This document shows, piece after piece, positions 1 through 64,000 of a stretch of DNA of 64,000 nt. Origin of the DNA: Fundidesulfovibrio agrisoli (lineage in GTDB: Bacteria > Desulfobacterota > Desulfovibrionia > Desulfovibrionales > Desulfovibrionaceae); the NCBI RefSeq assembly GCF_022808715.1, contig NZ_JAKZKX010000001.1:1-64000 (forward strand), written 5' to 3'. Position 1 is the first letter of the stretch, and each line of letters opens with the position of its first letter. Made by a program: the position numbers and the translations under genes. Below the pieces are notes generated by a model. The model ran no database searches, had not been told where the DNA came from, and worked only from the letters and a program-made list of their open reading frames with translations.

Positions 1-53
1 CGGGGGCGGCGCATGACGATATTCTTCCGATATATCGGCTTGCGCCGCCCCCC
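1..53. repeat. two-tier inverted repeat at the window edge
   Basis: Bases 2-13 (GGGGGCGGCGCA) are the exact reverse complement of 41-52, and inside that stem CGATAT (17-22) pairs with ATATCG (32-37). The result is a 12-bp GC stem capped by a second short stem. There is no T-run on either strand, and the gene to the left is outside the window, so it may be a terminator or mRNA 3'-end hairpin of that gene. Function is inferred. Confidence 0.5.
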
Positions 54-305
54 GCCGCCCCACCAGGAAGACTCAAAAACAAATTGCAAACCCCTTTGGC
101 GAGGGAATGGTGCGAAAAACGTTTTGCATCCCATACTGAAAAAGTTCTGCAGCATGTGCAGAAAAATTCGGCCCCCCCCGGATTTTACCCCTTGAAATGT
201 AGACAAAAAGGCGTAGCTTCGGACCGTTTTTGAAGAAGAAGCACTTTTCTTGTTGTTTAATTGCTTGAAATAGTTGGATAATTTTTTAATTATGCTGGAG
301 GGGGT
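54..305 (+). promoter_or_regulatory. AT-rich leader upstream of the SulP gene, possible promoter
   Basis: This 250-base stretch holds no convincing gene; a 60-codon frame starting at 13 has no family features. Composition turns AT-rich after about 190. A weak sigma70-like pair is visible: TTGTTT (253-258), 18 bases, GATAAT (277-282). A strong Shine-Dalgarno GGAGGGGG (about 297-303) lies just before ATG 306. The promoter call is by eye only. Confidence 0.35.
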
Positions 306-2081
306 ATGTCTGAAGCGGCTGAGACATTCGGGGGGTCGGAGCGGCGTTTTCCGATCCCCAAATTGATTGAGGCGCTGCGCTGCGGTTACAACGCTCATGA
401 CGCCCTGAAGGATCTGGGTGCGGGCGTCACCGTGGGCGTGGTGGCCCTCCCTCTGGCCATGGCCTTCGCCATCGCCTCCCACGTCACCCCGGAACGCGGG
501 CTCTTCACCGCCATCGTTGCGGGCTTCCTCATCTCCCTGCTGGGCGGCTCCCGTTTCGCGGTGGGCGGCCCCACCGGCGCCTTCGTGGTCATCATCGCAG
601 GCATCGTGGACCGCCACGGCTACGAGGGCCTGGTGCTCACGACCCTGATGGCCGGCGTGATCCTGCTGATCATGGGCGCGGCCAAGCTCGGCAAGCTCAT
701 CAAGTTCATCCCCTATCCGGTGATTACCGGGTTCACCAGCGGCATCGCCGTGCTGATCTTCTCCAGCCAGATCAGCGATTTCCTTGGCCTGGGCCTCAAG
801 AAGGTCCCGGCGGAGTTCGGGCCGAAGATCGCGGTGCTCTTCGAGTCCATGCATCTGACCGACGCGCCCACCGCCATCATCGGCTTCGGCTCCCTGCTGG
901 CCATCCTAGCGGCGCGGCGCTTCTTCCCCAAGATCCCCGGCCCGGTGTTCGGCGTCACTTTGGGGGCTGTGCTGGTATCGGCCATGGATCTGCCCGTGGA
1001 GACCATCGGCACGCGCTTCGGCGGCATCCCCGAAACCCTGCCCGCCTTCACCCCGGTCGCGCTGGACTGGAGCTCGCTCAAGGCCCTGCTGCCCGACGCC
1101 CTGACCATCGCCCTGCTGGCGGGCATCGAATCCCTGCTGTGCTGCGTGGTCGCCGACGGCATGACCGGCGACCGGCACGACTCCTCCATGGAGCTGCTGG
1201 GCCAGGGCACGGCCAACATCGCCTCGGTCTTCTTCGGCGGCATCCCGGCCACCGGGGCCGTCGCCCGCACCGTGACCAGCATCAAGTCCGGCGCGGTGTC
1301 GCCCGTGGCGGGCTGCATCCACGCCATGGTGCTGGTGGCTTTCGTGCTCTTCGCCGCGCCCCTGGCCTCGGCCATCCCGCTCTCCAGCCTGGCGGCGGTG
1401 CTCCTGGTGGTGGCCTTCGACATGAGCGAATACCGCAAGTTCGGCCGCCTGCTGCGCGCCCCGCGCTCCGACGTGGCGGTGCTCCTCTCCACCTTCGCCC
1501 TCACCGTGTTCGTGGACCTCACCGTGGCCGTGTACGTGGGCGTGCTGCTGGCCTCCCTGCTGTTCATGCGCCGCATGAGCGAGATGACCGACATCTGCGC
1601 CTGCAGGCTCCAGGACGGCGAGGACACCTCCCTGGCCGTGGCCGACCTGGCCGGCGGCGGCACCGACGTGGACCTCGGTGGGGACCTCTGCCCCCTGCCC
1701 GGCGGCAAGTGGCGTGTGATTCCCGAGGGCGTGCAGGTCTACGAGATCGACGGCCCCTTCTTCTTCGGCATCGCGGACAGGTTCCAGGACATCCTCGACG
1801 TGGTCAGCGGCTCGCCCAAGGCCTTCGTGCTCGACGTGACCCACACGCCGACCATCGACTCCACGGGCGTGAACGCCCTGGAGAACTTCCTGAAGAAGTG
1901 CCGCCGCAGGGGCATCCGCGTCCTGTTCGTTGGCATGCGCCCCCACTTCATCCGCACGCTGCACCGTTTCGGTACGGACGATGCCATTGGAAGCGAAAAC
2001 ATATTTGCCAGCCTGAGCGATGCCCTGGCCGCCGCGGGTGGATCGGCGCAAAGGAACGCCGCGGGCCATTATGTGACATAG
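306..2081 (+). CDS. SulP (SLC26) family inorganic anion transporter with STAS domain
   Basis: A 591-residue inner-membrane transporter. Residues about 40-430 form the SulP membrane core with many hydrophobic segments. Early conserved features include the TVGVVALPLAMAFAIAS segment and the GGPTGAFVV and PVITGFTSG loops. The last about 110 residues are a cytosolic STAS domain (AFVLDVTHTPTIDSTGVNAL). Family members carry sulfate, bicarbonate or other anions; sulfate would suit a sulfate reducer, but the substrate cannot be read from sequence. ATG 306 follows a strong Shine-Dalgarno. A sensor kinase follows on the same strand after about 110 bases, and co-regulation is possible but unproven. Confidence 0.93.
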   Translation: MSEAAETFGGSERRFPIPKLIEALRCGYNAHDALKDLGAGVTVGVVALPLAMAFAIASHVTPERGLFTAIVAGFLISLLGGSRFAVGGPTGAFVVIIAGIVDRHGYEGLVLTTLMAGVILLIMGAAKLGKLIKFIPYPVITGFTSGIAVLIFSSQISDFLGLGLKKVPAEFGPKIAVLFESMHLTDAPTAIIGFGSLLAILAARRFFPKIPGPVFGVTLGAVLVSAMDLPVETIGTRFGGIPETLPAFTPVALDWSSLKALLPDALTIALLAGIESLLCCVVADGMTGDRHDSSMELLGQGTANIASVFFGGIPATGAVARTVTSIKSGAVSPVAGCIHAMVLVAFVLFAAPLASAIPLSSLAAVLLVVAFDMSEYRKFGRLLRAPRSDVAVLLSTFALTVFVDLTVAVYVGVLLASLLFMRRMSEMTDICACRLQDGEDTSLAVADLAGGGTDVDLGGDLCPLPGGKWRVIPEGVQVYEIDGPFFFGIADRFQDILDVVSGSPKAFVLDVTHTPTIDSTGVNALENFLKKCRRRGIRVLFVGMRPHFIRTLHRFGTDDAIGSENIFASLSDALAAAGGSAQRNAAGHYVT

Positions 2082-2192
2082 CCCCTTTGAATGCGATCCG
2101 ATCGCATTTACATCTCCACACGAACGGTTTATGTCTTCTCTGTCTGGGGGTTGCGTCCAGGCATGAGTCCGTCAACAGGGGGCGCAGCCCGA

Positions 2193-5100
2193 ATGCGTTT
2201 GTCCGTAGGCTGGAAGAGGGGACACACAGGCCCTGCTCTGGAGGGGCTGCTCCTGGCGGTTGCGGCGCTCCTGGGCCTGTGGCTTCAGCCGGCCCCCCTG
2301 GCCGCGCAGGAAAGCTACGTGCCCCGCTTCCAGCATTTCGGCGTGGAGGACGGGCTGGCCCAGTCCTCCGCCGTATGCCTCGCCCAGGACGCCCAGGGCT
2401 TCCTCTGGGTGGGCACCTACGCCGGGCTCTCCCGTTTCGACGGGTACGGGTTCAGGAACTTCTCCGCCGGTCCCGACGGCCGCAGCGGTCTGGCCGACAA
2501 CAACATCCGCTCCCTGGCGGTCTCCCGTGACGGAACCCTCTGGGCCGGCACGCGCAGCGGCGGGCTCTCCCGTTACGACGGCGCGACCCAGAGCTTCACC
2601 AGCCACCTGAACAACACCGCCGACCAGGGCTCCGTTCCCTCCAACGAGATCCACGCCATCCACGAGGCGCCAAACGGCATTCTTCTTCTGGGCACCGCCC
2701 AGGGGCTGGCCGAATGGTCCCCGGCCCTGAACCGCTGCCTGGCCCGCGCCGGCGAGGACCAGCCCAAGGGCGCCAGGGATGTCATGAGCATCGCCCAGAC
2801 CCCCTCCGGGGCCATCTGGGTGGCCTCGCGCAAGCGGGTATCCCGCTACGACCTGGAAGCCCACACCCTCCATCCTCTCGAAAACCCGGCCCTGGCGTCG
2901 ATACTGCCCGGCACGGGCGTCAACACGCTCTTCGCCGACGGCGAGAACACGCTCTGGGTGGGCACCGAGACCGATGGGCTCATCCGTGTCGACCTGGCCA
3001 CGGGCAAGGCTGACTCCTTCATCCCGGGCGCCTGCGTCTACCGGGTGCTGCGCGACCGGCGGGGGGCCCTCTGGGTCTCCTGCGACCAGGGCCTCGCCCG
3101 CTACCGCGTCACGGACAGGGCTGAGGGCTTCGAGATGTTCGCGAACAATCCCCTCGATCCCGACTCGCTCAGCCAGAACGATGCCATGTCCCTGCTGGAG
3201 GACGCCTCCGGCATTCTCTGGGTGGGCACGTATTCGGGCGGCCTGAACAAGCTCGTGCCCGGGTCGCGGTATTTTTCCTCCTACAAGAGCATCCCGGGCG
3301 ACGTCTCCAGCCTGCCCGGGCGCGAGGTCAGCGCCGTGCTGCGCGACCGGGACGGGCTGGTCTGGGTGGGCACCCGCTACGACGGGCTGGCCTGCATGGG
3401 CGGGGAAAACGGGGCGGGCCGCCGCAAGGTGCTCAAGGCCTACCGGCACGACCCCAAAAACCCCGCCGACACGCTCACCGAAGACTCCATCAACTGCCTC
3501 ATGGAGGATTCCAAGGGCCGCATCTGGGTGGGTACGGTGGATACCGGCCTGAACGTGCTGGACAAGAAAACGGGCCGGTTCAGCGCCTACCGCCACGATC
3601 CCGCCGACCCGGGCAGCCTGAGCCAGGACAAGATCTGGTGCCTGCTGGAGGACAGCGACGGCTACATCTGGGTGGGCACCAGCAAGGCGGGGCTCAACCG
3701 GCTCAACCCCGCCACCGGGAAGGTGACGCGCTACATGCACGACGCCTCCGACCCGTGCAGCATCAGCCACGACCGCGTGCGCCGCATCGTCCAGGCGCGG
3801 GACGGTTCGCTGCTCATAGGCACCAACGCCGGGCTCAACCGCCTGGATCGCGGCACGGGCAAATTCACCCACTGGAGCAACGAGCCCGGCAACCCGGGCA
3901 GCCTTTCCAACGACCGGGTGACCCCCATCGTGGAGGAGTTCTCCGGCGCGCTTTGGGTCGGCACGGACAGCGGGCTCAACCGCTACAACCCGGATACGGG
4001 CCTGTTCACGCGCTACGGCGTGGGGCAGGGGCTGGCGGATGACGGCATCCAGGGCCTGGCCCTGGACCGGGCGGGCAAGGTCTGGATGAGCACCTTCAAG
4101 GGCATATCCCGGCTGGACCCCGACACGGGCGAGGTGCGCAACTATTCCCGCCGCGACGGCCTGGTGGGCCTGGAATTCACCATGAACGCCTACTACCAGG
4201 CCGCCGACGGGGAGCTGTTCTTCGGGGGCTTCTCCGGCCTGAACTCCTTCTTTCCCGGCCTGGTGGAGGCCAACGGCCACGCGCCGCCGGTGGCCATCTG
4301 CGAATTGCGGGTGAACAACAGGCTGCGTCCCCTCCAGGGGTACCCGAACACCGCCGAGGTGCGGCTCGAACCCGCCGACCACAGCCTGAGCATCGACTTC
4401 TCCGGCCTGGATTTCGCCAACACGGGGCGCAACCGCTACGCCTACATGCTGGAGGGCTTCGACGCCTCCTGGGTGGATAGCGGGCAGGTTCACAGCGCGA
4501 CCTACACCAACCTGGATCCCGGCACCTACCGGTTCCTGGTCAAGGCGGCCAACAACGAGGGCCTCTGGGGCGGCGAGAGTGAGCTTCTCTCCGCGGTGGT
4601 CGTGCCGCCGTACTGGCGCACGGTGTGGTTCAAGGCGCTGCTTGGACTCATGGCGCTTGGCGCGGCCTATTCCGGATACGCCTGGCGCCTTGGCAGCCTC
4701 AAGGCCCGGAGGCTCGAGCTTGAGCAGACGGTCGCCCGCCAGACTGCCTCACTGCGCCACGAGATCGACGAGCGCGTGAAGGCCGAAGCCGAACTGCGCG
4801 AGAGCCAGCAGAGCTTCCAGGCCATCTTCCAGTACAGCCCGGTGGCCGTGGTCATCAGCTCCATGGCGGACGGCCGCCTCATCCAGGTGAACAAGGCCTT
4901 CTGCAACCTGATGGGCCAGCCCGTGGAGCAGCTGCTGGGCCGCACCGGCCTGGAGGTAGGCCTCTGGGAGGGGCCGGAGCAGCGCAGGGAGGTGGTGGAG
5001 AAGCTCAGGGAGAAGCGCCTGCTCCTAAATATGGAGCTCGGGACCATCACCAGCGGCGGTAGAAATATCTACACCCTCTGCTCCGTGACGGTGGTGGACC

Positions 5101-6332
5101 TCTTCAAGGAGCCCTGCGCCCTGTGGCTCATCTCGGACATCAGCGACCGGAAGACCCTCGAGAAGGAGATCATCGCCGCTCGTGAACGGGCCGAGGCCGC
5201 CAACCAGGCCAAGAGCGACTTCCTGGCCAACGTCAGCCACGAGATCCGCTCCCCCCTCAACGCCATACTGGGGCTCACCGAGCTGGCCATCAACCGCGAG
5301 CCGGAGCCAGAGCAGCGCACCCTGCTGGAGAAGGTCACCTCCGCGAGCCACGTGCTGCTTGGCGTCATCAACGACCTGCTGGACATTTCCAAGATCGAGG
5401 CCGGCAAGATGGAGCTGTGCCCCGCGCCGTTCTCCCTGCGGGCCGTGCTCACGCGCCTGCGCGACATCTTCGAGCACAAGGCGCAGGAGAAGGGGGTGGA
5501 CTTCAGCGTGGAGATCGGGCCCGGCATCCCCGAGTCGGTGCTGGGCGACAGCCTGCGCCTGGAGCAGGTGCTCATCAACCTGGTGGGCAACGCCGTGAAG
5601 TTCACCGAGCGGGGCAGGGTGGCCGTGACGGCCGATTGCGGGCGCGAGCCCGACGGTTCCGTGCTGCTGCGCTGCACCGTGCGCGACAGCGGCATCGGCA
5701 TGACCCCGGAGCAGTTGGAGAAGGTGTTCCAGCCTTTCGTGCAGGCCGAAGGCTCGACCTCCCGCCGTTTCGGCGGGACCGGGCTGGGGCTCTCCATCGT
5801 GAGCCGCCTGGTGGCCATGATGGGCGGCGAGGTCACGGTGCAGAGCGAGCAGGGGCGGGGCAGCACGTTCACCTTCACGGCCCGCTTCGCACCCGACGCC
5901 GGGGCCGGCGCCTCCGAAGTCGCCCGCCAGGGTGCGCTGGCCAGCCTCAAGGGCCTGCGGGTGCTGGTCGTGGACGACAACGTCCTCAACAGGGAGCTCA
6001 CCGCCGAGCTCGTGCGCATGGCCGGCATGGAGCCCACGGCCGCCGCCGGAGGCCGGGAAGCCTTGGAGCTGCTGGAGACCAAGACCTTCGACATCGGCCT
6101 GCTGGACGTGCAGATGCCCCTCATGGACGGCTACCAGCTCGCGCGCGCCATCCGCGACAGGCAGGACGGGCGGCGCATGCTGCTGCTGGCCCTCACGGCC
6201 CACGCCATGTCCGGCGACCGGGAGAAGTGCGTGGCCGCGGGCATGGACGACTACCTGACCAAGCCCGTGATGCCGGACGTGCTCTTTTCCACCATCGGGC
6301 GGCTTGTGCGCCCGCACCCCGGCCAGCTCTGA
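2193..6332 (+). CDS. hybrid sensor histidine kinase with two seven-bladed propellers
   Basis: A large one-piece sensor (1379 residues from this start). In order: signal peptide/N-terminal hydrophobic segment; 14 propeller blades with the (L/I)WVGT...GL(N/S)R signature, enough for two seven-bladed rings; a Y_Y_Y domain; a transmembrane helix around WFKALLGLMALGAAYSGY; a PAS domain; HisKA with phosphoacceptor His ~1016 (NVSHEIRSPLNA); HATPase with NAVKFT, DSGIGM and GGTGLGLS; and a receiver with phospho-Asp ~1305 (LLDVQMPLMDGY). The periplasmic propellers plausibly bind an extracellular ligand; related Bacteroidetes systems sense glycans, but no glycan genes are nearby. It lacks the DNA-binding output domain of true HTCS proteins, so it must signal onward. 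Start is uncertain: ATG 2193 (AGGGGG 10 bases upstream), 2163 and 2091 are all in frame. Confidence 0.9.
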   Translation: MRLSVGWKRGHTGPALEGLLLAVAALLGLWLQPAPLAAQESYVPRFQHFGVEDGLAQSSAVCLAQDAQGFLWVGTYAGLSRFDGYGFRNFSAGPDGRSGLADNNIRSLAVSRDGTLWAGTRSGGLSRYDGATQSFTSHLNNTADQGSVPSNEIHAIHEAPNGILLLGTAQGLAEWSPALNRCLARAGEDQPKGARDVMSIAQTPSGAIWVASRKRVSRYDLEAHTLHPLENPALASILPGTGVNTLFADGENTLWVGTETDGLIRVDLATGKADSFIPGACVYRVLRDRRGALWVSCDQGLARYRVTDRAEGFEMFANNPLDPDSLSQNDAMSLLEDASGILWVGTYSGGLNKLVPGSRYFSSYKSIPGDVSSLPGREVSAVLRDRDGLVWVGTRYDGLACMGGENGAGRRKVLKAYRHDPKNPADTLTEDSINCLMEDSKGRIWVGTVDTGLNVLDKKTGRFSAYRHDPADPGSLSQDKIWCLLEDSDGYIWVGTSKAGLNRLNPATGKVTRYMHDASDPCSISHDRVRRIVQARDGSLLIGTNAGLNRLDRGTGKFTHWSNEPGNPGSLSNDRVTPIVEEFSGALWVGTDSGLNRYNPDTGLFTRYGVGQGLADDGIQGLALDRAGKVWMSTFKGISRLDPDTGEVRNYSRRDGLVGLEFTMNAYYQAADGELFFGGFSGLNSFFPGLVEANGHAPPVAICELRVNNRLRPLQGYPNTAEVRLEPADHSLSIDFSGLDFANTGRNRYAYMLEGFDASWVDSGQVHSATYTNLDPGTYRFLVKAANNEGLWGGESELLSAVVVPPYWRTVWFKALLGLMALGAAYSGYAWRLGSLKARRLELEQTVARQTASLRHEIDERVKAEAELRESQQSFQAIFQYSPVAVVISSMADGRLIQVNKAFCNLMGQPVEQLLGRTGLEVGLWEGPEQRREVVEKLREKRLLLNMELGTITSGGRNIYTLCSVTVVDLFKEPCALWLISDISDRKTLEKEIIAARERAEAANQAKSDFLANVSHEIRSPLNAILGLTELAINREPEPEQRTLLEKVTSASHVLLGVINDLLDISKIEAGKMELCPAPFSLRAVLTRLRDIFEHKAQEKGVDFSVEIGPGIPESVLGDSLRLEQVLINLVGNAVKFTERGRVAVTADCGREPDGSVLLRCTVRDSGIGMTPEQLEKVFQPFVQAEGSTSRRFGGTGLGLSIVSRLVAMMGGEVTVQSEQGRGSTFTFTARFAPDAGAGASEVARQGALASLKGLRVLVVDDNVLNRELTAELVRMAGMEPTAAAGGREALELLETKTFDIGLLDVQMPLMDGYQLARAIRDRQDGRRMLLLALTAHAMSGDREKCVAAGMDDYLTKPVMPDVLFSTIGRLVRPHPGQL

Positions 6333-6380
6333 AAAAAGCCTTGGAATCCTGCCGGGCCCTGGATATGAATCGGCCCATCC

Positions 6381-7265
6381 ATGAGCAGACAGCCCACCCT
6401 CCGCGACATCCTGGCCAAGACGGAAACCTATTTCCGCGAGAAGAACGTGGACTCCCCCCGCCTCTCCGCCCAGCTCATCCTGGGCAAGGGCCTGGGGGTT
6501 GACCGCATGGGCCTCTTCCTGAACCTGGATCGGCCCTTGCTGCCCGCCGAGCTGGACGCCCTGCGCCCACTGGTGGCCCGGCGCGGCAAGGGCGAGCCCG
6601 TGGCCTACATCACCGGGGAGCGCGAATTCTTCAGCATGGCCTTCGAGGTGGATTCCAACGTGCTGATCCCCAGGCCCGAGACCGAGCACATCGTGGAGGA
6701 GGCCCTGCGGGCCTTCCCGCGTGAAACGGAGCTCGTCTTCGCGGATCTGGGCTGCGGCTCCGGCTGCCTGGCCGTGACCATCGCCGCCCAGTTCCCTGCC
6801 TCGCATGGAGTAGCTCTGGACGTGAGCCCCGGAGCCCTGGGCGTGGCCCGCGCCAACGCCGCCCGGCACAAGGTGGAAGAACGGCTCGAATTCGTGCTGG
6901 GCCATTTTGCGGACCTGCCCGCCCAGCCCTGCGGCTACACCCTCATCGTCTCCAACCCGCCCTATGTCAGCGAGGCCGAATACGGGGAGCTCTCCCCGGA
7001 GGTGGCCTCGTTCGAGCCGCGCGGCGCGCTGGTCCCAGATACGGGAGCGCCCGGGGCCAACGGCCTGGAGGCCTACCCCGAGGTGGCCCGCGTGGCCCGC
7101 GAGCGGCTGGCCCCCGGCGGGGTGCTCATCCTGGAGATCGGCTGGAAGCAGGGGCAGGGCGTCAAGGAGCTGCTGGAGTCCCCGGAGTACGGCTTCGAAG
7201 GCGTGGGAGTGCTCAAGGACCTGGCCGGGCTGGACCGCGTGGTCATCGGCCGCAGGCCCTGCTGA
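6381..7265 (+). CDS. prmC: peptide chain release factor N5-glutamine methyltransferase
   Basis: PrmC/HemK methylates the glutamine of the GGQ motif in release factors RF1/RF2 using S-adenosylmethionine, which improves translation termination. The 294-residue length is normal. An N-terminal helical domain (about 1-80) is followed by a Rossmann methyltransferase domain with the SAM loop DLGCGSGCLAVTIA (about 122-135) and the catalytic NPPY (SNPPYVSEAEY), which is diagnostic for N5-glutamine methyltransferases. IPRPETE precedes the SAM loop, as in the family. It starts about 50 bases after the sensor kinase. prmC commonly sits beside prfA, but no prfA is in the window. Confidence 0.95.
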   Translation: MSRQPTLRDILAKTETYFREKNVDSPRLSAQLILGKGLGVDRMGLFLNLDRPLLPAELDALRPLVARRGKGEPVAYITGEREFFSMAFEVDSNVLIPRPETEHIVEEALRAFPRETELVFADLGCGSGCLAVTIAAQFPASHGVALDVSPGALGVARANAARHKVEERLEFVLGHFADLPAQPCGYTLIVSNPPYVSEAEYGELSPEVASFEPRGALVPDTGAPGANGLEAYPEVARVARERLAPGGVLILEIGWKQGQGVKELLESPEYGFEGVGVLKDLAGLDRVVIGRRPC

Positions 7266-7311
7266 ACGGAGCGGCCCGCCGAGCGAGGCCCGGGAAAAGC
7301 CTGGAGGAATC

Positions 7312-8781
7312 ATGCTTGAAGTGGCGGTGTTCCTGTGCGGCGCGGTGGTCATGGTCATGGAGCTGGCCGCCTCCAGGGTGCTCGCGCCCTTCCTGGGCAC
7401 CTCCACCGTGGTCTGGACCAGCATCATCGGCGTGATGCTGGGGGCCATGTCCCTGGGCTACTGGTGGGGCGGCAGGCTGGCGGACAAGAGCCCCAAAACC
7501 TCCACGCTGGCCCTGGTCATCCTGGCGGCCTCGGGCTTCACCGCGCTCATCGGCTTCTCCCGCGCCTTCATCGTGGAGATGATCCAATATTCAGGCAGCG
7601 GGCTGCACCTGGGCTCGCTCCAGGCGGCCATGCTGCTCTTCGCGCCCCCGGCCGCGCTGCTGGGCATGGTGGCCCCCTTCGCCGCGCGCATCCGCCTGAG
7701 CGATTGCGCCCACGCCGGGCGCACCGTGGGCAGGCTCTACGCGCTCTCCACCCTGGGCAGCATCGTGGGCACCTTCGCGGGCGGGTTCTTCCTGATCTCC
7801 TGGTTCGGCAGCGCGGCCATCCAGTTCCTGCTGGCGGCGGTGCTGGTGCTGGCCTCGTTATTGTGCCACGCCGGGCGCTGGCAGGCCAAGGCCTGCCTTG
7901 CCGCGGGCTACGTGGGGCTCTACCTGCTGGCGGCCATCGACGCCGGGGCCTACGCCGCCAACAACATCTTCGACGTGGACACCCCCTACCAGCGGGTGCT
8001 GATCTACCCCTCGCGCGACTTCACCACCGGCAAGAGCACCCTGGCCATGAGCACCGGGCCGGAGGGGGTGCAGGGGGCCGTCTACACTGATGAGCCGGAG
8101 GGTTTGGCCCTCAACTACACGCGCTACCTCACCCTGGCCGGGCATTTCGCGCCGGGCTTCCGCTCTGCGCTGGTGCTGGGCGGCGGGGCCTACGCCTTCC
8201 CCAGGTACGTGCTTGAGCACCACCCCGAAGCGCGCGTGGACGTGGTGGAGCTGGACCCCGGCGTGACCCGGCTGGCCCGCGAGCACTTCCACCTGCGCGA
8301 CGACCCCAGGATGCGCCTGATCCAGGAGGACGCCCGGACGTTCCTCAACGCCAACACGGCCCGCTACGACGTCATCGTGGAGGACGTCTTCAACTCCCAC
8401 GCCTCCATCCCCTTCCATCTGACCACCGTGGAGGCCATGCGCCGCCTGAGCGACTCCCTGAATGACCGGGGCGTGCTGCTGGTGAACAGCATCTGCGCCC
8501 TGGAGGGGCCGGTGTCGCGCCTGTACACCTCGCTGTACGCCACGTTGCGGGCCGTTTTTCCCCAGGTGCACGTGATTCGGGTCTGGACCTCCGGCGACCC
8601 TGCGGCTATGCAGAACATCCTTTTCGTGTGCTTCAAGAACGCGGAGGAACGCCCCTGGACCAGCGATGACGAGGAGCGCCAGGCCCGGCTGGACCGGCGC
8701 ATCGAACCGCCCTCCCTGGCCGGGGGCCTGGTGCTGACTGACGACTTCGCTCCAGTAGAACGCTTCATAACCGGTTGGTGA
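7312..8781 (+). CDS. fused membrane/spermidine synthase-like protein
   Basis: A 489-residue protein with two parts. The N-terminal half (about 1-215) has six or seven hydrophobic segments beginning [28 protein letters not shown], as in membrane-anchored spermidine synthase-like proteins. The C-terminal half is a SAM-binding Rossmann fold: [11 protein letters not shown], then [10 protein letters not shown] (acidic ribose-binding Glu), IQEDARTFL and YDVIVEDVF. Family members are annotated as fused MFS/spermidine synthase. Whether this one transfers aminopropyl groups or methylates something is unknown. ATG 7312 has a good GGAGGA Shine-Dalgarno and is preferred over upstream in-frame codons inside prmC. 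The next gene follows by 5 bases. Confidence 0.88.
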
Positions 8782-8786
8782 AAAAC

Positions 8787-9296
8787 ATGACCAAGCAATT
8801 GGCCCTCGACGACCCCTGTCCCTGCTGCTCCGGGCAGCCCTACGGCGAATGCTGCGCGCCCATCGTCTCCGGCGACCTGGCCGCCCCCACCGCCCTGGCC
8901 CTGATGCGCTCGCGCTACACGGCCTACGCCCTGGGCCACATCGACTACCTCAAAACCTCGCTGGACCCCCGCTGGCAGGCCTCCTTCGACGAGCAGAGCA
9001 CCCGCGAGTGGTCCGAGAAGGCCACCTGGAAAGGCCTGGAGATCATCGGCTGCAAGGAAGGCGGGCCCGACGACGAGGAGGGCGAAGTGGAATTCACCGC
9101 CACCTTCGAGATGGACGGCGAGGAGCAGCATCTGCGCGAGCGCGCCAAGTTCCGCAAGCGCGCGGGGCAGTGGCGCTACATCGACGGGCGGGTGAAGTCC
9201 GCCCAGGAACCCGTGGTCTCCGAGGGCCCCAAGGTCGGCCGCAACGATCCCTGCCCCTGCGGCAGCGGCAAAAAGTACAAGAAGTGCTGCGGCTGA
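8787..9296 (+). CDS. YchJ-family protein with SEC-C metal-binding motifs
   Basis: A 169-residue UPF0225/YchJ-type protein. The N-terminus carries a Cys-rich motif ([15 protein letters not shown]) and the C-terminus a typical SEC-C zinc motif ([18 protein letters not shown]), flanking a central NTF2-like YchJ domain ([18 protein letters not shown]). SEC-C motifs bind zinc and are known from SecA and many small proteins. The specific role of YchJ is not established. ATG 8787 is chosen; GTG 8778 (overlapping the upstream stop) and TTG 8775 are in-frame alternatives. No clear Shine-Dalgarno is seen, so it is probably translationally coupled to the upstream gene. Confidence 0.88.
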
Positions 9297-9326
9297 GATT
9301 TATTTCAGCTTTTTTTCAACTATTCG

Positions 9327-9355
9327 TTGACACACCCGGGGGAGGCGCGTAGACC
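9327..9355 (+). promoter_or_regulatory. probable promoter of the initiator tRNA gene
   Basis: A perfect -35 hexamer TTGACA (9327-9332) is followed after 17 bases by TAGACC (9350-9355), placing the start about 10 bases before the tRNA. The spacing fits sigma70; the -10 is imperfect. By-eye call. Confidence 0.5.
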
Positions 9356-9371
9356 TCTCCTTCTGCAGCGA

Positions 9372-9448
9372 CGCGGGGTGGAGCAGACCGGTAGCTCATC
9401 GGGCTCATAACCCGAAGATCGTGGGTTCAAATCCCACCCCCGCAACCA
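9372..9448 (+). tRNA. initiator tRNA-Met (CAU)
   Basis: A 77-base cloverleaf with encoded CCA (9446-9448). The features are those of the bacterial initiator: a C1-A72 mismatch at the top of the acceptor stem (CGCGGGG against CCCCGCA), three G-C pairs in the anticodon stem (GGG-CTCATAA-CCC), anticodon CAT, and a T-arm with GTTCAAATC. It is very close to the E. coli formyl-methionine initiator tRNA. It is a single gene with its own promoter and a hairpin downstream. Confidence 0.97.
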
Positions 9449-9459
9449 CGCAATGAAAA

Positions 9460-9490
9460 GGGCTCCCAGGCGACAAGCCGGGGAGCCCTT
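9460..9490. terminator. hairpin terminator between tRNA-Met and the convergent gene
   Basis: GGGCTCCC (9460-9467) pairs with GGGAGCCC (9481-9488). On the plus strand it is followed by TTCTCGTTTATT; on the minus strand by TTTTCATTG. It lies 11 bases past the tRNA and 27 bases past the stop of the convergent minus-strand gene, so it probably serves both. Confidence 0.75.
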
Positions 9491-9516
9491 CTCGTTTATT
9501 CCTGTCGTATCGGGGG

Positions 9517-10284
9517 CTATTGGCCCATGCCACCCATCGCGCCCATGCCGGCGGCGCCGGCCGCGCCTTGCGCTCCGGGGGGCGAGGACATGCCTCCCAT
9601 GCTTCCCATTCCTCCCATGCCGCTCATGCAGCCCATTCCGCCCATGCCTCCACCACCCATGCCCATGCCCATCATGCCCATGCCGCCCAACTGCATGGGC
9701 AGGCGGATGCCCGTCTCCTTGATGATCTGGGCGTGCATGTCGATGCCGAGATCGAGCATCTGTTCCTGGATGGAGGCGATCTCCTTGGCTGCGGCTTTGG
9801 CGTTGGCGGTGTCGGGCCGGGCCTGGAGCATGATGGCCTCAAGCTCCGCCTCCTTGGCGCGCAGGTTCTGGCGCAGGGTGAAGAGGCGCTCGCTGTATTC
9901 GTCCTGGATTCTGTACACGGCGAGCAGTTTCTCCTGAGGCACCGTTGCCATGCCGCCCATCATGGGGCCCATACCCATGCCCATACCGCCCATGCCCATG
10001 CCCATGCCACCCATGCCCATGCCCATGCCCGCACCTTGGCCGGGCCCGGTATTTGCGCCGAGGCCAGGCGCCTGATTGGCGGGAGCTCCCTGCCCGGCAT
10101 TCATCGCTCCCATCTTCATGAGGGCGTCCATGCCGGGATTCGGGCCTGGCGCGGGCTTGGCTGGTGCATTGCCGGACGGCGCCGCCGGAGGGGGAGCCGT
10201 CTGCGCGGCCAGCGCGGCCGCACCCTGGCACAGAAGAATCAGAACGCAGCATGCCGTTACAATGCTCTTTCCCGGAAGCCTCAT
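9517..10284 (-). CDS. exported Gly-Met-rich ZraP/Spy-like periplasmic protein
   Basis: A 255-residue secreted protein. A signal peptide (about 1-28, ...AAALAAQ) is followed by a Pro/Ala-rich linker, a first low-complexity block of GMGM repeats (about 85-110), a helical core (about 112-190: VPQEKLLAVYRIQDEYSERL...LRAKEAELEAI) resembling the Spy/CpxP/ZraP fold, and a second Met-Gly block running almost to the C-terminus. ZraP-type proteins are periplasmic zinc- or copper-responsive chaperones. The many methionines would suit soft metals such as Cu(I), which is inference. The start has AGGAG a few bases upstream. It is divergent from the NosL-like gene across a 500-base gap, which hints at a shared metal response. 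Confidence 0.78.
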   Translation of the reverse strand: MRLPGKSIVTACCVLILLCQGAAALAAQTAPPPAAPSGNAPAKPAPGPNPGMDALMKMGAMNAGQGAPANQAPGLGANTGPGQGAGMGMGMGGMGMGMGGMGMGMGPMMGGMATVPQEKLLAVYRIQDEYSERLFTLRQNLRAKEAELEAIMLQARPDTANAKAAAKEIASIQEQMLDLGIDMHAQIIKETGIRLPMQLGGMGMMGMGMGGGGMGGMGCMSGMGGMGSMGGMSSPPGAQGAAGAAGMGAMGGMGQ

Positions 10285-10785
10285 GATGGTCTCCTGATGG
10301 TGATTTATTCACTCAGTATCACGGATGTCATGCCGTTGGCAAAGGGTGTGCTGTTCTTTGAGGGGCACGGTAGCCGGATGAGAAACGGAAAGATTTGCAC
10401 CCCCCGACCGGCACACATCCGGCAAAGCGGCAATGGAGCGTTTCCACACCTGGATGATCCTTGCTGGACTGATCCGGTATGATATTTAATTACTCGCAGC
10501 AGTCACTCCGAGAGTGCCACGGAGAACATCGTTGCATAGAAAATCAGTATGATGGGTCGGCATGGTCTCGGCGTTAGCCAATGCTGATGACAAAATACAA
10601 TAGAAAAACAGCATACCCCCTTGCGGCAGCATCCTGCGTTTGCTAACGACATACTTGGAAGCCTTATTCCCGGCCAGGGTGATGTGGTTCACGGGTGAGC
10701 GCGCTCTTCTCCAGCGGGGCGGGGCTCCCAAGGGAACCGATCCAGGTAACTTCACGTATGTTCAACTGCTTCAGGAGGTTATTGA
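10285..10785. other. divergent intergenic region without a supported gene
   Basis: 500 bases between the Gly-Met-rich gene (minus) and the NosL-like gene (plus), visibly richer in A+T than the flanking genes. An 89-codon minus frame (10486-10755) has no recognisable domain, Shine-Dalgarno or codon pattern of the neighbours. Promoters for both genes should lie here, but no sigma70 pair or palindrome stood out. Confidence 0.6.
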
Positions 10786-11409
10786 ATGCGCTTCGTCAAC
10801 TTCACATTCGCGGCCCTTTTGGCCTGCTGCCTTTTCGCCGTTTCGCCCGCCGCAGCTCAGACGAACATGCCCGCCCAGGGCGACATGCACGGCCACCAGA
10901 CCCCCGCTCCAGCCCAGGGCGACATACACGGCCACGGGGACAAAGCCCCACAGGGCGACATGGCCTCCATGGATCCCGACGTCAAAGCGCATCCCTCCTG
11001 CCCCCTGTGCGGCATGAGCAGGGGCAAGTTCGCCCATTCGCGCATGCTTCTCGAATATGAGGACGGCACTTCCTACGGGGCCTGCTCCCTGCATTGCGCC
11101 GTGCTGGAAATGGCCGTGAGCCTGGATAAGGCTCCCACCAGGATTTTGGTGGGCGACTACGGCACCAAGAAGCTCATCGACGCCGAGAAGGCCTATTGGG
11201 TCATCGGCGGCGACCAGCCGGGCGTGATGAGCAAGCGGGCCAAGTGGGCCTTTGGGGACAAGGCCGCGGCCGACGCGTACATCAAGCAGCACGGCGGCCA
11301 GTTGGCCGATTTCGACGCGGTGATAAAGGCCGCTTTCGAGGATATGGCGGCGGACACCAAGATGATCCGCGAACGCCGCAAGATGATGAAGGCCAAGCAG
11401 GCTTCCTGA
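10786..11409 (+). CDS. NosL-like exported metal-binding protein
   Basis: A 207-residue secreted protein. The signal peptide ends near SPAAAQ (about 25). The mature N-terminus holds three near-repeats of QGD(M/I)HGH(G) type (about 31-60), rich in His and Met. The main domain is NosL-like, with CPLCGM (about 73-78) followed by a second CSLHC motif. NosL is an outer-membrane Cu(I) protein that supplies copper to nitrous oxide reductase; orphan NosL-like proteins exist outside nos clusters. No nosZDFY genes are in the window and there is no lipobox, so a general copper or thiol-metal role is more likely. ATG 10786 has a perfect AGGAGG seven bases upstream, and a strong terminator follows the gene. 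Confidence 0.8.
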   Translation: MRFVNFTFAALLACCLFAVSPAAAQTNMPAQGDMHGHQTPAPAQGDIHGHGDKAPQGDMASMDPDVKAHPSCPLCGMSRGKFAHSRMLLEYEDGTSYGACSLHCAVLEMAVSLDKAPTRILVGDYGTKKLIDAEKAYWVIGGDQPGVMSKRAKWAFGDKAAADAYIKQHGGQLADFDAVIKAAFEDMAADTKMIRERRKMMKAKQAS

Positions 11410-11431
11410 CCGTTCGATATCGCTGAAAAGG

Positions 11432-11460
11432 AGCCCGGGTTGACGCCCGGGCTTTCTTTT
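11432..11460 (+). terminator. intrinsic terminator of the NosL-like gene
   Basis: AGCCCGGG (11432-11439) pairs with CCCGGGCT (11446-11453), followed by TTCTTTTT. A classic rho-independent terminator 20 bases past the stop codon. Confidence 0.88.
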
Positions 11461-11640
11461 TGCGGGCCTCCCGCCCGGCCTGCCGAACTCGGCAGCCGAA
11501 CCAGGCCCGCATGACGCCATCCGGCCTTGCCCGCCACGTCCGGTCCGCCCATTCCCTTGCGGCGGGGAACATGCTATTGCTCCGAAACAAGGCCGTTTTT
11601 CAGCATGTTCGTCTCCATCATGAACCACCAGGGCCCGTGC

Positions 11641-13884
11641 ATGATCGCGTCCCTTTCCCGAATCCTCCGGTTGGCGGCATTGGCGGTAGTGCTGGCGCTG
11701 CTCGCCGCCCAGGGCCGCGCTCCGGCCCAGGCGCAGACCCAGGCGCAGCCGCAGAATCCCGAGCCGCCCACCTCCCAGGCCTTCCCCTCCAGCCAGGAGC
11801 GCAGGCAGGTGCTGGTGCTGCACTCCTACCACAAGGGCCTGGCCTGGACCGACAGCGAGGACGCGGGCATCGATTCGGTGCTCGAGGGCAAGCCCGGGCT
11901 GGAGGTGTTCACCGAATACATGGACGCCAAGCGCTATGCCCAGCCCGCCGACAGCGAGCGCCTGGCCTCATATTATGCCCGCAAGTACGCCAACGCCCGC
12001 TTCGATGTGATCGTCGCCACCGACGACGACGCCTTCCAGTTCCTGCTCGCGCGGCGGGACACGCTGTTCCCCGGGGCGCAGGTGGTCTTCTGCGGGGTCA
12101 ACTACTTCGACGAGTCCATGATCGCCCACAGCGCCGGGGCCTACACCGGCGTGGTGGAGGCCTACGACGTGCGCAGCACGTTGCGCGCGGCCCTGGCCCT
12201 GCACCCGGGCACCTACCGCCTGGTGGTCATCAACGACCGCACCCCCACGGGGCAGGCCAACCGCAAGATACTTGCCGACGTGCTGCCCGAGTTCGAGAAG
12301 AAGGTCAGCGTGGTCTACCTGGACGACCTGACCACCGACGAGCTCCTGGCCAAGGTGCGCTCCCTGGCCACGGGCGACATCGTGCTGCTCATGACCTTCA
12401 ACCGGGACAAGGCCGGGCGGGTGATGGGCTACAACGAGTCCATCTCCCTGGTGGCGGGGCAGTCCAAGGTGCCGGTCTACGGCGTGTGGGATTTCTATCT
12501 CGGGCGAGGGCTCACCGGCGGGATGATAACCAACGGGTTGGACCAGGGCCGCCTGGCCGCGCAGATGGCCCTGCGCATCCTGGCGGGGGAGCGGGCGGGG
12601 TCCATCCCCGTGGTCAAGGAGAGCACCAACCGCTTCATGTTCGACTACGCCCAGCTCAAGCGCTTCGGCATCTCCCCCGACACCCTGCCGGAGGGCAGCA
12701 CGGTCATCAACCGGCCCACCTCCTTCTATGAGGAGCACTCCGGCAAGGTGCTGTCGGTGGGCGTGGCCTTCCTGCTCATGTCCGGTATGCTGGTGGCGCT
12801 GTGGGTGAACATTCAGCGCCGCAAGCGCACCGAAGCCAGCCTGCGCGAATCCGAGGAGAAGTTCGAGAAGATTTTCCGCCACAGCCCGGACTGGATCGCC
12901 ATCATGCGCCTCTCCGACGGCACCTACCTGGACGTCAACGACGCCTTCGAAAAGATCACCGGCTTCACCCGCGACGAAGTGCTGGGCAAGACCGCGCTGG
13001 ACATCGGCATCTACTCCAACCCCAAAGAACGCTACGAACTCGACGAGGCCTTCCTGCGCATGGGCCGCACCCAGATACAGGAGCTGCAATACCGCCTGAA
13101 ATCCGGCGAGGTCATCACCGTCGAACGGGCGGGCGAACTGGTGGAGATCGGCGGCGAGAGGTGCATCATCTCCATCGTGCGCGACATCACCAGCAAGAAG
13201 CAGGCGGAGCAGGCCCTCATCGAGACGGAGAAGCAGAAGAAGCTGCGCGCGGACGCCGAAATCAAGATGCTCCAGGCGCAGATCAACCCCCATTTCCTGT
13301 TCAACGCCATCACCTCCATCATGTACTACATCCGTACCGACCCGGAGGTGGCCTACAACCTGCTCGTGAAACTGGGGGACTTCTTCCGCAAGAACATCAA
13401 GCCCGGCGGCGCCAGCGTGCCCCTCTCCAAGGAGATAGACCACTGCGAGGACTACCTCTCCATCGAGCGCGCCCGCTTCGAGGAGAGGCTGCGCGTCAGC
13501 TACGACATCCATCCCGCCGCGCTGGATTGCCCCGTGCCGCCGCTGATCCTGCAGCCCCTGGTGGAGAACGCCCTGCGCCACGGCATCATGCCCAAGGAGG
13601 AGGGCGGCGAGATCGTCATCGGGGCCCACCCCGAGGACGGCGTCATCCGCATTTTCGTGCGCGACGACGGCGTGGGCATGGACGCCGCCACCGTCGCCTC
13701 CCTGCTGGACGAAAGCGGAGGCGCGCCCCCGCGCAAGGGCACCGGCCTGGCCCTGCGCAACGTCAACGCCCGGCTGGTGGCCATCCACGGCGCGCAGCAC
13801 GGCCTGAAGATCGAGAGCGAGCCGGGCAAGGGCACCACCATCTCCTTCACCATTCCGGCCATGGTGACGGCGGCGCCGCAGTGA
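11641..13884 (+). CDS. LytS-type sensor histidine kinase with ABC-type periplasmic sensor domain and PAS
   Basis: A 747-residue membrane sensor. A signal/anchor helix is followed by a periplasmic ABC_sub_bind-like region (about 55-360: VLVLHSYHKGLAWTDSEDAGI, later GVWDFYLGRGLTGG), a transmembrane helix near VLSVGVAFLLMSGMLVALWV, a PAS domain, and a His_kinase/HATPase module with the LytS signature QINPHFLFNAI (phospho-His ~551), PLVENALRHG and GTGLALRNVN. The sensor resembles the substrate-binding part of ABC importers, so it probably binds a small ligand. The downstream LytTR regulator overlaps by 4 bases (GTGA), so they form a two-component pair. Start is uncertain: ATG 11641 is chosen because the hydrophobic segment follows directly; 11620, 11605 and 11527 are in frame. 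Confidence 0.88.
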   Translation: MIASLSRILRLAALAVVLALLAAQGRAPAQAQTQAQPQNPEPPTSQAFPSSQERRQVLVLHSYHKGLAWTDSEDAGIDSVLEGKPGLEVFTEYMDAKRYAQPADSERLASYYARKYANARFDVIVATDDDAFQFLLARRDTLFPGAQVVFCGVNYFDESMIAHSAGAYTGVVEAYDVRSTLRAALALHPGTYRLVVINDRTPTGQANRKILADVLPEFEKKVSVVYLDDLTTDELLAKVRSLATGDIVLLMTFNRDKAGRVMGYNESISLVAGQSKVPVYGVWDFYLGRGLTGGMITNGLDQGRLAAQMALRILAGERAGSIPVVKESTNRFMFDYAQLKRFGISPDTLPEGSTVINRPTSFYEEHSGKVLSVGVAFLLMSGMLVALWVNIQRRKRTEASLRESEEKFEKIFRHSPDWIAIMRLSDGTYLDVNDAFEKITGFTRDEVLGKTALDIGIYSNPKERYELDEAFLRMGRTQIQELQYRLKSGEVITVERAGELVEIGGERCIISIVRDITSKKQAEQALIETEKQKKLRADAEIKMLQAQINPHFLFNAITSIMYYIRTDPEVAYNLLVKLGDFFRKNIKPGGASVPLSKEIDHCEDYLSIERARFEERLRVSYDIHPAALDCPVPPLILQPLVENALRHGIMPKEEGGEIVIGAHPEDGVIRIFVRDDGVGMDAATVASLLDESGGAPPRKGTGLALRNVNARLVAIHGAQHGLKIESEPGKGTTISFTIPAMVTAAPQ

Positions 13885-14627
13885 ACGTCTTCATCATCGA
13901 CGACGAAGGCCCGGTCCGGCGGGAGCTGCGCTACCTGCTGGGGCGCATCGAGGACGTGGCCGTGGTGGGGGAGGCGGCCAACGGCGCGGCCGCCATGCAG
14001 GAGCTGCGCACCCTGCAGCCCGACATGGTCTTCCTGGACGTCCAGATGCCCGGGCTCTCCGGCGTGGAACTCTCCTACCTGTTCGACGACCTCCCCCGGA
14101 AGCCGCTGCTCGTGTTCGTGACCGCCTACGAGGAGCACGCCGTGCAGGCCTTCGAACTGGACGCCCTGGACTACATCCTCAAGCCCTTCACCCTGGACCG
14201 GCTGCGCAAGAGCATCGACAAGGCCCGGCGCTACCTGCGCCTGGAGGAGGGCCAGCCGAGCCAGCCCGCACCCGCCGCAACGCCGCAGCAACTGGAGAAG
14301 CGCATCCCGCTCTACGACGGCGAGCGCATCGTGCCCACGCACCCCAGGCACATCTTCTACGTCTCCAGCGACGAGGGGCGCATCACCGTGCACGCCGTTC
14401 ACGGGCGCTACACGGCCAAGGCCACCATCGCCGAACTGGAGGAGCGCCTGGCTCCGCACGGCTTCTTCCGCGCCCACCGCAGCCACCTGGTGAACCTGAA
14501 CCACGTGGCCGAGATCATCCCCTGGACCGGCGGCAGCTACAAGCTCATCATGAGCGACAAGGAACGCTCGGAGATCCTTGTCAGCCGCTACAACGCCAAG
14601 GATCTCAAGGCGCACTTCGACCTGTAA
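13881..14627 (+). CDS. LytTR-family response regulator
   Basis: A 248-residue regulator starting at GTG 13881, inside the stop of the kinase gene (GTGA overlap), so the two are translationally coupled. The receiver domain occupies about 1-120, with acidic pocket DDE near residue 7, phospho-Asp53 (VFLDVQMPGLSG), Thr (VFVTAYEEHA) and Lys (DYILKPFTLDRL). A linker of about 30 residues leads to a LytTR DNA-binding domain (about 150-245; IFYVSSDEGRITVH, FFRAHRSHLVNLNHV). LytTR proteins bind direct repeats upstream of targets. The target genes are unknown; none of the immediate neighbours is an obvious candidate. Confidence 0.95.
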   Translation: MNVFIIDDEGPVRRELRYLLGRIEDVAVVGEAANGAAAMQELRTLQPDMVFLDVQMPGLSGVELSYLFDDLPRKPLLVFVTAYEEHAVQAFELDALDYILKPFTLDRLRKSIDKARRYLRLEEGQPSQPAPAATPQQLEKRIPLYDGERIVPTHPRHIFYVSSDEGRITVHAVHGRYTAKATIAELEERLAPHGFFRAHRSHLVNLNHVAEIIPWTGGSYKLIMSDKERSEILVSRYNAKDLKAHFDL

Positions 14628-14635
14628 GCCGGGCC

Positions 14636-14732
14636 GCGGAAAACGCCTCCGGCGGCCAGAGAGGGCGCTGCACTCTCCGGACTCTCCCGCCAGAGGAACT
14701 TCGTTCCTTTGGAATCCTCTCTTGCTTCGCGT
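14636..14732 (+). repeat. dispersed intergenic hairpin repeat, long form, copy A
   Basis: A 97-base unit starting GCGGAAAACGCCTCCGGCGG and ending GCTTCGCGT. It contains a stem CCAGAGGAAC (14690-14699), loop TTC, GTTCCTTTGG (14703-14712), with one G-T wobble. An almost identical copy lies 125 bases downstream, and a third long copy at 48414. It starts right after the LytTR stop codon. No protein is encoded. Confidence 0.85.
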
Positions 14733-14760
14733 CTCTGGGCGTTGCCGTGTCCATCGTGGG

Positions 14761-14857
14761 GCGGAAAACGCCTCCGGCGGCCAGAGAGGGCGCTGCACTC
14801 TCCGGACTCTCCCGCCAAAGGAACTTCGTTCCTTTGGAATCCTTCATTGCTTCGCGT
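14761..14857 (+). repeat. dispersed intergenic hairpin repeat, long form, copy B
   Basis: A direct copy of the unit at 14636, the same length with only a handful of differences. The stem is perfect here: CCAAAGGAAC (14815-14824), loop TTC, GTTCCTTTGG (14828-14837). The 28 bases separating copies A and B are unrelated to the repeat. Confidence 0.85.
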
Positions 14858-15005
14858 TGGCCGATGCCGCCCCGTCCGTGGCGCGGTATGATGTGCTGTT
14901 TGTGATGTCGCCGTCCGGCAGGCCCGCACCGCTGGCGACTGGCCCAGCGCCTGGAGCCTCTGTGCCGATCAAGCACAGGAACGCCTCGATGAACGCGACG
15001 CGGAA

Positions 15006-15049
15006 GGTGATTCCAAAGGGACGAAGTCCCTTTGGCCGCCGGAAGCGCT
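15006..15049 (-). repeat. dispersed intergenic hairpin repeat, short form, copy C (inverted)
   Basis: Inverted relative to copies A and B and lacking the internal about 30-base segment. Read on the minus strand it gives CTTCCGGCGG, then stem CCAAAGGGAC, loop TTC, GTCCCTTTGG. Relative to copies A/B, one A-T pair of the stem is replaced by G-C, so pairing is kept. Confidence 0.8.
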
Positions 15050-15133
15050 CATCGTTTCCGGCCGCACCAGTACTCCCGAGCTTCCATCCAAGGGAAAACG
15101 GCCTCCATTGAGCCCGATATCCTGACCATTCAA

Positions 15134-15162
15134 CCCAATAAACGCTCCATTGGGGCTTTTTC
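15134..15162 (+). terminator. intrinsic terminator-like hairpin upstream of lutC
   Basis: CCCAAT (15134-15139) pairs with ATTGGG (15149-15154), followed by GCTTTTTCG. The stem is short but the T-run is good. It would stop plus-strand transcription coming from the LytTR gene or the repeat region before the lut genes. Confidence 0.6.
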
Positions 15163-15415
15163 GTTCTGTAACATGCTGTAATTATTGTACGCACTGCGCC
15201 GGATGACGGCCCCGGCGGGGGCAGGGCCTTGCGCTGCCTCGCTCGATGCCCTTTGGGGGGCGGAGGGCCACCATTCATCCTCTGTAGAGGCAGTTTGAAA
15301 TTATTTTTGGCCATATCCCGCGAGGGTGACTACGTACTCCCCACGGGCCGCACCGCGTGCGGCATGCTTGCAACGGGCGGCGCACCCGCAGCCCTTAATC
15401 GAGGAGGACCGAAGC

Positions 15416-15967
15416 ATGTTCGATCTGTTCAAAGCCAAGGCCGAAGCGGTCAGCGCCGAAGTGCACCGCTTCGCCACGAAAAAAGAGGGTTTGGATTTCA
15501 TCCGTCAGCTCATGACCACGGAGGGCATCGCGGACGAGCCCCAGTCCTACGCGGTGTGGACGGAATGCCCCTTCCTGGAGGGTGTCGACCGTGACGAGTT
15601 GGTGAAGGAGTTCCCGGGCCTGAAGTTCAACGTGACCCGCACCTTCGCCGAGCAGTCCAAGATCGGCATCACCCAGATGCACTGGGGCCTGGCCAACACG
15701 GGTTCCGTGTGCCAGAACTCCACCCCGGCCGAAGAGCGCCTGGCCTCCTCGCTGTCCTGGATCCACGTGGCCATCCTCGGCACCGATCAGATCCTGCCGG
15801 ACATGCCCACTTTGCTCGAAAAGGTCGACCCCAAGGACTGCGCCTACCTGGCGATCATTTCCGGCCCCAGCCGCACGGCCGACATCGAACGCGTTCTGAC
15901 CATCGGCGTGCATGGGCCGCAGCGGCTCGTGGTGGTCTGCATCGACGACCTGGGAGGGACCAACTAA
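15416..15967 (+). CDS. lutC: LutC-like LUD domain protein (lactate utilization)
   Basis: A 183-residue protein with an LUD domain. Recognisable features are the C-terminal half with GLANTGSV, SWIHVAILG and ISGPSRTADIERVLTIGVHGPQ, the last being the LutC/YkgG signature. LutABC oxidises L-lactate to pyruvate; LutC is a required non-Fe-S component of uncertain chemistry. ATG 15416 has a strong GAGGAGG ten bases upstream; the longer frame from 15326 lacks one. The stop codon overlaps the start of the next gene (TAATG), so the pair is coupled. Comparable pairs occur in organic-acid oxidation loci of Desulfovibrio. Confidence 0.92.
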   Translation: MFDLFKAKAEAVSAEVHRFATKKEGLDFIRQLMTTEGIADEPQSYAVWTECPFLEGVDRDELVKEFPGLKFNVTRTFAEQSKIGITQMHWGLANTGSVCQNSTPAEERLASSLSWIHVAILGTDQILPDMPTLLEKVDPKDCAYLAIISGPSRTADIERVLTIGVHGPQRLVVVCIDDLGGTN

Positions 15968-18096
15968 TGTCCACGTTCAAAGATTCCGTCGACAAGGCTC
16001 TCAATAATCCCAATCTCGGCGGCGCGCTGGGCCGCTTCTCCGAGGCGTACGCCGTCGCCCGCCTCAAGGCCTACGAGGGCATCGACATCGAGGCCCTGCG
16101 CAACCGCGTGGCCGCCATCAAGGGCTACGCCGCCGAGCACATGGAAGAGCTGGCCGAACAGTTCACCAAGATGGCCACCGCGCGCGGCGCCAAGGTGTTC
16201 CGCGCCCGCAGCCCGCAGGAGGCCAAGGAGTACATCGCCAACCTCTGCCGCGAGAAGGGCGTCAAGAAGATCGTCAAATCCAAGTCCATGGCTTCGGAGG
16301 AGATCCACCTCAACGAGCACCTGCAGAAGCAGGGCCTGACCGTCAACGAGACGGACCTGGGCGAGTGGATCATCCAGCTGGCCGGGCAGAAGCCCTCCCA
16401 CATGGTCATGCCCGCCATCCACATGACCCGCGACGAGGTGGCCGACCTGTTCAGCAAGGAAGTCGACGAGCGCCTCTCCAACGACATCCCCAAGCTGGTC
16501 AAGGTGGCCCGCAAGGAGCTGCGCTCCAAGTTCCTGGAAGCCGACATGGGCATTTCCGGCGGCAACATGGCCATCGCCGAGACCGGCACCATCGCCCTGG
16601 TCACCAACGAGGGCAACGCCCGCCTGACCACCTCCCTGCCCAAGATCCACGTGGCCCTGGTGGGCCTGGAGAAGCTGGTGCCCACCTGGGCCGACGCCGC
16701 CCCCATCCTGGTGGCCCTGCCCAAGAGCGCCACCAGCCAGCTGCTCACCAGCTACGTGAGCCTGATCACCGGCCCCACGCCCAACGACGACGGCTCCATG
16801 AAGGAGATGCACATCGTCCTCATGGACAACCGCCGCTCCGAGATGGCCGCCGACCCCGTGTTCAAGCAGGCCCTGCAGTGCATCCGCTGCGCCTCCTGCC
16901 TGAACGTGTGCCCCGTGTACCGCCTGGTGGGCGGCCACGTGTTCGGCCACATCTACACCGGCGGCATCGGCACCATCCTCACCGCCTGGTTCGACGAGCT
17001 CAAGAAGAGCGAAGACATCCAGGGCCTGTGCATCCAGTGCGGCAAGTGCAAGGAGATCTGCCCCGGCAAGATCGACATCCCCGGCCTGATCCTCGAGATC
17101 CGGCGCAGGCTGGTGCAGGAGCAGGGCCAGAGCGTCACCCAGAAGGCCATCTTCTCCGTGGTGAACAACCGCCATCTGTTCCACGGCATGCTGCGCGCGG
17201 CCTCCAAGGCGGGCAAGTTCATGGCCAAGGACGGCTTCATCCGCCACCTGCCCATGTTCCTCTCCGAGCTGTCGGAGTTCCGCAGCCTGCCCGCCATCGC
17301 GGACAAGCCCTTCCGCGACGTGTTCGACACCATCAAGCAGCCCGTGCTGCCCGGCAAGGTGGCCTTCTACGCCGGCTGCCTCATCGACTTCGCCTATCCC
17401 GAGATGGGCGAGAAGCTGGTGAAGATCCTGAACAAGGCCGGCTACAACGTCACCTTCCCCAAGGGGCAGACCTGCTGCGGCGCTCCCGCCCGCTACAACG
17501 GCGCCTACGAGGTGGCCGCCGGCAACGCCACGGACAACATCAACGCCCTGCTGGAGAAGGACGTGGACTACGTCATCTCCGCCTGCCCCACCTGCACGGG
17601 CGCGCTCAAGCACGAGTTCATCGACGTCTACGAAAACTTGGGCCAGCGCGACAAGCTGCCCAAGGCCCGCAGGCTGGCCACCAAGACCATGGACTTCTCC
17701 ACCTTCGTCAAGCAGCTGGTGGACGAGGGCAAACTGAGCTTCAAGGAAGGAGTTGATCTGGGTAAAATCACCTACCACGACTCCTGCCACCTCAAGCGCA
17801 CCCTGCACGCCGAGAAGGAGCCCCGCCAGCTCCTGACCCAGGCTGGCTACGAGATCAACGAGATGTTCGAGTGCGACACCTGCTGCGGCATGGGCGGCTC
17901 CTACTCGATCAAGTTCCCCGAGATCTCCAAGCCGATCCTGACCCGCAAGCTCACCAACATCAAGGCCACCGACTGCAAGACCGTGGCCATGGACTGCCCC
18001 GGCTGCGTCATGCAGATCCGCGGCGGCTTCGACAAGGAAGGCTCCAAGATCCAGGTGAAGCACACCCTGGAGCTGCTGGCCGACGCCCTGAAATAG
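15967..18096 (+). CDS. lutB: LutB/LutA fusion: L-lactate dehydrogenase Fe-S subunit
   Basis: A 709-residue protein fusing what are LutB and LutA in Bacillus. Order: N-terminal LUD domain (about 70-300, GNMAIAETGTIALVTNEGN); two 4Fe-4S motifs, CIRCASCLNVCPVYR (from 305) and CIQCGKCKEICPGK (from 355); then two CCG cysteine-rich domains (FYAGCLIDFAYPE...CCGAPARY...CPTCTG from 471; DSCHLKRTL...CDTCCGMGGSYS...CPGC near the end). CCG domains bind a non-cubane Fe-S cluster, as in heterodisulfide reductase. The complex oxidises lactate to pyruvate and passes electrons to the membrane pool or a soluble carrier. ATG 15967 overlaps the lutC stop by one base. Two hairpins follow the gene. Confidence 0.93.
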   Translation: MSTFKDSVDKALNNPNLGGALGRFSEAYAVARLKAYEGIDIEALRNRVAAIKGYAAEHMEELAEQFTKMATARGAKVFRARSPQEAKEYIANLCREKGVKKIVKSKSMASEEIHLNEHLQKQGLTVNETDLGEWIIQLAGQKPSHMVMPAIHMTRDEVADLFSKEVDERLSNDIPKLVKVARKELRSKFLEADMGISGGNMAIAETGTIALVTNEGNARLTTSLPKIHVALVGLEKLVPTWADAAPILVALPKSATSQLLTSYVSLITGPTPNDDGSMKEMHIVLMDNRRSEMAADPVFKQALQCIRCASCLNVCPVYRLVGGHVFGHIYTGGIGTILTAWFDELKKSEDIQGLCIQCGKCKEICPGKIDIPGLILEIRRRLVQEQGQSVTQKAIFSVVNNRHLFHGMLRAASKAGKFMAKDGFIRHLPMFLSELSEFRSLPAIADKPFRDVFDTIKQPVLPGKVAFYAGCLIDFAYPEMGEKLVKILNKAGYNVTFPKGQTCCGAPARYNGAYEVAAGNATDNINALLEKDVDYVISACPTCTGALKHEFIDVYENLGQRDKLPKARRLATKTMDFSTFVKQLVDEGKLSFKEGVDLGKITYHDSCHLKRTLHAEKEPRQLLTQAGYEINEMFECDTCCGMGGSYSIKFPEISKPILTRKLTNIKATDCKTVAMDCPGCVMQIRGGFDKEGSKIQVKHTLELLADALK

Positions 18097-18105
18097 CATA
18101 GCGTT

Positions 18106-18132
18106 CCGGGGGCGGCTTGGAGCCGCCTCCGG
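18106..18132 (+). terminator. GC-rich hairpin just after lutB
   Basis: CCGG(G)GGCGGC (18106-18116), loop TTGGA, GCCGCC(T)CCGG (18122-18132), with one G-T pair. There is no T-run, so it may be a 3'-end stabiliser rather than a true terminator. Confidence 0.5.
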
Positions 18133-18148
18133 GTTCTCCCCGGTCGGG

Positions 18149-18190
18149 CGGCCCTTGCGCGGGAATGGTTCCCGCGCAAGGGCCGTCTTC
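18149..18190. terminator. 17-bp perfect hairpin after lutB
   Basis: CGGCCCTTGCGCGGGAA (18149-18165) pairs without mismatch with 18169-18185 across a 3-base loop (TGG), followed by TCTTCATTT. Probable terminator of the lut operon, backing up the hairpin just before it. Confidence 0.7.
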
Positions 18191-18331
18191 ATTTGCGCGG
18201 GCGTCGGTTCGGCGTTTCGCTCCGGGTCGCGTCCCCCTTGCATTCACGCATCCGTGCGGGCGGGCGCTCGCGGGCGAAGGGCAGCCATGCGGGGGGCCTC
18301 CAGCGGGAAGCTCAAGGATGCGACATGCGCG

Positions 18332-18373
18332 TTGACCGGCGCTCCAATTTAGGATATTTGCATGTACAAGCAA
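18332..18373 (+). promoter_or_regulatory. marR promoter with palindromic operator
   Basis: TTGACC (18332-18337) followed after 15-17 bases by GATATT/TATTTG makes a weak sigma70 promoter. It overlaps an imperfect palindrome TTGCATGTACAAGCAA (18358-18373) that ends 10 bases before the marR start. This matches 13 of 16 bases of the perfect palindrome before the flavin reductase gene (19007), so it is likely the regulator's own operator. Confidence 0.65.
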
Positions 18374-18383
18374 GTGAGGACGC

Positions 18384-18812
18384 ATGGATTCCGACCGCCT
18401 GTTGAACAACTGCCTGTACTTCACGGCCAACACCCTGGCCCGGGCCATCACCAAGCTCGGGGAGGAGTGCTTCAAGCCGCTCGGGCTTTCGCCCTCCCAG
18501 GCTTTCCTCATCATGCTGGCGCTGGAGAACCCCGGAATATCCTCCGGGGAACTGGCGGGCTGCCTGAATCTGGCCCCGTCCACGGTCACCAGGCTGGCCG
18601 ACGCGCTGGTGGCCAGGGGGCTCATCGAACGCAGGACGCAGGGCAAGAGCGCCAGCATCCACCCCACGGAGCAGGCCACGGAGCTTGCCCCGAGAATCGC
18701 GGCGGCCTGGAAGAGCCTGCACAGGGCCTATTCAGACGTGCTTGGGGAGCAGGGCGGGCATGATCTTACCCAGTCCATCCACAAGGCGGCCAAGAAGCTC
18801 GGGGAGCGTTGA
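18384..18812 (+). CDS. MarR-family transcriptional regulator
   Basis: A 142-residue winged-helix regulator. Helices typical of MarR dimers flank the DNA-binding core at about 50-90 (GISSGELAGCLNLAPSTVTRLADALVARGLIERR, recognition helix around APSTVTRLADAL), followed by the wing. It is followed by a flavin reductase gene on the same strand, and the same palindromic site lies before both genes. The simplest reading is a local repressor of itself and the reductase. The inducer is unknown; MarR proteins often respond to phenolics or oxidants. Shine-Dalgarno GTGAGGA lies about 4 bases upstream of ATG 18384. Confidence 0.93.
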   Translation: MDSDRLLNNCLYFTANTLARAITKLGEECFKPLGLSPSQAFLIMLALENPGISSGELAGCLNLAPSTVTRLADALVARGLIERRTQGKSASIHPTEQATELAPRIAAAWKSLHRAYSDVLGEQGGHDLTQSIHKAAKKLGER

Positions 18813-18975
18813 GGGCGCGCTCGGGCGCGGCGAAGCCGGAGTGTACCGAGGGCGCGTCTGGTGGTAAGGGCACGAGGGCATGACGGCTGAACGCTTGGCC
18901 GTGCGGAGAGAGGAGTGCCGGGGGCCCGGAGGCGCTACGAACCTTCGGGGAGTTTGGCGGGCATACTATGTCCGC

Positions 18976-19022
18976 CTGAAAAGACGATTATTGCGGGCTA
19001 TAACATTTGCTTGCGCAAGCAA
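18976..19022 (+). promoter_or_regulatory. flavin reductase promoter with perfect 16-bp palindromic operator
   Basis: CTGAAA (18976-18981), 17 bases, TATAAC (18999-19004) forms a sigma70-like promoter. The perfect palindrome TTGCTTGCGCAAGCAA (19007-19022) begins two bases after the -10 and so covers the expected start site near 19011. This is the position of a classical repressor site. A near-copy lies at the marR promoter. Confidence 0.7.
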
Positions 19023-19076
19023 GTTTCGCCCTGCGGGGGTGCATCCCGCCAACATCTGAACGAAACGGAGAACGAC

Positions 19077-19655
19077 ATGAAACGCAAACTCGGCCCGGCC
19101 AACGCGCTGTATCCTTCGCTGACCACCATCGTGGGCACCGTCGTGGACGGCAGGCCAAACTTTTCGGCCATCGCCCATGTGGGCATCATGAACCACGGCC
19201 AACCGCAGTACATCTCCATCGGGGTCAACCGCGCGCACTACTCGGGCCGGGGCATCAAGGAACACAAGTCCTTCAGCGTCTGCGTCCCCTCCGAGGCCCT
19301 GGTTCGGGAAACTGACTATGTGGGCCTTGTCTCGGGCAAAAACACCGACAAGTCGGACGTGTTCGAGATCTTCAACGGTGACGTGCCCGGCGCTCCCATG
19401 ATCGAGGGGTGCCCGGTGTGCATGGAGTGCCGCCTGACCCAGACCGTGGACTTCCCCGCTCACGAGGTCTTCATTGGGGAGATCGTGAACACCTACGCCG
19501 ACGAGGCCGTGCTGACGGACGAGCGCGTCGATATCGGCAAGGTGCGGCCGTTGCTCTTCGATATGGCCAGCGTCAAGTATTGGTCCCTGGGGAAGGAAGT
19601 CGCATCCTGCTGGAGCGTGGGCAAGGGATTGAAAAAAGAGCGGCGCGGGGGCTGA
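19077..19655 (+). CDS. flavin reductase family protein (flavoredoxin-like)
   Basis: A 192-residue FMN-binding split-barrel protein of the flavin reductase-like family. The N-terminal strand pair includes NALYPSLTTIVGTVVDGRPNFSAIAHVGI; later parts include YISIGVNRAHYSGRGIKEHKSFSVCVPS and the C-terminal VKYWSLGKEVASCWSVGKGLKK. Flavoredoxins of Desulfovibrio bind FMN and carry electrons, with a reported role in thiosulfate reduction in D. gigas; related proteins reduce flavins with NAD(P)H. Several cysteines (CPVCMEC) are notable. ATG 19077 has an ACGGAG Shine-Dalgarno. Control by the adjacent MarR protein is inferred from the shared palindrome. Confidence 0.9.
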   Translation: MKRKLGPANALYPSLTTIVGTVVDGRPNFSAIAHVGIMNHGQPQYISIGVNRAHYSGRGIKEHKSFSVCVPSEALVRETDYVGLVSGKNTDKSDVFEIFNGDVPGAPMIEGCPVCMECRLTQTVDFPAHEVFIGEIVNTYADEAVLTDERVDIGKVRPLLFDMASVKYWSLGKEVASCWSVGKGLKKERRGG

Positions 19656-19804
19656 GTCGTTTGGCCGGGGGCGGCGTCCGCCAGATTTGCCGGGAGCATG
19701 GCTGTGCGCCCGGCGTGCAGGATGAGAAGCGGCGTGTTGTGTTCGGAAAGCGGACCCAAGCCCGGATGGTCAGGACGCGAGCGGAACGAGGGGCAGGACC
19801 AGCA

Positions 19805-19843
19805 ATAAAATACCGGCGGGGGCTTCCGGATGCCCCCGCCGGT
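19805..19843 (-). terminator. intrinsic terminator of the 81-residue exported protein gene
   Basis: ACCGGCGGGGGC (19812-19823) pairs perfectly with GCCCCCGCCGGT (19832-19843). Read on the minus strand the 12-bp stem is followed by ATTTTATT. It lies 28 bases past the minus-strand stop codon. Confidence 0.85.
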
Positions 19844-19871
19844 GAAGAAATCGGTGCCTAAAGGCTGAACC

Positions 19872-20117
19872 TTATTTCTTCTTGGCCTTGGGGGCCTTCG
19901 TGGCGGCCTTGGCAGGCGCGGGGCCGGGGTAGTTCATGACCAGGCCGCCCATCTTCATGCACTCGTCCAGGGTGGCTGTCATGATCTTTTTGTCGCCCAT
20001 GGTGCACTCCCACTTTTTGGGGGCTTCCTTCTTCGCGGCCTTCTTTCCAGCGGCCAGGGCGGCGCCGGCGGGCAGGGTCATGGCCATGACCAGGCAAGCA
20101 ACAAGCAATTTCTTCAT
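19872..20117 (-). CDS. small exported Lys-rich protein of unknown function
   Basis: An 81-residue protein: signal peptide (about 1-23, ending ALAA), a Lys-rich stretch (GKKAAKKEAPKK), a short core with two cysteines (WECTMGDKKIMTATLDECMKMGGLVMNYPG), and a Pro-Ala-Lys-rich tail ending KAKKK. No family is recognised. A good Shine-Dalgarno (GAGAGGAG) precedes the ATG, and a strong terminator follows, so it is a real single-gene unit. The two cysteines could form a disulfide, and the basic tails could bind anionic polymers; both are guesses. Confidence 0.8.
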   Translation of the reverse strand: MKKLLVACLVMAMTLPAGAALAAGKKAAKKEAPKKWECTMGDKKIMTATLDECMKMGGLVMNYPGPAPAKAATKAPKAKKK

Positions 20118-20351
20118 GAGAAAAGCTCCTCTCGAAAGGTTTTCAGTATTTTAGCGCAGGAACCTGCCCACCTCAAGTGGTTTCATTAAATTCTCTTCAT
20201 CTTTCAAATTGGAAAGGTTCAGGCTCGGAATAGTGACGGACACGTCCGCAAACCCAATACTGGCGCGGCTTCCACCCAGAAGCCCCCGGAAGGGCTGGGG
20301 GGAGGTGGCTTCATGGAGGCCGCAACCCGAAATGGATCAATGCGGAGGGAG

Positions 20352-21797
20352 TCAGGAAGATGCGCGCAGAGCGGGGCTGTCCCACCCGCCGCCGAGGGCC
20401 TTGTACAGGGAGATCATGTCCTGGAGCAGGCCCGCTTCGGAAGCGCAGAGGCTTTTCTGCGTGTCGTAGAGCGATTTTTCCGCCGAGAGCACGTCAAGGA
20501 AGCTGGTGAGCCCTTTGGTGTAGCGCTCCCTGGCCAGGGCCAGCGCCTCCTCCCCGGCCCGCACCGCCTCGGCCAGGCTGGCGCGGCGCTCCTGTTCCTT
20601 GGCGAAGGCCGTCAGGGAGTTCTCCACCTCCTCCAGGGCCGTGAGCAGCGTCTGCCGGTAGGCGGCCATGGCCTCGTCGTACACGGCCTTCTGCTTGTCC
20701 ACCCCCGCCCTGTTCTTCCCGGCGTCGAAGACGGGAGCCGCTACCGAGGGGATGATGGACCAGTACCAGTTGGCCAACCCGGCGAACTTCGTGAGCACGT
20801 TGCCTTGCAGCCCAAGGCCCATGGTCAGGTCGAAGGACGGGTACAGCTTGGCGGTGGCCACGCCGATCCCGGCCGAGGCGGAGGCCAGTTGGCGTTCCGC
20901 CTTGCGCAGGTCCGGCCTGCGCGCAAGCAGCTCCGACGGCAGGCCGGGGGAGAACGCGGCCTCGGGCCTGGGCAGGGGCTCGGCCTGGCCGAGCTCCACC
21001 AGCAGCGCGCCGGGCTCCTGCCCGGTGAGCACGCCCAGGCGGTGGATGCTCTGCCGGGCCTCGGTCTCCAGGGTGGGGATGTCCGCCTGCGTGTTGGCTC
21101 GCTGGGCCTGGGCCTGTGACACGTCCAGGTGGCTGGTGAGCCCGATCCTGAAGCGTTCGAGCGTCACGACCAGGTTGTCCTGCTGCGACCGGGCCGCATC
21201 CCTGGCGATGGCCAGGCGCTGCTGGGCCGAGCGCAACTGGACGTAGGCCGAGGCCACGTCGGCAAGCAGGCCCAGGGTCACGCCGCGCAATGCCTCTTCG
21301 CTGGCCTGGGCGTCGGCGTAGGCCGCTTCGCGGCTGCGCCGCTGCCCGCCGAACACGTCCAGCTCCCAACTGACGCTCAGGCCCGCCTGATACGTGGTGG
21401 CGGGCGTGGCAGGAGCGGCGTTCTCCAGCGGCGTGGAGGAAAGGGCGTTCTGGTCGCTGTAGCTCGTGGTGGTCGCGGCCCCGGCGTCCAGGGCCGGAAA
21501 CGCTCCGGCCCGCACGACGGCGGCCTCGGCCCTGGCCTGCAGCACCCTGGCCCTGGCCTGGGCCACGTCCTGGTTGGCGGCCACGGCCCGGCGCATCAGG
21601 CCGTCCAGCCGGGGATCGCCGAAGGTCCGCCACCAGGCGGCCTGCTCGAACCCTTGGGAGTTTTGGGCGGGCTGCGGCTGGGCCGCGTGCCAGGCCGGGG
21701 GCGTGTCCAGGCGGGGGCGGCTGTAGTCCGGACCGACGCTGACGCAGCCGCAGAGCAGCGGGAGCGCGAGCCAGCCGAGATGAAGCCTGGCCTTCAC
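20352..21797 (-). CDS. TolC/OprM-type outer-membrane efflux lipoprotein
   Basis: A 481-residue outer-membrane factor of the NodT/OprM group. The N-terminus has a lipobox (LPLLCGC) and the family start VGPDYSRPRLDTPPAW. Two OEP repeats with long helices follow (VAQARARVLQARAEA..., then LLARRPDLRKAERQLASASAGIGVATAKLYPSFDLT, the diagnostic second-repeat motif). The start is GTG 21797, overlapping the upstream stop (GTGA), so it is coupled to the adaptor gene. It is the last gene of a permease-ATPase-adaptor-channel operon, providing the outer-membrane exit of the exporter. Confidence 0.92.
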   Translation of the reverse strand: MKARLHLGWLALPLLCGCVSVGPDYSRPRLDTPPAWHAAQPQPAQNSQGFEQAAWWRTFGDPRLDGLMRRAVAANQDVAQARARVLQARAEAAVVRAGAFPALDAGAATTTSYSDQNALSSTPLENAAPATPATTYQAGLSVSWELDVFGGQRRSREAAYADAQASEEALRGVTLGLLADVASAYVQLRSAQQRLAIARDAARSQQDNLVVTLERFRIGLTSHLDVSQAQAQRANTQADIPTLETEARQSIHRLGVLTGQEPGALLVELGQAEPLPRPEAAFSPGLPSELLARRPDLRKAERQLASASAGIGVATAKLYPSFDLTMGLGLQGNVLTKFAGLANWYWSIIPSVAAPVFDAGKNRAGVDKQKAVYDEAMAAYRQTLLTALEEVENSLTAFAKEQERRASLAEAVRAGEEALALARERYTKGLTSFLDVLSAEKSLYDTQKSLCASEAGLLQDMISLYKALGGGWDSPALRASS

Positions 21798-22777
21798 GAC
21801 CCGCTCCCGGTCTGACGGGGCGACCCCTGGGCCATGGACTCGCGCGGCGGGGTCTCGATGAACACGTCCATCTGCTGGCCCACGAACGCGCGGAGCGCGC
21901 TGCGCTCGAAAGCGTAGACCACCTGGAGCACGCGGGTGTCCACCCGCTCGGTGCTGCTGCCCGTGAGCGAGGTCTTGGGCGTCACGTAGGGCTCCACGCG
22001 CACGAAATCCAGTTCGGCCTTCATCTCGCGGTTGCCGCGCATGAAGGCCGTGGCGCGCGAGCCCGGCTGGGGCCGCCAGGCGTCGTTCTCGTCCACATCC
22101 ACCCTGATCTGGAGGCGGTCCATGTTGCCCAGGCGCATCAGCGGCGTGCCCAAGCTGCCGGTGGCGGCGAATTCCCCGGCATGGATGTTCACCTGCAACA
22201 CCTGGCAGTCCAGGGGGGTGCGAACGGTGAGGCGCTCGAGCGTGGTCACCGACGCGGCCAGGTCGGCCTCGGCGGCGTCCACGGCGGCCTTGGCGCTCTC
22301 CACTTTGGCCTTGGCCAGGGACTCGGCGTTGCGGCGCTTCTCCACCTCGTCCACGCTCACGGCGCGGCGGTCCGTGACGTTGCGCACGATGGCGTACTGG
22401 GTCCGGTAGTCCGCCAGGGAGGCCTTGGCCTCCTCCAACGCGGCCTTGGCTTTGGAGAGGTTCGCCTTCTTCAGGGCTATCTCGGAGTTGGTCTCGCGCT
22501 CGTCGACGGTGAAGAGCGGCTGCCCGTCCTTCACGGTGTCGCCCGCCTGCACGTGGACCTTGGAGACGATGCCCGCCACGGAGGTGCCCAGGGCGATGTT
22601 CTCCGAACTGGCCTCCACCAGCCCGGCGCCGCCGATGTAGCTGGAGTAGGGGGCCTGCGAGGGTTGGGCCACGGGTTCCGCGGGAACGTACGGGCGCTGC
22701 GCCTTGAGCGAGGCGGCCACCGCCACGGCCAGTCCCACTGCGGCGAGCACGGGGAGGATGATGTGTCTTTTCTTCAT
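21794..22777 (-). CDS. HlyD/DevB-type periplasmic adaptor (membrane fusion protein)
   Basis: A 327-residue adaptor with one N-terminal membrane anchor (HIILPVLAAVGLAVAVAASL). A split biotinyl-lipoyl domain (GGAGLVEASSENIALGTSVAGIVSKVHVQAGDTVKDGQPLF and LTVRTPLDCQVLQVNIHAGEF) flanks a coiled-coil hairpin (about 100-180), followed by a beta-barrel domain. It bridges the ABC transporter and the outer-membrane channel. It overlaps the ATPase gene by 4 bases (ATGA) and the channel gene by 4. The closest pattern is DevB of DevBCA glycolipid-type exporters; the substrate is unknown. Confidence 0.9.
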   Translation of the reverse strand: MKKRHIILPVLAAVGLAVAVAASLKAQRPYVPAEPVAQPSQAPYSSYIGGAGLVEASSENIALGTSVAGIVSKVHVQAGDTVKDGQPLFTVDERETNSEIALKKANLSKAKAALEEAKASLADYRTQYAIVRNVTDRRAVSVDEVEKRRNAESLAKAKVESAKAAVDAAEADLAASVTTLERLTVRTPLDCQVLQVNIHAGEFAATGSLGTPLMRLGNMDRLQIRVDVDENDAWRPQPGSRATAFMRGNREMKAELDFVRVEPYVTPKTSLTGSSTERVDTRVLQVVYAFERSALRAFVGQQMDVFIETPPRESMAQGSPRQTGSGS

Positions 22778-23496
22778 GAATGTTCACCAGTTGCGGCGCC
22801 TGGCCGGACGGACTCGATGCGTCCGTCATCCATGTGGGCCATGGTGTCCGCGTAGTGGAAGATGCGCGAATCGTGCGTGACGATCACCAGGGAGCGCCCG
22901 CCGCGCACCACGAGGTTCTTGAGCATGTCCATGACGGCCAGGCCCGTGGTGTGGTCCAGGGCGCTGGTGGGTTCGTCGCAGACCACCAGGTCCGGCTCGT
23001 GCACCAGGGCGCGGGCGATGGCCACGCGCTGTTGCTGCCCGCCGGAAAGCTCGGAGGGCATGGCGTCCTCTCGGCCGGCCAGGCCCACCTCCGCCAGGCA
23101 GGCGATGCTGCGTTCCCGGGCCTGCCGCCGGGGAGAGCCGTTTATCAGCAGCGGCAGGGAGATGTTGTCCGCCACGGTGAGCGTCGGCACCAGGTTGAAG
23201 GCCTGGAACACGAACCCGATGCGCCTGCCCCGGAACGCGGTGCGCTGGGCCGGGGTCAGGCGCTTCATGTCCTGCCCGAAGAGGCTGCACTGCCCGGCGT
23301 CCTGGTCGAGAATCCCGGCCATGACGGAGATGAGCGTGGTCTTGCCGCACCCGGAAGGGCCCACGAGCATGAGCAACTCTCCCTGGCGCACCTCCAGGTC
23401 AACGCCGCGCAGGGCCACGGTGCGGGTGTCGCCGCTGCCGTAAGCCTTGGTGACGCCGCTGCAGCTCACGGCCGGAATCAGGTTCGTCGGTTCCAT
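22774..23496 (-). CDS. ABC transporter ATP-binding protein (DevA/MacB/LolD type)
   Basis: A 240-residue ATPase of the MacB/LolD/DevA group. Walker [10 protein letters not shown] (about 45-53), Q-loop [15 protein letters not shown] signature [15 protein letters not shown], Walker [13 protein letters not shown] and the H-loop VTHD are all present. It energises an FtsX/DevC-type permease that works as a mechanotransducer together with the adaptor. ATG 23496 lies 2 bases after the permease stop. All catalytic residues are intact. Confidence 0.93.
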
Positions 23497-23498
23497 CC

Positions 23499-24659
23499 CT
23501 ATGCCTTGAAGACCACCGCTGTTTCCAGGCGCAGCACCTTGCGCGCGCTGATGAAGGCGGCCAGCAGCACGATGAACATCACCGCTCCGCCGCTGCCGAG
23601 CAGCAACTGCCAGGTCAGCTTGGCCTGCGGCCCGGGGCCGCCCGCCGTGGCGTGCATGAAGGCGGCGGTCGCGCCCGCGCCGAAGCCGAAGCCCACGAAG
23701 CCCACCAACAGCGCCTGCAGCAGGATCATGCCCAGAAGCGTCCGGTCGGAAGCTCCCATGGCCTTGAACACCCCGAAATAGCGCAGGTTGTCCAAGGTGA
23801 AGTTGTAGAAGATCTGGCCTGTGACCGCCGTGCCCACCACGAAGCCGATGAGCACCACGAAGCCGATGTTCACAAGGATGTTGGTGTGCTTGACGATGTG
23901 CTCCAGGGAGGCCTGCTTGAACTCCTCGGAGGAATAGGCCGTCAGCCCGGTTTCGGCGGAGATGCGCCTGGCCACGGCCTCGGGAGCCTCGCCCTGCTTG
24001 GCCTTGGCCAGCACGAAGCTGAGCATCTTGCGCTCCGAGAGGGCCAGGGTCTTGGCCCGGCTGTAGGTGGTGAAGACCACCGGCTGGGACATGAAGCTCG
24101 GCGTGGAGCGGGCGACGCCCACCACCAGGGCGCGCGTGTCGTTGAATTCCAGTATGTCCCCCACGCCGATGGGCACGGGGGGGCACTCCTCGCAGGCCCG
24201 CTTGGCCAACCTGCCGCGCGCCCCGGACTCGTCCACGATGACGCCGTCGGGGATGTGCAGGTCGGCCAGCCTGCCCTTGAGCATCACCGCCGGGCCGCCG
24301 ATGAGCGTGGAGTCGTCCAGTCCGACAAGCTGGCACATGGCGCTCTCGCCGTTTTCCAGGCGGACCTTCTGCATGCCCTTGTAGAAGGGCACGGCCCACT
24401 CCACCCCGCGCACCCCGCGCACCCGGTAGAGCTGCGTGTCCTGGATGGGCTTGGAGTCGTCCACGGATTTCACGCCCGGGTCCATGACCCAGATGTCCGG
24501 CAGGGAGATGTCCGAGATGGTGCCGTAGGTTTGCGAGAGCATGTCCACCAGCATGGCGGGCTGCTGGACCATGATGACGGAGGAGAGCGCGATGGCGGTT
24601 ATGATGCCCAGGTATTTCCCGGGGTCTCCGAAGAGCATCTTCAGGGCTATGTGGAACAT
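23499..24659 (-). CDS. ABC exporter permease (DevC/FtsX family)
   Basis: A 386-residue permease with four expected transmembrane helices: one near the N-terminus (YLGIITAIALSSVIMVQQ), a large periplasmic MacB-PCD-like domain (about 45-250), and three C-terminal helices (NIGFVVLIGFVVGTAVTG, LLGMILLQALLVGFVGFGFGAGATAAF, VMFIVLLAAFISARKVLRLE). The coupling segment LRYFGVFKAMGASD is typical of FtsX-fold permeases. A CEECPP cysteine cluster in the periplasmic domain is unusual. It is the first gene of the exporter operon; about 315 bases without a gene lie upstream. Confidence 0.9.
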   Translation of the reverse strand: MFHIALKMLFGDPGKYLGIITAIALSSVIMVQQPAMLVDMLSQTYGTISDISLPDIWVMDPGVKSVDDSKPIQDTQLYRVRGVRGVEWAVPFYKGMQKVRLENGESAMCQLVGLDDSTLIGGPAVMLKGRLADLHIPDGVIVDESGARGRLAKRACEECPPVPIGVGDILEFNDTRALVVGVARSTPSFMSQPVVFTTYSRAKTLALSERKMLSFVLAKAKQGEAPEAVARRISAETGLTAYSSEEFKQASLEHIVKHTNILVNIGFVVLIGFVVGTAVTGQIFYNFTLDNLRYFGVFKAMGASDRTLLGMILLQALLVGFVGFGFGAGATAAFMHATAGGPGPQAKLTWQLLLGSGGAVMFIVLLAAFISARKVLRLETAVVFKA

Positions 24660-24974
24660 GGTTTTTGCCTGGATCCTGGGGGGCTGCGCCGACGTGCTGT
24701 GGCGGGACGGGCCGGTCGCGCGGCCTCAGCCCCTAGAGGGCTTGCCGGGAGGGGGAAGTTACAAGTGTCGACGGAAGCGCACGCCCTCTGCGTAAGTGTG
24801 TACTTGGAGGGACGGGATGCGGACGCGGGAGGCCGCCCGCAGGCGGAACGGAGATCCTGTGAGCCTGCCGAGAGCGAGGATGCGTGCAGGCCTGGAAAGA
24901 GGCGGCGGCCCGCAGGTGGAAAGAGGCGAGAGCCCCCGCGAGGAAGCGGCGGCCCGCGGTGAGGCTGCTCGGGC
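24660..24974. other. 315-base gap upstream of the exporter operon
   Basis: It lies between the start of the permease gene and the stop of the Rap1a-like gene, both on the minus strand. No supported gene. It presumably carries the exporter promoter. GC-rich purine runs dominate the left part (24890-24975), and no clear terminator or palindrome was found. Confidence 0.5.
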
Positions 24975-25319
24975 CTAGGGCTGCACCGTGTACGGCCCTT
25001 CCTTGGCTTTGAAGTGGGCCTCCAGGGCCTGCATGATGAGCACCTGGGCGGAGAAGGTGGTCTCCTTGGCGGTGGTGCGCAGGTAGGCCGACACGATGCG
25101 CACCAGTTCATCCTCAGACAGGTTCTCGTGCTGGGCGTAGAGCGTGCCCTCGAAGCTGTCGTACACGCCCAGGATATAGCCTCGGGCCGAGCTGTTCTTC
25201 GTGCATTCGCCGGAGTCGAGCTGCTCCATGAGCTGCAGCGGTGTGACGAACTTGGCGCTGGCGGGCGCGGCGGCCAGAAGCAGGCAGAGCAGGGCGCAGG
25301 CAAACATCTTCACGGTCAT
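24975..25319 (-). CDS. exported Rap1a/Tai-like protein
   Basis: A 114-residue secreted protein with a signal peptide (about 1-22, AAAPASA). The mature part follows the Rap1a/Tai pattern: an N-terminal Cys (SGECTKNSS), a GYILGVYDSFEGTLY helix, then NLSEDELVRIVSAYLRTTAKETTFSAQVLIMQALEAHF. Rap1a of Serratia is a type VI secretion immunity protein, but similar proteins occur widely without a partner effector. No T6SS gene is adjacent; a DUF2235 hydrolase, a fold used by some T6SS effectors, lies 17 kb away. Immunity function is not supported here, only the fold resemblance. Confidence 0.65.
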   Translation of the reverse strand: MTVKMFACALLCLLLAAAPASAKFVTPLQLMEQLDSGECTKNSSARGYILGVYDSFEGTLYAQHENLSEDELVRIVSAYLRTTAKETTFSAQVLIMQALEAHFKAKEGPYTVQP

Positions 25320-25392
25320 ATCCCCCCGGCGGCGGTTGCCGCGGGGGGACTATAGCGGAAACCCGGCAAGGCTGGAACACCATTGCCGGGCT

Positions 25393-30386
<4,994 letters not shown>

Positions 30387-30406
30387 GGTGAGGGGTTCTC
30401 CGTTCG

Positions 30407-32503
30407 CTATTGTGGCAGCAGCATGAGCCGCGCGTCGGCGATGATCGCGCGCTCGTTGTTGACCAGCACCGGGCCGAGTTCGGCCTCGTAGATCTCGGGA
30501 AAGTCCAGGGCCATCTGGGAGACGCGGATCACGATGTCCTCCAGGGCCTCGATGTCGACCGGGGCCTGCCCGCGCACGCCCTTGAGCAGCATGTAGGAGT
30601 CGATCTCGCGGATGAGCTGCCTTGCGTCGTGCATGGAGACGGGCGCGAGGCGGTAGCTCACGTCGCCCAGAACGTCGGTGTAGATGCCGGAAAGGCCGAA
30701 ACGCAGCAGGGGGCCGAAGTTGTCGTCGCGCCGGAAGCCGATGGTCACCTCGACCATGTTGTCCGGGGCCTGGGCCTGCACCATGCAGCCGCTCACGTGG
30801 GCGTCGGGCCGGGTGATCTTCACGTGGCCGGTGATGTCCAGGAAGGCCGAGCGCAGTTCCTCGGGGGTGGCGACGCCCGTGGCCACGCCGCCGGCGTCGG
30901 CCTTGTGGGTGATCTGGGGCGAGGCCACCTTGCAGACCACCGGATAGCCGATCTTGGCGGCGGCGGCCAGGGCCTCGTCGGAGGTCCTGGCCAGGATGGC
31001 CTCGGCGGCGGGCAGGTCGTAGGCCTTGAGCACTTCCTGGGCCAGCTCCTCGGGAATCTCGGTCATGCCCTGGGCGCGCACGTCCTTGAGGACGCGGCGG
31101 ACAATGTCCTTGCGGCCCTCCACGCTGGCCATCACCGGGGAGGGGCGGCTCTTGCGCAGGCCGTAGCGGTACATGGCCTCCAGGCTGCGCACAGCCTGCT
31201 CCGGGAAGGTGTAGCAGGGGATCTTGGCTTCCTTGAGGATGGCCACCCCCTCCTCCATGCGGGACTTGCCCATGAAGCAGCACATCACGGGCTTGAGGGT
31301 GCCGTCGGAGGCCTTGACCACGGCCTTGGCCATCTTGGCGGCGTCGGTGAAGGCCGTGGGCGCGATGAGCACCAGCAGCGAATCCACCAGGGGGTCTGCC
31401 AGCAGGGCGGAGACGCTCTTGCGCAGGCGGGAGTCGTCGGCGTCGGCCAGCAGGTCCACGGGGTTGTAGATGCCCGCCGTGGTGGGCAGGCTCTTCTTGA
31501 GCGCCTCCATGGTGCCCGCGGAAAGCTGGGCCATGGCCAGGTGGGACTTCTCCGTGGCGTCGGCGGCCAGGATGGCCGGGCCGCCCGCGTTGGTGACGAT
31601 GGCCAGCCTGGGCCCGGCGGGCAGCGGCTGGGAGGAGAAGGCCTGGGCCAGGTCGAACATTTCGGATATGGTCCTGGCGCGCAGGATGCCCGTCTGGCGG
31701 AAGGCCGCCTCGTAGGCGTGCTCCGAGCCCACCATGGACCCGGTGTGGGAGGACGCGGCCTTGGCCCCCGCGGCGGTGGTGCCTCCCTTGAGCACGATCA
31801 CGGGCTTCTCCCGGGTGATCTTGCGGGCCATGCGCAGGAAGGCCTCGCCGTGCTCGATGTTCTCGATGTAGCCCAGGACGACCTTGGTGTCCGGGTCCTG
31901 CGAGAGGGAGTAGAGCATGTGGGTCTCGTCCACCACGGCCTTGTTGCCCAGGCTCACGAACTTGGAGAACCCGACCGATTCGCCGATGGCCCAGTCCATG
32001 ATGGCGGAGCACAGCGCGCCGGACTGCGAGAAGAAGGCGATGTCCCCGCGCTTGGGGAAGCCCGGGGCGAAGGAGGCGTTGAGCCCGTCGGCGGTGGAGA
32101 GCACGCCCAGGCAGTTGGGGCCGATGAGGGCGATGTCGTTGTCGTGGCAGATGCGGGCGACCTCGGCCTCGATCTTCCAGCCTTCCCGGCCGGACTCGCG
32201 GTACCCGGCGGAGACGACCACCGCGGCGCGCAGCCTGTGCGGCACAAGGGACTTGAGCACCCCGGGCACGGCGTCGCGCGGAACGGCCAGCACGGCCAGG
32301 TCCAGCGAGGGGGGCAGCTTGGAGATGTCGGTGACGATGGTGTGGCCCAGGATGGTGCCGGGCTTTGGATTGACGGGGAAGAGCTCCCCCTTGAAGCCGG
32401 CCTCGATCATGTTCTGGAAGATGGTGTGACCGATCTTTCCGGGAGACCTGGATGCGCCGATGACGGCCACGGTTTTCGGGCTGAAAAGCGCGTCAAGGTG
32501 CAT
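30407..32503 (-). CDS. acetate-CoA ligase (ADP-forming), fused alpha/beta
   Basis: A 698-residue enzyme converting acetyl-CoA + ADP + Pi to acetate + CoA + ATP. The alpha part has a CoA-binding Rossmann domain (KTVAVIGASRSPGKIGHTIFQNM), succinyl-CoA-ligase-like domains with IGPNCLGV and FFSQSGAL, and the phospho-His loop ASSHTGSMVG. The C-terminal beta part is an ATP-grasp_5 domain (AAKIGYPVVCKVASPQITHKADAGGVATGV). First gene of an operon with the Pta-like protein (20-base gap) and PFOR, giving pyruvate -> acetyl-CoA -> acetate with substrate-level ATP. ATG 32503 is preferred because GGAG lies just upstream; an in-frame GTG at 32515 overlaps it. The leader carries a terminator-like hairpin. 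Confidence 0.92.
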   Translation of the reverse strand: MHLDALFSPKTVAVIGASRSPGKIGHTIFQNMIEAGFKGELFPVNPKPGTILGHTIVTDISKLPPSLDLAVLAVPRDAVPGVLKSLVPHRLRAAVVVSAGYRESGREGWKIEAEVARICHDNDIALIGPNCLGVLSTADGLNASFAPGFPKRGDIAFFSQSGALCSAIMDWAIGESVGFSKFVSLGNKAVVDETHMLYSLSQDPDTKVVLGYIENIEHGEAFLRMARKITREKPVIVLKGGTTAAGAKAASSHTGSMVGSEHAYEAAFRQTGILRARTISEMFDLAQAFSSQPLPAGPRLAIVTNAGGPAILAADATEKSHLAMAQLSAGTMEALKKSLPTTAGIYNPVDLLADADDSRLRKSVSALLADPLVDSLLVLIAPTAFTDAAKMAKAVVKASDGTLKPVMCCFMGKSRMEEGVAILKEAKIPCYTFPEQAVRSLEAMYRYGLRKSRPSPVMASVEGRKDIVRRVLKDVRAQGMTEIPEELAQEVLKAYDLPAAEAILARTSDEALAAAAKIGYPVVCKVASPQITHKADAGGVATGVATPEELRSAFLDITGHVKITRPDAHVSGCMVQAQAPDNMVEVTIGFRRDDNFGPLLRFGLSGIYTDVLGDVSYRLAPVSMHDARQLIREIDSYMLLKGVRGQAPVDIEALEDIVIRVSQMALDFPEIYEAELGPVLVNNERAIIADARLMLLPQ

Positions 32504-32551
32504 CCGTTTCTCCACAAGGCTGGGCGAGGCCCAGGAAATACCAGTTGGTTA

Positions 32552-32589
32552 GAAAAAAGCGGCCGCCTTGTCCCCCCGGCGAAACCGCT
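32552..32589 (-). terminator. terminator-like hairpin in the leader of the acetate/PFOR operon (possible attenuator)
   Basis: On the plus strand AGCGG (32558-32562) pairs with CCGCT (32585-32589), and CGCC (32564-32567) with GGCG (32578-32581). On the minus strand the hairpin ends in TTTTTT. It lies about 50 bases before the start codon, so it would stop transcription before the coding region. A second hairpin, TTCGGC/GCCGAA (32589-32605), abuts it, and the segment between (CGAA/TTCG) could pair alternatively. Function is inferred. Confidence 0.5.
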
Positions 32590-32676
32590 TCGGCTGATGG
32601 CCGAAAAAAACTAATACAACTTCCGTTCCATTATGCCTAAAGTCGTGATATCGGTAGCTTACGATGAAAAACCGTT

Positions 32677-32754
32677 GTCCGGTTCGCCGGATTGAGTCCG
32701 TTAGTCCGGTTATTCGGACGGTCGCATGGGGAGAATCCGTCCGGTAGTTCGGAC
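32677..32754. promoter_or_regulatory. three related inverted repeats between the acetate operon and ndh
   Basis: GTCCGGTTATTCGGAC (32704-32719) and GTCCGGTAGTTCGGAC (32739-32754) share the form GTCCG-N6-CGGAC. A looser copy, GTCCGGTTCGCCGGAT, lies at 32677-32692, and a half-site GTCCG at 32696. They sit in the promoter region shared by the divergent ADP-forming synthetase operon and NDH-2. They look like operators of a dimeric regulator that I cannot name. Confidence 0.6.
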
Positions 32755-32845
32755 AGCGGCTGGCGGGCTGGCCGCATTCTATGCCCCAAGTGTGGGGGGG
32801 CGTCAATGACGCCGGGAAACAGCGTCAATGCTGGGAGGAGGAGGC

Positions 32846-34141
32846 ATGCCGAAGACCGGGTGCGGCAGGAAGACCGTGGTGGTGGCTGGGGCCGGTTTCG
32901 GCGGCCTCTGGGCGGCCAAAACCCTGGCCGGAGCGGGGGTGGACGTGGTTCTGGTGGACAGGCACAACTTCCACACCTTTTTGCCCCTGCTCTATCAGGT
33001 CGCGGCGGCCGAACTGGAGCCCAGCCAGGTGGCCTACCCCGTGCGCGGGGTGTTCAGGCGCCACCGCAACGTGCGGGTGGCCCTGGGGCAGGTTCTCGGG
33101 ATAGATTTCGAGAACCGCGCCCTGCTCACCGACGGCCCGCCCATTCCCTATGACTGCCTGATCCTGGCGCTGGGAAGCCAGACCAACTTCTTCGGCGTGG
33201 AGGGCGCGCCCGAGCATTGCTTCGGGCTCAAGAGCCTGGAGGAGGGCATCGCCCTGCGCAACCACATCATGCGCATGTTCGAGCAGGCCTCCCTCACGGA
33301 CGACCCGGCCCTGCAACGCGAACTGCTAACCTTCGCGGTGGCCGGGGGCGGCCCCACGGGCGTGGAGTTCGCCGGAGCCCTGGCGGAGCTCATCCGCGGG
33401 CCGGTGGCCAAGGATTTCCCCCTGCTGAACCTGAGCCAGGCCCGCGTGGTGCTGGTGGAGGCTGGCCAGAAGGTGCTGGGGCCCTTTGACGAGTCGCAGC
33501 AGCGCTACGCCCTGAACACCCTGGGCCGCAAAGGGGTGGAGGTGCATCTTGGGGCCGTGGTTTCAAAAGTGGGGCCCGACAGGGTGGACTTCAAGGACGG
33601 CAGCTCCCTGCCCACGCGCACCGTGGTCTGGGCGGCGGGCGTCAGCGGGCCGGACGCGGCCCGGGATCTTGGGCTGGAGGTCGGCCCCGGCGGGCGCATC
33701 CCCGTGGGCGAGACCCTGCAGGTCCGCTCCCACCCTGAAATCTTCGTGGTGGGGGACATGTCCTGGTTCGAGGGGCCGGGCGGCGCGCTGCCCATGCTGG
33801 CCCCCGTGGCCATGGACCAGGGGCGCGCGGCCGCAAGAAACGCCCTGCGGCTGCTCGAAGGCAAAAAGCTCAAGCCGTTCCGCTATCGCAGCAAGGGGAT
33901 CATGGCCACCGTGGGCCGCTCGGCGGCGGTGGCCAGCCTGGGGAGGCTTCGCATCATGGGCTTCGGGGCCTGGGCCGTCTGGCTTTTCGTGCACCTGATG
34001 ATGCTCATCGGCTTCCGCAACAGGCTGGCGGTGCTCATCAACTGGGCTTGGGACTACCTGTTCTTCGAGCGCTCCGTGCGCCTGATCATCCCCGCGAGGT
34101 CCAGGAAGGCGCGGGAGGCCGAAAAGGCGGACGCGGAATAA
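32846..34141 (+). CDS. ndh: type II NADH dehydrogenase / FAD-dependent oxidoreductase
   Basis: A 431-residue NDH-2 family flavoprotein. The N-terminal FAD-binding GxGxxG (VVVAGAGFGGLWAAKTL) is followed by LPLLYQVAAAELEP, typical of NDH-2, a second dinucleotide motif for NADH (AVAGGGPTGVEFAGAL), the FAD-contacting VFVVGDMS-type motif (IFVVGDMSWFEG), and a C-terminal amphipathic/hydrophobic region (AWAVWLFVHLMMLIGFRNRLAVLINWAWDYLFF) for membrane attachment. NDH-2 passes electrons from NADH to quinone without pumping protons. ATG 32846 has an excellent GGAGGAGG just upstream; an ATG at 32828 is less likely. Divergent from the acetate/PFOR operon with shared inverted repeats between. Confidence 0.92.
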   Translation: MPKTGCGRKTVVVAGAGFGGLWAAKTLAGAGVDVVLVDRHNFHTFLPLLYQVAAAELEPSQVAYPVRGVFRRHRNVRVALGQVLGIDFENRALLTDGPPIPYDCLILALGSQTNFFGVEGAPEHCFGLKSLEEGIALRNHIMRMFEQASLTDDPALQRELLTFAVAGGGPTGVEFAGALAELIRGPVAKDFPLLNLSQARVVLVEAGQKVLGPFDESQQRYALNTLGRKGVEVHLGAVVSKVGPDRVDFKDGSSLPTRTVVWAAGVSGPDAARDLGLEVGPGGRIPVGETLQVRSHPEIFVVGDMSWFEGPGGALPMLAPVAMDQGRAAARNALRLLEGKKLKPFRYRSKGIMATVGRSAAVASLGRLRIMGFGAWAVWLFVHLMMLIGFRNRLAVLINWAWDYLFFERSVRLIIPARSRKAREAEKADAE

Positions 34142-34176
34142 ACCGTGGAAGGGCAGGGCGGGCGCTAGGGGGCCAA

Positions 34177-34557
34177 TCAGGCCGGTTTGGGCAGGGTGAG
34201 CCCGGGCAGGGTCAGCGGGGTGCGCTGCGCCTTGCGCTTGCGGCGCTCGAAAATCTCCGGGCGTGAGCCCAGGCGGAAGCGCCACAAGGGGCAGGGCTCG
34301 AAGGGGGCGCGGCAGTTGGGTGAGGCGGCGCAGGAGCGCACGCCCTCGCGGTCCCCGCTGCAGATCAGGCACTGCCTGCGGATGGCGCGCACGGGGGGCC
34401 TGTCGGTGTCTTCCGCGTCGGCCATGCGGAAGCAGTGCAGGGGGCAGCCGATGGCGCCGCATTCGGCCACGAGCTGGTAGGAGCCGCCCATGCAGGCCAC
34501 GCAGAACTTGCGGATGGACTCGAGAGCGCCGAGTTTGCGCGTGGTCGTGCCGCTCAT
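34177..34557 (-). CDS. Cys-rich protein with a duplicated putative zinc module
   Basis: A 126-residue protein with no family I can name. Two related cysteine modules follow one another: CVACMGGSYQLVAECGAIGC..LHCFRM (about 19-45) and CLICSGDREGVRSCAASPNC...CPLWRFRLG (about 63-97). Each begins CxxC, then C about 10 residues later, another after 4, and a final Cys-Pro-Leu or His-Cys region followed by (C/R)FR. The pattern suggests two zinc (or Fe-S) sites formed by internal duplication. The C-terminus is basic (RRKRKAQR). A strong GGGAGGG Shine-Dalgarno precedes ATG 34557. It is convergent with ndh, 35 bases apart. Confidence 0.82.
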   Translation of the reverse strand: MSGTTTRKLGALESIRKFCVACMGGSYQLVAECGAIGCPLHCFRMADAEDTDRPPVRAIRRQCLICSGDREGVRSCAASPNCRAPFEPCPLWRFRLGSRPEIFERRKRKAQRTPLTLPGLTLPKPA

Positions 34558-34674
34558 GTGCCCTCCCGTGAAAATGTTTCGATCCGAGCCGGATTGCGCC
34601 TCAGCGGCGCAGGATATGCTCCCTGTGAGCCTTCCGGCCCTAAATTGCAAGAGGCAGCTTCCGATAAGTGGGAC

Positions 34675-34962
34675 ATGAAAAAGGAAAAAGCCATGAGATC
34701 CGCTTTCGCCGCCCTGTTTCTCGTTCCGGCTCTGGCCTTGTTCTGCGGCCCCGCGGCCAACGGGTTCGCGGCCTCGTCCGAGAGCGAGAAGGAGCGGCGC
34801 GTGGCCGAGCAGTACCGCCAGTGCATCGAAGCCTGCCGGAAGCACTCGCCCAAGCCGGGCAACACCCAGGCGGACTGGACGCGCGAGATCCGGGAGGAGG
34901 CCCGCGTCGACGCCTGCGAGCACCACTGCGACCGGCTGATGATGCGCGGCTTCAGGAAATAG
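34675..34962 (+). CDS. small exported protein with twin CX3C motif
   Basis: A 95-residue protein. A signal peptide ends near ANGFAA (about 33). The mature part is a charged helical hairpin with two CX3C motifs, CIEAC (about 50) and CEHHC (about 84). Twin CX3C helices usually pair by two disulfides, as in small coiled-helix proteins; in a periplasmic protein that is plausible. No family is recognised. ATG 34675 or 34693 could be the start; both keep the signal sequence. It is divergent from the Cys-rich gene. Confidence 0.75.
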   Translation: MKKEKAMRSAFAALFLVPALALFCGPAANGFAASSESEKERRVAEQYRQCIEACRKHSPKPGNTQADWTREIREEARVDACEHHCDRLMMRGFRK

Positions 34963-35062
34963 CTGGATCTGTCGATGCTGGCGGATTCCGTCGCGTACAA
35001 ATGAATCGACTTGTGCTTGTAAAAACTGTATAAGAAATAATCTCATTACAGGCGTAGTCACC

Positions 35063-36856
35063 ATGTCCGTCACCCACCCCGCGATAACCAGCCCGCGCTC
35101 ACGAACCATCCTCAAAGACATCCTCACTCAAGGGCTCGTCAGCATCCGCTCCGGCGCGACTCTGGGCAGCGCCCTGGAGCAGATGCACAAGGAGCGCATC
35201 AGCGCCCTGGTATGTCTGAACCGGGGCCGGCCTGTGGGCATCCTCACCGAGAGGGGAGCCCTCACCGCCCTGGCCGGGGCCGGGCAGGACGGCTTGAAAC
35301 GTCCGTTGAGCGAGATCATGACGTCTCCGGTGTGCACCGCTGGAGAAGATACGCCCGTACACGAGGCTTTCAGCCTATTGCTGAACAAAGGCATCCGGCA
35401 CCTCGTGGTTGTGGACGCCAAAGACCGTGCTGTGGGCATGGTCACCCAGACCAACATGGTCCAGCACCTGGGTGTGGAATACTTCGTGGAGGTCAAGCGC
35501 GTGGGCCAGATCATGACGCGCGCCCTGGCGACTCTTTCCACGGAGGCGAATCTGTCCGAAACCATGGAGCTGATGATCCGGGGGCCGTTCAGTTGCGTGG
35601 TGGCTGTTTCCGGCGGCAAGCCGGAGGGCATTCTCACTGAGCGGGACATGGTCGGGCTGCTTTCCGGCCGCCTGGACCTGAAAGCCACGCTGCTGGGACA
35701 GGCCATGTCCCGACCGGTGGTCTGCGTGGACGAGGATACCTCGGTGCACAACGCCGCGGCCATGATGAGCCGGAAGAAGATCCGCAGGCTCGTTGTGGTG
35801 GACGGCGCTGGCGAGGTGCGCGGCCTGCTGACCCAGTCCGACATCGTCAAGGGGATGGAGGCGCGCTATGTCGAGATGCTGCGCGAGGTCATCCGCGAAA
35901 AGGACGAGATGCTGCGGGAGGCCGTGGGCGAGGCGGCCCGGAAATCCATCTATCTTGACAGTATTCTCAATTCCTCCATGGACCTGGGCATAGCCGCCAG
36001 TGAAGGAAACACGCTGGCCTTCGTCAACCAGGCCGCGCGCAGGATGCTCTCCCTGCCCGAGGGCGAGGGGATAGGACAGGATCTGCTGGGGCTGCACCGG
36101 GCCTTGGGGGTGACGGCCCGGAGTTTCAGGAAGATCCTCGCCGACGCCAAACGCGGCAAGGAGCACAGCTTCTGCATCCAGCTAGGCAGCACGAAAGGCA
36201 TGCGCTATCTTGAGGGGCGGGTGGCCGGCATTCGCGGGGGCGGAAACCAGGCCGAGGGCTTCCTGCTGACGTTGCAGGACGTGACCGAGAAGCGCACCGC
36301 CGAGGAGACCATCAGGCGCATGGCCTACCATGACGCGCTCACCGGCCTGCCCAACCGCTTCCTGGTGGCGGACAGGCTGGAGCAGGGCCTGGCCCAGGCC
36401 AGGCGCAAGGGCTGCCTGCTGGCCGTGATGCTGCTGGACCTGGACGGTTTCAAGCAGATCAACGACACGCTGGGGCACAACATCGGGGACCAGCTGCTTC
36501 AGGCCGTGGCTGGCCGTCTGGGCGCGCTGCTGCGCAAGTCGGACACGGTGGGCCGTATGGGCGGAGACGAATTCCTGGTCATCCTGCCCGAGGTCAAGAC
36601 CCCCGAGGGAGCGGCCGCCGTGGCGGGAAAGATGCTGGGCGCCGTGTTCGAGACGTACGCCATCGACGGGCATACGCTCAAGCTCTCCACCAGCATCGGC
36701 GTGGCCTTCTATCCCTGGGACGGCTCCGACGCCACGACCCTGATCCAGAAAGCCGACATGGCCATGTATGCCGCCAAGGACGCCGGGCGCAACGCCTTCC
36801 GCTTCGCCAGATCCGGCCCGGACGGACAGCCTGACGCGAACCCGCCGTCGCCTTGA
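35063..36856 (+). CDS. diguanylate cyclase with four CBS domains and a PAS-like domain
   Basis: A 597-residue soluble signalling protein. Four CBS motifs form two Bateman modules (about 15-270: ALVCLNRGRPVGILTERG, GIRHLVVVDAKDRAVGMVTQTNM, CVVAVSGGKPEGILTERDM, IRRLVVVDGAGEVRGLLTQSDI). A short helix and a PAS-like domain (about 300-420) follow, then GGDEF (about 430-585) with the active motif GGDEF at 500-504 and an upstream RxxD inhibition site (RKSD). It should make c-di-GMP, with CBS modules reading adenine nucleotides or similar ligands as in other Bateman proteins. No transmembrane segment is seen. Its target is unknown. Confidence 0.93.
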   Translation: MSVTHPAITSPRSRTILKDILTQGLVSIRSGATLGSALEQMHKERISALVCLNRGRPVGILTERGALTALAGAGQDGLKRPLSEIMTSPVCTAGEDTPVHEAFSLLLNKGIRHLVVVDAKDRAVGMVTQTNMVQHLGVEYFVEVKRVGQIMTRALATLSTEANLSETMELMIRGPFSCVVAVSGGKPEGILTERDMVGLLSGRLDLKATLLGQAMSRPVVCVDEDTSVHNAAAMMSRKKIRRLVVVDGAGEVRGLLTQSDIVKGMEARYVEMLREVIREKDEMLREAVGEAARKSIYLDSILNSSMDLGIAASEGNTLAFVNQAARRMLSLPEGEGIGQDLLGLHRALGVTARSFRKILADAKRGKEHSFCIQLGSTKGMRYLEGRVAGIRGGGNQAEGFLLTLQDVTEKRTAEETIRRMAYHDALTGLPNRFLVADRLEQGLAQARRKGCLLAVMLLDLDGFKQINDTLGHNIGDQLLQAVAGRLGALLRKSDTVGRMGGDEFLVILPEVKTPEGAAAVAGKMLGAVFETYAIDGHTLKLSTSIGVAFYPWDGSDATTLIQKADMAMYAAKDAGRNAFRFARSGPDGQPDANPPSP

Positions 36857-36883
36857 GCCGGCAGTCCGCCCAAGAAACAACAA

Positions 36884-36918
36884 CGGCCCGGCGCGCATCC
36901 TCGGATGCGGCCGGGCCG
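36884..36918. terminator. long hairpin terminator between the convergent cyclase and mlaA
   Basis: CGGCCCGGC (36884-36892) pairs with 36910-36918 and CGCATCC (36894-36900) with 36903-36909, with a single bulge and a two-base loop. On the minus strand it is followed by TTGTTGTTTCTT, which suits termination of the mla operon. The plus-strand tail is weak. Confidence 0.78.
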
Positions 36919-36943
36919 GATTCGTTGTGGGTCGGTCGGCGGG

Positions 36944-37738
36944 TCAGGGCGCGGTCGTGGCCGCCTCGGACGTCTTATGGCCGCCGAAGACCGGGTTGGA
37001 GCGCCTTGCGTCCTCGATGACCTTGGCGCGCAGTTGGACGTAGGCGTCGCGGGCGGCGGTGTAGGGCTCGATGGAGGAGCGCTTGAGCTCCTCGTAGATG
37101 TCGATCATCTCGGGGAAGCGGTTCACGCGGCCAGCGCCGGAGATCGCCAAGGTAAGCACGATGGGCGTGTTCAGGTAGGTCGTGGGTTGGGCGGCCACGT
37201 CCCCGGCCATGCCGATGCCGTCGCGCAGGGAGGAGGGGCCGAGCACCGGCAGCACGAGGTAGAACCCGTGCCCGAAGCCCCACACGCCCAGGGTCTGCCC
37301 GAAGTCGAGCTTTTGCGGGCCCATGTCCGGCTTGGAGGCGGCCAGGTCGTAGAGGCCGCCCAGGCCGAAGGTGGAGTTGATGAGGAACCTGCCCAATTCC
37401 CGCGAAGCCATGTCCGGCCGGAGCTGGAGCACGGCGTTGACGAAGCGGACCGGGAACAGGAAGTTGGAGTAGGCGTTCTCGATGCGGTCCCTGCCGTACT
37501 TGGGCAGCACCCGGGTGTAGACCGCGCTGAAGGGCTTGCCCACGCCCATGTACAGGGTGTCGTTGAAGGCGAACCAGAAGCGGTTCCAAGGCTCGATGGG
37601 GTCGGCAACCACAGGCCCGAAGTCGTCGGCGGGGTCGGCTGCGGCAGCGGGGGCCGCCTTCTTTGAGGCGCACCCGGCAAGGCCGGCGAAGGCCGCGAGC
37701 AGCAGCACAATGACGAGGAAGCGTTTGCCGTCGAGCAT
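36944..37738 (-). CDS. mlaA: MlaA (VacJ) outer-membrane lipid asymmetry lipoprotein
   Basis: A 264-residue lipoprotein. A signal peptide with lipobox (LAGC, Cys23) is followed by the MlaA domain: DPIEPWNRFWFAFNDTLY, RFLINSTFGLGGLYDLA, QTLGVWGFGHGFYLVLPVLGPSSLRDGIG. MlaA removes mislocalised phospholipids from the outer leaflet of the outer membrane and passes them to MlaC. It is the last gene of the methyltransferase-mlaE-D-C-A operon, 11 bases after mlaC, and is followed by a strong terminator. Confidence 0.94.
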   Translation of the reverse strand: MLDGKRFLVIVLLLAAFAGLAGCASKKAAPAAAADPADDFGPVVADPIEPWNRFWFAFNDTLYMGVGKPFSAVYTRVLPKYGRDRIENAYSNFLFPVRFVNAVLQLRPDMASRELGRFLINSTFGLGGLYDLAASKPDMGPQKLDFGQTLGVWGFGHGFYLVLPVLGPSSLRDGIGMAGDVAAQPTTYLNTPIVLTLAISGAGRVNRFPEMIDIYEELKRSSIEPYTAARDAYVQLRAKVIEDARRSNPVFGGHKTSEAATTAP

Positions 37739-37749
37739 CTTGAAGACCC

Positions 37750-38325
37750 CTAGCTGGCCGAACCCATGGATTCCACGCGGCTGATGAGCTGCGCGGGGGA
37801 TTCCTTGACCAGAATCTGATTGAACTGGTTGCGATAGTTCTGGACGAGGCTCACGCCTTCGATCGTCACGTCATAGACCTTCCAGTCGGATTTCTTGATG
37901 AGCCTGTATACTATAGGCACTTCCTTTGTGGAAGTGACTATCTTGGTGCTCACCTCGGCCCGGCCTTCGCCCAGCGGGGCTTCGTCCAGAAAAACGACCT
38001 TCTCGTCGGTGTAGGCCTCGATTCGGCGCAGGTAAGTGTGCTCCAGCAGCTTGACGAAGGCCCTGGTGAACTGCTGGCGCTCGTCCGCGCTGAATTTTTC
38101 CCAGTTGGCGGCCAGCGTGCGCTTGGCCAGTTCTTCGGGGTCGAACACGCGCCCGACCGCGGCGTAGAGTTTCTCCACCCGGCCCGGATCCCCGGCCTTG
38201 GTGGTGGTCAACACGTTCAGCACGGCATCCACGCTGGATTTCAGCGCGTCCTTGGCTTCGGCGGCCAAAGCCGCCTGCGAAAAAAGCAGCACGAGGAAGA
38301 TCGTGCCGATGGCGCGGGCCATCAT
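37750..38325 (-). CDS. mlaC: MlaC periplasmic phospholipid shuttle
   Basis: A 191-residue periplasmic protein. Signal peptide about 1-21 (FSQAALAAE), then the MlaC/Ttg2 domain with VGRVFDPEELAKRTLAANWEKFSADERQQFTRAFVKLLEHTYLRRI and VYRLIKKSDWKVYDVTIEGVSLVQNYRNQFNQIL. It ferries phospholipids between MlaA and the inner-membrane MlaD complex. Its ATG overlaps the mlaD stop by 4 bases (ATGA). Confidence 0.94.
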   Translation of the reverse strand: MMARAIGTIFLVLLFSQAALAAEAKDALKSSVDAVLNVLTTTKAGDPGRVEKLYAAVGRVFDPEELAKRTLAANWEKFSADERQQFTRAFVKLLEHTYLRRIEAYTDEKVVFLDEAPLGEGRAEVSTKIVTSTKEVPIVYRLIKKSDWKVYDVTIEGVSLVQNYRNQFNQILVKESPAQLISRVESMGSAS

Positions 38326-38780
38326 TTCTTCTCCTCCTTCACTCCACCGAACACATACTTGCCGATGAGATCCTGCAGGTCCACGGAAGATTCCGTTTCC
38401 GTCAGCATGCCGCCGGGCGGCACGGGCTCGCCCGCACCTCCGGGGGTGATTTTGACGTACTTGTCGCCGATGAGGCCGTTGGTCTTGATGGAGACGATGG
38501 CGTCATCGGTGAGCTTGACGCCCTTGCTCAGGCGCAGGTCCAGAATGGCGCGCTTGTCAGGCGAGAGGCCGATGGCCTCCACCCTTCCAACGCGCACCCC
38601 GGCCAGCTCCACGCTGGCGCCCTCCTTGAGGCCGGTGACGTCGATGAACCGGGCCTTGACCACATAGCCGTCGGCCCCGAACAGCTCCATCTTCCCGAGC
38701 TTGACGCTCAGGTAGCCCACGCAGAGCAGCCCGGCCAGGACGAACAGTCCCACTGCGGTTTCAAGCGAGTAGCTCTTCAT
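38322..38780 (-). CDS. mlaD: MlaD (MCE-domain) inner-membrane lipid transport subunit
   Basis: A 152-residue MCE protein: one N-terminal transmembrane helix (TAVGLFVLAGLLCVGYLSVKLG) and one MCE domain (YVVKARFIDVTGLKEGASVELAGVRVGRVEAIGL...GLIGDKYVKITPG). MlaD forms a hexameric ring bound to MlaE. The ATG at 38780 is favoured because GGAG lies 5 bases upstream; an ATG at 38789 overlaps that Shine-Dalgarno. It follows mlaE after 46 bases. Confidence 0.92.
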   Translation of the reverse strand: MKSYSLETAVGLFVLAGLLCVGYLSVKLGKMELFGADGYVVKARFIDVTGLKEGASVELAGVRVGRVEAIGLSPDKRAILDLRLSKGVKLTDDAIVSIKTNGLIGDKYVKITPGGAGEPVPPGGMLTETESSVDLQDLIGKYVFGGVKEEKK

Positions 38781-38826
38781 TGTCTCCATCCAATAGGTCC
38801 GCCAATTCTGTAATGCAACTTCATTC

Positions 38827-39630
38827 TTACAGCAAAAAAGAGGTCAGGGCGTAATCAGCCGCCAGGATGGACACGCAGGAGGCCACCACCGCGGTGGTTG
38901 TGGCCAGGCTCACGCCTCTGGCGCCGAATCCGCCCTCGCGTCGATGGGCGTAGTAACCCTGGTAACAACAGATCGAGGCCACCAGCACGGCGAACACAGC
39001 CGACTTCACAAACCCGCTGGTGACGTCCTGCATGACCACGCCGTCATAGATGCGGGCCATGTAGATGCCGGGGCTCACCCCCAGCATGAGCACGCCGGTC
39101 AGGTAGCCGCCCATTATCCCTATGACGTCGAACATCGCTGTCAACAGCGGAAAGCAGATGAGCGACGCGGCCAGCCTGGGGCTGAACAGGTAGCGCACCG
39201 GGCTTACGCCCATTGCGTCCAGGGCGTCTATCTGCTCGGAAATGCGCATGATGCCGAGTTCAGCCGCCATGGAGGAGCCCGCCCGTCCGGTAATCATGAT
39301 GGCCGTGAGCACCGGCCCCAGCTCCCGGATGATGGAGAGGGCCACGGCCACGCCCAGCAGGCCCTCGGCCCCGAACTTCACCAGCGTGTAATACCCTTGC
39401 AATCCCAGTACCATGCCGGTGAAAAGCCCGATGAGCAGGATCACCGAGACGGATTTCACCCCGATGAAGAAGACCTGCTGCACGGTCTTGGCCCACTGCA
39501 GAGGCAGGCTGAAGGCCAGCAACGCACCCCGGCAGACGAACAGGAACAGGGAGCCGAGCTCCCAGGCCAGCCCCAGGGCCATGCGCCCGACGGATGCCGG
39601 AATGTCGAGAATGCCGGAGAGTGTTTTCAT
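38827..39630 (-). CDS. mlaE: MlaE-family lipid ABC transporter permease
   Basis: A 267-residue MlaE permease: amphipathic N-terminal helix and five hydrophobic helices, with the family regions FTGMVLGLQGYYTLVKFGAEGLLG, LSIIRELGPVLTAIMITGRAGSSMAAELGIMRISEQIDALDAMGVSP and PRLAASLICFPLLTA. It normally works with the ATPase MlaF and the STAS protein MlaB. Neither is encoded in this operon or anywhere in the window. Its ATG overlaps the stop of the upstream methyltransferase gene by 4 bases, so translation is coupled to a non-transport gene. Confidence 0.93.
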   Translation of the reverse strand: MKTLSGILDIPASVGRMALGLAWELGSLFLFVCRGALLAFSLPLQWAKTVQQVFFIGVKSVSVILLIGLFTGMVLGLQGYYTLVKFGAEGLLGVAVALSIIRELGPVLTAIMITGRAGSSMAAELGIMRISEQIDALDAMGVSPVRYLFSPRLAASLICFPLLTAMFDVIGIMGGYLTGVLMLGVSPGIYMARIYDGVVMQDVTSGFVKSAVFAVLVASICCYQGYYAHRREGGFGARGVSLATTTAVVASCVSILAADYALTSFLL

Positions 39631-40850
39631 GGATTTTGGGAATGGCCGTCACTGGAGGTGGGAGCAGCCGTTACGCGAAACAGCAGGGATTTCAAGTAGG
39701 CCGTTTCGGGCATGGCCGGGTGCACCGGGTGGTCCGGACCCTGGCCGCCGCGCCAGACCAGCTGTGAGCGCCGCTTTCCGGAAAGGGCCGAGACGATCAG
39801 GCGCTGGAACTGCTGCTCCTCCATGTGCTGGGAGCAGGAGGCCGTGAGCAGGAAGCCGTCGGGGGCAAGCAGCCTGGCGGCCAGCTTGTTGACGGTGTGG
39901 TAGGCGCCCATGCCCTGTTCCAGATCCTTCTTGCGCTTGACGAAGGCGGGCGGGTCCAGGCTGATGACGTCGAAGCGCTCACCCTTGGCGGCCATCTCCT
40001 CCAGGAAGTCCTGGGCGTCGGCCTTCACGGCGCGCACCTTCTGGGAAACGTTGTTGCGGGCTGCGTTGGCGGCCACGTGCTCGGCGGCCGCGCCGGAGGC
40101 GTCCACGCAGACGGCCTCGGTGGCCCCGGCCAGGGCCGCGCCCACGCCAAGGGCGCCCACGTAGCTGAACACGTCCAGCACGCGCCGGCCCTTGCACAGG
40201 GGCAGCAGGGAGAGGCGGTTGGGCCGCTGGTCGTAGAACCAGCCGGTCTTCTGGCCCGAGGCCAGGCTGGCCCTGTAGAGGCCTTCGCCCTCCAGCACCT
40301 CCACCTCGTCGGGCACGTCGCCCTTGGCGGCCACCACTTCGAGGGGCAGGCCCTCCAACTGGCGGGAGCGAACGTCGCCCTTGAGCAGCACCGCGCGGGG
40401 GCGCACCAACTCGTCCAGCACGTCCAGCACGTCCTGGCGCAGGCGCTCCATGCCGGCGGTGAGCAACTGCACGCTCAGCACGTCGGCGTAGCGGTCCACC
40501 ACCAGGCCGGGCAGGTGGTCGCCCTCGCCGAAGACCATGCGGTAGTACGGCCGGGGGAAGAGCGCCTCGCGCAGGGCCAGGGCCTGGGCGATCCTGTCGC
40601 GCAGCCATTCCCTGCCGAGGCGGGCGTTCGGATTCTGGTCGCAGATGCGCGCCAGGATCAGAGAGCCCGGGTTCACGTAACCCACGCCCAAAGCCTGGCC
40701 GCGCGCGGAGACAACCACCGCCTGGTCGCCGGGGCTGAAGGATGCGAGGGGGCTGCGGGCGGTGTCCACCTCGTTGGAGAACACCCAGAGGTGCCCCACC
40801 TTGAGGCGGCGTTCCTCGTGTTTTTTCAGATGGAGAATTGGAAGGTTCAT
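39627..40850 (-). CDS. RlmI-like class I rRNA (cytosine-C5) methyltransferase
   Basis: A 407-residue protein of the RlmI/RlmK-like group. An N-terminal PUA domain (about 1-80, HLWVFSNEVD...QALGVGYVNPGSLILARI) is followed by an EEHEA-type linker domain (GEGDHLPGLVVDRYADVLSVQ) and a Rossmann methyltransferase (VLDVFSYVGALGVGAALAGATEAVCVDASGAA; catalytic region SLDPPAFVKRKKDLEQG; TASCSQHM). RlmI methylates 23S rRNA C1962 in E. coli; the exact target here is inferred. ATG 40850 (MNLPIL) is chosen over an upstream in-frame start at 40889 because the PUA homology begins there. First gene of the mla operon. Confidence 0.88.
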   Translation of the reverse strand: MNLPILHLKKHEERRLKVGHLWVFSNEVDTARSPLASFSPGDQAVVVSARGQALGVGYVNPGSLILARICDQNPNARLGREWLRDRIAQALALREALFPRPYYRMVFGEGDHLPGLVVDRYADVLSVQLLTAGMERLRQDVLDVLDELVRPRAVLLKGDVRSRQLEGLPLEVVAAKGDVPDEVEVLEGEGLYRASLASGQKTGWFYDQRPNRLSLLPLCKGRRVLDVFSYVGALGVGAALAGATEAVCVDASGAAAEHVAANAARNNVSQKVRAVKADAQDFLEEMAAKGERFDVISLDPPAFVKRKKDLEQGMGAYHTVNKLAARLLAPDGFLLTASCSQHMEEQQFQRLIVSALSGKRRSQLVWRGGQGPDHPVHPAMPETAYLKSLLFRVTAAPTSSDGHSQNP

Positions 40851-40933
40851 AAGCGACGGTCCTGTAGGACTTCCGGGCGGGCTTTGCAATATTTCGTCTT
40901 GAGAATGAAACCGTTGAGGGTTATTTTTCTCTC

Positions 40934-41473
40934 ATGCGTACGGCAGCATTCATCCTCTTCGCGGTCGTCACGGCCGCTGCGGCGGCACTCTCGACCCTGG
41001 TGGCCACGCGTTACCTCTCCCTCGAGAAGGACATGCTCGAGGCGCGGTCGCACCTGGAATCTATAAACATGGAACGCAAGCGGCAGGAAGAGGAAAAAAT
41101 GGCCCTCCGCCTGGAGCGCGAGCGCATCCAGTCCGAGCTGGAGGCCCGCCTGGCCGAGCAGAAGAACCAGCTGGACGACTGCGCCGCCTTGCGGCTGAAC
41201 GAATTGGAGGACCTGCGGTCCTCCATGCTGAACCTGAACAAGCGCCTCACCGACATGCAGAACCAGATTTCGGCCTCAGCCTACCGCGAAGGGCGCCCCG
41301 ACGCGCCCCAGTCTAGTGCGCCCCAGCCTGGAGCGCAGACCCCGGCCGAGCCCGCCGCCCAGGCGGGCGGCCACGAAGCGCAGACCCCGGCCCCGGCCGG
41401 CACCACGGACGTGCCCAAGGGGGCCATCCCCACTCCCGAGCAGGAAGCCAGGAAGCTGGACAAGGTGCAGTAG
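40934..41473 (+). CDS. membrane-anchored coiled-coil protein of unknown function
   Basis: A 179-residue protein. One N-terminal transmembrane helix (FILFAVVTAAAAALSTLVAT) is followed by a charged coiled coil (about 28-115: SLEKDMLEARSHLESINMERKRQEEEKMA..., LRSSMLNLNKRLTDMQNQI) and a low-complexity Pro/Ala/Gln/Thr tail (about 120-165). It has the look of a periplasmic stalk or division-type adaptor but matches no family I know. Divergent from the methyltransferase/mla operon across 83 bases. Confidence 0.72.
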   Translation: MRTAAFILFAVVTAAAAALSTLVATRYLSLEKDMLEARSHLESINMERKRQEEEKMALRLERERIQSELEARLAEQKNQLDDCAALRLNELEDLRSSMLNLNKRLTDMQNQISASAYREGRPDAPQSSAPQPGAQTPAEPAAQAGGHEAQTPAPAGTTDVPKGAIPTPEQEARKLDKVQ

Positions 41474-41489
41474 CCCGCCTTTCGCGGGG

Positions 41490-41562
41490 CCCGACGCCCG
41501 AGCCTGAAGCCGGAGCTCGATGCCGGAACCTGATTCCCGATGCCCGAGCCTGAGCCCGGAGC
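41490..41562 (+). repeat. pair of imperfect 27-base direct repeats before the tautomerase gene
   Basis: A 27-base unit beginning CCCGACGCCCGAGCCTGA at 41490 recurs with three mismatches at 41536 (CCCGATGCCCGAGCCTGA), a 46-base period. The surrounding 150 bases are Pro/Glu-codon-like and could be decayed coding sequence; they carry no promoter-like signal. Confidence 0.5.
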
Positions 41563-41627
41563 CGGAGGCCGAACACCGTGCCCGAACCGCGCCGCGCGGC
41601 GCGACACAGCAACCACCGGAGGAGTCC

Positions 41628-42017
41628 ATGCCGCTCGTAGCCGTCAGCGTTTTCAAGGGCCGCAGCCCTGAACAGAAACACGCGCTCCTGGAGGCCGTGC
41701 ATGAGGCGCTGGTGTCGGCTTTCGGCATTCCCGAGCCCGACCGCAACATCCGCCTGAACGAATACGCCCCCGGAGAATGGCTGCTGCCACCCGGCAAAAC
41801 CGAACGCTACACCCTGGTGGAGATCCACGCCTTCGCCGGGCGCAGCCCCGAAGCCAAGGGCGCGCTCTACGCCCGCGTGGTGAGCAATCTGGGCGCGCTG
41901 GGCGTGGAGCCCTCGGATATATTCGTTATCGTGGTGGAGCAGCCCCGCGAAAACTGGGGCATCCGGGGCGGGCAGCGGGCCGACCTGGTGGACCTGGGCT
42001 ATAAGGTGAAGGTGTAA
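41628..42017 (+). CDS. tautomerase superfamily protein
   Basis: A 129-residue tautomerase-like protein. Pro follows the initiator Met (MPLVAVSVFKGRSPEQKHALLEAVHEALVSAFGIPE), so removal of Met would expose the catalytic N-terminal proline of the 4-oxalocrotonate tautomerase superfamily. The length and RNIRLNEYAPGEW / YTLVEIHAFAGRSPEAKGALYARVVSNL halves fit the malonate-semialdehyde-decarboxylase-like/Tautomerase_2 group with two beta-alpha-beta units. The substrate is unknown. ATG 41628 follows GGAGGAG. A strong terminator lies 92 bases downstream. Confidence 0.88.
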   Translation: MPLVAVSVFKGRSPEQKHALLEAVHEALVSAFGIPEPDRNIRLNEYAPGEWLLPPGKTERYTLVEIHAFAGRSPEAKGALYARVVSNLGALGVEPSDIFVIVVEQPRENWGIRGGQRADLVDLGYKVKV

Positions 42018-42109
42018 GGGCGGTTGCCGCCCAGGCCCCGCGCGATGGTCGGGGGCAGAGCCCACCGAGTGTCCGAGGCGCTCGGGCCGGTACAGAGCCC
42101 CGAATGTTC

Positions 42110-42145
42110 AGCCCGGACGGATGATTCCGTCCGGGCTTTTTCTTT
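42110..42145 (+). terminator. intrinsic terminator after the tautomerase gene
   Basis: AGCCCGGACGGA (42110-42121) pairs with TCCGTCCGGGCT (42126-42137) around a 4-base loop, followed by TTTTCTTTG. It lies 60 bases before the convergent DUF2235 gene's stop; only the plus-strand T-run is strong. Confidence 0.88.
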
Positions 42146-42203
42146 GCACCAAAGCTGATGTCAGCGTTTTTCCGCCAGATGATGCTCTTTGCGGGGTAAT
42201 GCT

Positions 42204-43424
42204 TCAACTCAGATATCCGGTCAGGTTTCCGGGCTCGTAAGTGCTTTCGGAGGCTTTGGGGTCCGCCTTGACCGATTTGCCCAGGCGGTCGCGGAGACTC
42301 TGGTGCACATCGATTTTCGGATCTGTCGGGAATTGGCGCGGGGCTGTCAGCATGACGCAATGGCGCCACGGCTCGTGGGCGCAGCCCTCGGCGTCGGGAT
42401 CCAGAGAATCGCTCCATCCATCCGCAAAGCCCAGCCCGAGACCTTCCAGCTTGCGGATCATCCAAATCAAGGCATGGTCGGAGAGGCCGCTCTCCTTTTT
42501 GCTCACGGGGTAGCCTCCGCCCACGTCCGAGTGTGCGCCGGGGAAGAGCGCCTGCTCAACTCGGACGTCGGGCGTCCACAGGGTCGGGGTGAAATCCGTG
42601 CGCGCCTCATCCACCGACACCGCGTGGTAGCCGTGCTTCACGCAGCCGCTCAGGTCTGTGTCCGCGAAGCGGAAGACGTCCACGCGCCGGTTGCGGTCGT
42701 AGAACGGGATGCCCAGCGCGCCCACCGTGTCCCACACCGCCACGGCCTCGATGCTCTCGACCGGGATGCGGTGTATCGAATCCCCCGCCCGGCCGAGGTA
42801 GCCGTCGAAAGGCCGCAGTACCGCGTCAAGCCTCGCCTCGGCGTTTTCTTCCGTGGCATGCGTAGCGAGGTACTTCGTGAAGCCTTTCAGGAAATCCGTG
42901 ACTTTCACGAACAGGCCCGAGGCGGTCCACTTTTTCCTGCGGTATTCGCTCCAGGTCGCGGTACCGGCTTGGTAGGCGGCATCCTGGTCCATCTGGCCCA
43001 TCTCCCCCGCGTCCAGGAGTCCCATGGCGCAGATCATGCCGGCCAAGGCCCGCACGGTGTAGGCTCCACGGCTGAAACCCACCAGGATGATCCTGTCGCC
43101 CTTCTGGTAGTTGCGCGATATGAAGGTGTAGCCGCGCACGATACGCGCAATGATGCCCGCCCCGAAGGCACCGCCCAGGGCTTGCACGAGCTTGTTGTCG
43201 CTGTGCCCCACTCCGTGGAGGTACTTGGCGACCATCTGCGTCGAGCCGTCGGAGGTGAGTGCGCACTCCTGCTCGGTGTCTTTGGAGATCACCGGCGAAT
43301 CGCATTCAAGCCGCCGGTAGAGCTTGAGCACGTTGGTGATGTCGGGGAGGTTGTCGTGATCGGCATCCTCGCAGTCGGGGCCGTTCCAGGTCCCGTCGGC
43401 GCAAAACACGATGAATTTCGCCAT
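42204..43424 (-). CDS. DUF2235 alpha/beta hydrolase (Tle1-like phospholipase fold)
   Basis: A 406-residue protein of the DUF2235 family. MAKFIVFCADGTWNG opens the fold; the nucleophile elbow is GFSRGAYTVR (GxSxG with Ser); the acid region VWDTVGALG and the later FPGAHSDVGGGY complete the expected Ser-Asp-His arrangement. Tle1 effectors of type VI secretion are DUF2235 phospholipases, but many DUF2235 proteins are not secreted effectors. No signal peptide, VgrG, adaptor or immunity gene is adjacent. The start at 43424 has a strong AGGAAGGAG; an in-frame ATG 30 bases upstream lacks one. It stands alone between a terminator and the TetR regulator. Confidence 0.88.
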   Translation of the reverse strand: MAKFIVFCADGTWNGPDCEDADHDNLPDITNVLKLYRRLECDSPVISKDTEQECALTSDGSTQMVAKYLHGVGHSDNKLVQALGGAFGAGIIARIVRGYTFISRNYQKGDRIILVGFSRGAYTVRALAGMICAMGLLDAGEMGQMDQDAAYQAGTATWSEYRRKKWTASGLFVKVTDFLKGFTKYLATHATEENAEARLDAVLRPFDGYLGRAGDSIHRIPVESIEAVAVWDTVGALGIPFYDRNRRVDVFRFADTDLSGCVKHGYHAVSVDEARTDFTPTLWTPDVRVEQALFPGAHSDVGGGYPVSKKESGLSDHALIWMIRKLEGLGLGFADGWSDSLDPDAEGCAHEPWRHCVMLTAPRQFPTDPKIDVHQSLRDRLGKSVKADPKASESTYEPGNLTGYLS

Positions 43425-43605
43425 GGCTTCTCCTTCCTGGGTTGAGGTTGTCATCCATGCACGACTTCTATGAATCTATATTTAACTATCTAAAATAATT
43501 AGATATTCGCAAGTTGGTTGCTTCTAGCACGGGCAGGGAAGGATGCAAGTGCGATCTTGTCTTCGTGTGATGGCGGTCCGGCCGGGTGAATTGCGGTTGA
43601 CTGTG

Positions 43606-43621
43606 TTAACCGTTTGGTTAA
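43606..43621. promoter_or_regulatory. TetR-type palindromic operator
   Basis: TTAACCGTTTGGTTAA has perfect TTAACC/GGTTAA arms around GTTT and ends 12 bases before the tetR start codon. The dyad and position fit autoregulation by the adjacent TetR protein and control of the exporter genes that follow it. Confidence 0.7.
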
Positions 43622-43633
43622 ACTGTCCGGTAA

Positions 43634-44269
43634 ATGAATGCGAAAACCGCCACCGCAAGTCCCGCGCAGCCATCGGGCGACGCCCCCGTGGAGGCCATCC
43701 TCCAGGCCGCGGCCACCGTGTTCGCAGAACACGGCTACGCGGGCGCGCGCGTGGATGCCATCGCCCAAGCCGCCGGGATCAACAAGGCCATGCTCTATTA
43801 CCGAGTGGGGGCGAAGGCCAAACTCTACGAGCTCGTGGTGGGCACGCTCTTCGACAGGGTGGCCCGCGCCGTGGAGCAGGGCAGGATGACCCAGGGCTCG
43901 CCGGCGCTCCAGCTCGGAGCAGTGCTGGAACGCGTGGCCGAACTCTTCCGCGCCGACCCGCGCCTGCCGCGCATCATGGCCTGGGAGCTGGCCTCCGGCG
44001 GCTCCAACATGCCCGGCGCGGTGGTGCGCCACTGGGGCCGCATCCTGCAATCCGTCGCGCCCTTGGCCGTGGAGCTGGGGCTCGACCCGGTGCTGACGTA
44101 TTTCTCCATGGTGGGGCCAATGGTCTTCATCTCGCTTACGGAACCAATCCGCAGGCGCTTCGGCGGCGAACTGCCCGAGCATCTGCGCACGGCGGCCTCG
44201 GCCCATGCGGGCGACATGGCCGCGTTTCTGGCGGAAATGATCCGCAAGGCAACCGGGGAGGCCTCATGA
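43634..44269 (+). CDS. TetR-family transcriptional regulator
   Basis: A 211-residue TetR repressor. The N-terminal HTH (about 18-65: VEAILQAAATVFAEHGYAGARVDAIAQAAGINKAMLYYRVGAKAKLYELVV) is typical, and the C-terminal ligand domain resembles the CecR/YbiH type found with YbhFSR-like exporters. Its stop overlaps the start of the HlyD-like gene by 4 bases (ATGA), so regulator and exporter are one operon. A perfect palindrome just upstream is the likely operator. The ligand is probably a transported toxic compound. Confidence 0.92.
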   Translation: MNAKTATASPAQPSGDAPVEAILQAAATVFAEHGYAGARVDAIAQAAGINKAMLYYRVGAKAKLYELVVGTLFDRVARAVEQGRMTQGSPALQLGAVLERVAELFRADPRLPRIMAWELASGGSNMPGAVVRHWGRILQSVAPLAVELGLDPVLTYFSMVGPMVFISLTEPIRRRFGGELPEHLRTAASAHAGDMAAFLAEMIRKATGEAS

Positions 44270-45240
44270 AACGATTGATTCTCGCGCTGGCCGCCGCATC
44301 GGCGCTCTGTTGGGGATGCTCGAAGGGCGCCGAGGGCGTGTACCAGGGCTACGTGGAGGGCGAGTTCGTGTACGTGGCCTCGCCCTATGGGGGGAGGCTG
44401 GACGAGCTGGCCGCGCAGCGCGGGGCCACCGTGCGGACGGGCGAGGCCCTCTTCGTGCTGGAGCACGAGTTGGAGAGCCAGGGCGTGTACCGCGCCCAGG
44501 CCAACCTCAAGCGCGCCCAGGACACCGTGGAGGATCTCAGGAAGGGCCTGCGCCCGCAGGAGATCGACCAGATCCTGGCGCGGATCGCCCAGTCCGAGGC
44601 GGATTTGGCCCTGACCAGGCTGGAGTTGGACCGCAGGCGCAACCTGCTGGCCACGGGCGCCGTCGCCAAGGAGGACTACGACCAGGCCGACACCGCCTAC
44701 AAGACCGCCAAGGGCCGCCTGGACGACTACCGGGCGCAGTTGGCCACGGGCAAGCTCGGCTCCCGCATCGACCAGATTCTGGCGGCCCAGGCCCAGGTAA
44801 AAGCCGCCCAGGCGGACCTGGAGCAGGCCAAATGGTCGCTGGACCAGAAATCACAGGCAGCCCCGCGCGACGCCCTGGTCTTCGACCTGCTGCACTATCG
44901 GGGCGAGTGGGTCCAGGCCGGGGCTCCGGTGGTCAAGCTGCTGCCCCCCGACGCCATCAAGGTGCGCTTCTTCATCCCCGAGCAGTCCCTCGGTGCGGTG
45001 CGCCTGGGCCAGAAAGTCACGGTGAGCTGCGACGGCTGCCCCAAACCCTTCGAGGGAGCCGTGAGCTTCGTCTTCCCCCAGGCCGAATACGCCCCCCCCG
45101 TGATCTACAGCCAGGATTTCCGCTCCAAGCTCGTCTTCATGGTGGAGGCCCGCTTCGACCCGGAGACAGCCCGCCTGCTCAAGCCCGGCCAGCCCGTGGA
45201 CGTGCGGCTGGCCCCCGCGAACGCCGGGGGCGGCGCGTGA
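44266..45240 (+). CDS. HlyD-family adaptor lipoprotein of the ABC-2 exporter (YbhG-like)
   Basis: A 324-residue adaptor. A signal peptide with lipobox-like LCWGC (Cys17) is followed by GYVEGEFVYVASPYGGRLDELAAQRGATVRTGEALFVLE (lipoyl half), a long coiled-coil hairpin (about 75-205), and the second half with LLPPDAIKVRFFIPEQSLGAVRLGQKVTVSCDGC. It matches YbhG-type periplasmic adaptors. It is coupled by 4-base overlaps to both neighbours. Lipid anchoring would be unusual compared with E. coli YbhG. Confidence 0.9.
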   Translation: MKRLILALAAASALCWGCSKGAEGVYQGYVEGEFVYVASPYGGRLDELAAQRGATVRTGEALFVLEHELESQGVYRAQANLKRAQDTVEDLRKGLRPQEIDQILARIAQSEADLALTRLELDRRRNLLATGAVAKEDYDQADTAYKTAKGRLDDYRAQLATGKLGSRIDQILAAQAQVKAAQADLEQAKWSLDQKSQAAPRDALVFDLLHYRGEWVQAGAPVVKLLPPDAIKVRFFIPEQSLGAVRLGQKVTVSCDGCPKPFEGAVSFVFPQAEYAPPVIYSQDFRSKLVFMVEARFDPETARLLKPGQPVDVRLAPANAGGGA

Positions 45241-46199
45241 ACGCGGCCCGCAACGGCCCGGCCATCGACGTGTCGGGCATCACCAAGTCCTTCGGGGGGA
45301 AGGTGGTGGTCAACAACCTCTCCCTGCGCGTTGAGCCGGGCGAGATCTACGGCTTCCTCGGCCCCAACGGCTCCGGCAAGACCACCTTCATCCGCATGCT
45401 CTGCGGCCTGCTCAAGCCGGACTCCGGCTCGGGCACCTGCCTGGGCCTGGACGTGATGAAGGACTCGGCCCGCATCAAGACCCGCGTGGGCTACATGGCC
45501 CAGCGTTTCAGCCTCTACGGCGACCTCTCCGTGCGCGAGAACCTGGACTTCATGGCCCGCGTCTACGGCGTGGAGGACCGCCGGGGCACCGTGGACAACA
45601 TGATCGGGCGCATGCGCCTCGGCCCCTACGCCGACCAGCTTGCCCAGAACCTCTCGGGCGGCTGGAAGCAGCGCCTGGCCCTGGCCGCCAGCCTGATCCA
45701 CGGCCCGGAGCTGCTGCTTCTGGACGAGCCCACCGCAGGCGTGGACCCCAAGGCCCGCCGCGATTTCTGGGACCAGGTGCATGAACTGGCCGGGCAGGGG
45801 CTCACCGCGCTCATCTCCACCCACTACATGGACGAGGCCGAGCGCTGCCACCGCCTGGCCTACATCTCCTACGGCAACCTACTGACCAAGGGGACCGTGG
45901 AGGACGTGATCGCCGGGTGCGGGCTGCACACCTGGGAGGTCTCCGGCGGAGACCTGTACGAGCTGGCCGCCGAGCTCAAGAAGCTGCCCGGCGTCGAGCA
46001 GGTGGCCCACTTCGGCAACACCCTGCACGTTTCCGGCGTAGACGCCGGTGCCCTACGCGCCGCGCTGGCCCCGTTCATGGCCAAGGGAGCGCAGACGTTC
46101 AGCGAAGTGCCCACCAGCCTGGAGGAGGTGTTCATCAGCCTCATGGGCACAAGCCCCGGCCCGCAGGGCGGCGAAGCGGCGCAAGGGGGCAGGGCGTGA
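45237..46199 (+). CDS. ABC-2 exporter ATP-binding protein (YbhF-like, single domain)
   Basis: A 320-residue ATPase starting at GTG 45237 (GTGA overlap). Walker A GPNGSGKTT, Q-loop GYMAQRFSLYGDL, signature LSGGWKQRLALAASL, Walker B LLLLDEPTAGVDP, H-loop STHYMDEAER. The C-terminal about 80 residues form the regulatory extension of drug-export DrrA-type ATPases. E. coli YbhF has two ATPase halves; this has one, so it would act as a homodimer. The Trp in the signature (GGWKQR) is typical of the YbhF group. Confidence 0.93.
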   Translation: MNAARNGPAIDVSGITKSFGGKVVVNNLSLRVEPGEIYGFLGPNGSGKTTFIRMLCGLLKPDSGSGTCLGLDVMKDSARIKTRVGYMAQRFSLYGDLSVRENLDFMARVYGVEDRRGTVDNMIGRMRLGPYADQLAQNLSGGWKQRLALAASLIHGPELLLLDEPTAGVDPKARRDFWDQVHELAGQGLTALISTHYMDEAERCHRLAYISYGNLLTKGTVEDVIAGCGLHTWEVSGGDLYELAAELKKLPGVEQVAHFGNTLHVSGVDAGALRAALAPFMAKGAQTFSEVPTSLEEVFISLMGTSPGPQGGEAAQGGRA

Positions 46200-47332
46200 G
46201 CTTCCCATTCTCCCCGAGCCGTTTCTGGGCCATGGTGGTCAAGGAATTCGTGCAGATGCGCCGCGACCGCCTGACCTTCGCCATGATGATAGGCATCCCG
46301 CTGATGCAGCTGATCCTCTTCGGTTTCGCCATCAACTCCAACCCGCAGAACCTGCCCCTGGCAGTGCTCTCCAACGACGACTCGGAGTTCTCCCGCACGC
46401 TGGTGGCGGCCATGCAGAACAGCGTCTATTTCCGGGTGACCAACATGATCCGCTCCGAGGCCGAGGCCAAGCGCCTGCTGGACCTGGGCGACGTGCAGTT
46501 CGTGCTGACCTTCCCACACGATTTCGGCCGCCTGCTGGCCAGGGGTGACCGGCCCCAGGCCCTGGTGGAAGCCGACGCGGCGGACCCGGCGGCCACCGGT
46601 TTCGCCCTGGGCGCGCTGGACACCATCTTCAGCCAGAGCCTCTCCCGCGATCTCATCGGCCCGCTGCTGCCCCTGCGCGCCCAGCCCGGTCCGGTGGACC
46701 TGATCGTGCACCGGCTCTACAACCCGGAGATCCAGACGCGCTACAACATCGTGCCCGGGCTCATGGGCGTGGTGCTGACCATGACCATGGTCATCATCAC
46801 GGCCCTGGCCATCACCCGCGAGCGGGAGCGGGGCACCATGGAGAACCTGCTCTGCACCCCGGTGCGGCCCTTCGAGGTGATGGTGGGCAAGATCGTGCCC
46901 TACATCGTGGTGGGCTACATCCAGATGATGCTCATCATCCTGGCTGCCAAGGTGGTGTTCGGGGTGCCCATCCTGGGTAGCCTGCCGCTCTTGCTGGCCG
47001 TGTCCATCCTGTTCATAGCAGCCAACCTGGCCGTGGGCATCACCTTCTCAACCGTGGCCAGCAACCAGTTGCAGGCCATGCAGATGGCGTTCTTCTTCTT
47101 CCTGCCGTCCATTCTGCTCTCGGGTTTCATGTTCCCGTTCCGGGGCATGCCGGAGTGGGCCCAGTGGGTTGGCTCGGTGCTGCCGCTCACGCATTACCTG
47201 CGCGTGGTGCGCGGCATCGTGCTCAAGGGCGTTGGGTTCACGGACCTGCTGCCGGAGCTCTGGCCCATCCTGGCCTTCCTGGTGGTGCTCATGACCGTGG
47301 CCGTGAAGCGCTACCGGCAGACTCTCGATTAG
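46196..47332 (+). CDS. ABC-2 exporter permease (YbhS/YbhR-like)
   Basis: A 378-residue permease starting at GTG 46196, overlapping the ATPase gene. One N-terminal helix (FAMMIGIPLMQLILFGFAI), a large periplasmic segment (about 45-175), then five C-terminal helices including NIVPGLMGVVLTMTMVIITALAITRERERGTMENLLCTPVRPFEVMVGKI, a strong ABC-2 signature. The E. coli system uses two permeases (YbhS and YbhR); only one is encoded here, so a homodimer is likely. Drug or ion export is inferred from family. Confidence 0.93.
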   Translation: MSFPFSPSRFWAMVVKEFVQMRRDRLTFAMMIGIPLMQLILFGFAINSNPQNLPLAVLSNDDSEFSRTLVAAMQNSVYFRVTNMIRSEAEAKRLLDLGDVQFVLTFPHDFGRLLARGDRPQALVEADAADPAATGFALGALDTIFSQSLSRDLIGPLLPLRAQPGPVDLIVHRLYNPEIQTRYNIVPGLMGVVLTMTMVIITALAITRERERGTMENLLCTPVRPFEVMVGKIVPYIVVGYIQMMLIILAAKVVFGVPILGSLPLLLAVSILFIAANLAVGITFSTVASNQLQAMQMAFFFFLPSILLSGFMFPFRGMPEWAQWVGSVLPLTHYLRVVRGIVLKGVGFTDLLPELWPILAFLVVLMTVAVKRYRQTLD

Positions 47333-47397
47333 CCCCGGCCGGTGGTGGACTCTTCCTGAAAACAGGCTATGACAGGAGCCATCAGGAGGACATCGCC

Positions 47398-48405
47398 ATG
47401 AAAGCAATCCTGGCCGCAGGCGGCAGCAAGGCCGCCGACCCCAAGGCCTTTCGCGAGGCCGATATCGAAACGCCCCGGGCCGCCGGGCGCGATCTGCTGG
47501 TGAAGGTGCAGGCCGTCTCCGTCAATCCCGTGGACACCAAGATCCGCATGCGCACCCCTGTGGGCACCGACATTGTGCTCGGCTGGGACGCCTGCGGCGT
47601 GGTGGAGGGCGCAGGCCCGAACCTGCGCTCCTTCGCCGCCGGCGACAGGGTCTATTATTCCGGGGCCATGACCAGGCCCGGCACCAACGCCGAATATCAT
47701 CTGGTGGACGAGCGCATCGTGGGCCACGCGCCGAAGAGCGTTTCCGTGGCCCAAGCGGCGGCCATGCCCCTGACCACCATCACCGCCTTCGAGGCGCTGT
47801 TCGACCGCCTCGGCTTCGCCCCGTCGCAAGGGGCCAACGCCGGGCGCAACGTGCTCATCGTGGGCGGCGCGGGCGGCGTGGGCTCCATGGCCATCCAGCT
47901 CGCGCGCTGGGCCGGGCTGACCGTGGTGGCCACGGCCTCCCGCCAGGACACCGTGGACTGGTGCAAGCAGCTCGGCGCCAACGTGGTGGCGGATCACCGC
48001 CAGCCCCTGGCCGAGGCCGTTCGCGCACAGGGGTTTCAGGTGGTCGACGCCATTTTCTGCACCACCCACATGGAGAAGCACTGGATGCAGATGGCCGAGA
48101 TCATCAAGCCCCAGGGTCGCGTGGCCCTCATCGACGACCCCTCGGGCCCGGTGGACATAACGGCCTTCAAGCGCAAGTGCGCGTCCATCCATTGGGAATT
48201 CATGTTCGCGCGCCCGCTGTACGAAACGCCGGACATGGGCAGGCAGGGGGAGATTCTCGAGGAGGTCGCCGGGCTGGTGGATGCGGGCGTGCTGCGCAGC
48301 ACGCTGCGCGAGACCCTGGACGGGCTCACGGCCGCAAACGTGCAGGCCGCGCATGTGAGGCAGGAGAGCGCGACCATGATCGGCAAGCAGGTGATCGTTT
48401 TCTGA
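47398..48405 (+). CDS. zinc-type alcohol dehydrogenase-like / quinone oxidoreductase family protein
   Basis: A 335-residue MDR-superfamily oxidoreductase. A GroES-like N-terminal domain (VKVQAVSVNPVDTKIRMRTPVG, GWDACGVVEGAG) is followed by a Rossmann domain binding NADPH (VLIVGGAGGVGSMAIQLARWAGLTVVATAS). The cysteine/histidine ligands of catalytic and structural zinc are absent, so it is more like the ZADH/quinone reductase group. Substrate unknown. The Shine-Dalgarno CAGGAGGA precedes ATG 47398. It follows the exporter permease after 65 bases and could be cotranscribed. Confidence 0.9.
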   Translation: MKAILAAGGSKAADPKAFREADIETPRAAGRDLLVKVQAVSVNPVDTKIRMRTPVGTDIVLGWDACGVVEGAGPNLRSFAAGDRVYYSGAMTRPGTNAEYHLVDERIVGHAPKSVSVAQAAAMPLTTITAFEALFDRLGFAPSQGANAGRNVLIVGGAGGVGSMAIQLARWAGLTVVATASRQDTVDWCKQLGANVVADHRQPLAEAVRAQGFQVVDAIFCTTHMEKHWMQMAEIIKPQGRVALIDDPSGPVDITAFKRKCASIHWEFMFARPLYETPDMGRQGEILEEVAGLVDAGVLRSTLRETLDGLTAANVQAAHVRQESATMIGKQVIVF

Positions 48406-48413
48406 GGTGAGAG

Positions 48414-48500
48414 GAGGGGGGAAGCCTCCGGCGGTCAGAGAGGGCGCTGCCCTCTCTGGACTCTCCCGCCAAAGGAACTTCGTTCCTTTGGAATCCTTTA
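48414..48500 (+). repeat. dispersed intergenic hairpin repeat, long form, copy D
   Basis: Starts GGGGGGAAGCCTCCGGCGG and matches copies A and B at 14.6 kb through the hairpin CCAAAGGAAC (48469-48478), loop TTC, GTTCCTTTGG (48482-48491). A second stem, AGAGAGGG/CCCTCTCT (48438-48458), is complete here but has a mismatch in copies A and B. It sits just past the stop of the oxidoreductase gene. Confidence 0.85.
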
Positions 48501-48554
48501 TATTGTCGTTGATTGGCTGAACAAACCGGCGGTCGGCGACATTGCCGACAAGAA

Positions 48555-48614
48555 CGCGAAGCCGTATGGGATTCCAAAGGGAGGAACTCCCTTTGGCCGC
48601 CGGAGGCTCCCCCC
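48555..48614 (-). repeat. dispersed intergenic hairpin repeat, short form, copy E (inverted)
   Basis: Read on the minus strand: GGGGGGAGCCTCCGGCGG, then stem CCAAAGGGAG, loop TTC, CTCCCTTTGG, then GGAATCCC...GCTTCGCGTTC. It is the inverted short partner of copy D, so the locus 48414-48614 has near-identical inverted ends. Two stem pairs differ from copy D but remain paired. It abuts the stop of the convergent yihY gene. Confidence 0.85.
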
Positions 48615-49910
48615 CTACAAGAATCTCCGCCAGCCCGTCGGGGCCGGAGCCTCCTGACCGCTGCCGCCACCGTCGCCTGAATCCCGCTCCTGCGGCAAAG
48701 TCTCGTACAGCTCCCGCAGGGTCCTGCCGTCCACCTCCCGGCAGGCGGTCTCCATGCCTTTCCTGAGCCGGGCCAGCACGGGGTATCGTCCGTCCAGGTC
48801 GGGGATGGGGCCGTCGCCGCGCAGATTCTCCCACCCGGTGAGCAGCTCGCCCACGGTGATCCTGTCCGGCGCTGCCAGCAGCACGTACCCTCCGCCCTCG
48901 ACCCGTGCCGCGATGCCGATGCGCGCCAGGCGGGCCAGCTCCTCCTCCACCACCAGGGGCGGCAGCCCTCCGGCCTGGGCCGCGTCCTCCGCCAGCAGGG
49001 GGCCGCCCGCGGTCTCGGCCTTCTCCGTGAGCATGAGCGCCGCCAGCAGGGCCACGCCGCGCCTGTCCGCCAGGGAATAGGCCGCGCCGGCCGCCCGCGC
49101 GGCCTCACTCGGCGCGCTCTGGATGGCGTGGGCCAGCTCGGCCCCGGCCAGCACGATGAGCCAGCTGATGTAGAGCCAGACCAGCAGCAGCGGTATCTGG
49201 GCGAAGCTGCCGTAGATGGCGTTGTAGCCCGTGACCCCGATCTGGTAGCGGATATAGGCCGCCTGGGCCAGCTGCCAGCCGATGCCGGCTGCCAGGGCTC
49301 CCGCGGCGGCGGGGAGGGCGCGCACCTCCACGTTGGGCAGGAACTTGTAGAGCACGAACAGCGACACGCAGACCATCAGCGTGGGAACGGCCTTGAGCCC
49401 CAGGGTGAAGGCTTTGTTGACCAGCTCGATCTCGCCCAGCCAGTGCACCACCTGCGCGTTCTGGAAGGTGGCCGTGACGCTGAAGGCCGCCAGGATGAAC
49501 AGCGGGCAGACCAGGATCACGGTGAGGTAGTTGGTGAGGCGGCTCCAGGCCCCACGGTTGCCGGGGGCGCGCCAGATGACGTTGCAGGCTTCCTCCACGG
49601 TGGAGATCAGGCCCGCCGAGGTGATGAAGAGCATGGCCACGCCGATGAAGCCCAGGGCGCGCACGTTGGTGTTCTGGATGTAGCCCAGCACCGCGTCCAC
49701 GATGTCGGCCTTCTCGGCGGTGAGCCGCAGCAGCGCCTCCCGCAGGTAGGGCGCGTCGTAGACGCCGAATCCCTTGGCCAGGGAGAAGGCCACGGCCAAC
49801 AGCGGCACCAAGGAGAGCACCGTGGCGTAGCAGAGCGCCGAGGCCATCATCAGGCAGCGGTTGCCCAGGAAGGAGCGGACGAGGGTGAGGCCCAGGCGCG
49901 CGGGGGTCAT
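48615..49910 (-). CDS. YihY/BrkB-family inner-membrane protein
   Basis: A 431-residue YihY (UPF0761) protein. The membrane part (about 1-275) shows the family order: [137 protein letters not shown]. The C-terminal about 150 residues look like a cytosolic winged-helix extension. Function is unsettled; the old name ribonuclease BN is wrong for this family. ATG 49910 follows GAGGA; the frame runs back to 50030 without homology. Confidence 0.9.
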
Positions 49911-50075
49911 GTCGGTCCTCGCAGGAAGTTGATTTTCCGCACGATACCAATCCCGGCCCGGTTTGACGATGCCCTTTTCGCGGGGCGGCCGTCCTTGACA
50001 GGGTGGCGAGCCGGTGGGTAGCGAATCCATGCTGGATGATGCCTTTTCACCAACCCCGACTCAAAGAGGATGCGG

Positions 50076-51422
50076 ATGGACACGAAGATCATGCTGCCGG
50101 AATCCGAGATGCCCAAGCACTGGTACAACGCCCTGCCGGACCTGCCCACGCCCCTGGCGCCCCCGCTGGACCCGGCCACGGGCAAGCCGGTGAGCCCGGA
50201 GCAGCTCGCCCCCATCTTCCCCATGGGCATCATCGCCCAGGAGATGAGCCCCGAGCGCATGATCGAAATCCCCGAGCCCGTGCTGGACATCTACCGCCTG
50301 TACCGGCCCACCCCGCTGGTGCGCGCCCGCAGGCTGGAGAAGGCCCTGGGCGTGAAGTGCAAGATCTACTACAAGGACGAATCCCGCTCCCCGGCAGGGT
50401 CGCACAAGCCCAACACGGCCATCCCCCAGGCCTACTACAACAAGCTCGAAGGCGTGAAGCGCCTCGCCACCGAGACGGGCGCGGGCCAGTGGGGCACGGC
50501 GCTCTCCTTCGCCAGCAAGATGTTCGGGCTGGAATGCACGGTCTACATGGTCAAGGTGAGCTACAACCAGAAGCCGTACCGCCGCATCCTGATCCAGTCC
50601 TATGGGTCGCAGATCTACGCCTCGCCCTCCGAGATGACCCAGGTGGGGCGCTCGGTGCTGGCCTCCGACCCGGACTGCCAGGGCAGCCTGGGCCTGGCCA
50701 TCTCCGAGGCCGTGGAGGACGCCGCAACCCACGAGGACACCAAGTACGCCCTGGGCAGCGTGCTCAACCACGTGGTGCTGCACCAGACCATCGTGGGCCA
50801 GGAGGTCAAGAGCCAGCTTGCCATCGCCGGAGACAAGCCCGACTACCTGGTGGGCTGCGTGGGCGGCGGCAGCAACTTCGGCGGGCTGGTGCTGCCCTTC
50901 CTGCCGGAGAAGCTGGCCGGGGAGAAGATCACCTTCGTGGCCGCCGAGCCCAAGGCCTGCCCGACGCTCACGCGCGGCCAGTATCGCTACGACTACGGCG
51001 ACGTGGCCCGCCTGACCCCGCTGCTCAAGATGCACACCCTGGGGCACGGCTACATGCCCGCGCCCATCCACGCGGGCGGGCTGCGCTACCACGGCGACGC
51101 GCCCCTGGTGTGCAACCTGATGGCCGAGGGGCTCATAGACGCCCGCGCCTACTACCAGAACGACTGCTTCGAGGCCGCGCTGCTCTTCCAGGCCACCGAG
51201 GGCTTCCTGCCCGCGCCCGAGACCTCCCACGCCATCAAGGCCGCCATCGAGGTGGCCAAGCAGGCCGAGGCGGGGCAGAACGTGGTGTTCCTGTATTCGG
51301 GCCACGGCCTGCTGGACCTGGCCTCCTACGACGCCTACCTGCACGGCAACCTGACCGACTTCGAGCACTCCCAGGAGGAGATCGACGAGGCGCTCAAGAC
51401 CTGCCCGACCATCGAAGGGTAG
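50076..51422 (+). CDS. trpB2: TrpB2-type tryptophan synthase beta-like PLP enzyme
   Basis: A 448-residue PLP enzyme of the TrpB2 class, longer than TrpB1 (about 400). The N-terminus [22 protein letters not shown] is diagnostic. The PLP lysine lies in GSHKPNTA (about residue 113), with the preceding [11 protein letters not shown]; the phosphate-binding glycine loop is [21 protein letters not shown] lies near the end. TrpB2 makes tryptophan from serine and free indole and often lacks a TrpA partner; no trpA or other trp gene is nearby. ATG 50076 is favoured by AGAGGA five bases upstream over ATG 50070. Confidence 0.93.
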
Positions 51423-51444
51423 GGCGCGCCTCCCCGCCGCGCCA

Positions 51445-51483
51445 AACAAAAAGCGCCCGGCCAGACAACCTGACCGGGCGCTT
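51445..51483 (-). terminator. bidirectional-type terminator between trpB2 and the amino-acid ABC operon
   Basis: AAGCGCCCGG (51451-51460) pairs with CCGGGCGCTT (51474-51483), extended inside by CAG/CTG. On the minus strand it is followed by TTTTTGTTTGG, so it is a strong terminator for the ABC operon. It lies just past both convergent stop codons. Confidence 0.85.
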
Positions 51484-51506
51484 CCCGTGTGACTGCGCGC
51501 GTCACA

Positions 51507-52247
51507 TCAGAGGATTTGTTCCAGGAACTTTTGCGCCCTGGGGTGCTGGGCGCTCTCGAAGAATTCCGAGGGCGCTCCCTCGTCGATGATGCTGCCGTGG
51601 TCCATGAAGACGATGCGGTCGGCGGCCTGGCGGGCGAAGCCCATCTCGTGGGTGACCACGACCATGGTCATGCCTTCTTTGGCCAAGTCCAGCATGACGG
51701 AGAGCACCTCGCCGATCATCTCGGGGTCCAGGGCGGAGGTCGGTTCGTCGAAGAGCATGATCTTGGGGTTCATGGCCAAAGCTCTCGCAATCGCCACGCG
51801 CTGCTGCTGCCCGCCCGAGAGCATGGCGGGGAACACCTTGGCCTTGTCCTTGATGCCGACCTTGTCCAGCAGGGCGAAGGCGGTGGCCTCGGCCTCGTCC
51901 CGGTTCATGCCGCGCAGCTTCATGGGGGCCAGGGTCAGGTTGTCGAGCACGGTGTAGTGCGGGAACAGGTTGAAGGACTGGAAGACCATGCCCACTTCCA
52001 TGCGCACCTTGTTGATGTCCACCTTGGGGTCGTCCAAGTCGCTGCCGTCGATGACGATGCGGCCCGCGTCGATGGTCTCCAGACGGTTGATGGTGCGCAG
52101 CAGGGTGGACTTGCCCGAGCCCGAAGGCCCGATGATGACCACCTTCTCGCCGGGGCGCACGTTCATGCTCACGCCGGAGAGGGCCTTGAGCTTGCCGAAG
52201 TACTTGGCGACCCCGGATATGGTGATGATGGGCTCAGCGCTTGACAT
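51507..52247 (-). CDS. polar amino-acid ABC transporter ATP-binding protein (GlnQ-like)
   Basis: A 246-residue GlnQ/HisP-type ATPase. Walker [11 protein letters not shown]-loop [17 protein letters not shown] (typical of polar amino-acid importers), signature [15 protein letters not shown], Walker [14 protein letters not shown] and H-loop [10 protein letters not shown]. It drives uptake by the permease encoded upstream, with which it overlaps by 14 bases. Likely substrates are polar or charged amino acids; the precise one is unknown. Confidence 0.95.
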
Positions 52248-53025
52248 AGTAGGAGAGCCTCTCTTCGAGCCTGGACACCAGCTTGGAGAGCAGCAGCGTG
52301 ATGATCAGGTAGACCAGCGCCACCACGGTGTAGGTTTCGAAATACAGGAAGGTTTCGGACGCGAACTCGCGGCCCCTGCGCAGCAGGTCCGCCACGGCCA
52401 GGATGGACACCAGGGAGGTGTCCTTCAGGAGCATGATGAACTCGTTGCCCACCGGCGGCAGGATGATGCGCATGGCCTGGGGCAGGATGACGTAGCGCAT
52501 TGTCTGGGCGCGGTTGAAACCCAGGGAGCGCGCCGCCTCGGTCTGGCCCTTGTCGATGGCCAGGATGCCCGCGCGGAAAATTTCGCCCAGGTAGGCGCCG
52601 TAGCACACGGCCATGGCGATGACGGCGGCCAGGATGTCCGGCACGCGCACGAAGCGGCCCAGGGCGTAGTAGATGTAGAACAGCTGCACCAGCAGGGGGA
52701 TGCCGCGCACGATCTCCACGTAGGTGGAGGCGATCAGGTTGATCCAGCGGTTGCGGGATACGCGGCCCAGGCCGGTGAGCAGCCCCAGGAACAGGGCCAG
52801 CACGATGGAGTAGATGGTCACCTGGAAGGTGACCAGCACGCCGTCGGGTATGAATTTGACGAGGCGCAGGTAGGCCCCTTTCTCCACCAGGACGAGGTAG
52901 AGCAGGGTGCCCACGGACACTACCAGGGATAGCCACCAGGCGGAAACGAGCCCCTTGTCCGACTTGCGCGGGATGGCGGGGCCGTCGTGTTGCTCGATGA
53001 CGGGTACGGTTTGTTGCGTCTGCAT
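52234..53025 (-). CDS. amino-acid ABC transporter permease (HisM/GlnP family)
   Basis: A 263-residue permease with an N-terminal cytosolic tail, a first helix ([19 protein letters not shown]), then the HisM-type core: [54 protein letters not shown], and the EAA loop [32 protein letters not shown] that contacts the ATPase. Only one permease is present, so it would act as a homodimer. ATG 53025 is chosen; the frame extends to 53100 but that part is an intercistronic hairpin. Confidence 0.92.
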
Positions 53026-53037
53026 GTACAATCGGAA

Positions 53038-53070
53038 ACGGGGGAGCGGGCCTGAAGCCCGGTCCCCCGT
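53038..53070 (-). other. intercistronic hairpin between substrate-binding protein and permease genes
   Basis: ACGGGGGA (53038-53045) pairs with TCCCCCGT (53063-53070), and inside CGGGC with GCCCG. There is no T-run. Such hairpins after a binding-protein gene commonly stabilise the upstream mRNA segment so that the binding protein is made in excess; that role is inferred here. Confidence 0.65.
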
Positions 53071-53084
53071 TGGAATTTTGTGGT

Positions 53085-53822
53085 CTACTGACCGATCCAC
53101 TTCTTGATGAGTTCCTTCTCGATGCCCTTGTCCTTCACGGCCTTGATGCCCTTGTCGATCAGGGCCAGGGTCTCCTTGTCGCCCTTCTTGACGGCGATGC
53201 CGTAGAACTCGTCCTCACCGGTCTCGATGATGGCGGCGATCTTGAGCTTGCCCTTGTACTTGTCGTTCTGCAGGGCGTACTGGGCGGCAACGGGGTCGTC
53301 GCAGACGACGCCGTCGATGCGGCCGTTGAACAGGTCTTCGATGGCCAGGCCCACTTCGTCGTAGGACTTGTCCTTCACGCCTTCGGCCTTCTTCACGGCG
53401 AAGTGGCCGGTGGTGGAGATCTGGGCGCCCAGGGTCTTGCCCTTCATGTCGGCAAGGGTCTTGGCGTTGGAGGCCACGGGGACCACCAGGGCCTGGCGGA
53501 CCTTGAAGTAGGGGATGGAGAAGTCCATCGCGTTCTTGCGTTCGTCGGTGATGGACACGGAGGAGCAGATGGCGTCGTACTTGTTGGCGGCCAGGCCGGC
53601 GAAGATGCCGTCCCAGGCCACGGCCTTGAACTCGGGGGTGAACCCGGCTTCCTTGCCGGCGGCCTTCATGTAGTCGATGGCGAAGCCGGTCATTTCCTTG
53701 TCGGGACCGACGAACTCCATGGGCGGCCAGGTGGCGTCGGAAGCGAAGACGATGGTTTTGGCCCAGGCGGACTGGGAAGCAAGGGCGATCAACAGGGCGG
53801 CCAGGACGACGATTCTGCGCAT
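53085..53822 (-). CDS. periplasmic amino-acid-binding protein (family 3)
   Basis: A 245-residue periplasmic binding protein: signal peptide (about 1-21, SQSAWA), then the family 3 fold starting KTIVFASDATWPPMEFVGPDKEMTGFAIDYMKA, with DGIFAGLAANKYDAICSSVSITDERKNAMDFSIPYF and an Arg that would bind the amino-acid carboxylate in that region. DDPVAAQYAL forms part of the second lobe. First gene of the importer operon. ATG 53822 follows GGAGGAGA; an in-frame GTG at 53834 overlaps that Shine-Dalgarno. Confidence 0.94.
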   Translation of the reverse strand: MRRIVVLAALLIALASQSAWAKTIVFASDATWPPMEFVGPDKEMTGFAIDYMKAAGKEAGFTPEFKAVAWDGIFAGLAANKYDAICSSVSITDERKNAMDFSIPYFKVRQALVVPVASNAKTLADMKGKTLGAQISTTGHFAVKKAEGVKDKSYDEVGLAIEDLFNGRIDGVVCDDPVAAQYALQNDKYKGKLKIAAIIETGEDEFYGIAVKKGDKETLALIDKGIKAVKDKGIEKELIKKWIGQ

Positions 53823-53974
53823 GTTCTCCTCCACGGTTGGATGTTATCCGCTCGGGGCTTCGGTTGCTCCAGCGGTTATCAGCTTGGAATGCTCGTCACG
53901 CGACCGGAAACAATTGCCCGAATTTGGAAATAATTCAAGCAGAATGAGCAAATTGTCCGGAATGGTCCGCCGTT

Positions 53975-55096
53975 TCAACGGGTTGATTTCATGAGGTATT
54001 CATCCAGCGAGGCCAGCCCGGCCGCGAAACCGGCGCGGCCGAAGCCCATGCGGAAATGGGCGCTCCAGGCCTCGCCGTAAAGGCGGCCCGGCAGCAGCAG
54101 CGCGCCGCACCCTTCGAGCACCTCGGCGCAGAAGGGCTCGGCGTCCTCCCCTGAGGCCAGCGCGGGGAAGCAGATGGGCCCGGCCAGGGGGCGCACCCAG
54201 GTGAAGAGCCCGGTATGGCGGCCCATGAAGTCGTCGAGCAGGGCCAAGTTCTCAAGGCACAGGGCGCGCAGGCCGGAGACGAGCTCCCGGCCGTGGCGCA
54301 GGGCCAGGGCGGCAAGGAACTCAGAGGGGGCGCTGCCGCAGATGGAGGTGTAGTCCTTGGCGGCGGCCATGGCCGCCAGCACGCCCTTGTCGCGGGTGGC
54401 CACCCAGCCCACGCGCAGCCCCGCCAGCCCGTAGGCCTTGGACATCACCCCCAGGGAGACCGCCCGTTCATAAAGCTCGCAGGCCGGGCGCGGCGCGTTG
54501 GCCATGTCGTACTCCAGGCCCGCGTAGACCTCGTCGGAGAAGAGCAGGCAGCCCCGGGCGGAGACGATCTCCACGATGCGCGCCATCTCGGCCGCGCTGA
54601 AGGCGAAGCCCGTGGGGTTGTGGGGCGAGTTGAGGATCACGGCCCCGGTCTTCGGCCCAACCAGGCGTTCGAGTTCGTCGATGTCCGGCCGCCAGCCGTT
54701 CTCGGGCCTGGCCTCCCAGGGCAGCACCGTGCACCCGGCCGTGGCCGCCACCTGATGCAGGGATTGGTAGCACGGGGTGTGCGCCACCACCTCGTCCCCG
54801 GGGCTCAGGCAGGCGGTGGCGAAATTGAAGATGGCCTCCTGTGCGCCCACATGCACCAGCACCTGCGAGGAGGTGATCCCCCGATATGTGCTGGCGATTT
54901 CCTCCCGCAGGGCCGGGCCGCCGGGGGCCTCGGTGTAGCCCAGGGGCAGCGCCTCGAAGGCCTGGCGCGCGCCGGGCTCCAGGTCCAGCAACTGGCCCAC
55001 GGTGAGGGTTTGGCAGTCCGAGACGCACAGCAGATGCGGGGCGGAGAACTCGTGCGCGGCGAAGTAGCGTTCCAGCATGAACGGGGGCAGTTTCAT
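53975..55096 (-). CDS. class I/II PLP-dependent aminotransferase
   Basis: A 373-residue fold-type I aminotransferase. Features: LPLGYTEAPGGPALREEIASTY, substrate region VGAQEAIFNFATACLSPGDEVV, the NSPHNPTGF motif, FSDEVYAGLEY (Asp binding the pyridine nitrogen) and the PLP lysine in VMSKAYGLAGLRVGW. The C-terminal Arg (HFRMGFGR) would bind the carboxylate. The substrate is unknown. ATG 55096 follows AGGAG. It is divergent from a polysaccharide deacetylase gene, 96 bases apart. Confidence 0.92.
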   Translation of the reverse strand: MKLPPFMLERYFAAHEFSAPHLLCVSDCQTLTVGQLLDLEPGARQAFEALPLGYTEAPGGPALREEIASTYRGITSSQVLVHVGAQEAIFNFATACLSPGDEVVAHTPCYQSLHQVAATAGCTVLPWEARPENGWRPDIDELERLVGPKTGAVILNSPHNPTGFAFSAAEMARIVEIVSARGCLLFSDEVYAGLEYDMANAPRPACELYERAVSLGVMSKAYGLAGLRVGWVATRDKGVLAAMAAAKDYTSICGSAPSEFLAALALRHGRELVSGLRALCLENLALLDDFMGRHTGLFTWVRPLAGPICFPALASGEDAEPFCAEVLEGCGALLLPGRLYGEAWSAHFRMGFGRAGFAAGLASLDEYLMKSTR

Positions 55097-55192
55097 GGCA
55101 TCTCCTGTGGTTGCGGTGCGCCCGTGTAGCAGGCCAGACCGCATCTTGCCAGCTCCGGCCTTGGGGCGTAGAGCGCGGCGCGGAGGCGAGGC

Positions 55193-56188
55193 ATGAACAA
55201 GGCGATTTCGTGTGCGTGCGCCGCGCTGGCGGCGGTTTTGCTCTGGTCCTGGGCGGCGTGCGCCCAGCGGCCCGTTTTCGAGGCTTCGGAGCTGGCAGGC
55301 TCCCCGCAGGAGAAGCTGCCCGGCAAGCTGGGCGCGCCGGACCTCACCGGCCCGCAGCGGGAGATACCGCGGCATGCGGCCCCACCCCTGGCCCCGGAGC
55401 TGCGCGGCTCAATCCGCCGTTTGGAAACGGGCGGGCGCAAGCTCGTGGCCCTGACCTTCGACCTCTGCGAACTTTCGGACCAGCGCGCCGGGTACGACGC
55501 CCCCCTGGTGGCCGTGCTGCGCGAGTTCAAGGCCCCGGCCACCTTCTTCGCGGGCGGCAAGTGGATGCGCTCCCACCCGGAGCGGGCCATGCAGCTCATG
55601 GCAGATCCGCTCTTCGAGGTTGGCAGCCACGCCTGGACCCACGGCAACTTCGGGGTGCTCGGCAAAGAGGCCATGGCCCGCCAGATCGACTGGACCCAGG
55701 CCCAGTACGAGCTGCTGCGGGATGATTTGACTGCGCTGGCGGGCAAGAGGGGCGCTGGGTACGCCGTAAAAGGCGTCCGGGACTCCATCGCCGTGTTCCG
55801 CTTCCCCTACGGGCGCTGCTCGGCCCAGGCCCTGGAGATGCTCGCGTCGCGCGGGGTGGCCGCCGTGCAGTGGGACGTGAACATGATGGACGCCGCCAAA
55901 ACCCGCACGTCCGAGGCCATCGTTCGCGACGCCCTGCGCCTGGTGCGGCCTGGCTCCATCGTGCTGGGCCACGCCAACGGCTTCGGCCACGCCACGGCCG
56001 AGGCCCTGCGCTCACTCATCCCTGCGCTCAGGGAGAAGGGCTACGAGTTCGTCACCGTGAGCGCGCTGCTGGCTGCGGGCAAGCCCGTGACCGCGCAGGA
56101 CTGCTACGACTCCCGGCCCGGCGACACCGCCGTGTACGACGCCCAGTTCGGCGAGGGCACGGTGCACCCGCACAGACACAAGCCCTGA
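55193..56188 (+). CDS. polysaccharide deacetylase family protein with TFDLCE variant motif
   Basis: A 331-residue exported protein: signal peptide (about 1-24, AACAQ), a Pro-rich linker, then a NodB-type domain. Motif 1 is TFDLCE in place of the usual TFDDG: the catalytic first Asp is kept but the second, metal-binding Asp is Leu. Motif 2 is GSHAWTH (HxxxH metal ligands), motif 3 RFPYGRCS, and motif 5 LGHANG. The usual reaction is removal of N- or O-acetyl groups from peptidoglycan or other glycans. A TFDxCE subgroup exists among annotated deacetylases, so this may still be active. Substrate unknown. Confidence 0.88.
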   Translation: MNKAISCACAALAAVLLWSWAACAQRPVFEASELAGSPQEKLPGKLGAPDLTGPQREIPRHAAPPLAPELRGSIRRLETGGRKLVALTFDLCELSDQRAGYDAPLVAVLREFKAPATFFAGGKWMRSHPERAMQLMADPLFEVGSHAWTHGNFGVLGKEAMARQIDWTQAQYELLRDDLTALAGKRGAGYAVKGVRDSIAVFRFPYGRCSAQALEMLASRGVAAVQWDVNMMDAAKTRTSEAIVRDALRLVRPGSIVLGHANGFGHATAEALRSLIPALREKGYEFVTVSALLAAGKPVTAQDCYDSRPGDTAVYDAQFGEGTVHPHRHKP

Positions 56189-56296
56189 AGGCCCACGCGG
56201 GCCACGCTGACCCCACCGATGAAATCCTTCACATAGTCTTGATAATGAAAATCAAATTCGATATGAGCACCCGAAATCACTTCGGAGCAAGACGCA

Positions 56297-56992
56297 ATGG
56301 AAGTTCTCTGCAAGCTCGAAGACTGCATCGGGGCCTACAAATGTGGCCAGATGGCGGCCACCCTGCACCAGATGGCCGAGAGCCTGGGCCGCGCCGTTGA
56401 CGCCAAGGACAAGCGACTCTTCGAGCATTCGGCGCTCACGGCCGATCTGGCCACGCTCTTGGCCCTGGCCCATGGCCTTTCCGCCAAGCAGGCCGACATC
56501 ATCCACATCGCAGGTCACCTGCACGACATAGGCAAGATCGGCATCCCGGACGCGGTGCTGGGCAAGCCGGGCAGGCTCACGGCCCAGGAATGGAGCGTCA
56601 TGCGGCAGCACCCAGCCATCGGTGCCCAGATTCTGGCCCCCATCGCCAACTTCGGGGCCAAGAACGGCGTGCGGGACATCGTGCTCACGCACCATGAGCG
56701 CTACGACGGCTGGGGGTACCCCCAGGGGCTCGGCAAGACGGATATTCCTCTGGGCGGGCGCATCCTGGCTGTCGCGGACAGCGTTGCCGCCATGCTGGAG
56801 TACCGCAGCTACCGGCCCGCCCTGGGGCTCGGAGAGGCCTTGGCTGAAATCGAGCGATGTTCGGGGAGCTGGTACGACCCAGCGCTTTGCAGGGATTTTC
56901 TGCTTCACGAAGCCGAAGTTGAGGCGGTGGTTCTACGCCACGCGCACACGGAGGCTCTTCAGGGGAGTGGGGCTAAGGAAGCAGTGGGCTGA
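56297..56992 (+). CDS. HD-GYP-type phosphodiesterase, single domain
   Basis: A 231-residue protein consisting almost only of an HD-GYP domain. HD motif HLHDIGKIGIPD (about 74-85), then HHERYDGWGYPQGL (the GYP motif), and ILAVADSVAAML. HD-GYP enzymes hydrolyse c-di-GMP, and some cGAMP. A short N-terminal part contains two Cys (LEDCIGAYKC). No sensor or receiver domain is attached, so control must come from a partner. A GGDEF protein is encoded convergently 70 bases away. Confidence 0.9.
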   Translation: MEVLCKLEDCIGAYKCGQMAATLHQMAESLGRAVDAKDKRLFEHSALTADLATLLALAHGLSAKQADIIHIAGHLHDIGKIGIPDAVLGKPGRLTAQEWSVMRQHPAIGAQILAPIANFGAKNGVRDIVLTHHERYDGWGYPQGLGKTDIPLGGRILAVADSVAAMLEYRSYRPALGLGEALAEIERCSGSWYDPALCRDFLLHEAEVEAVVLRHAHTEALQGSGAKEAVG

Positions 56993-57062
56993 ATCGTGGG
57001 CCGGGCGGGTTGCTGCGGCCGGACGGATAGCAGGAGCACGGTGAGGATGAAGACCTCCGGAA

Positions 57063-57794
57063 TCAGGCCATGACCATGCGGCCCCGGCCCTCGGCCTTGG
57101 CGCGATAGAGGGCCTTGTCGGCGTCCTCGAAGATGTCCTCGGTCGCCTCCTGGCCCGAGGGCACGCCGCCCGAAACCCCGATGGAGGCGGAGAGCACCAC
57201 CTCGCGGCCGTCTCCAGTCATGACCGTGGCCTGGGAGAAGGCGCGCAGGATGCGCTTGGCCACGTGTGAGGCCTCGGAAGCGCCGGTGTCCGGCAGCAGC
57301 AGGGCGAACTCCTCGCCGCCGATGCGCGCCGCGATGTCGCAGCGGCGCACGGCCGAGCGGATGACCTCGGCGGCTGTCTTGAGGGCCATGTCGCCAACCT
57401 GGTGGCCATAGGTGTCGTTGATGCCCTTGAATCGGTCCAGGTCCACGAGCAGCAGGCTCATGGGGCGGCCCTGGCGCTGCGAGAGGTGCGCGAACTCGCT
57501 CATGCGCTGTCGGAAATGGCGGGTGTTGGCCAGGCCGGTGAGTTCGTCGATGGTGGCCAACTGGGCGAGGCGTTCCTGCTCCTTGCCGAGGAGCCAGCCG
57601 AAGGTGCCGAAAGCCAGCAGGGAGCCCAGGAGCATGTACGCGAAGAGGTCGGCTTGTTGCGTCAGGATATCAAGGGGCGAGCCGCCACGGAAGGTCTGGA
57701 TCGCGAGCCAGCCCAGGGGCGCGAAAACGGCCAGGAGCTCGCCTTGCAGAGCCCTGATGAGGCGCGGACGGAGGTGGAAAACGGGCAAACCCAC
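57063..57794 (-). CDS. membrane-bound diguanylate cyclase (GGEEF)
   Basis: A 243-residue cyclase: an N-terminal region with one or two hydrophobic segments (ALQGELLAVFAPLGWLAIQTF; ADLFAYMLLGSLLAFGTFGWLLG), a short linker, then a GGDEF domain with GGEEF as the active motif and an RxxD inhibition site (RRCD) five residues upstream. It should make c-di-GMP. The start is a GTG at 57794 with a weak Shine-Dalgarno. It is convergent with the HD-GYP gene, the pair being a possible local make/break unit. Confidence 0.9.
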   Translation of the reverse strand: MGLPVFHLRPRLIRALQGELLAVFAPLGWLAIQTFRGGSPLDILTQQADLFAYMLLGSLLAFGTFGWLLGKEQERLAQLATIDELTGLANTRHFRQRMSEFAHLSQRQGRPMSLLLVDLDRFKGINDTYGHQVGDMALKTAAEVIRSAVRRCDIAARIGGEEFALLLPDTGASEASHVAKRILRAFSQATVMTGDGREVVLSASIGVSGGVPSGQEATEDIFEDADKALYRAKAEGRGRMVMA

Positions 57795-57926
57795 GGCTGA
57801 AGACCTACCACAACTGTAACGGGTGCGGAGCTTCTACCTGATGGCGGGGGAAAAACAAGGAAAAAATCGTGTTCAGCCAAGCTATTGGGTGACGCCACAG
57901 TCTGATATAAAGTGGGTTGATGAAAT

Positions 57927-57960
57927 AGGCCGCGCCGGAGAATCCGGCGCGGCCTGTTTT
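57927..57960. terminator. terminator downstream of clpB
   Basis: AGGCCGCGCCGGA (57927-57939) pairs with 57943-57955 around GAA. Plus-strand tail GTTTTTG; minus-strand tail TATTTCAT. It lies 12 bases past the clpB stop and is preceded on the minus strand by an A-run, typical of a bidirectional terminator. Confidence 0.8.
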
Positions 57961-57966
57961 TGTGCG

Positions 57967-60582
<2,616 letters not shown>

Positions 60583-60627
60583 ATATGTTCTCCTTGAGGA
60601 GTCGGTTTCGGATGAGAACGTGAGCCG

Positions 60628-60948
60628 CTAGATGAGCAGTTTCTCCAACTCTCGGACGCGCTTTTCCAGAAATTCGACGCGCTCCACCAGATCGACGATG
60701 ATGGAGGCCCCCACCGGGGAGATGTCCAGATCCTTGCAGAGCCGCGAGAGCTTCTTCACCCGGTAGACGTCGGCGTGGCGGAACAGGTACTGGCTGCCGG
60801 ACGTCAATTGCGGCCGCAGCCAGCCCAGCTCGATGAGTTCGCCCACCAGGGCCGGGTGCATTTCGGTCATCTCGATGAACTGCGCCCAGGCGATCCGGTC
60901 CGATTTGGCGGGCAGGTCCGAGCCGTAGAGTATCGTGATATCGACCAT
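60628..60948 (-). CDS. cbpM: chaperone modulator CbpM (MerR-like HTH)
   Basis: A 106-residue protein with a MerR-like winged helix (about 20-75: FIEMTEMHPALVGELIELGWLRPQ, YLFRHADVYRVKKLSRLCKDLDISPVGASIIVDLVERVEFLEKRVRELEKLL). CbpM binds the J domain of CbpA and inhibits its stimulation of DnaK. The position between cbpA and clpB supports this. The C-terminal helix is a coiled coil. A DNA-binding role (HspR-like) is the alternative, since HspR also lies in dnaK/clpB operons. Confidence 0.85.
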   Translation of the reverse strand: MVDITILYGSDLPAKSDRIAWAQFIEMTEMHPALVGELIELGWLRPQLTSGSQYLFRHADVYRVKKLSRLCKDLDISPVGASIIVDLVERVEFLEKRVRELEKLLI

Positions 60949-61006
60949 GGAAGCCTCTGCTTTGTCGTGGCGTTTGGTCCGGGCGGCCTCGCGGGCCGCC
61001 GCCGGA

Positions 61007-62023
61007 TCAGTGGTGCTCGCGCGGATTGAAGGACGACGCCTCGGCCAGGTCGTGCCAGAGGGCGCGCTCCGCGTCCGTAAGTGTCTTGGGCGTGTGGATC
61101 ATCACACGCACGAACTGGTCTCCCCGGCCCGCCTTGCCCAGCAGCCCCTTGCCCCGGATGCGCATCTTGCGCCCGCTGCTGGAGCCTGCGGGGATGTTCA
61201 GGTCGATGTCGCCGTCCAGGGTGGGCACGCGCACCGTGGCGCCCAGCGCCGCCTCCCAGGGGGCCAGGGGCACGTCCACCAGCACGTTGACGTCCTCCAG
61301 CTTGAAGCGCGAGTGCGGGCGGATGCTCACCTTGAGGTACATGTCGCCGGCGGAGCCTCCGGCCCCGCCCGGTTCGCCCTGGCCCGCCAGGCGGATCTTG
61401 GCCCCGTCCCGGACGCCTGCCGGGATGTTCACGGCCAGCGTCTTGGGGCGGATGTAGGGCCTGCCGTCGGGGGAGAGCGCCTCCTCCTGGATGGTCACGG
61501 TCTTGGAGCCGCCGTGGTAGGCCTCTTCCAGGGTGAGCTCCAGCAGGGCCTCCACGTCGCCGCCCCGGGTGGGCCTGCGCTGGAAGTTCTGGCCGCCGAA
61601 GCCGCCCTGGCCTCCAAAACCGCCCTGGCCGCCGAAGCCGCCGCGCCCGCCGAAGCCGCCCATGCCCCCGGACCCGCCGAAGATGGTCTGGAAAAAGTCC
61701 GAGAAGCCGCCCATGTCGAACTGCTGGCCGCCCTGGCCCGCGCCGCCGAAGTTGTAGCGGAAGTTCTCGTAGCCCGGCGGGGGCTGGAAGTTCTGCCCGT
61801 GCTGCCAGTTGGGGCCCAGCGTGTCATAGAGTTTGCGCTTCTCCGGGTCGCGCAGCACCTCGTAGGCTTCGTTGATCTCCTTGAACTTGGCCTCGGCCGT
61901 GCAATCGCCCGGATTGAGGTCCGGGTGGCAGGTGCGCGCCAGCTTCTTGAAAGCCTTTGAAATTTCATCCTGGGTGGCCTTTTTGTCCACGCCGAGGAGT
62001 TTGTAATAATCTTTGTATTCCAC
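61007..62023 (-). CDS. cbpA: CbpA-type DnaJ co-chaperone (type II J protein)
   Basis: A 338-residue J-domain protein. J domain about 1-70 (YYKLLGVDKKATQDEISKAFKKLARTCHPDLNPGD, with HPD), a Gly/Phe-rich region with GGFGGQ repeats (about 105-150), then two C-terminal substrate-binding domains (LELTLEEAYHGGSKTV..., IRLAGQGEPGGAGG). The CxxCxGxG zinc domain of DnaJ is absent, so it is CbpA type. The start is GTG 62023 with AGAGGG nine bases upstream; no ATG fits. A sigma70-like promoter lies 48-75 bases upstream. First gene of the cbpA-cbpM-clpB operon. Confidence 0.92.
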   Translation of the reverse strand: MEYKDYYKLLGVDKKATQDEISKAFKKLARTCHPDLNPGDCTAEAKFKEINEAYEVLRDPEKRKLYDTLGPNWQHGQNFQPPPGYENFRYNFGGAGQGGQQFDMGGFSDFFQTIFGGSGGMGGFGGRGGFGGQGGFGGQGGFGGQNFQRRPTRGGDVEALLELTLEEAYHGGSKTVTIQEEALSPDGRPYIRPKTLAVNIPAGVRDGAKIRLAGQGEPGGAGGSAGDMYLKVSIRPHSRFKLEDVNVLVDVPLAPWEAALGATVRVPTLDGDIDLNIPAGSSSGRKMRIRGKGLLGKAGRGDQFVRVMIHTPKTLTDAERALWHDLAEASSFNPREHH

Positions 62024-62070
62024 GAGAGTGCCCTCTGTTAGATGGAGCGGGATGCCGCCGCCAAGTTTAC

Positions 62071-62098
62071 ATAATAATCTGGTCAGGTGGCCCGTCAA
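62071..62098 (-). promoter_or_regulatory. sigma70-like promoter of cbpA-cbpM-clpB
   Basis: On the minus strand TTGACG (62098-62093) is followed after 16 bases by TATTAT (62076-62071), putting the start near 62064 with a leader of about 40 bases. No CIRCE palindrome was seen, so how the operon responds to heat is not clear from sequence. Confidence 0.55.
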
Positions 62099-62253
62099 GG
62101 CGTCTTCCGAATATTCGGGCCAAGCGCGCAATTGGCCTTGTTTACGGAATTTTCAGCCTGAATGCCAGCCTCGGCGGATGCGGCGGCGCGCCTCGGCGCG
62201 GAGCGCGGATGGGGAGCATTGCCATCCGGTCCCGGAGACGTTAGCACGCCTTC

Positions 62254-62958
62254 ATGGCAAAAGACACGTTCAACAATCCCTTCGAGAAGCTGAGGGGCGT
62301 CAAGGTCAAGAAGGCCAAGCCCGCGCCCCCGCCGCCTCCCAAACCGAAGCCCGCGCCCCCCGAGACCCCGCAGGACGAGGAGGACCTCTTCAGCATGGCC
62401 ATGAGCGGGGTCAACCGCATGTCCGGGCAGGAGTCGGGCAGGCAGGTTGTGGCGACCAAGCCCGCCGCAGAGGTGCAGCCGCATGACCCGGAGGCCGAGG
62501 CCCGGGCCAAGCTCTACGACCTGGTGGCCGGAAAGGTGGAGTTCGAGCTGGAATACACCGACGAGTACGTGCAGGGCTTCGTCAAGGGCATGGACCAGAA
62601 GATCTTCCGCCAGCTCAAGGCCGGGCAGCTCAGCCCCGAAGCCCACCTGGACCTGCACGGCCTCAATTCGGACCAGGCTTTCGAGAGCCTGCTGACCTTC
62701 ATGCGGGAGCAGTATTTCCAGGGCAAGCGCTGCCTGCTGCTGATTCCGGGGCGGGGCATCAACTCCCCGGGCGGCAACCCCGTGCTCAAGCAGGAGCTCA
62801 AGGGCTGGCTCACGCGCGACCCGCTCAAGCGCGTGGTGCTGGCCTTCAGCACGGCCCAGCCGCGCCACGGCGGGGCCGGGGCGCTCTACGTGCTGCTCAG
62901 GCAACGCCGCAAGAACGAGGGGCGCATCAAGTGGGAGAATTTGTGGGGGGATGATTGA
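62254..62958 (+). CDS. Smr-domain protein
   Basis: A 234-residue protein. The N-terminal third is low complexity with a Lys/Pro-rich stretch (KKAKPAPPPPPKPKPAPP). The C-terminal Smr domain (about 130-220) has LDLHGLNSDQAFESLLTFMREQYFQG and LLIPGRGINSPGG, then the conserved AFSTAQPRHGGAGALYVLLR. Smr domains are nicking endonucleases or RNA-cleaving modules, some of which act on collided ribosomes (SmrB). The substrate here is unknown. ATG 62254 is the only good start; the Shine-Dalgarno is weak. A terminator follows. Confidence 0.9.
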   Translation: MAKDTFNNPFEKLRGVKVKKAKPAPPPPPKPKPAPPETPQDEEDLFSMAMSGVNRMSGQESGRQVVATKPAAEVQPHDPEAEARAKLYDLVAGKVEFELEYTDEYVQGFVKGMDQKIFRQLKAGQLSPEAHLDLHGLNSDQAFESLLTFMREQYFQGKRCLLLIPGRGINSPGGNPVLKQELKGWLTRDPLKRVVLAFSTAQPRHGGAGALYVLLRQRRKNEGRIKWENLWGDD

Positions 62959-63038
62959 GGCCTAGCGCTCCACGCACCTGGCCCAGTCACCCTGTGCCAT
63001 GAGGTCAACTCGTTTTGGGCGTCAGAGCAAAGTCCTTT

Positions 63039-63065
63039 AAGCCCCGCCCGCGCGGGGCTTTTTCT
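63039..63065 (+). terminator. intrinsic terminator after the Smr gene
   Basis: AAGCCCCGC (63039-63047) pairs with GCGGGGCTT (63052-63060), followed by TTTCTTG. It separates the Smr gene from hicAB. Confidence 0.88.
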
Positions 63066-63120
63066 TGCCTGATGCGCTTGACGTTGGCCCTGTATGCGGT
63101 ACTGTCATCAAGTGAGCACG

Positions 63121-63357
63121 ATGGAAAAAACTGTCGCCAAGATGCGGCGCAATCCTCGCGATTGGCGCATTGAGTCGTTGATTTCGGTAGCGGAACATTA
63201 CGGCCTGACTGTCCGCAACCCAAAGGGGAGCCATGTCGTCTTCTCATTTCCCGGCGTGCTCGGCGAAGCGTCCGTTCCAGCCCACAGGCCGATCAAGCCC
63301 ATCTATGTGGGACAGTTTCTCGCCCTGCTGGATGCGGTGCTCGCCAAGGAGGAATAG
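63121..63357 (+). CDS. hicA: HicA-family toxin
   Basis: A 78-residue HicA mRNA interferase. The double-stranded RNA-binding-like fold contains the catalytic His in NPKGSHVVFSFPG, and the C-terminal VPAHRPIKPIYVGQFLALLDAVL matches the HicA end. The N-terminus (MEKTVAKMRRNPRDWRIESL) is about 10-15 residues longer than the commonest HicA. ATG 63121 is favoured; the frame runs back to 63094. The antitoxin gene follows after one base, the usual order. Confidence 0.88.
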   Translation: MEKTVAKMRRNPRDWRIESLISVAEHYGLTVRNPKGSHVVFSFPGVLGEASVPAHRPIKPIYVGQFLALLDAVLAKEE

Positions 63358-63358
63358 C

Positions 63359-63712
63359 ATGGATTTTCACGGATACCCCTTCAATCTCACCCCCCTGTCC
63401 GATGAGGACGGCGGGGGCTGGCTCATCGTTTTCCCTGACTTCCCCGGTGCGGTCATGTCCGATGGAGAGACCCCCGAAGAGGCCTTGGCAAACGGCCGGG
63501 ACGCCCTCGAATCCGTCATCGCCGTATACAAGGAAGACGGGCGTGAACTTCCCGCCCCGTCCAGCGGCGGCGTGTCGGGCAAGTTCAACCTGCGCGCGCC
63601 CAAGCGCCTCCATGCCATGCTCAATAGAGTAGCCAGACAGGAGGGCGTGAGCATGAACACTCTGGCGGTCGCCCTGCTGGCCGAGGGGCTTGGCAGGCGC
63701 GAAGCCAGATAA
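63359..63712 (+). CDS. hicB: HicB-family antitoxin
   Basis: A 117-residue HicB antitoxin. The N-terminal partial RNase H-like domain (WLIVFPDFPGAVMSDGETPEEALANGRDALESVIAVYKEDGRELPAP) binds HicA, and the C-terminal ribbon-helix-helix (GKFNLRAPKRLHAMLNRVARQEGVSMNTLAVALLAEGL) binds DNA for autoregulation. It is spaced one base from hicA. A strong terminator follows. Confidence 0.92.
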   Translation: MDFHGYPFNLTPLSDEDGGGWLIVFPDFPGAVMSDGETPEEALANGRDALESVIAVYKEDGRELPAPSSGGVSGKFNLRAPKRLHAMLNRVARQEGVSMNTLAVALLAEGLGRREAR

Positions 63713-63738
63713 GTCACCGAGTCGCAGCGAAAAACAAA

Positions 63739-63776
63739 ACGCCGCCCGGAGCATCCTCCGGGCGGCGTCATTTTTT
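63739..63776. terminator. terminator between hicB and the convergent gene
   Basis: ACGCCGCCCGGAG (63739-63751) pairs with 63756-63768 around CATC, with TTTTTT (63771-63776) on the plus strand and TTTTGTTTTT on the minus strand. A strong bidirectional terminator. Confidence 0.9.
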
Positions 63777-63797
63777 CGTCGGGGTGGGCGGGGCGGC

Positions 63798-64000
63798 CTA
63801 GGCCACTTTCACGCTACGGTCCAGGCTGGAGGTGCCGAACACCTGGTCCACTCGTTTGACCTTGCTCAGCGCCCGCTTGAGGATGTCCTTGTAGTCGCGC
63901 AGGTCCGAGACGGCGTAGCGCTCCTTGAGGTTGGCCAGGGCGGCCATGTCCATGACCTCGTTGAACAGGTAGGGCAGGTAGAGCGGGTCCTGCTTGAGGA
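63798..64000 (-). CDS. C-terminal fragment of an unrecognised protein, cut by the window edge
   Basis: The last 66 residues of a minus-strand gene, stop TAG at 63798-63800. The visible part includes YLPYLFNEVMDMAALANL, ERYAVSDLRDYKDILKRAL and the end LDRSVKVA. It is helical and charged, with no motif I can assign. Codon use matches neighbouring genes, and the strong terminator just downstream supports a real gene end. Confidence 0.75.
   Translation of the reverse strand, partial: LKQDPLYLPYLFNEVMDMAALANLKERYAVSDLRDYKDILKRALSKVKRVDQVFGTSSLDRSVKVA

Follow-up and report, generated by a model that had tools for sequence, protein, structure and literature searches.

What kind of element recurs between the genes of this Fundidesulfovibrio agrisoli contig, and is its hairpin preserved as a fold? 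In the window, which here denotes the whole analysed stretch of 64,000 nucleotides, the original prediction had placed five copies (A to E) of a dispersed intergenic repeat, the hairpin of which was said to be kept by compensatory base changes. All five copies were found where they had been predicted, with matching arms and loops, and a covariance model run with filters off recovered copies A to E at E<1e-5, together with extra first hairpins in the long copies. The coordinates are given in Table 1.

Table 1. Repeat copies and adjoining genes in the window
Feature	Positions	Strand	Details
Copy A, long form	14645..14732	+	Head GCCTCCGGCGG; hairpin 1 at 14656-14680; hairpin 2 at 14690-14712; flank AATCC; tail GCTTCGCGT
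Copy B, long form	14770..14857	+	Parts as in copy A; hairpin 2 at 14815-14837; tail GCTTCGCGT
Copy C, short inverted form	14995..15046	-	Hairpin at 15013-15035; flank; variant head and tail; model score 59.1 bits
Copy D, long form without GCTTCGCGT tail	48425..48499	+	Hairpin 2 at 48469-48491
Copy E, short inverted form	48553..48607	-	Tail; flank AATCCC; hairpin at 48574-48596; head; model score 70.1 bits
ORF, 3' end ahead of copies A and B	13881..14627	+	Home-made gene calling
ORF, 3' end ahead of copy D; convergent with ORF 48615..49910	47398..48405	+	Home-made gene calling
ORF, 3' end ahead of copy E on the minus strand	48615..49910	-	Home-made gene calling

The repeat was 40-90 bases long. 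Its head (GCCTCCGGCGG) was constant and was followed by a hairpin that began with CC and ended with GG; the 5' arm of this hairpin was homopurine and the 3' arm pyrimidine. Next came a flank rich in pyrimidines and, frequently, the tail GCTTCGCGT. Copies A, B and D each contained two hairpins, an outer one (CCAGAGAGGG..CCTCTCTGG) between the head and the main hairpin and then the one described before. The earlier account of long and short copies was correct in positions, arms and loops but had overlooked this second hairpin, as well as the mirror-repeat flank and the placement at gene ends. The tail was missing from copy D and changed in copy C, whose head also differed by one change (TTCCGGCGG). 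The TTC loop occurred in all five window copies but was not constant in the family as a whole, where TGC, AGT and others were found. No T-run followed the hairpins, as had been predicted, and an identity as intrinsic terminators was rejected for that reason. Behind copy C, a canonical terminator-like hairpin (CCCAAT..ATTGGGG, then TTTTT) was seen by eye at 15128-15165, although a crude scan did not pick it up on the plus strand. Elsewhere in the window, at 9605-10038, repeated CCCATGCC units lay in a minus-strand ORF for a low-complexity protein.

The further analyses used stretches around individual copies (loci labelled L) in this genome (G000; 3.94 Mb in 52 contigs) and in related ones. The exact 12-mer of the head (CTCCGGCGGYCA) occurred 141 times in G000 and 4 times for the reversed control, far above chance. 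Of the first 100 places in the list, some 86 were judged by eye and by gene context to be true repeats. A genome-wide covariance-model search gave at least 151 matches, so that the family has at least 150 members in this genome and is dispersed and intergenic, as had been proposed. Exact heads numbered 61-165 per genome in the congeners G001-G006 and 43-106 in G011, G030 and G034, and there were nearly none in many other genera of the taxonomic family. Among named genomes, the head together with AAAGGG was found mostly in Desulfovibrio and Solidesulfovibrio, and also in records labelled Oscillibacter, Selenomonadaceae, Aminicenantes and Alphaproteobacteria, where the labels of metagenome-assembled genomes may be wrong. 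An exact 18-mer of the element matched many loci in genome contigs, and an exact 39-mer matched none there. A search of papers for the element sequence returned only unrelated primers. No locus scanned against Rfam scored above the gathering score for the repeat, and membership of an Rfam RNA family was rejected on this ground; a plasmid or phage origin was rejected because no copies were found when plasmids and phages were searched. It was also observed, at the starts of contigs C4, C5, C10, C11, C13, C15, C19, C29, C30 and C32, that many draft contigs open 70-300 nt away from a repeat copy.

Pairing in the stem was evaluated in 24 distinct ten-pair copies. Of all cells, 96.3% were paired, and the covariation score was 0.267, compared with 0.075 for shuffled and 0.04-0.07 for slid alignments. 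The signal came from three loop-side pairs, in which both sides had changed in 3, 8 and 10 of the 24 copies with zero broken cells; six stem pairs were invariant and hence uninformative. One stem position did vary without keeping its pair, as a fixed A.C mismatch in 9 of the 24 copies, an outcome that had been named in advance as speaking against the prediction. These results indicated that pairing is preserved as predicted, but that the changes are not independent compensations, because whole subfamilies have them in common and, at orthologous sites, they were moved en bloc. The compensatory changes are thus mostly differences between subfamilies, and the evidence for the fold is carried by a few of them.

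The placement of the repeat relative to genes was also evaluated. Among 71 copies with both neighbours, 29 lay in convergent gaps, 41 in tandem gaps (20 sense and 21 antisense) and 1 in a divergent gap, whereas 8 of the 32 intergenic gaps of at least 60 nt in the window were divergent. Heads in sense orientation lay at a median of 57 nt past the stop codon, and the head of copy A about 18 nt past that of the ORF ending at 14627; these distances are approximate, since the home-made gene caller misplaced some neighbours, such as the gene before copy A in L001. The repeat shuns divergent gaps and sits, in almost every case, shortly behind stop codons, in either orientation. Repetitive extragenic palindromes (REPs) likewise avoid divergent gaps, and their transcription is presumed (PMC3733652).

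Past the closing GG, the sequence of the 3' arm recurred in mirror order, with A instead of T close to the turn. The arm and flank types included CCCTTT with AATCCC or AAACCC, CCCTCT with ACTCCC, CCCCTT with AACCCC, CCCTCTCT with ACTCTCCC, and CCTTT with AATCC. Read on the opposite strand (30 nt, GGGATTCCAAAGGG-loop-CCCTTTGG; an AGAGGG type also exists), the flank becomes a third segment that runs antiparallel to the purine arm, placing G over G-C and A or T over A-T. We wrote this rule down from the sequences before comparing it with the class I intrastrand triplex, which is defined by three collinear segments that obey the purine-motif triplet code, with a stem of at least 6 and loops of 1-6 (PMC4666352). 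As a sequence criterion, this definition held at 0.93 of positions in the arm types of G000, compared with 0.68 (maximum 0.83) when flanks were shuffled; with one flank per arm type it was 0.88 against 0.60, a value reached in 0 of 5000 shuffles. The family scored 0.94 and other homopurine hairpins in the same DNA 0.39, many of these controls being the same hairpins on the other strand. The pyrimidine rule gave 0.72 against 0.93 for the purine rule, and a pyrimidine triplex motif on the plus strand was discarded for its poorer fit; a fold in which the flank would pair with the loop and the 5' arm was rejected on inspection, being possible only for the GAGTTCC subtype. Mirror matches were found for the arm types TTTCCC, TCTCCC, TTCCCC, TCCCCG, TCTCTC, TTTCCT, TCCTCT and TCCCTC, in other genera too. 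The closing CC.GG pairs leave only two bases for the turn of the third strand, and variants at these positions retain their pairing (CG.CG in L039), so that the Watson-Crick stem seems to extend beyond the turn; this speaks against the triplex fold. The mirror flank shows triplex potential only.

The comparison with the sister species G003 (93% identity in coding parts) indicated how the copies change. Same-site alignment was obtained for 43 of 87 copies, most of the others lying outside the comparison, and identity was 0.945 within the element against 0.811 in the adjoining 60 nt. In the window, the site of copy A also held a long copy in G003, the T.G pair in hairpin 1 of copy D was G-C there, and about 60 nt of copy E were identical while the neighbouring sequence had diverged. 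At four orthologous sites (L055/L292, L073/L246, L031/L268 and L056/L293) the hairpin type had been swapped as a block, and at L073/L246 the types of both members of an inverted pair were interchanged between the species. Gene conversion between copies would be the simplest account of these swaps. An empty-site test at two loci found L084 occupied in G003 and L018 empty, with about 86 nt including the element missing, and no head was found in the orthologous region of L018 in G001, G002, G004 and G005. The L018 copy is thus probably a recent gain, a view that rests on this one locus.

A second dispersed hairpin family was noticed in the same genome outside the window (L318-L347, L022, L030, L041, L045, L060, L077, L083 and L088). 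Its loop core, TATTTGAAGAAYRTC, had 37 exact copies against 0 in the reversed control, and most cores lay within stems of about 28-48 bp, the arms of which varied from locus to locus; no Rfam match was found among the loci scanned. The arms of L318/L220 and of L337/L247 differed between G000 and G003 by paired changes that preserve the stem, and covariation looks stronger here than in the repeat family. In seven copies (L321, L324, L333, L334, L335, L338 and L347) the loop lay 63-67 nt from a repeat head and in others 90-220 nt; the two families therefore form composite mosaics. Several contigs start inside long hairpins of this second family, which probably mark assembly breaks.

Compared with known systems, the repeat resembled REP and BIME sequences: it is a short palindrome with over 100 extragenic copies, which lie mostly in convergent or tandem gaps, avoid divergent ones and form inverted pairs (PMC3733652). 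Unlike them, it has a constant head on one side, a mirror flank and hairpin types that differ as blocks between orthologous sites. By inspection, no GTAG tetranucleotide was present at the element ends of the copies listed; nor did the copies have a systematic CGTC end, the tail being GCTTCGCGT or GCTTCGCGC followed by variable bases and absent from many copies. GTAG-REPs come with a RAYT, whereas CGTC-REPs, like this repeat, are without a dedicated transposase (PMC3733652). The repeat also resembled PIT elements, BoxC and TM-ECO, which are intergenic, repeated in either orientation, and combine a homopurine/pyrimidine hairpin with a third segment in mirror form that follows G*GC and A/T*AT; it differs from TM-ECO in having its third segment on the 5' side (class I order, as against class II), in its 6-8 rather than 9 triplets, in its turn of 2-4 nt and in its sequence (PMC4666352). 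The main text of that paper makes no mention of Desulfovibrio-type genomes. With intrinsic terminators it shares a G+C-rich hairpin behind genes, but a T-run is present on neither side, and downstream of some copies there is a canonical terminator of its own.

Two of the rival explanations concern how such copies move. Mobilisation in trans by a RAYT (TnpA-REP) would agree with the size, copy number, inverted pairs and extragenic placement of the repeat. However, PF01797, the Y1/RAYT transposase family, was not found in G000-G006 (this genome and six congeners), and together with the lack of a GTAG tag this disfavours the mechanism for the genus; we regard it as very improbable. A RAYT ancestor may have been lost, since Y1 proteins are present in G011 and G030, two other genera that carry repeat copies. 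A miniature inverted-repeat element (MITE) of about 86 nt including the tail, moved by a non-Y1 transposase, would fit the probable gain at L018, but neither terminal inverted repeats nor a clear target duplication could be seen there, and the failure to find copies on plasmids or phages also tells against a MITE, which is improbable, if slightly less so than a RAYT.

The other rivals concern what is maintained. If a few founders that differed in arm and flank had simply spread, the mirror flank and the covariation would both reflect ancestry alone, and no selection for a triplex would be needed. This account, which is compatible with a REP-like identity, gains from the adjacency of arm and flank, which travel together in the block swaps, and from a chimeric subfamily (5' arm AAAGGG with CCCTCT..ACTCCC) in which the arm-flank match is kept despite a mismatched 5' arm. 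That subfamily behaves as simple co-inheritance of adjacent bases would, which counts against triplex selection, and subfamily descent reduces the number of independent tests of the arm-flank rule. Shared ancestry accounts for the linkage but not for the mirror match in founders of many arm types, other genera included, and we consider it somewhat less likely than not. The converse proposal, that a DNA triple helix is the state in which the family is maintained, would draw on the two arms and the third segment having changed together, in different genera and in several independent arm types, and it seems rather unlikely. Slightly less doubtful is an RNA element of 3' untranslated regions, in which a hairpin in either direction would block 3'-to-5' exonucleases or mark 3' ends after Rho-dependent termination, with pairing selected in the RNA. 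The position just past stop codons, the avoidance of divergent gaps, a preserved hairpin in both orientations and the similar placement of REPs suit this idea. Against it, head and tail are directional, yet tandem gaps show no orientation bias, and in a crude scan no more than 16 of 57 sense and 7 of 46 antisense copies had a canonical terminator behind them, so that transcription through most copies is conjectural. The idea also leaves the mirror flank unexplained, since RNA is reported not to form triplexes of the purine motif (PMC4666352).

Collectively, our preferred reading is a family of short DNA fold-back repeats at gene ends, REP/BIME-like and independent of RAYTs in this genus, with triplex potential and proposed to act at the DNA level; the statement as a whole has a probability of about 0.5. 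Its REP/BIME-like, gene-end fold-back identity is likely, whereas the DNA-level mechanism is less likely than not. Under that mechanism, the minus-orientation strand, when single during replication or recombination, would fold as a hairpin with a reverse-Hoogsteen third strand, forming a class I intrastrand triplex. Copies may spread and become homogenised through recombination or the action of an enzyme, and would persist behind genes, where insertions are expected to be least harmful and a hairpin in the 3' region of a transcript could be tolerated or protective.

The repeat is related, in an unusual form, to intergenic repeats already known from bacteria. With one copy probably inserted recently in a genus that lacks Y1 transposases, the question arises of how REP-like elements can spread where RAYTs are missing. 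If maintenance as a triple helix were true, the family would provide comparative evidence for an intrastrand triplex as the selected state of a bacterial repeat, and, since a matching third segment accompanies each of its many arm types, triplex selection in bacterial repeats becomes testable by simple oligonucleotide work.
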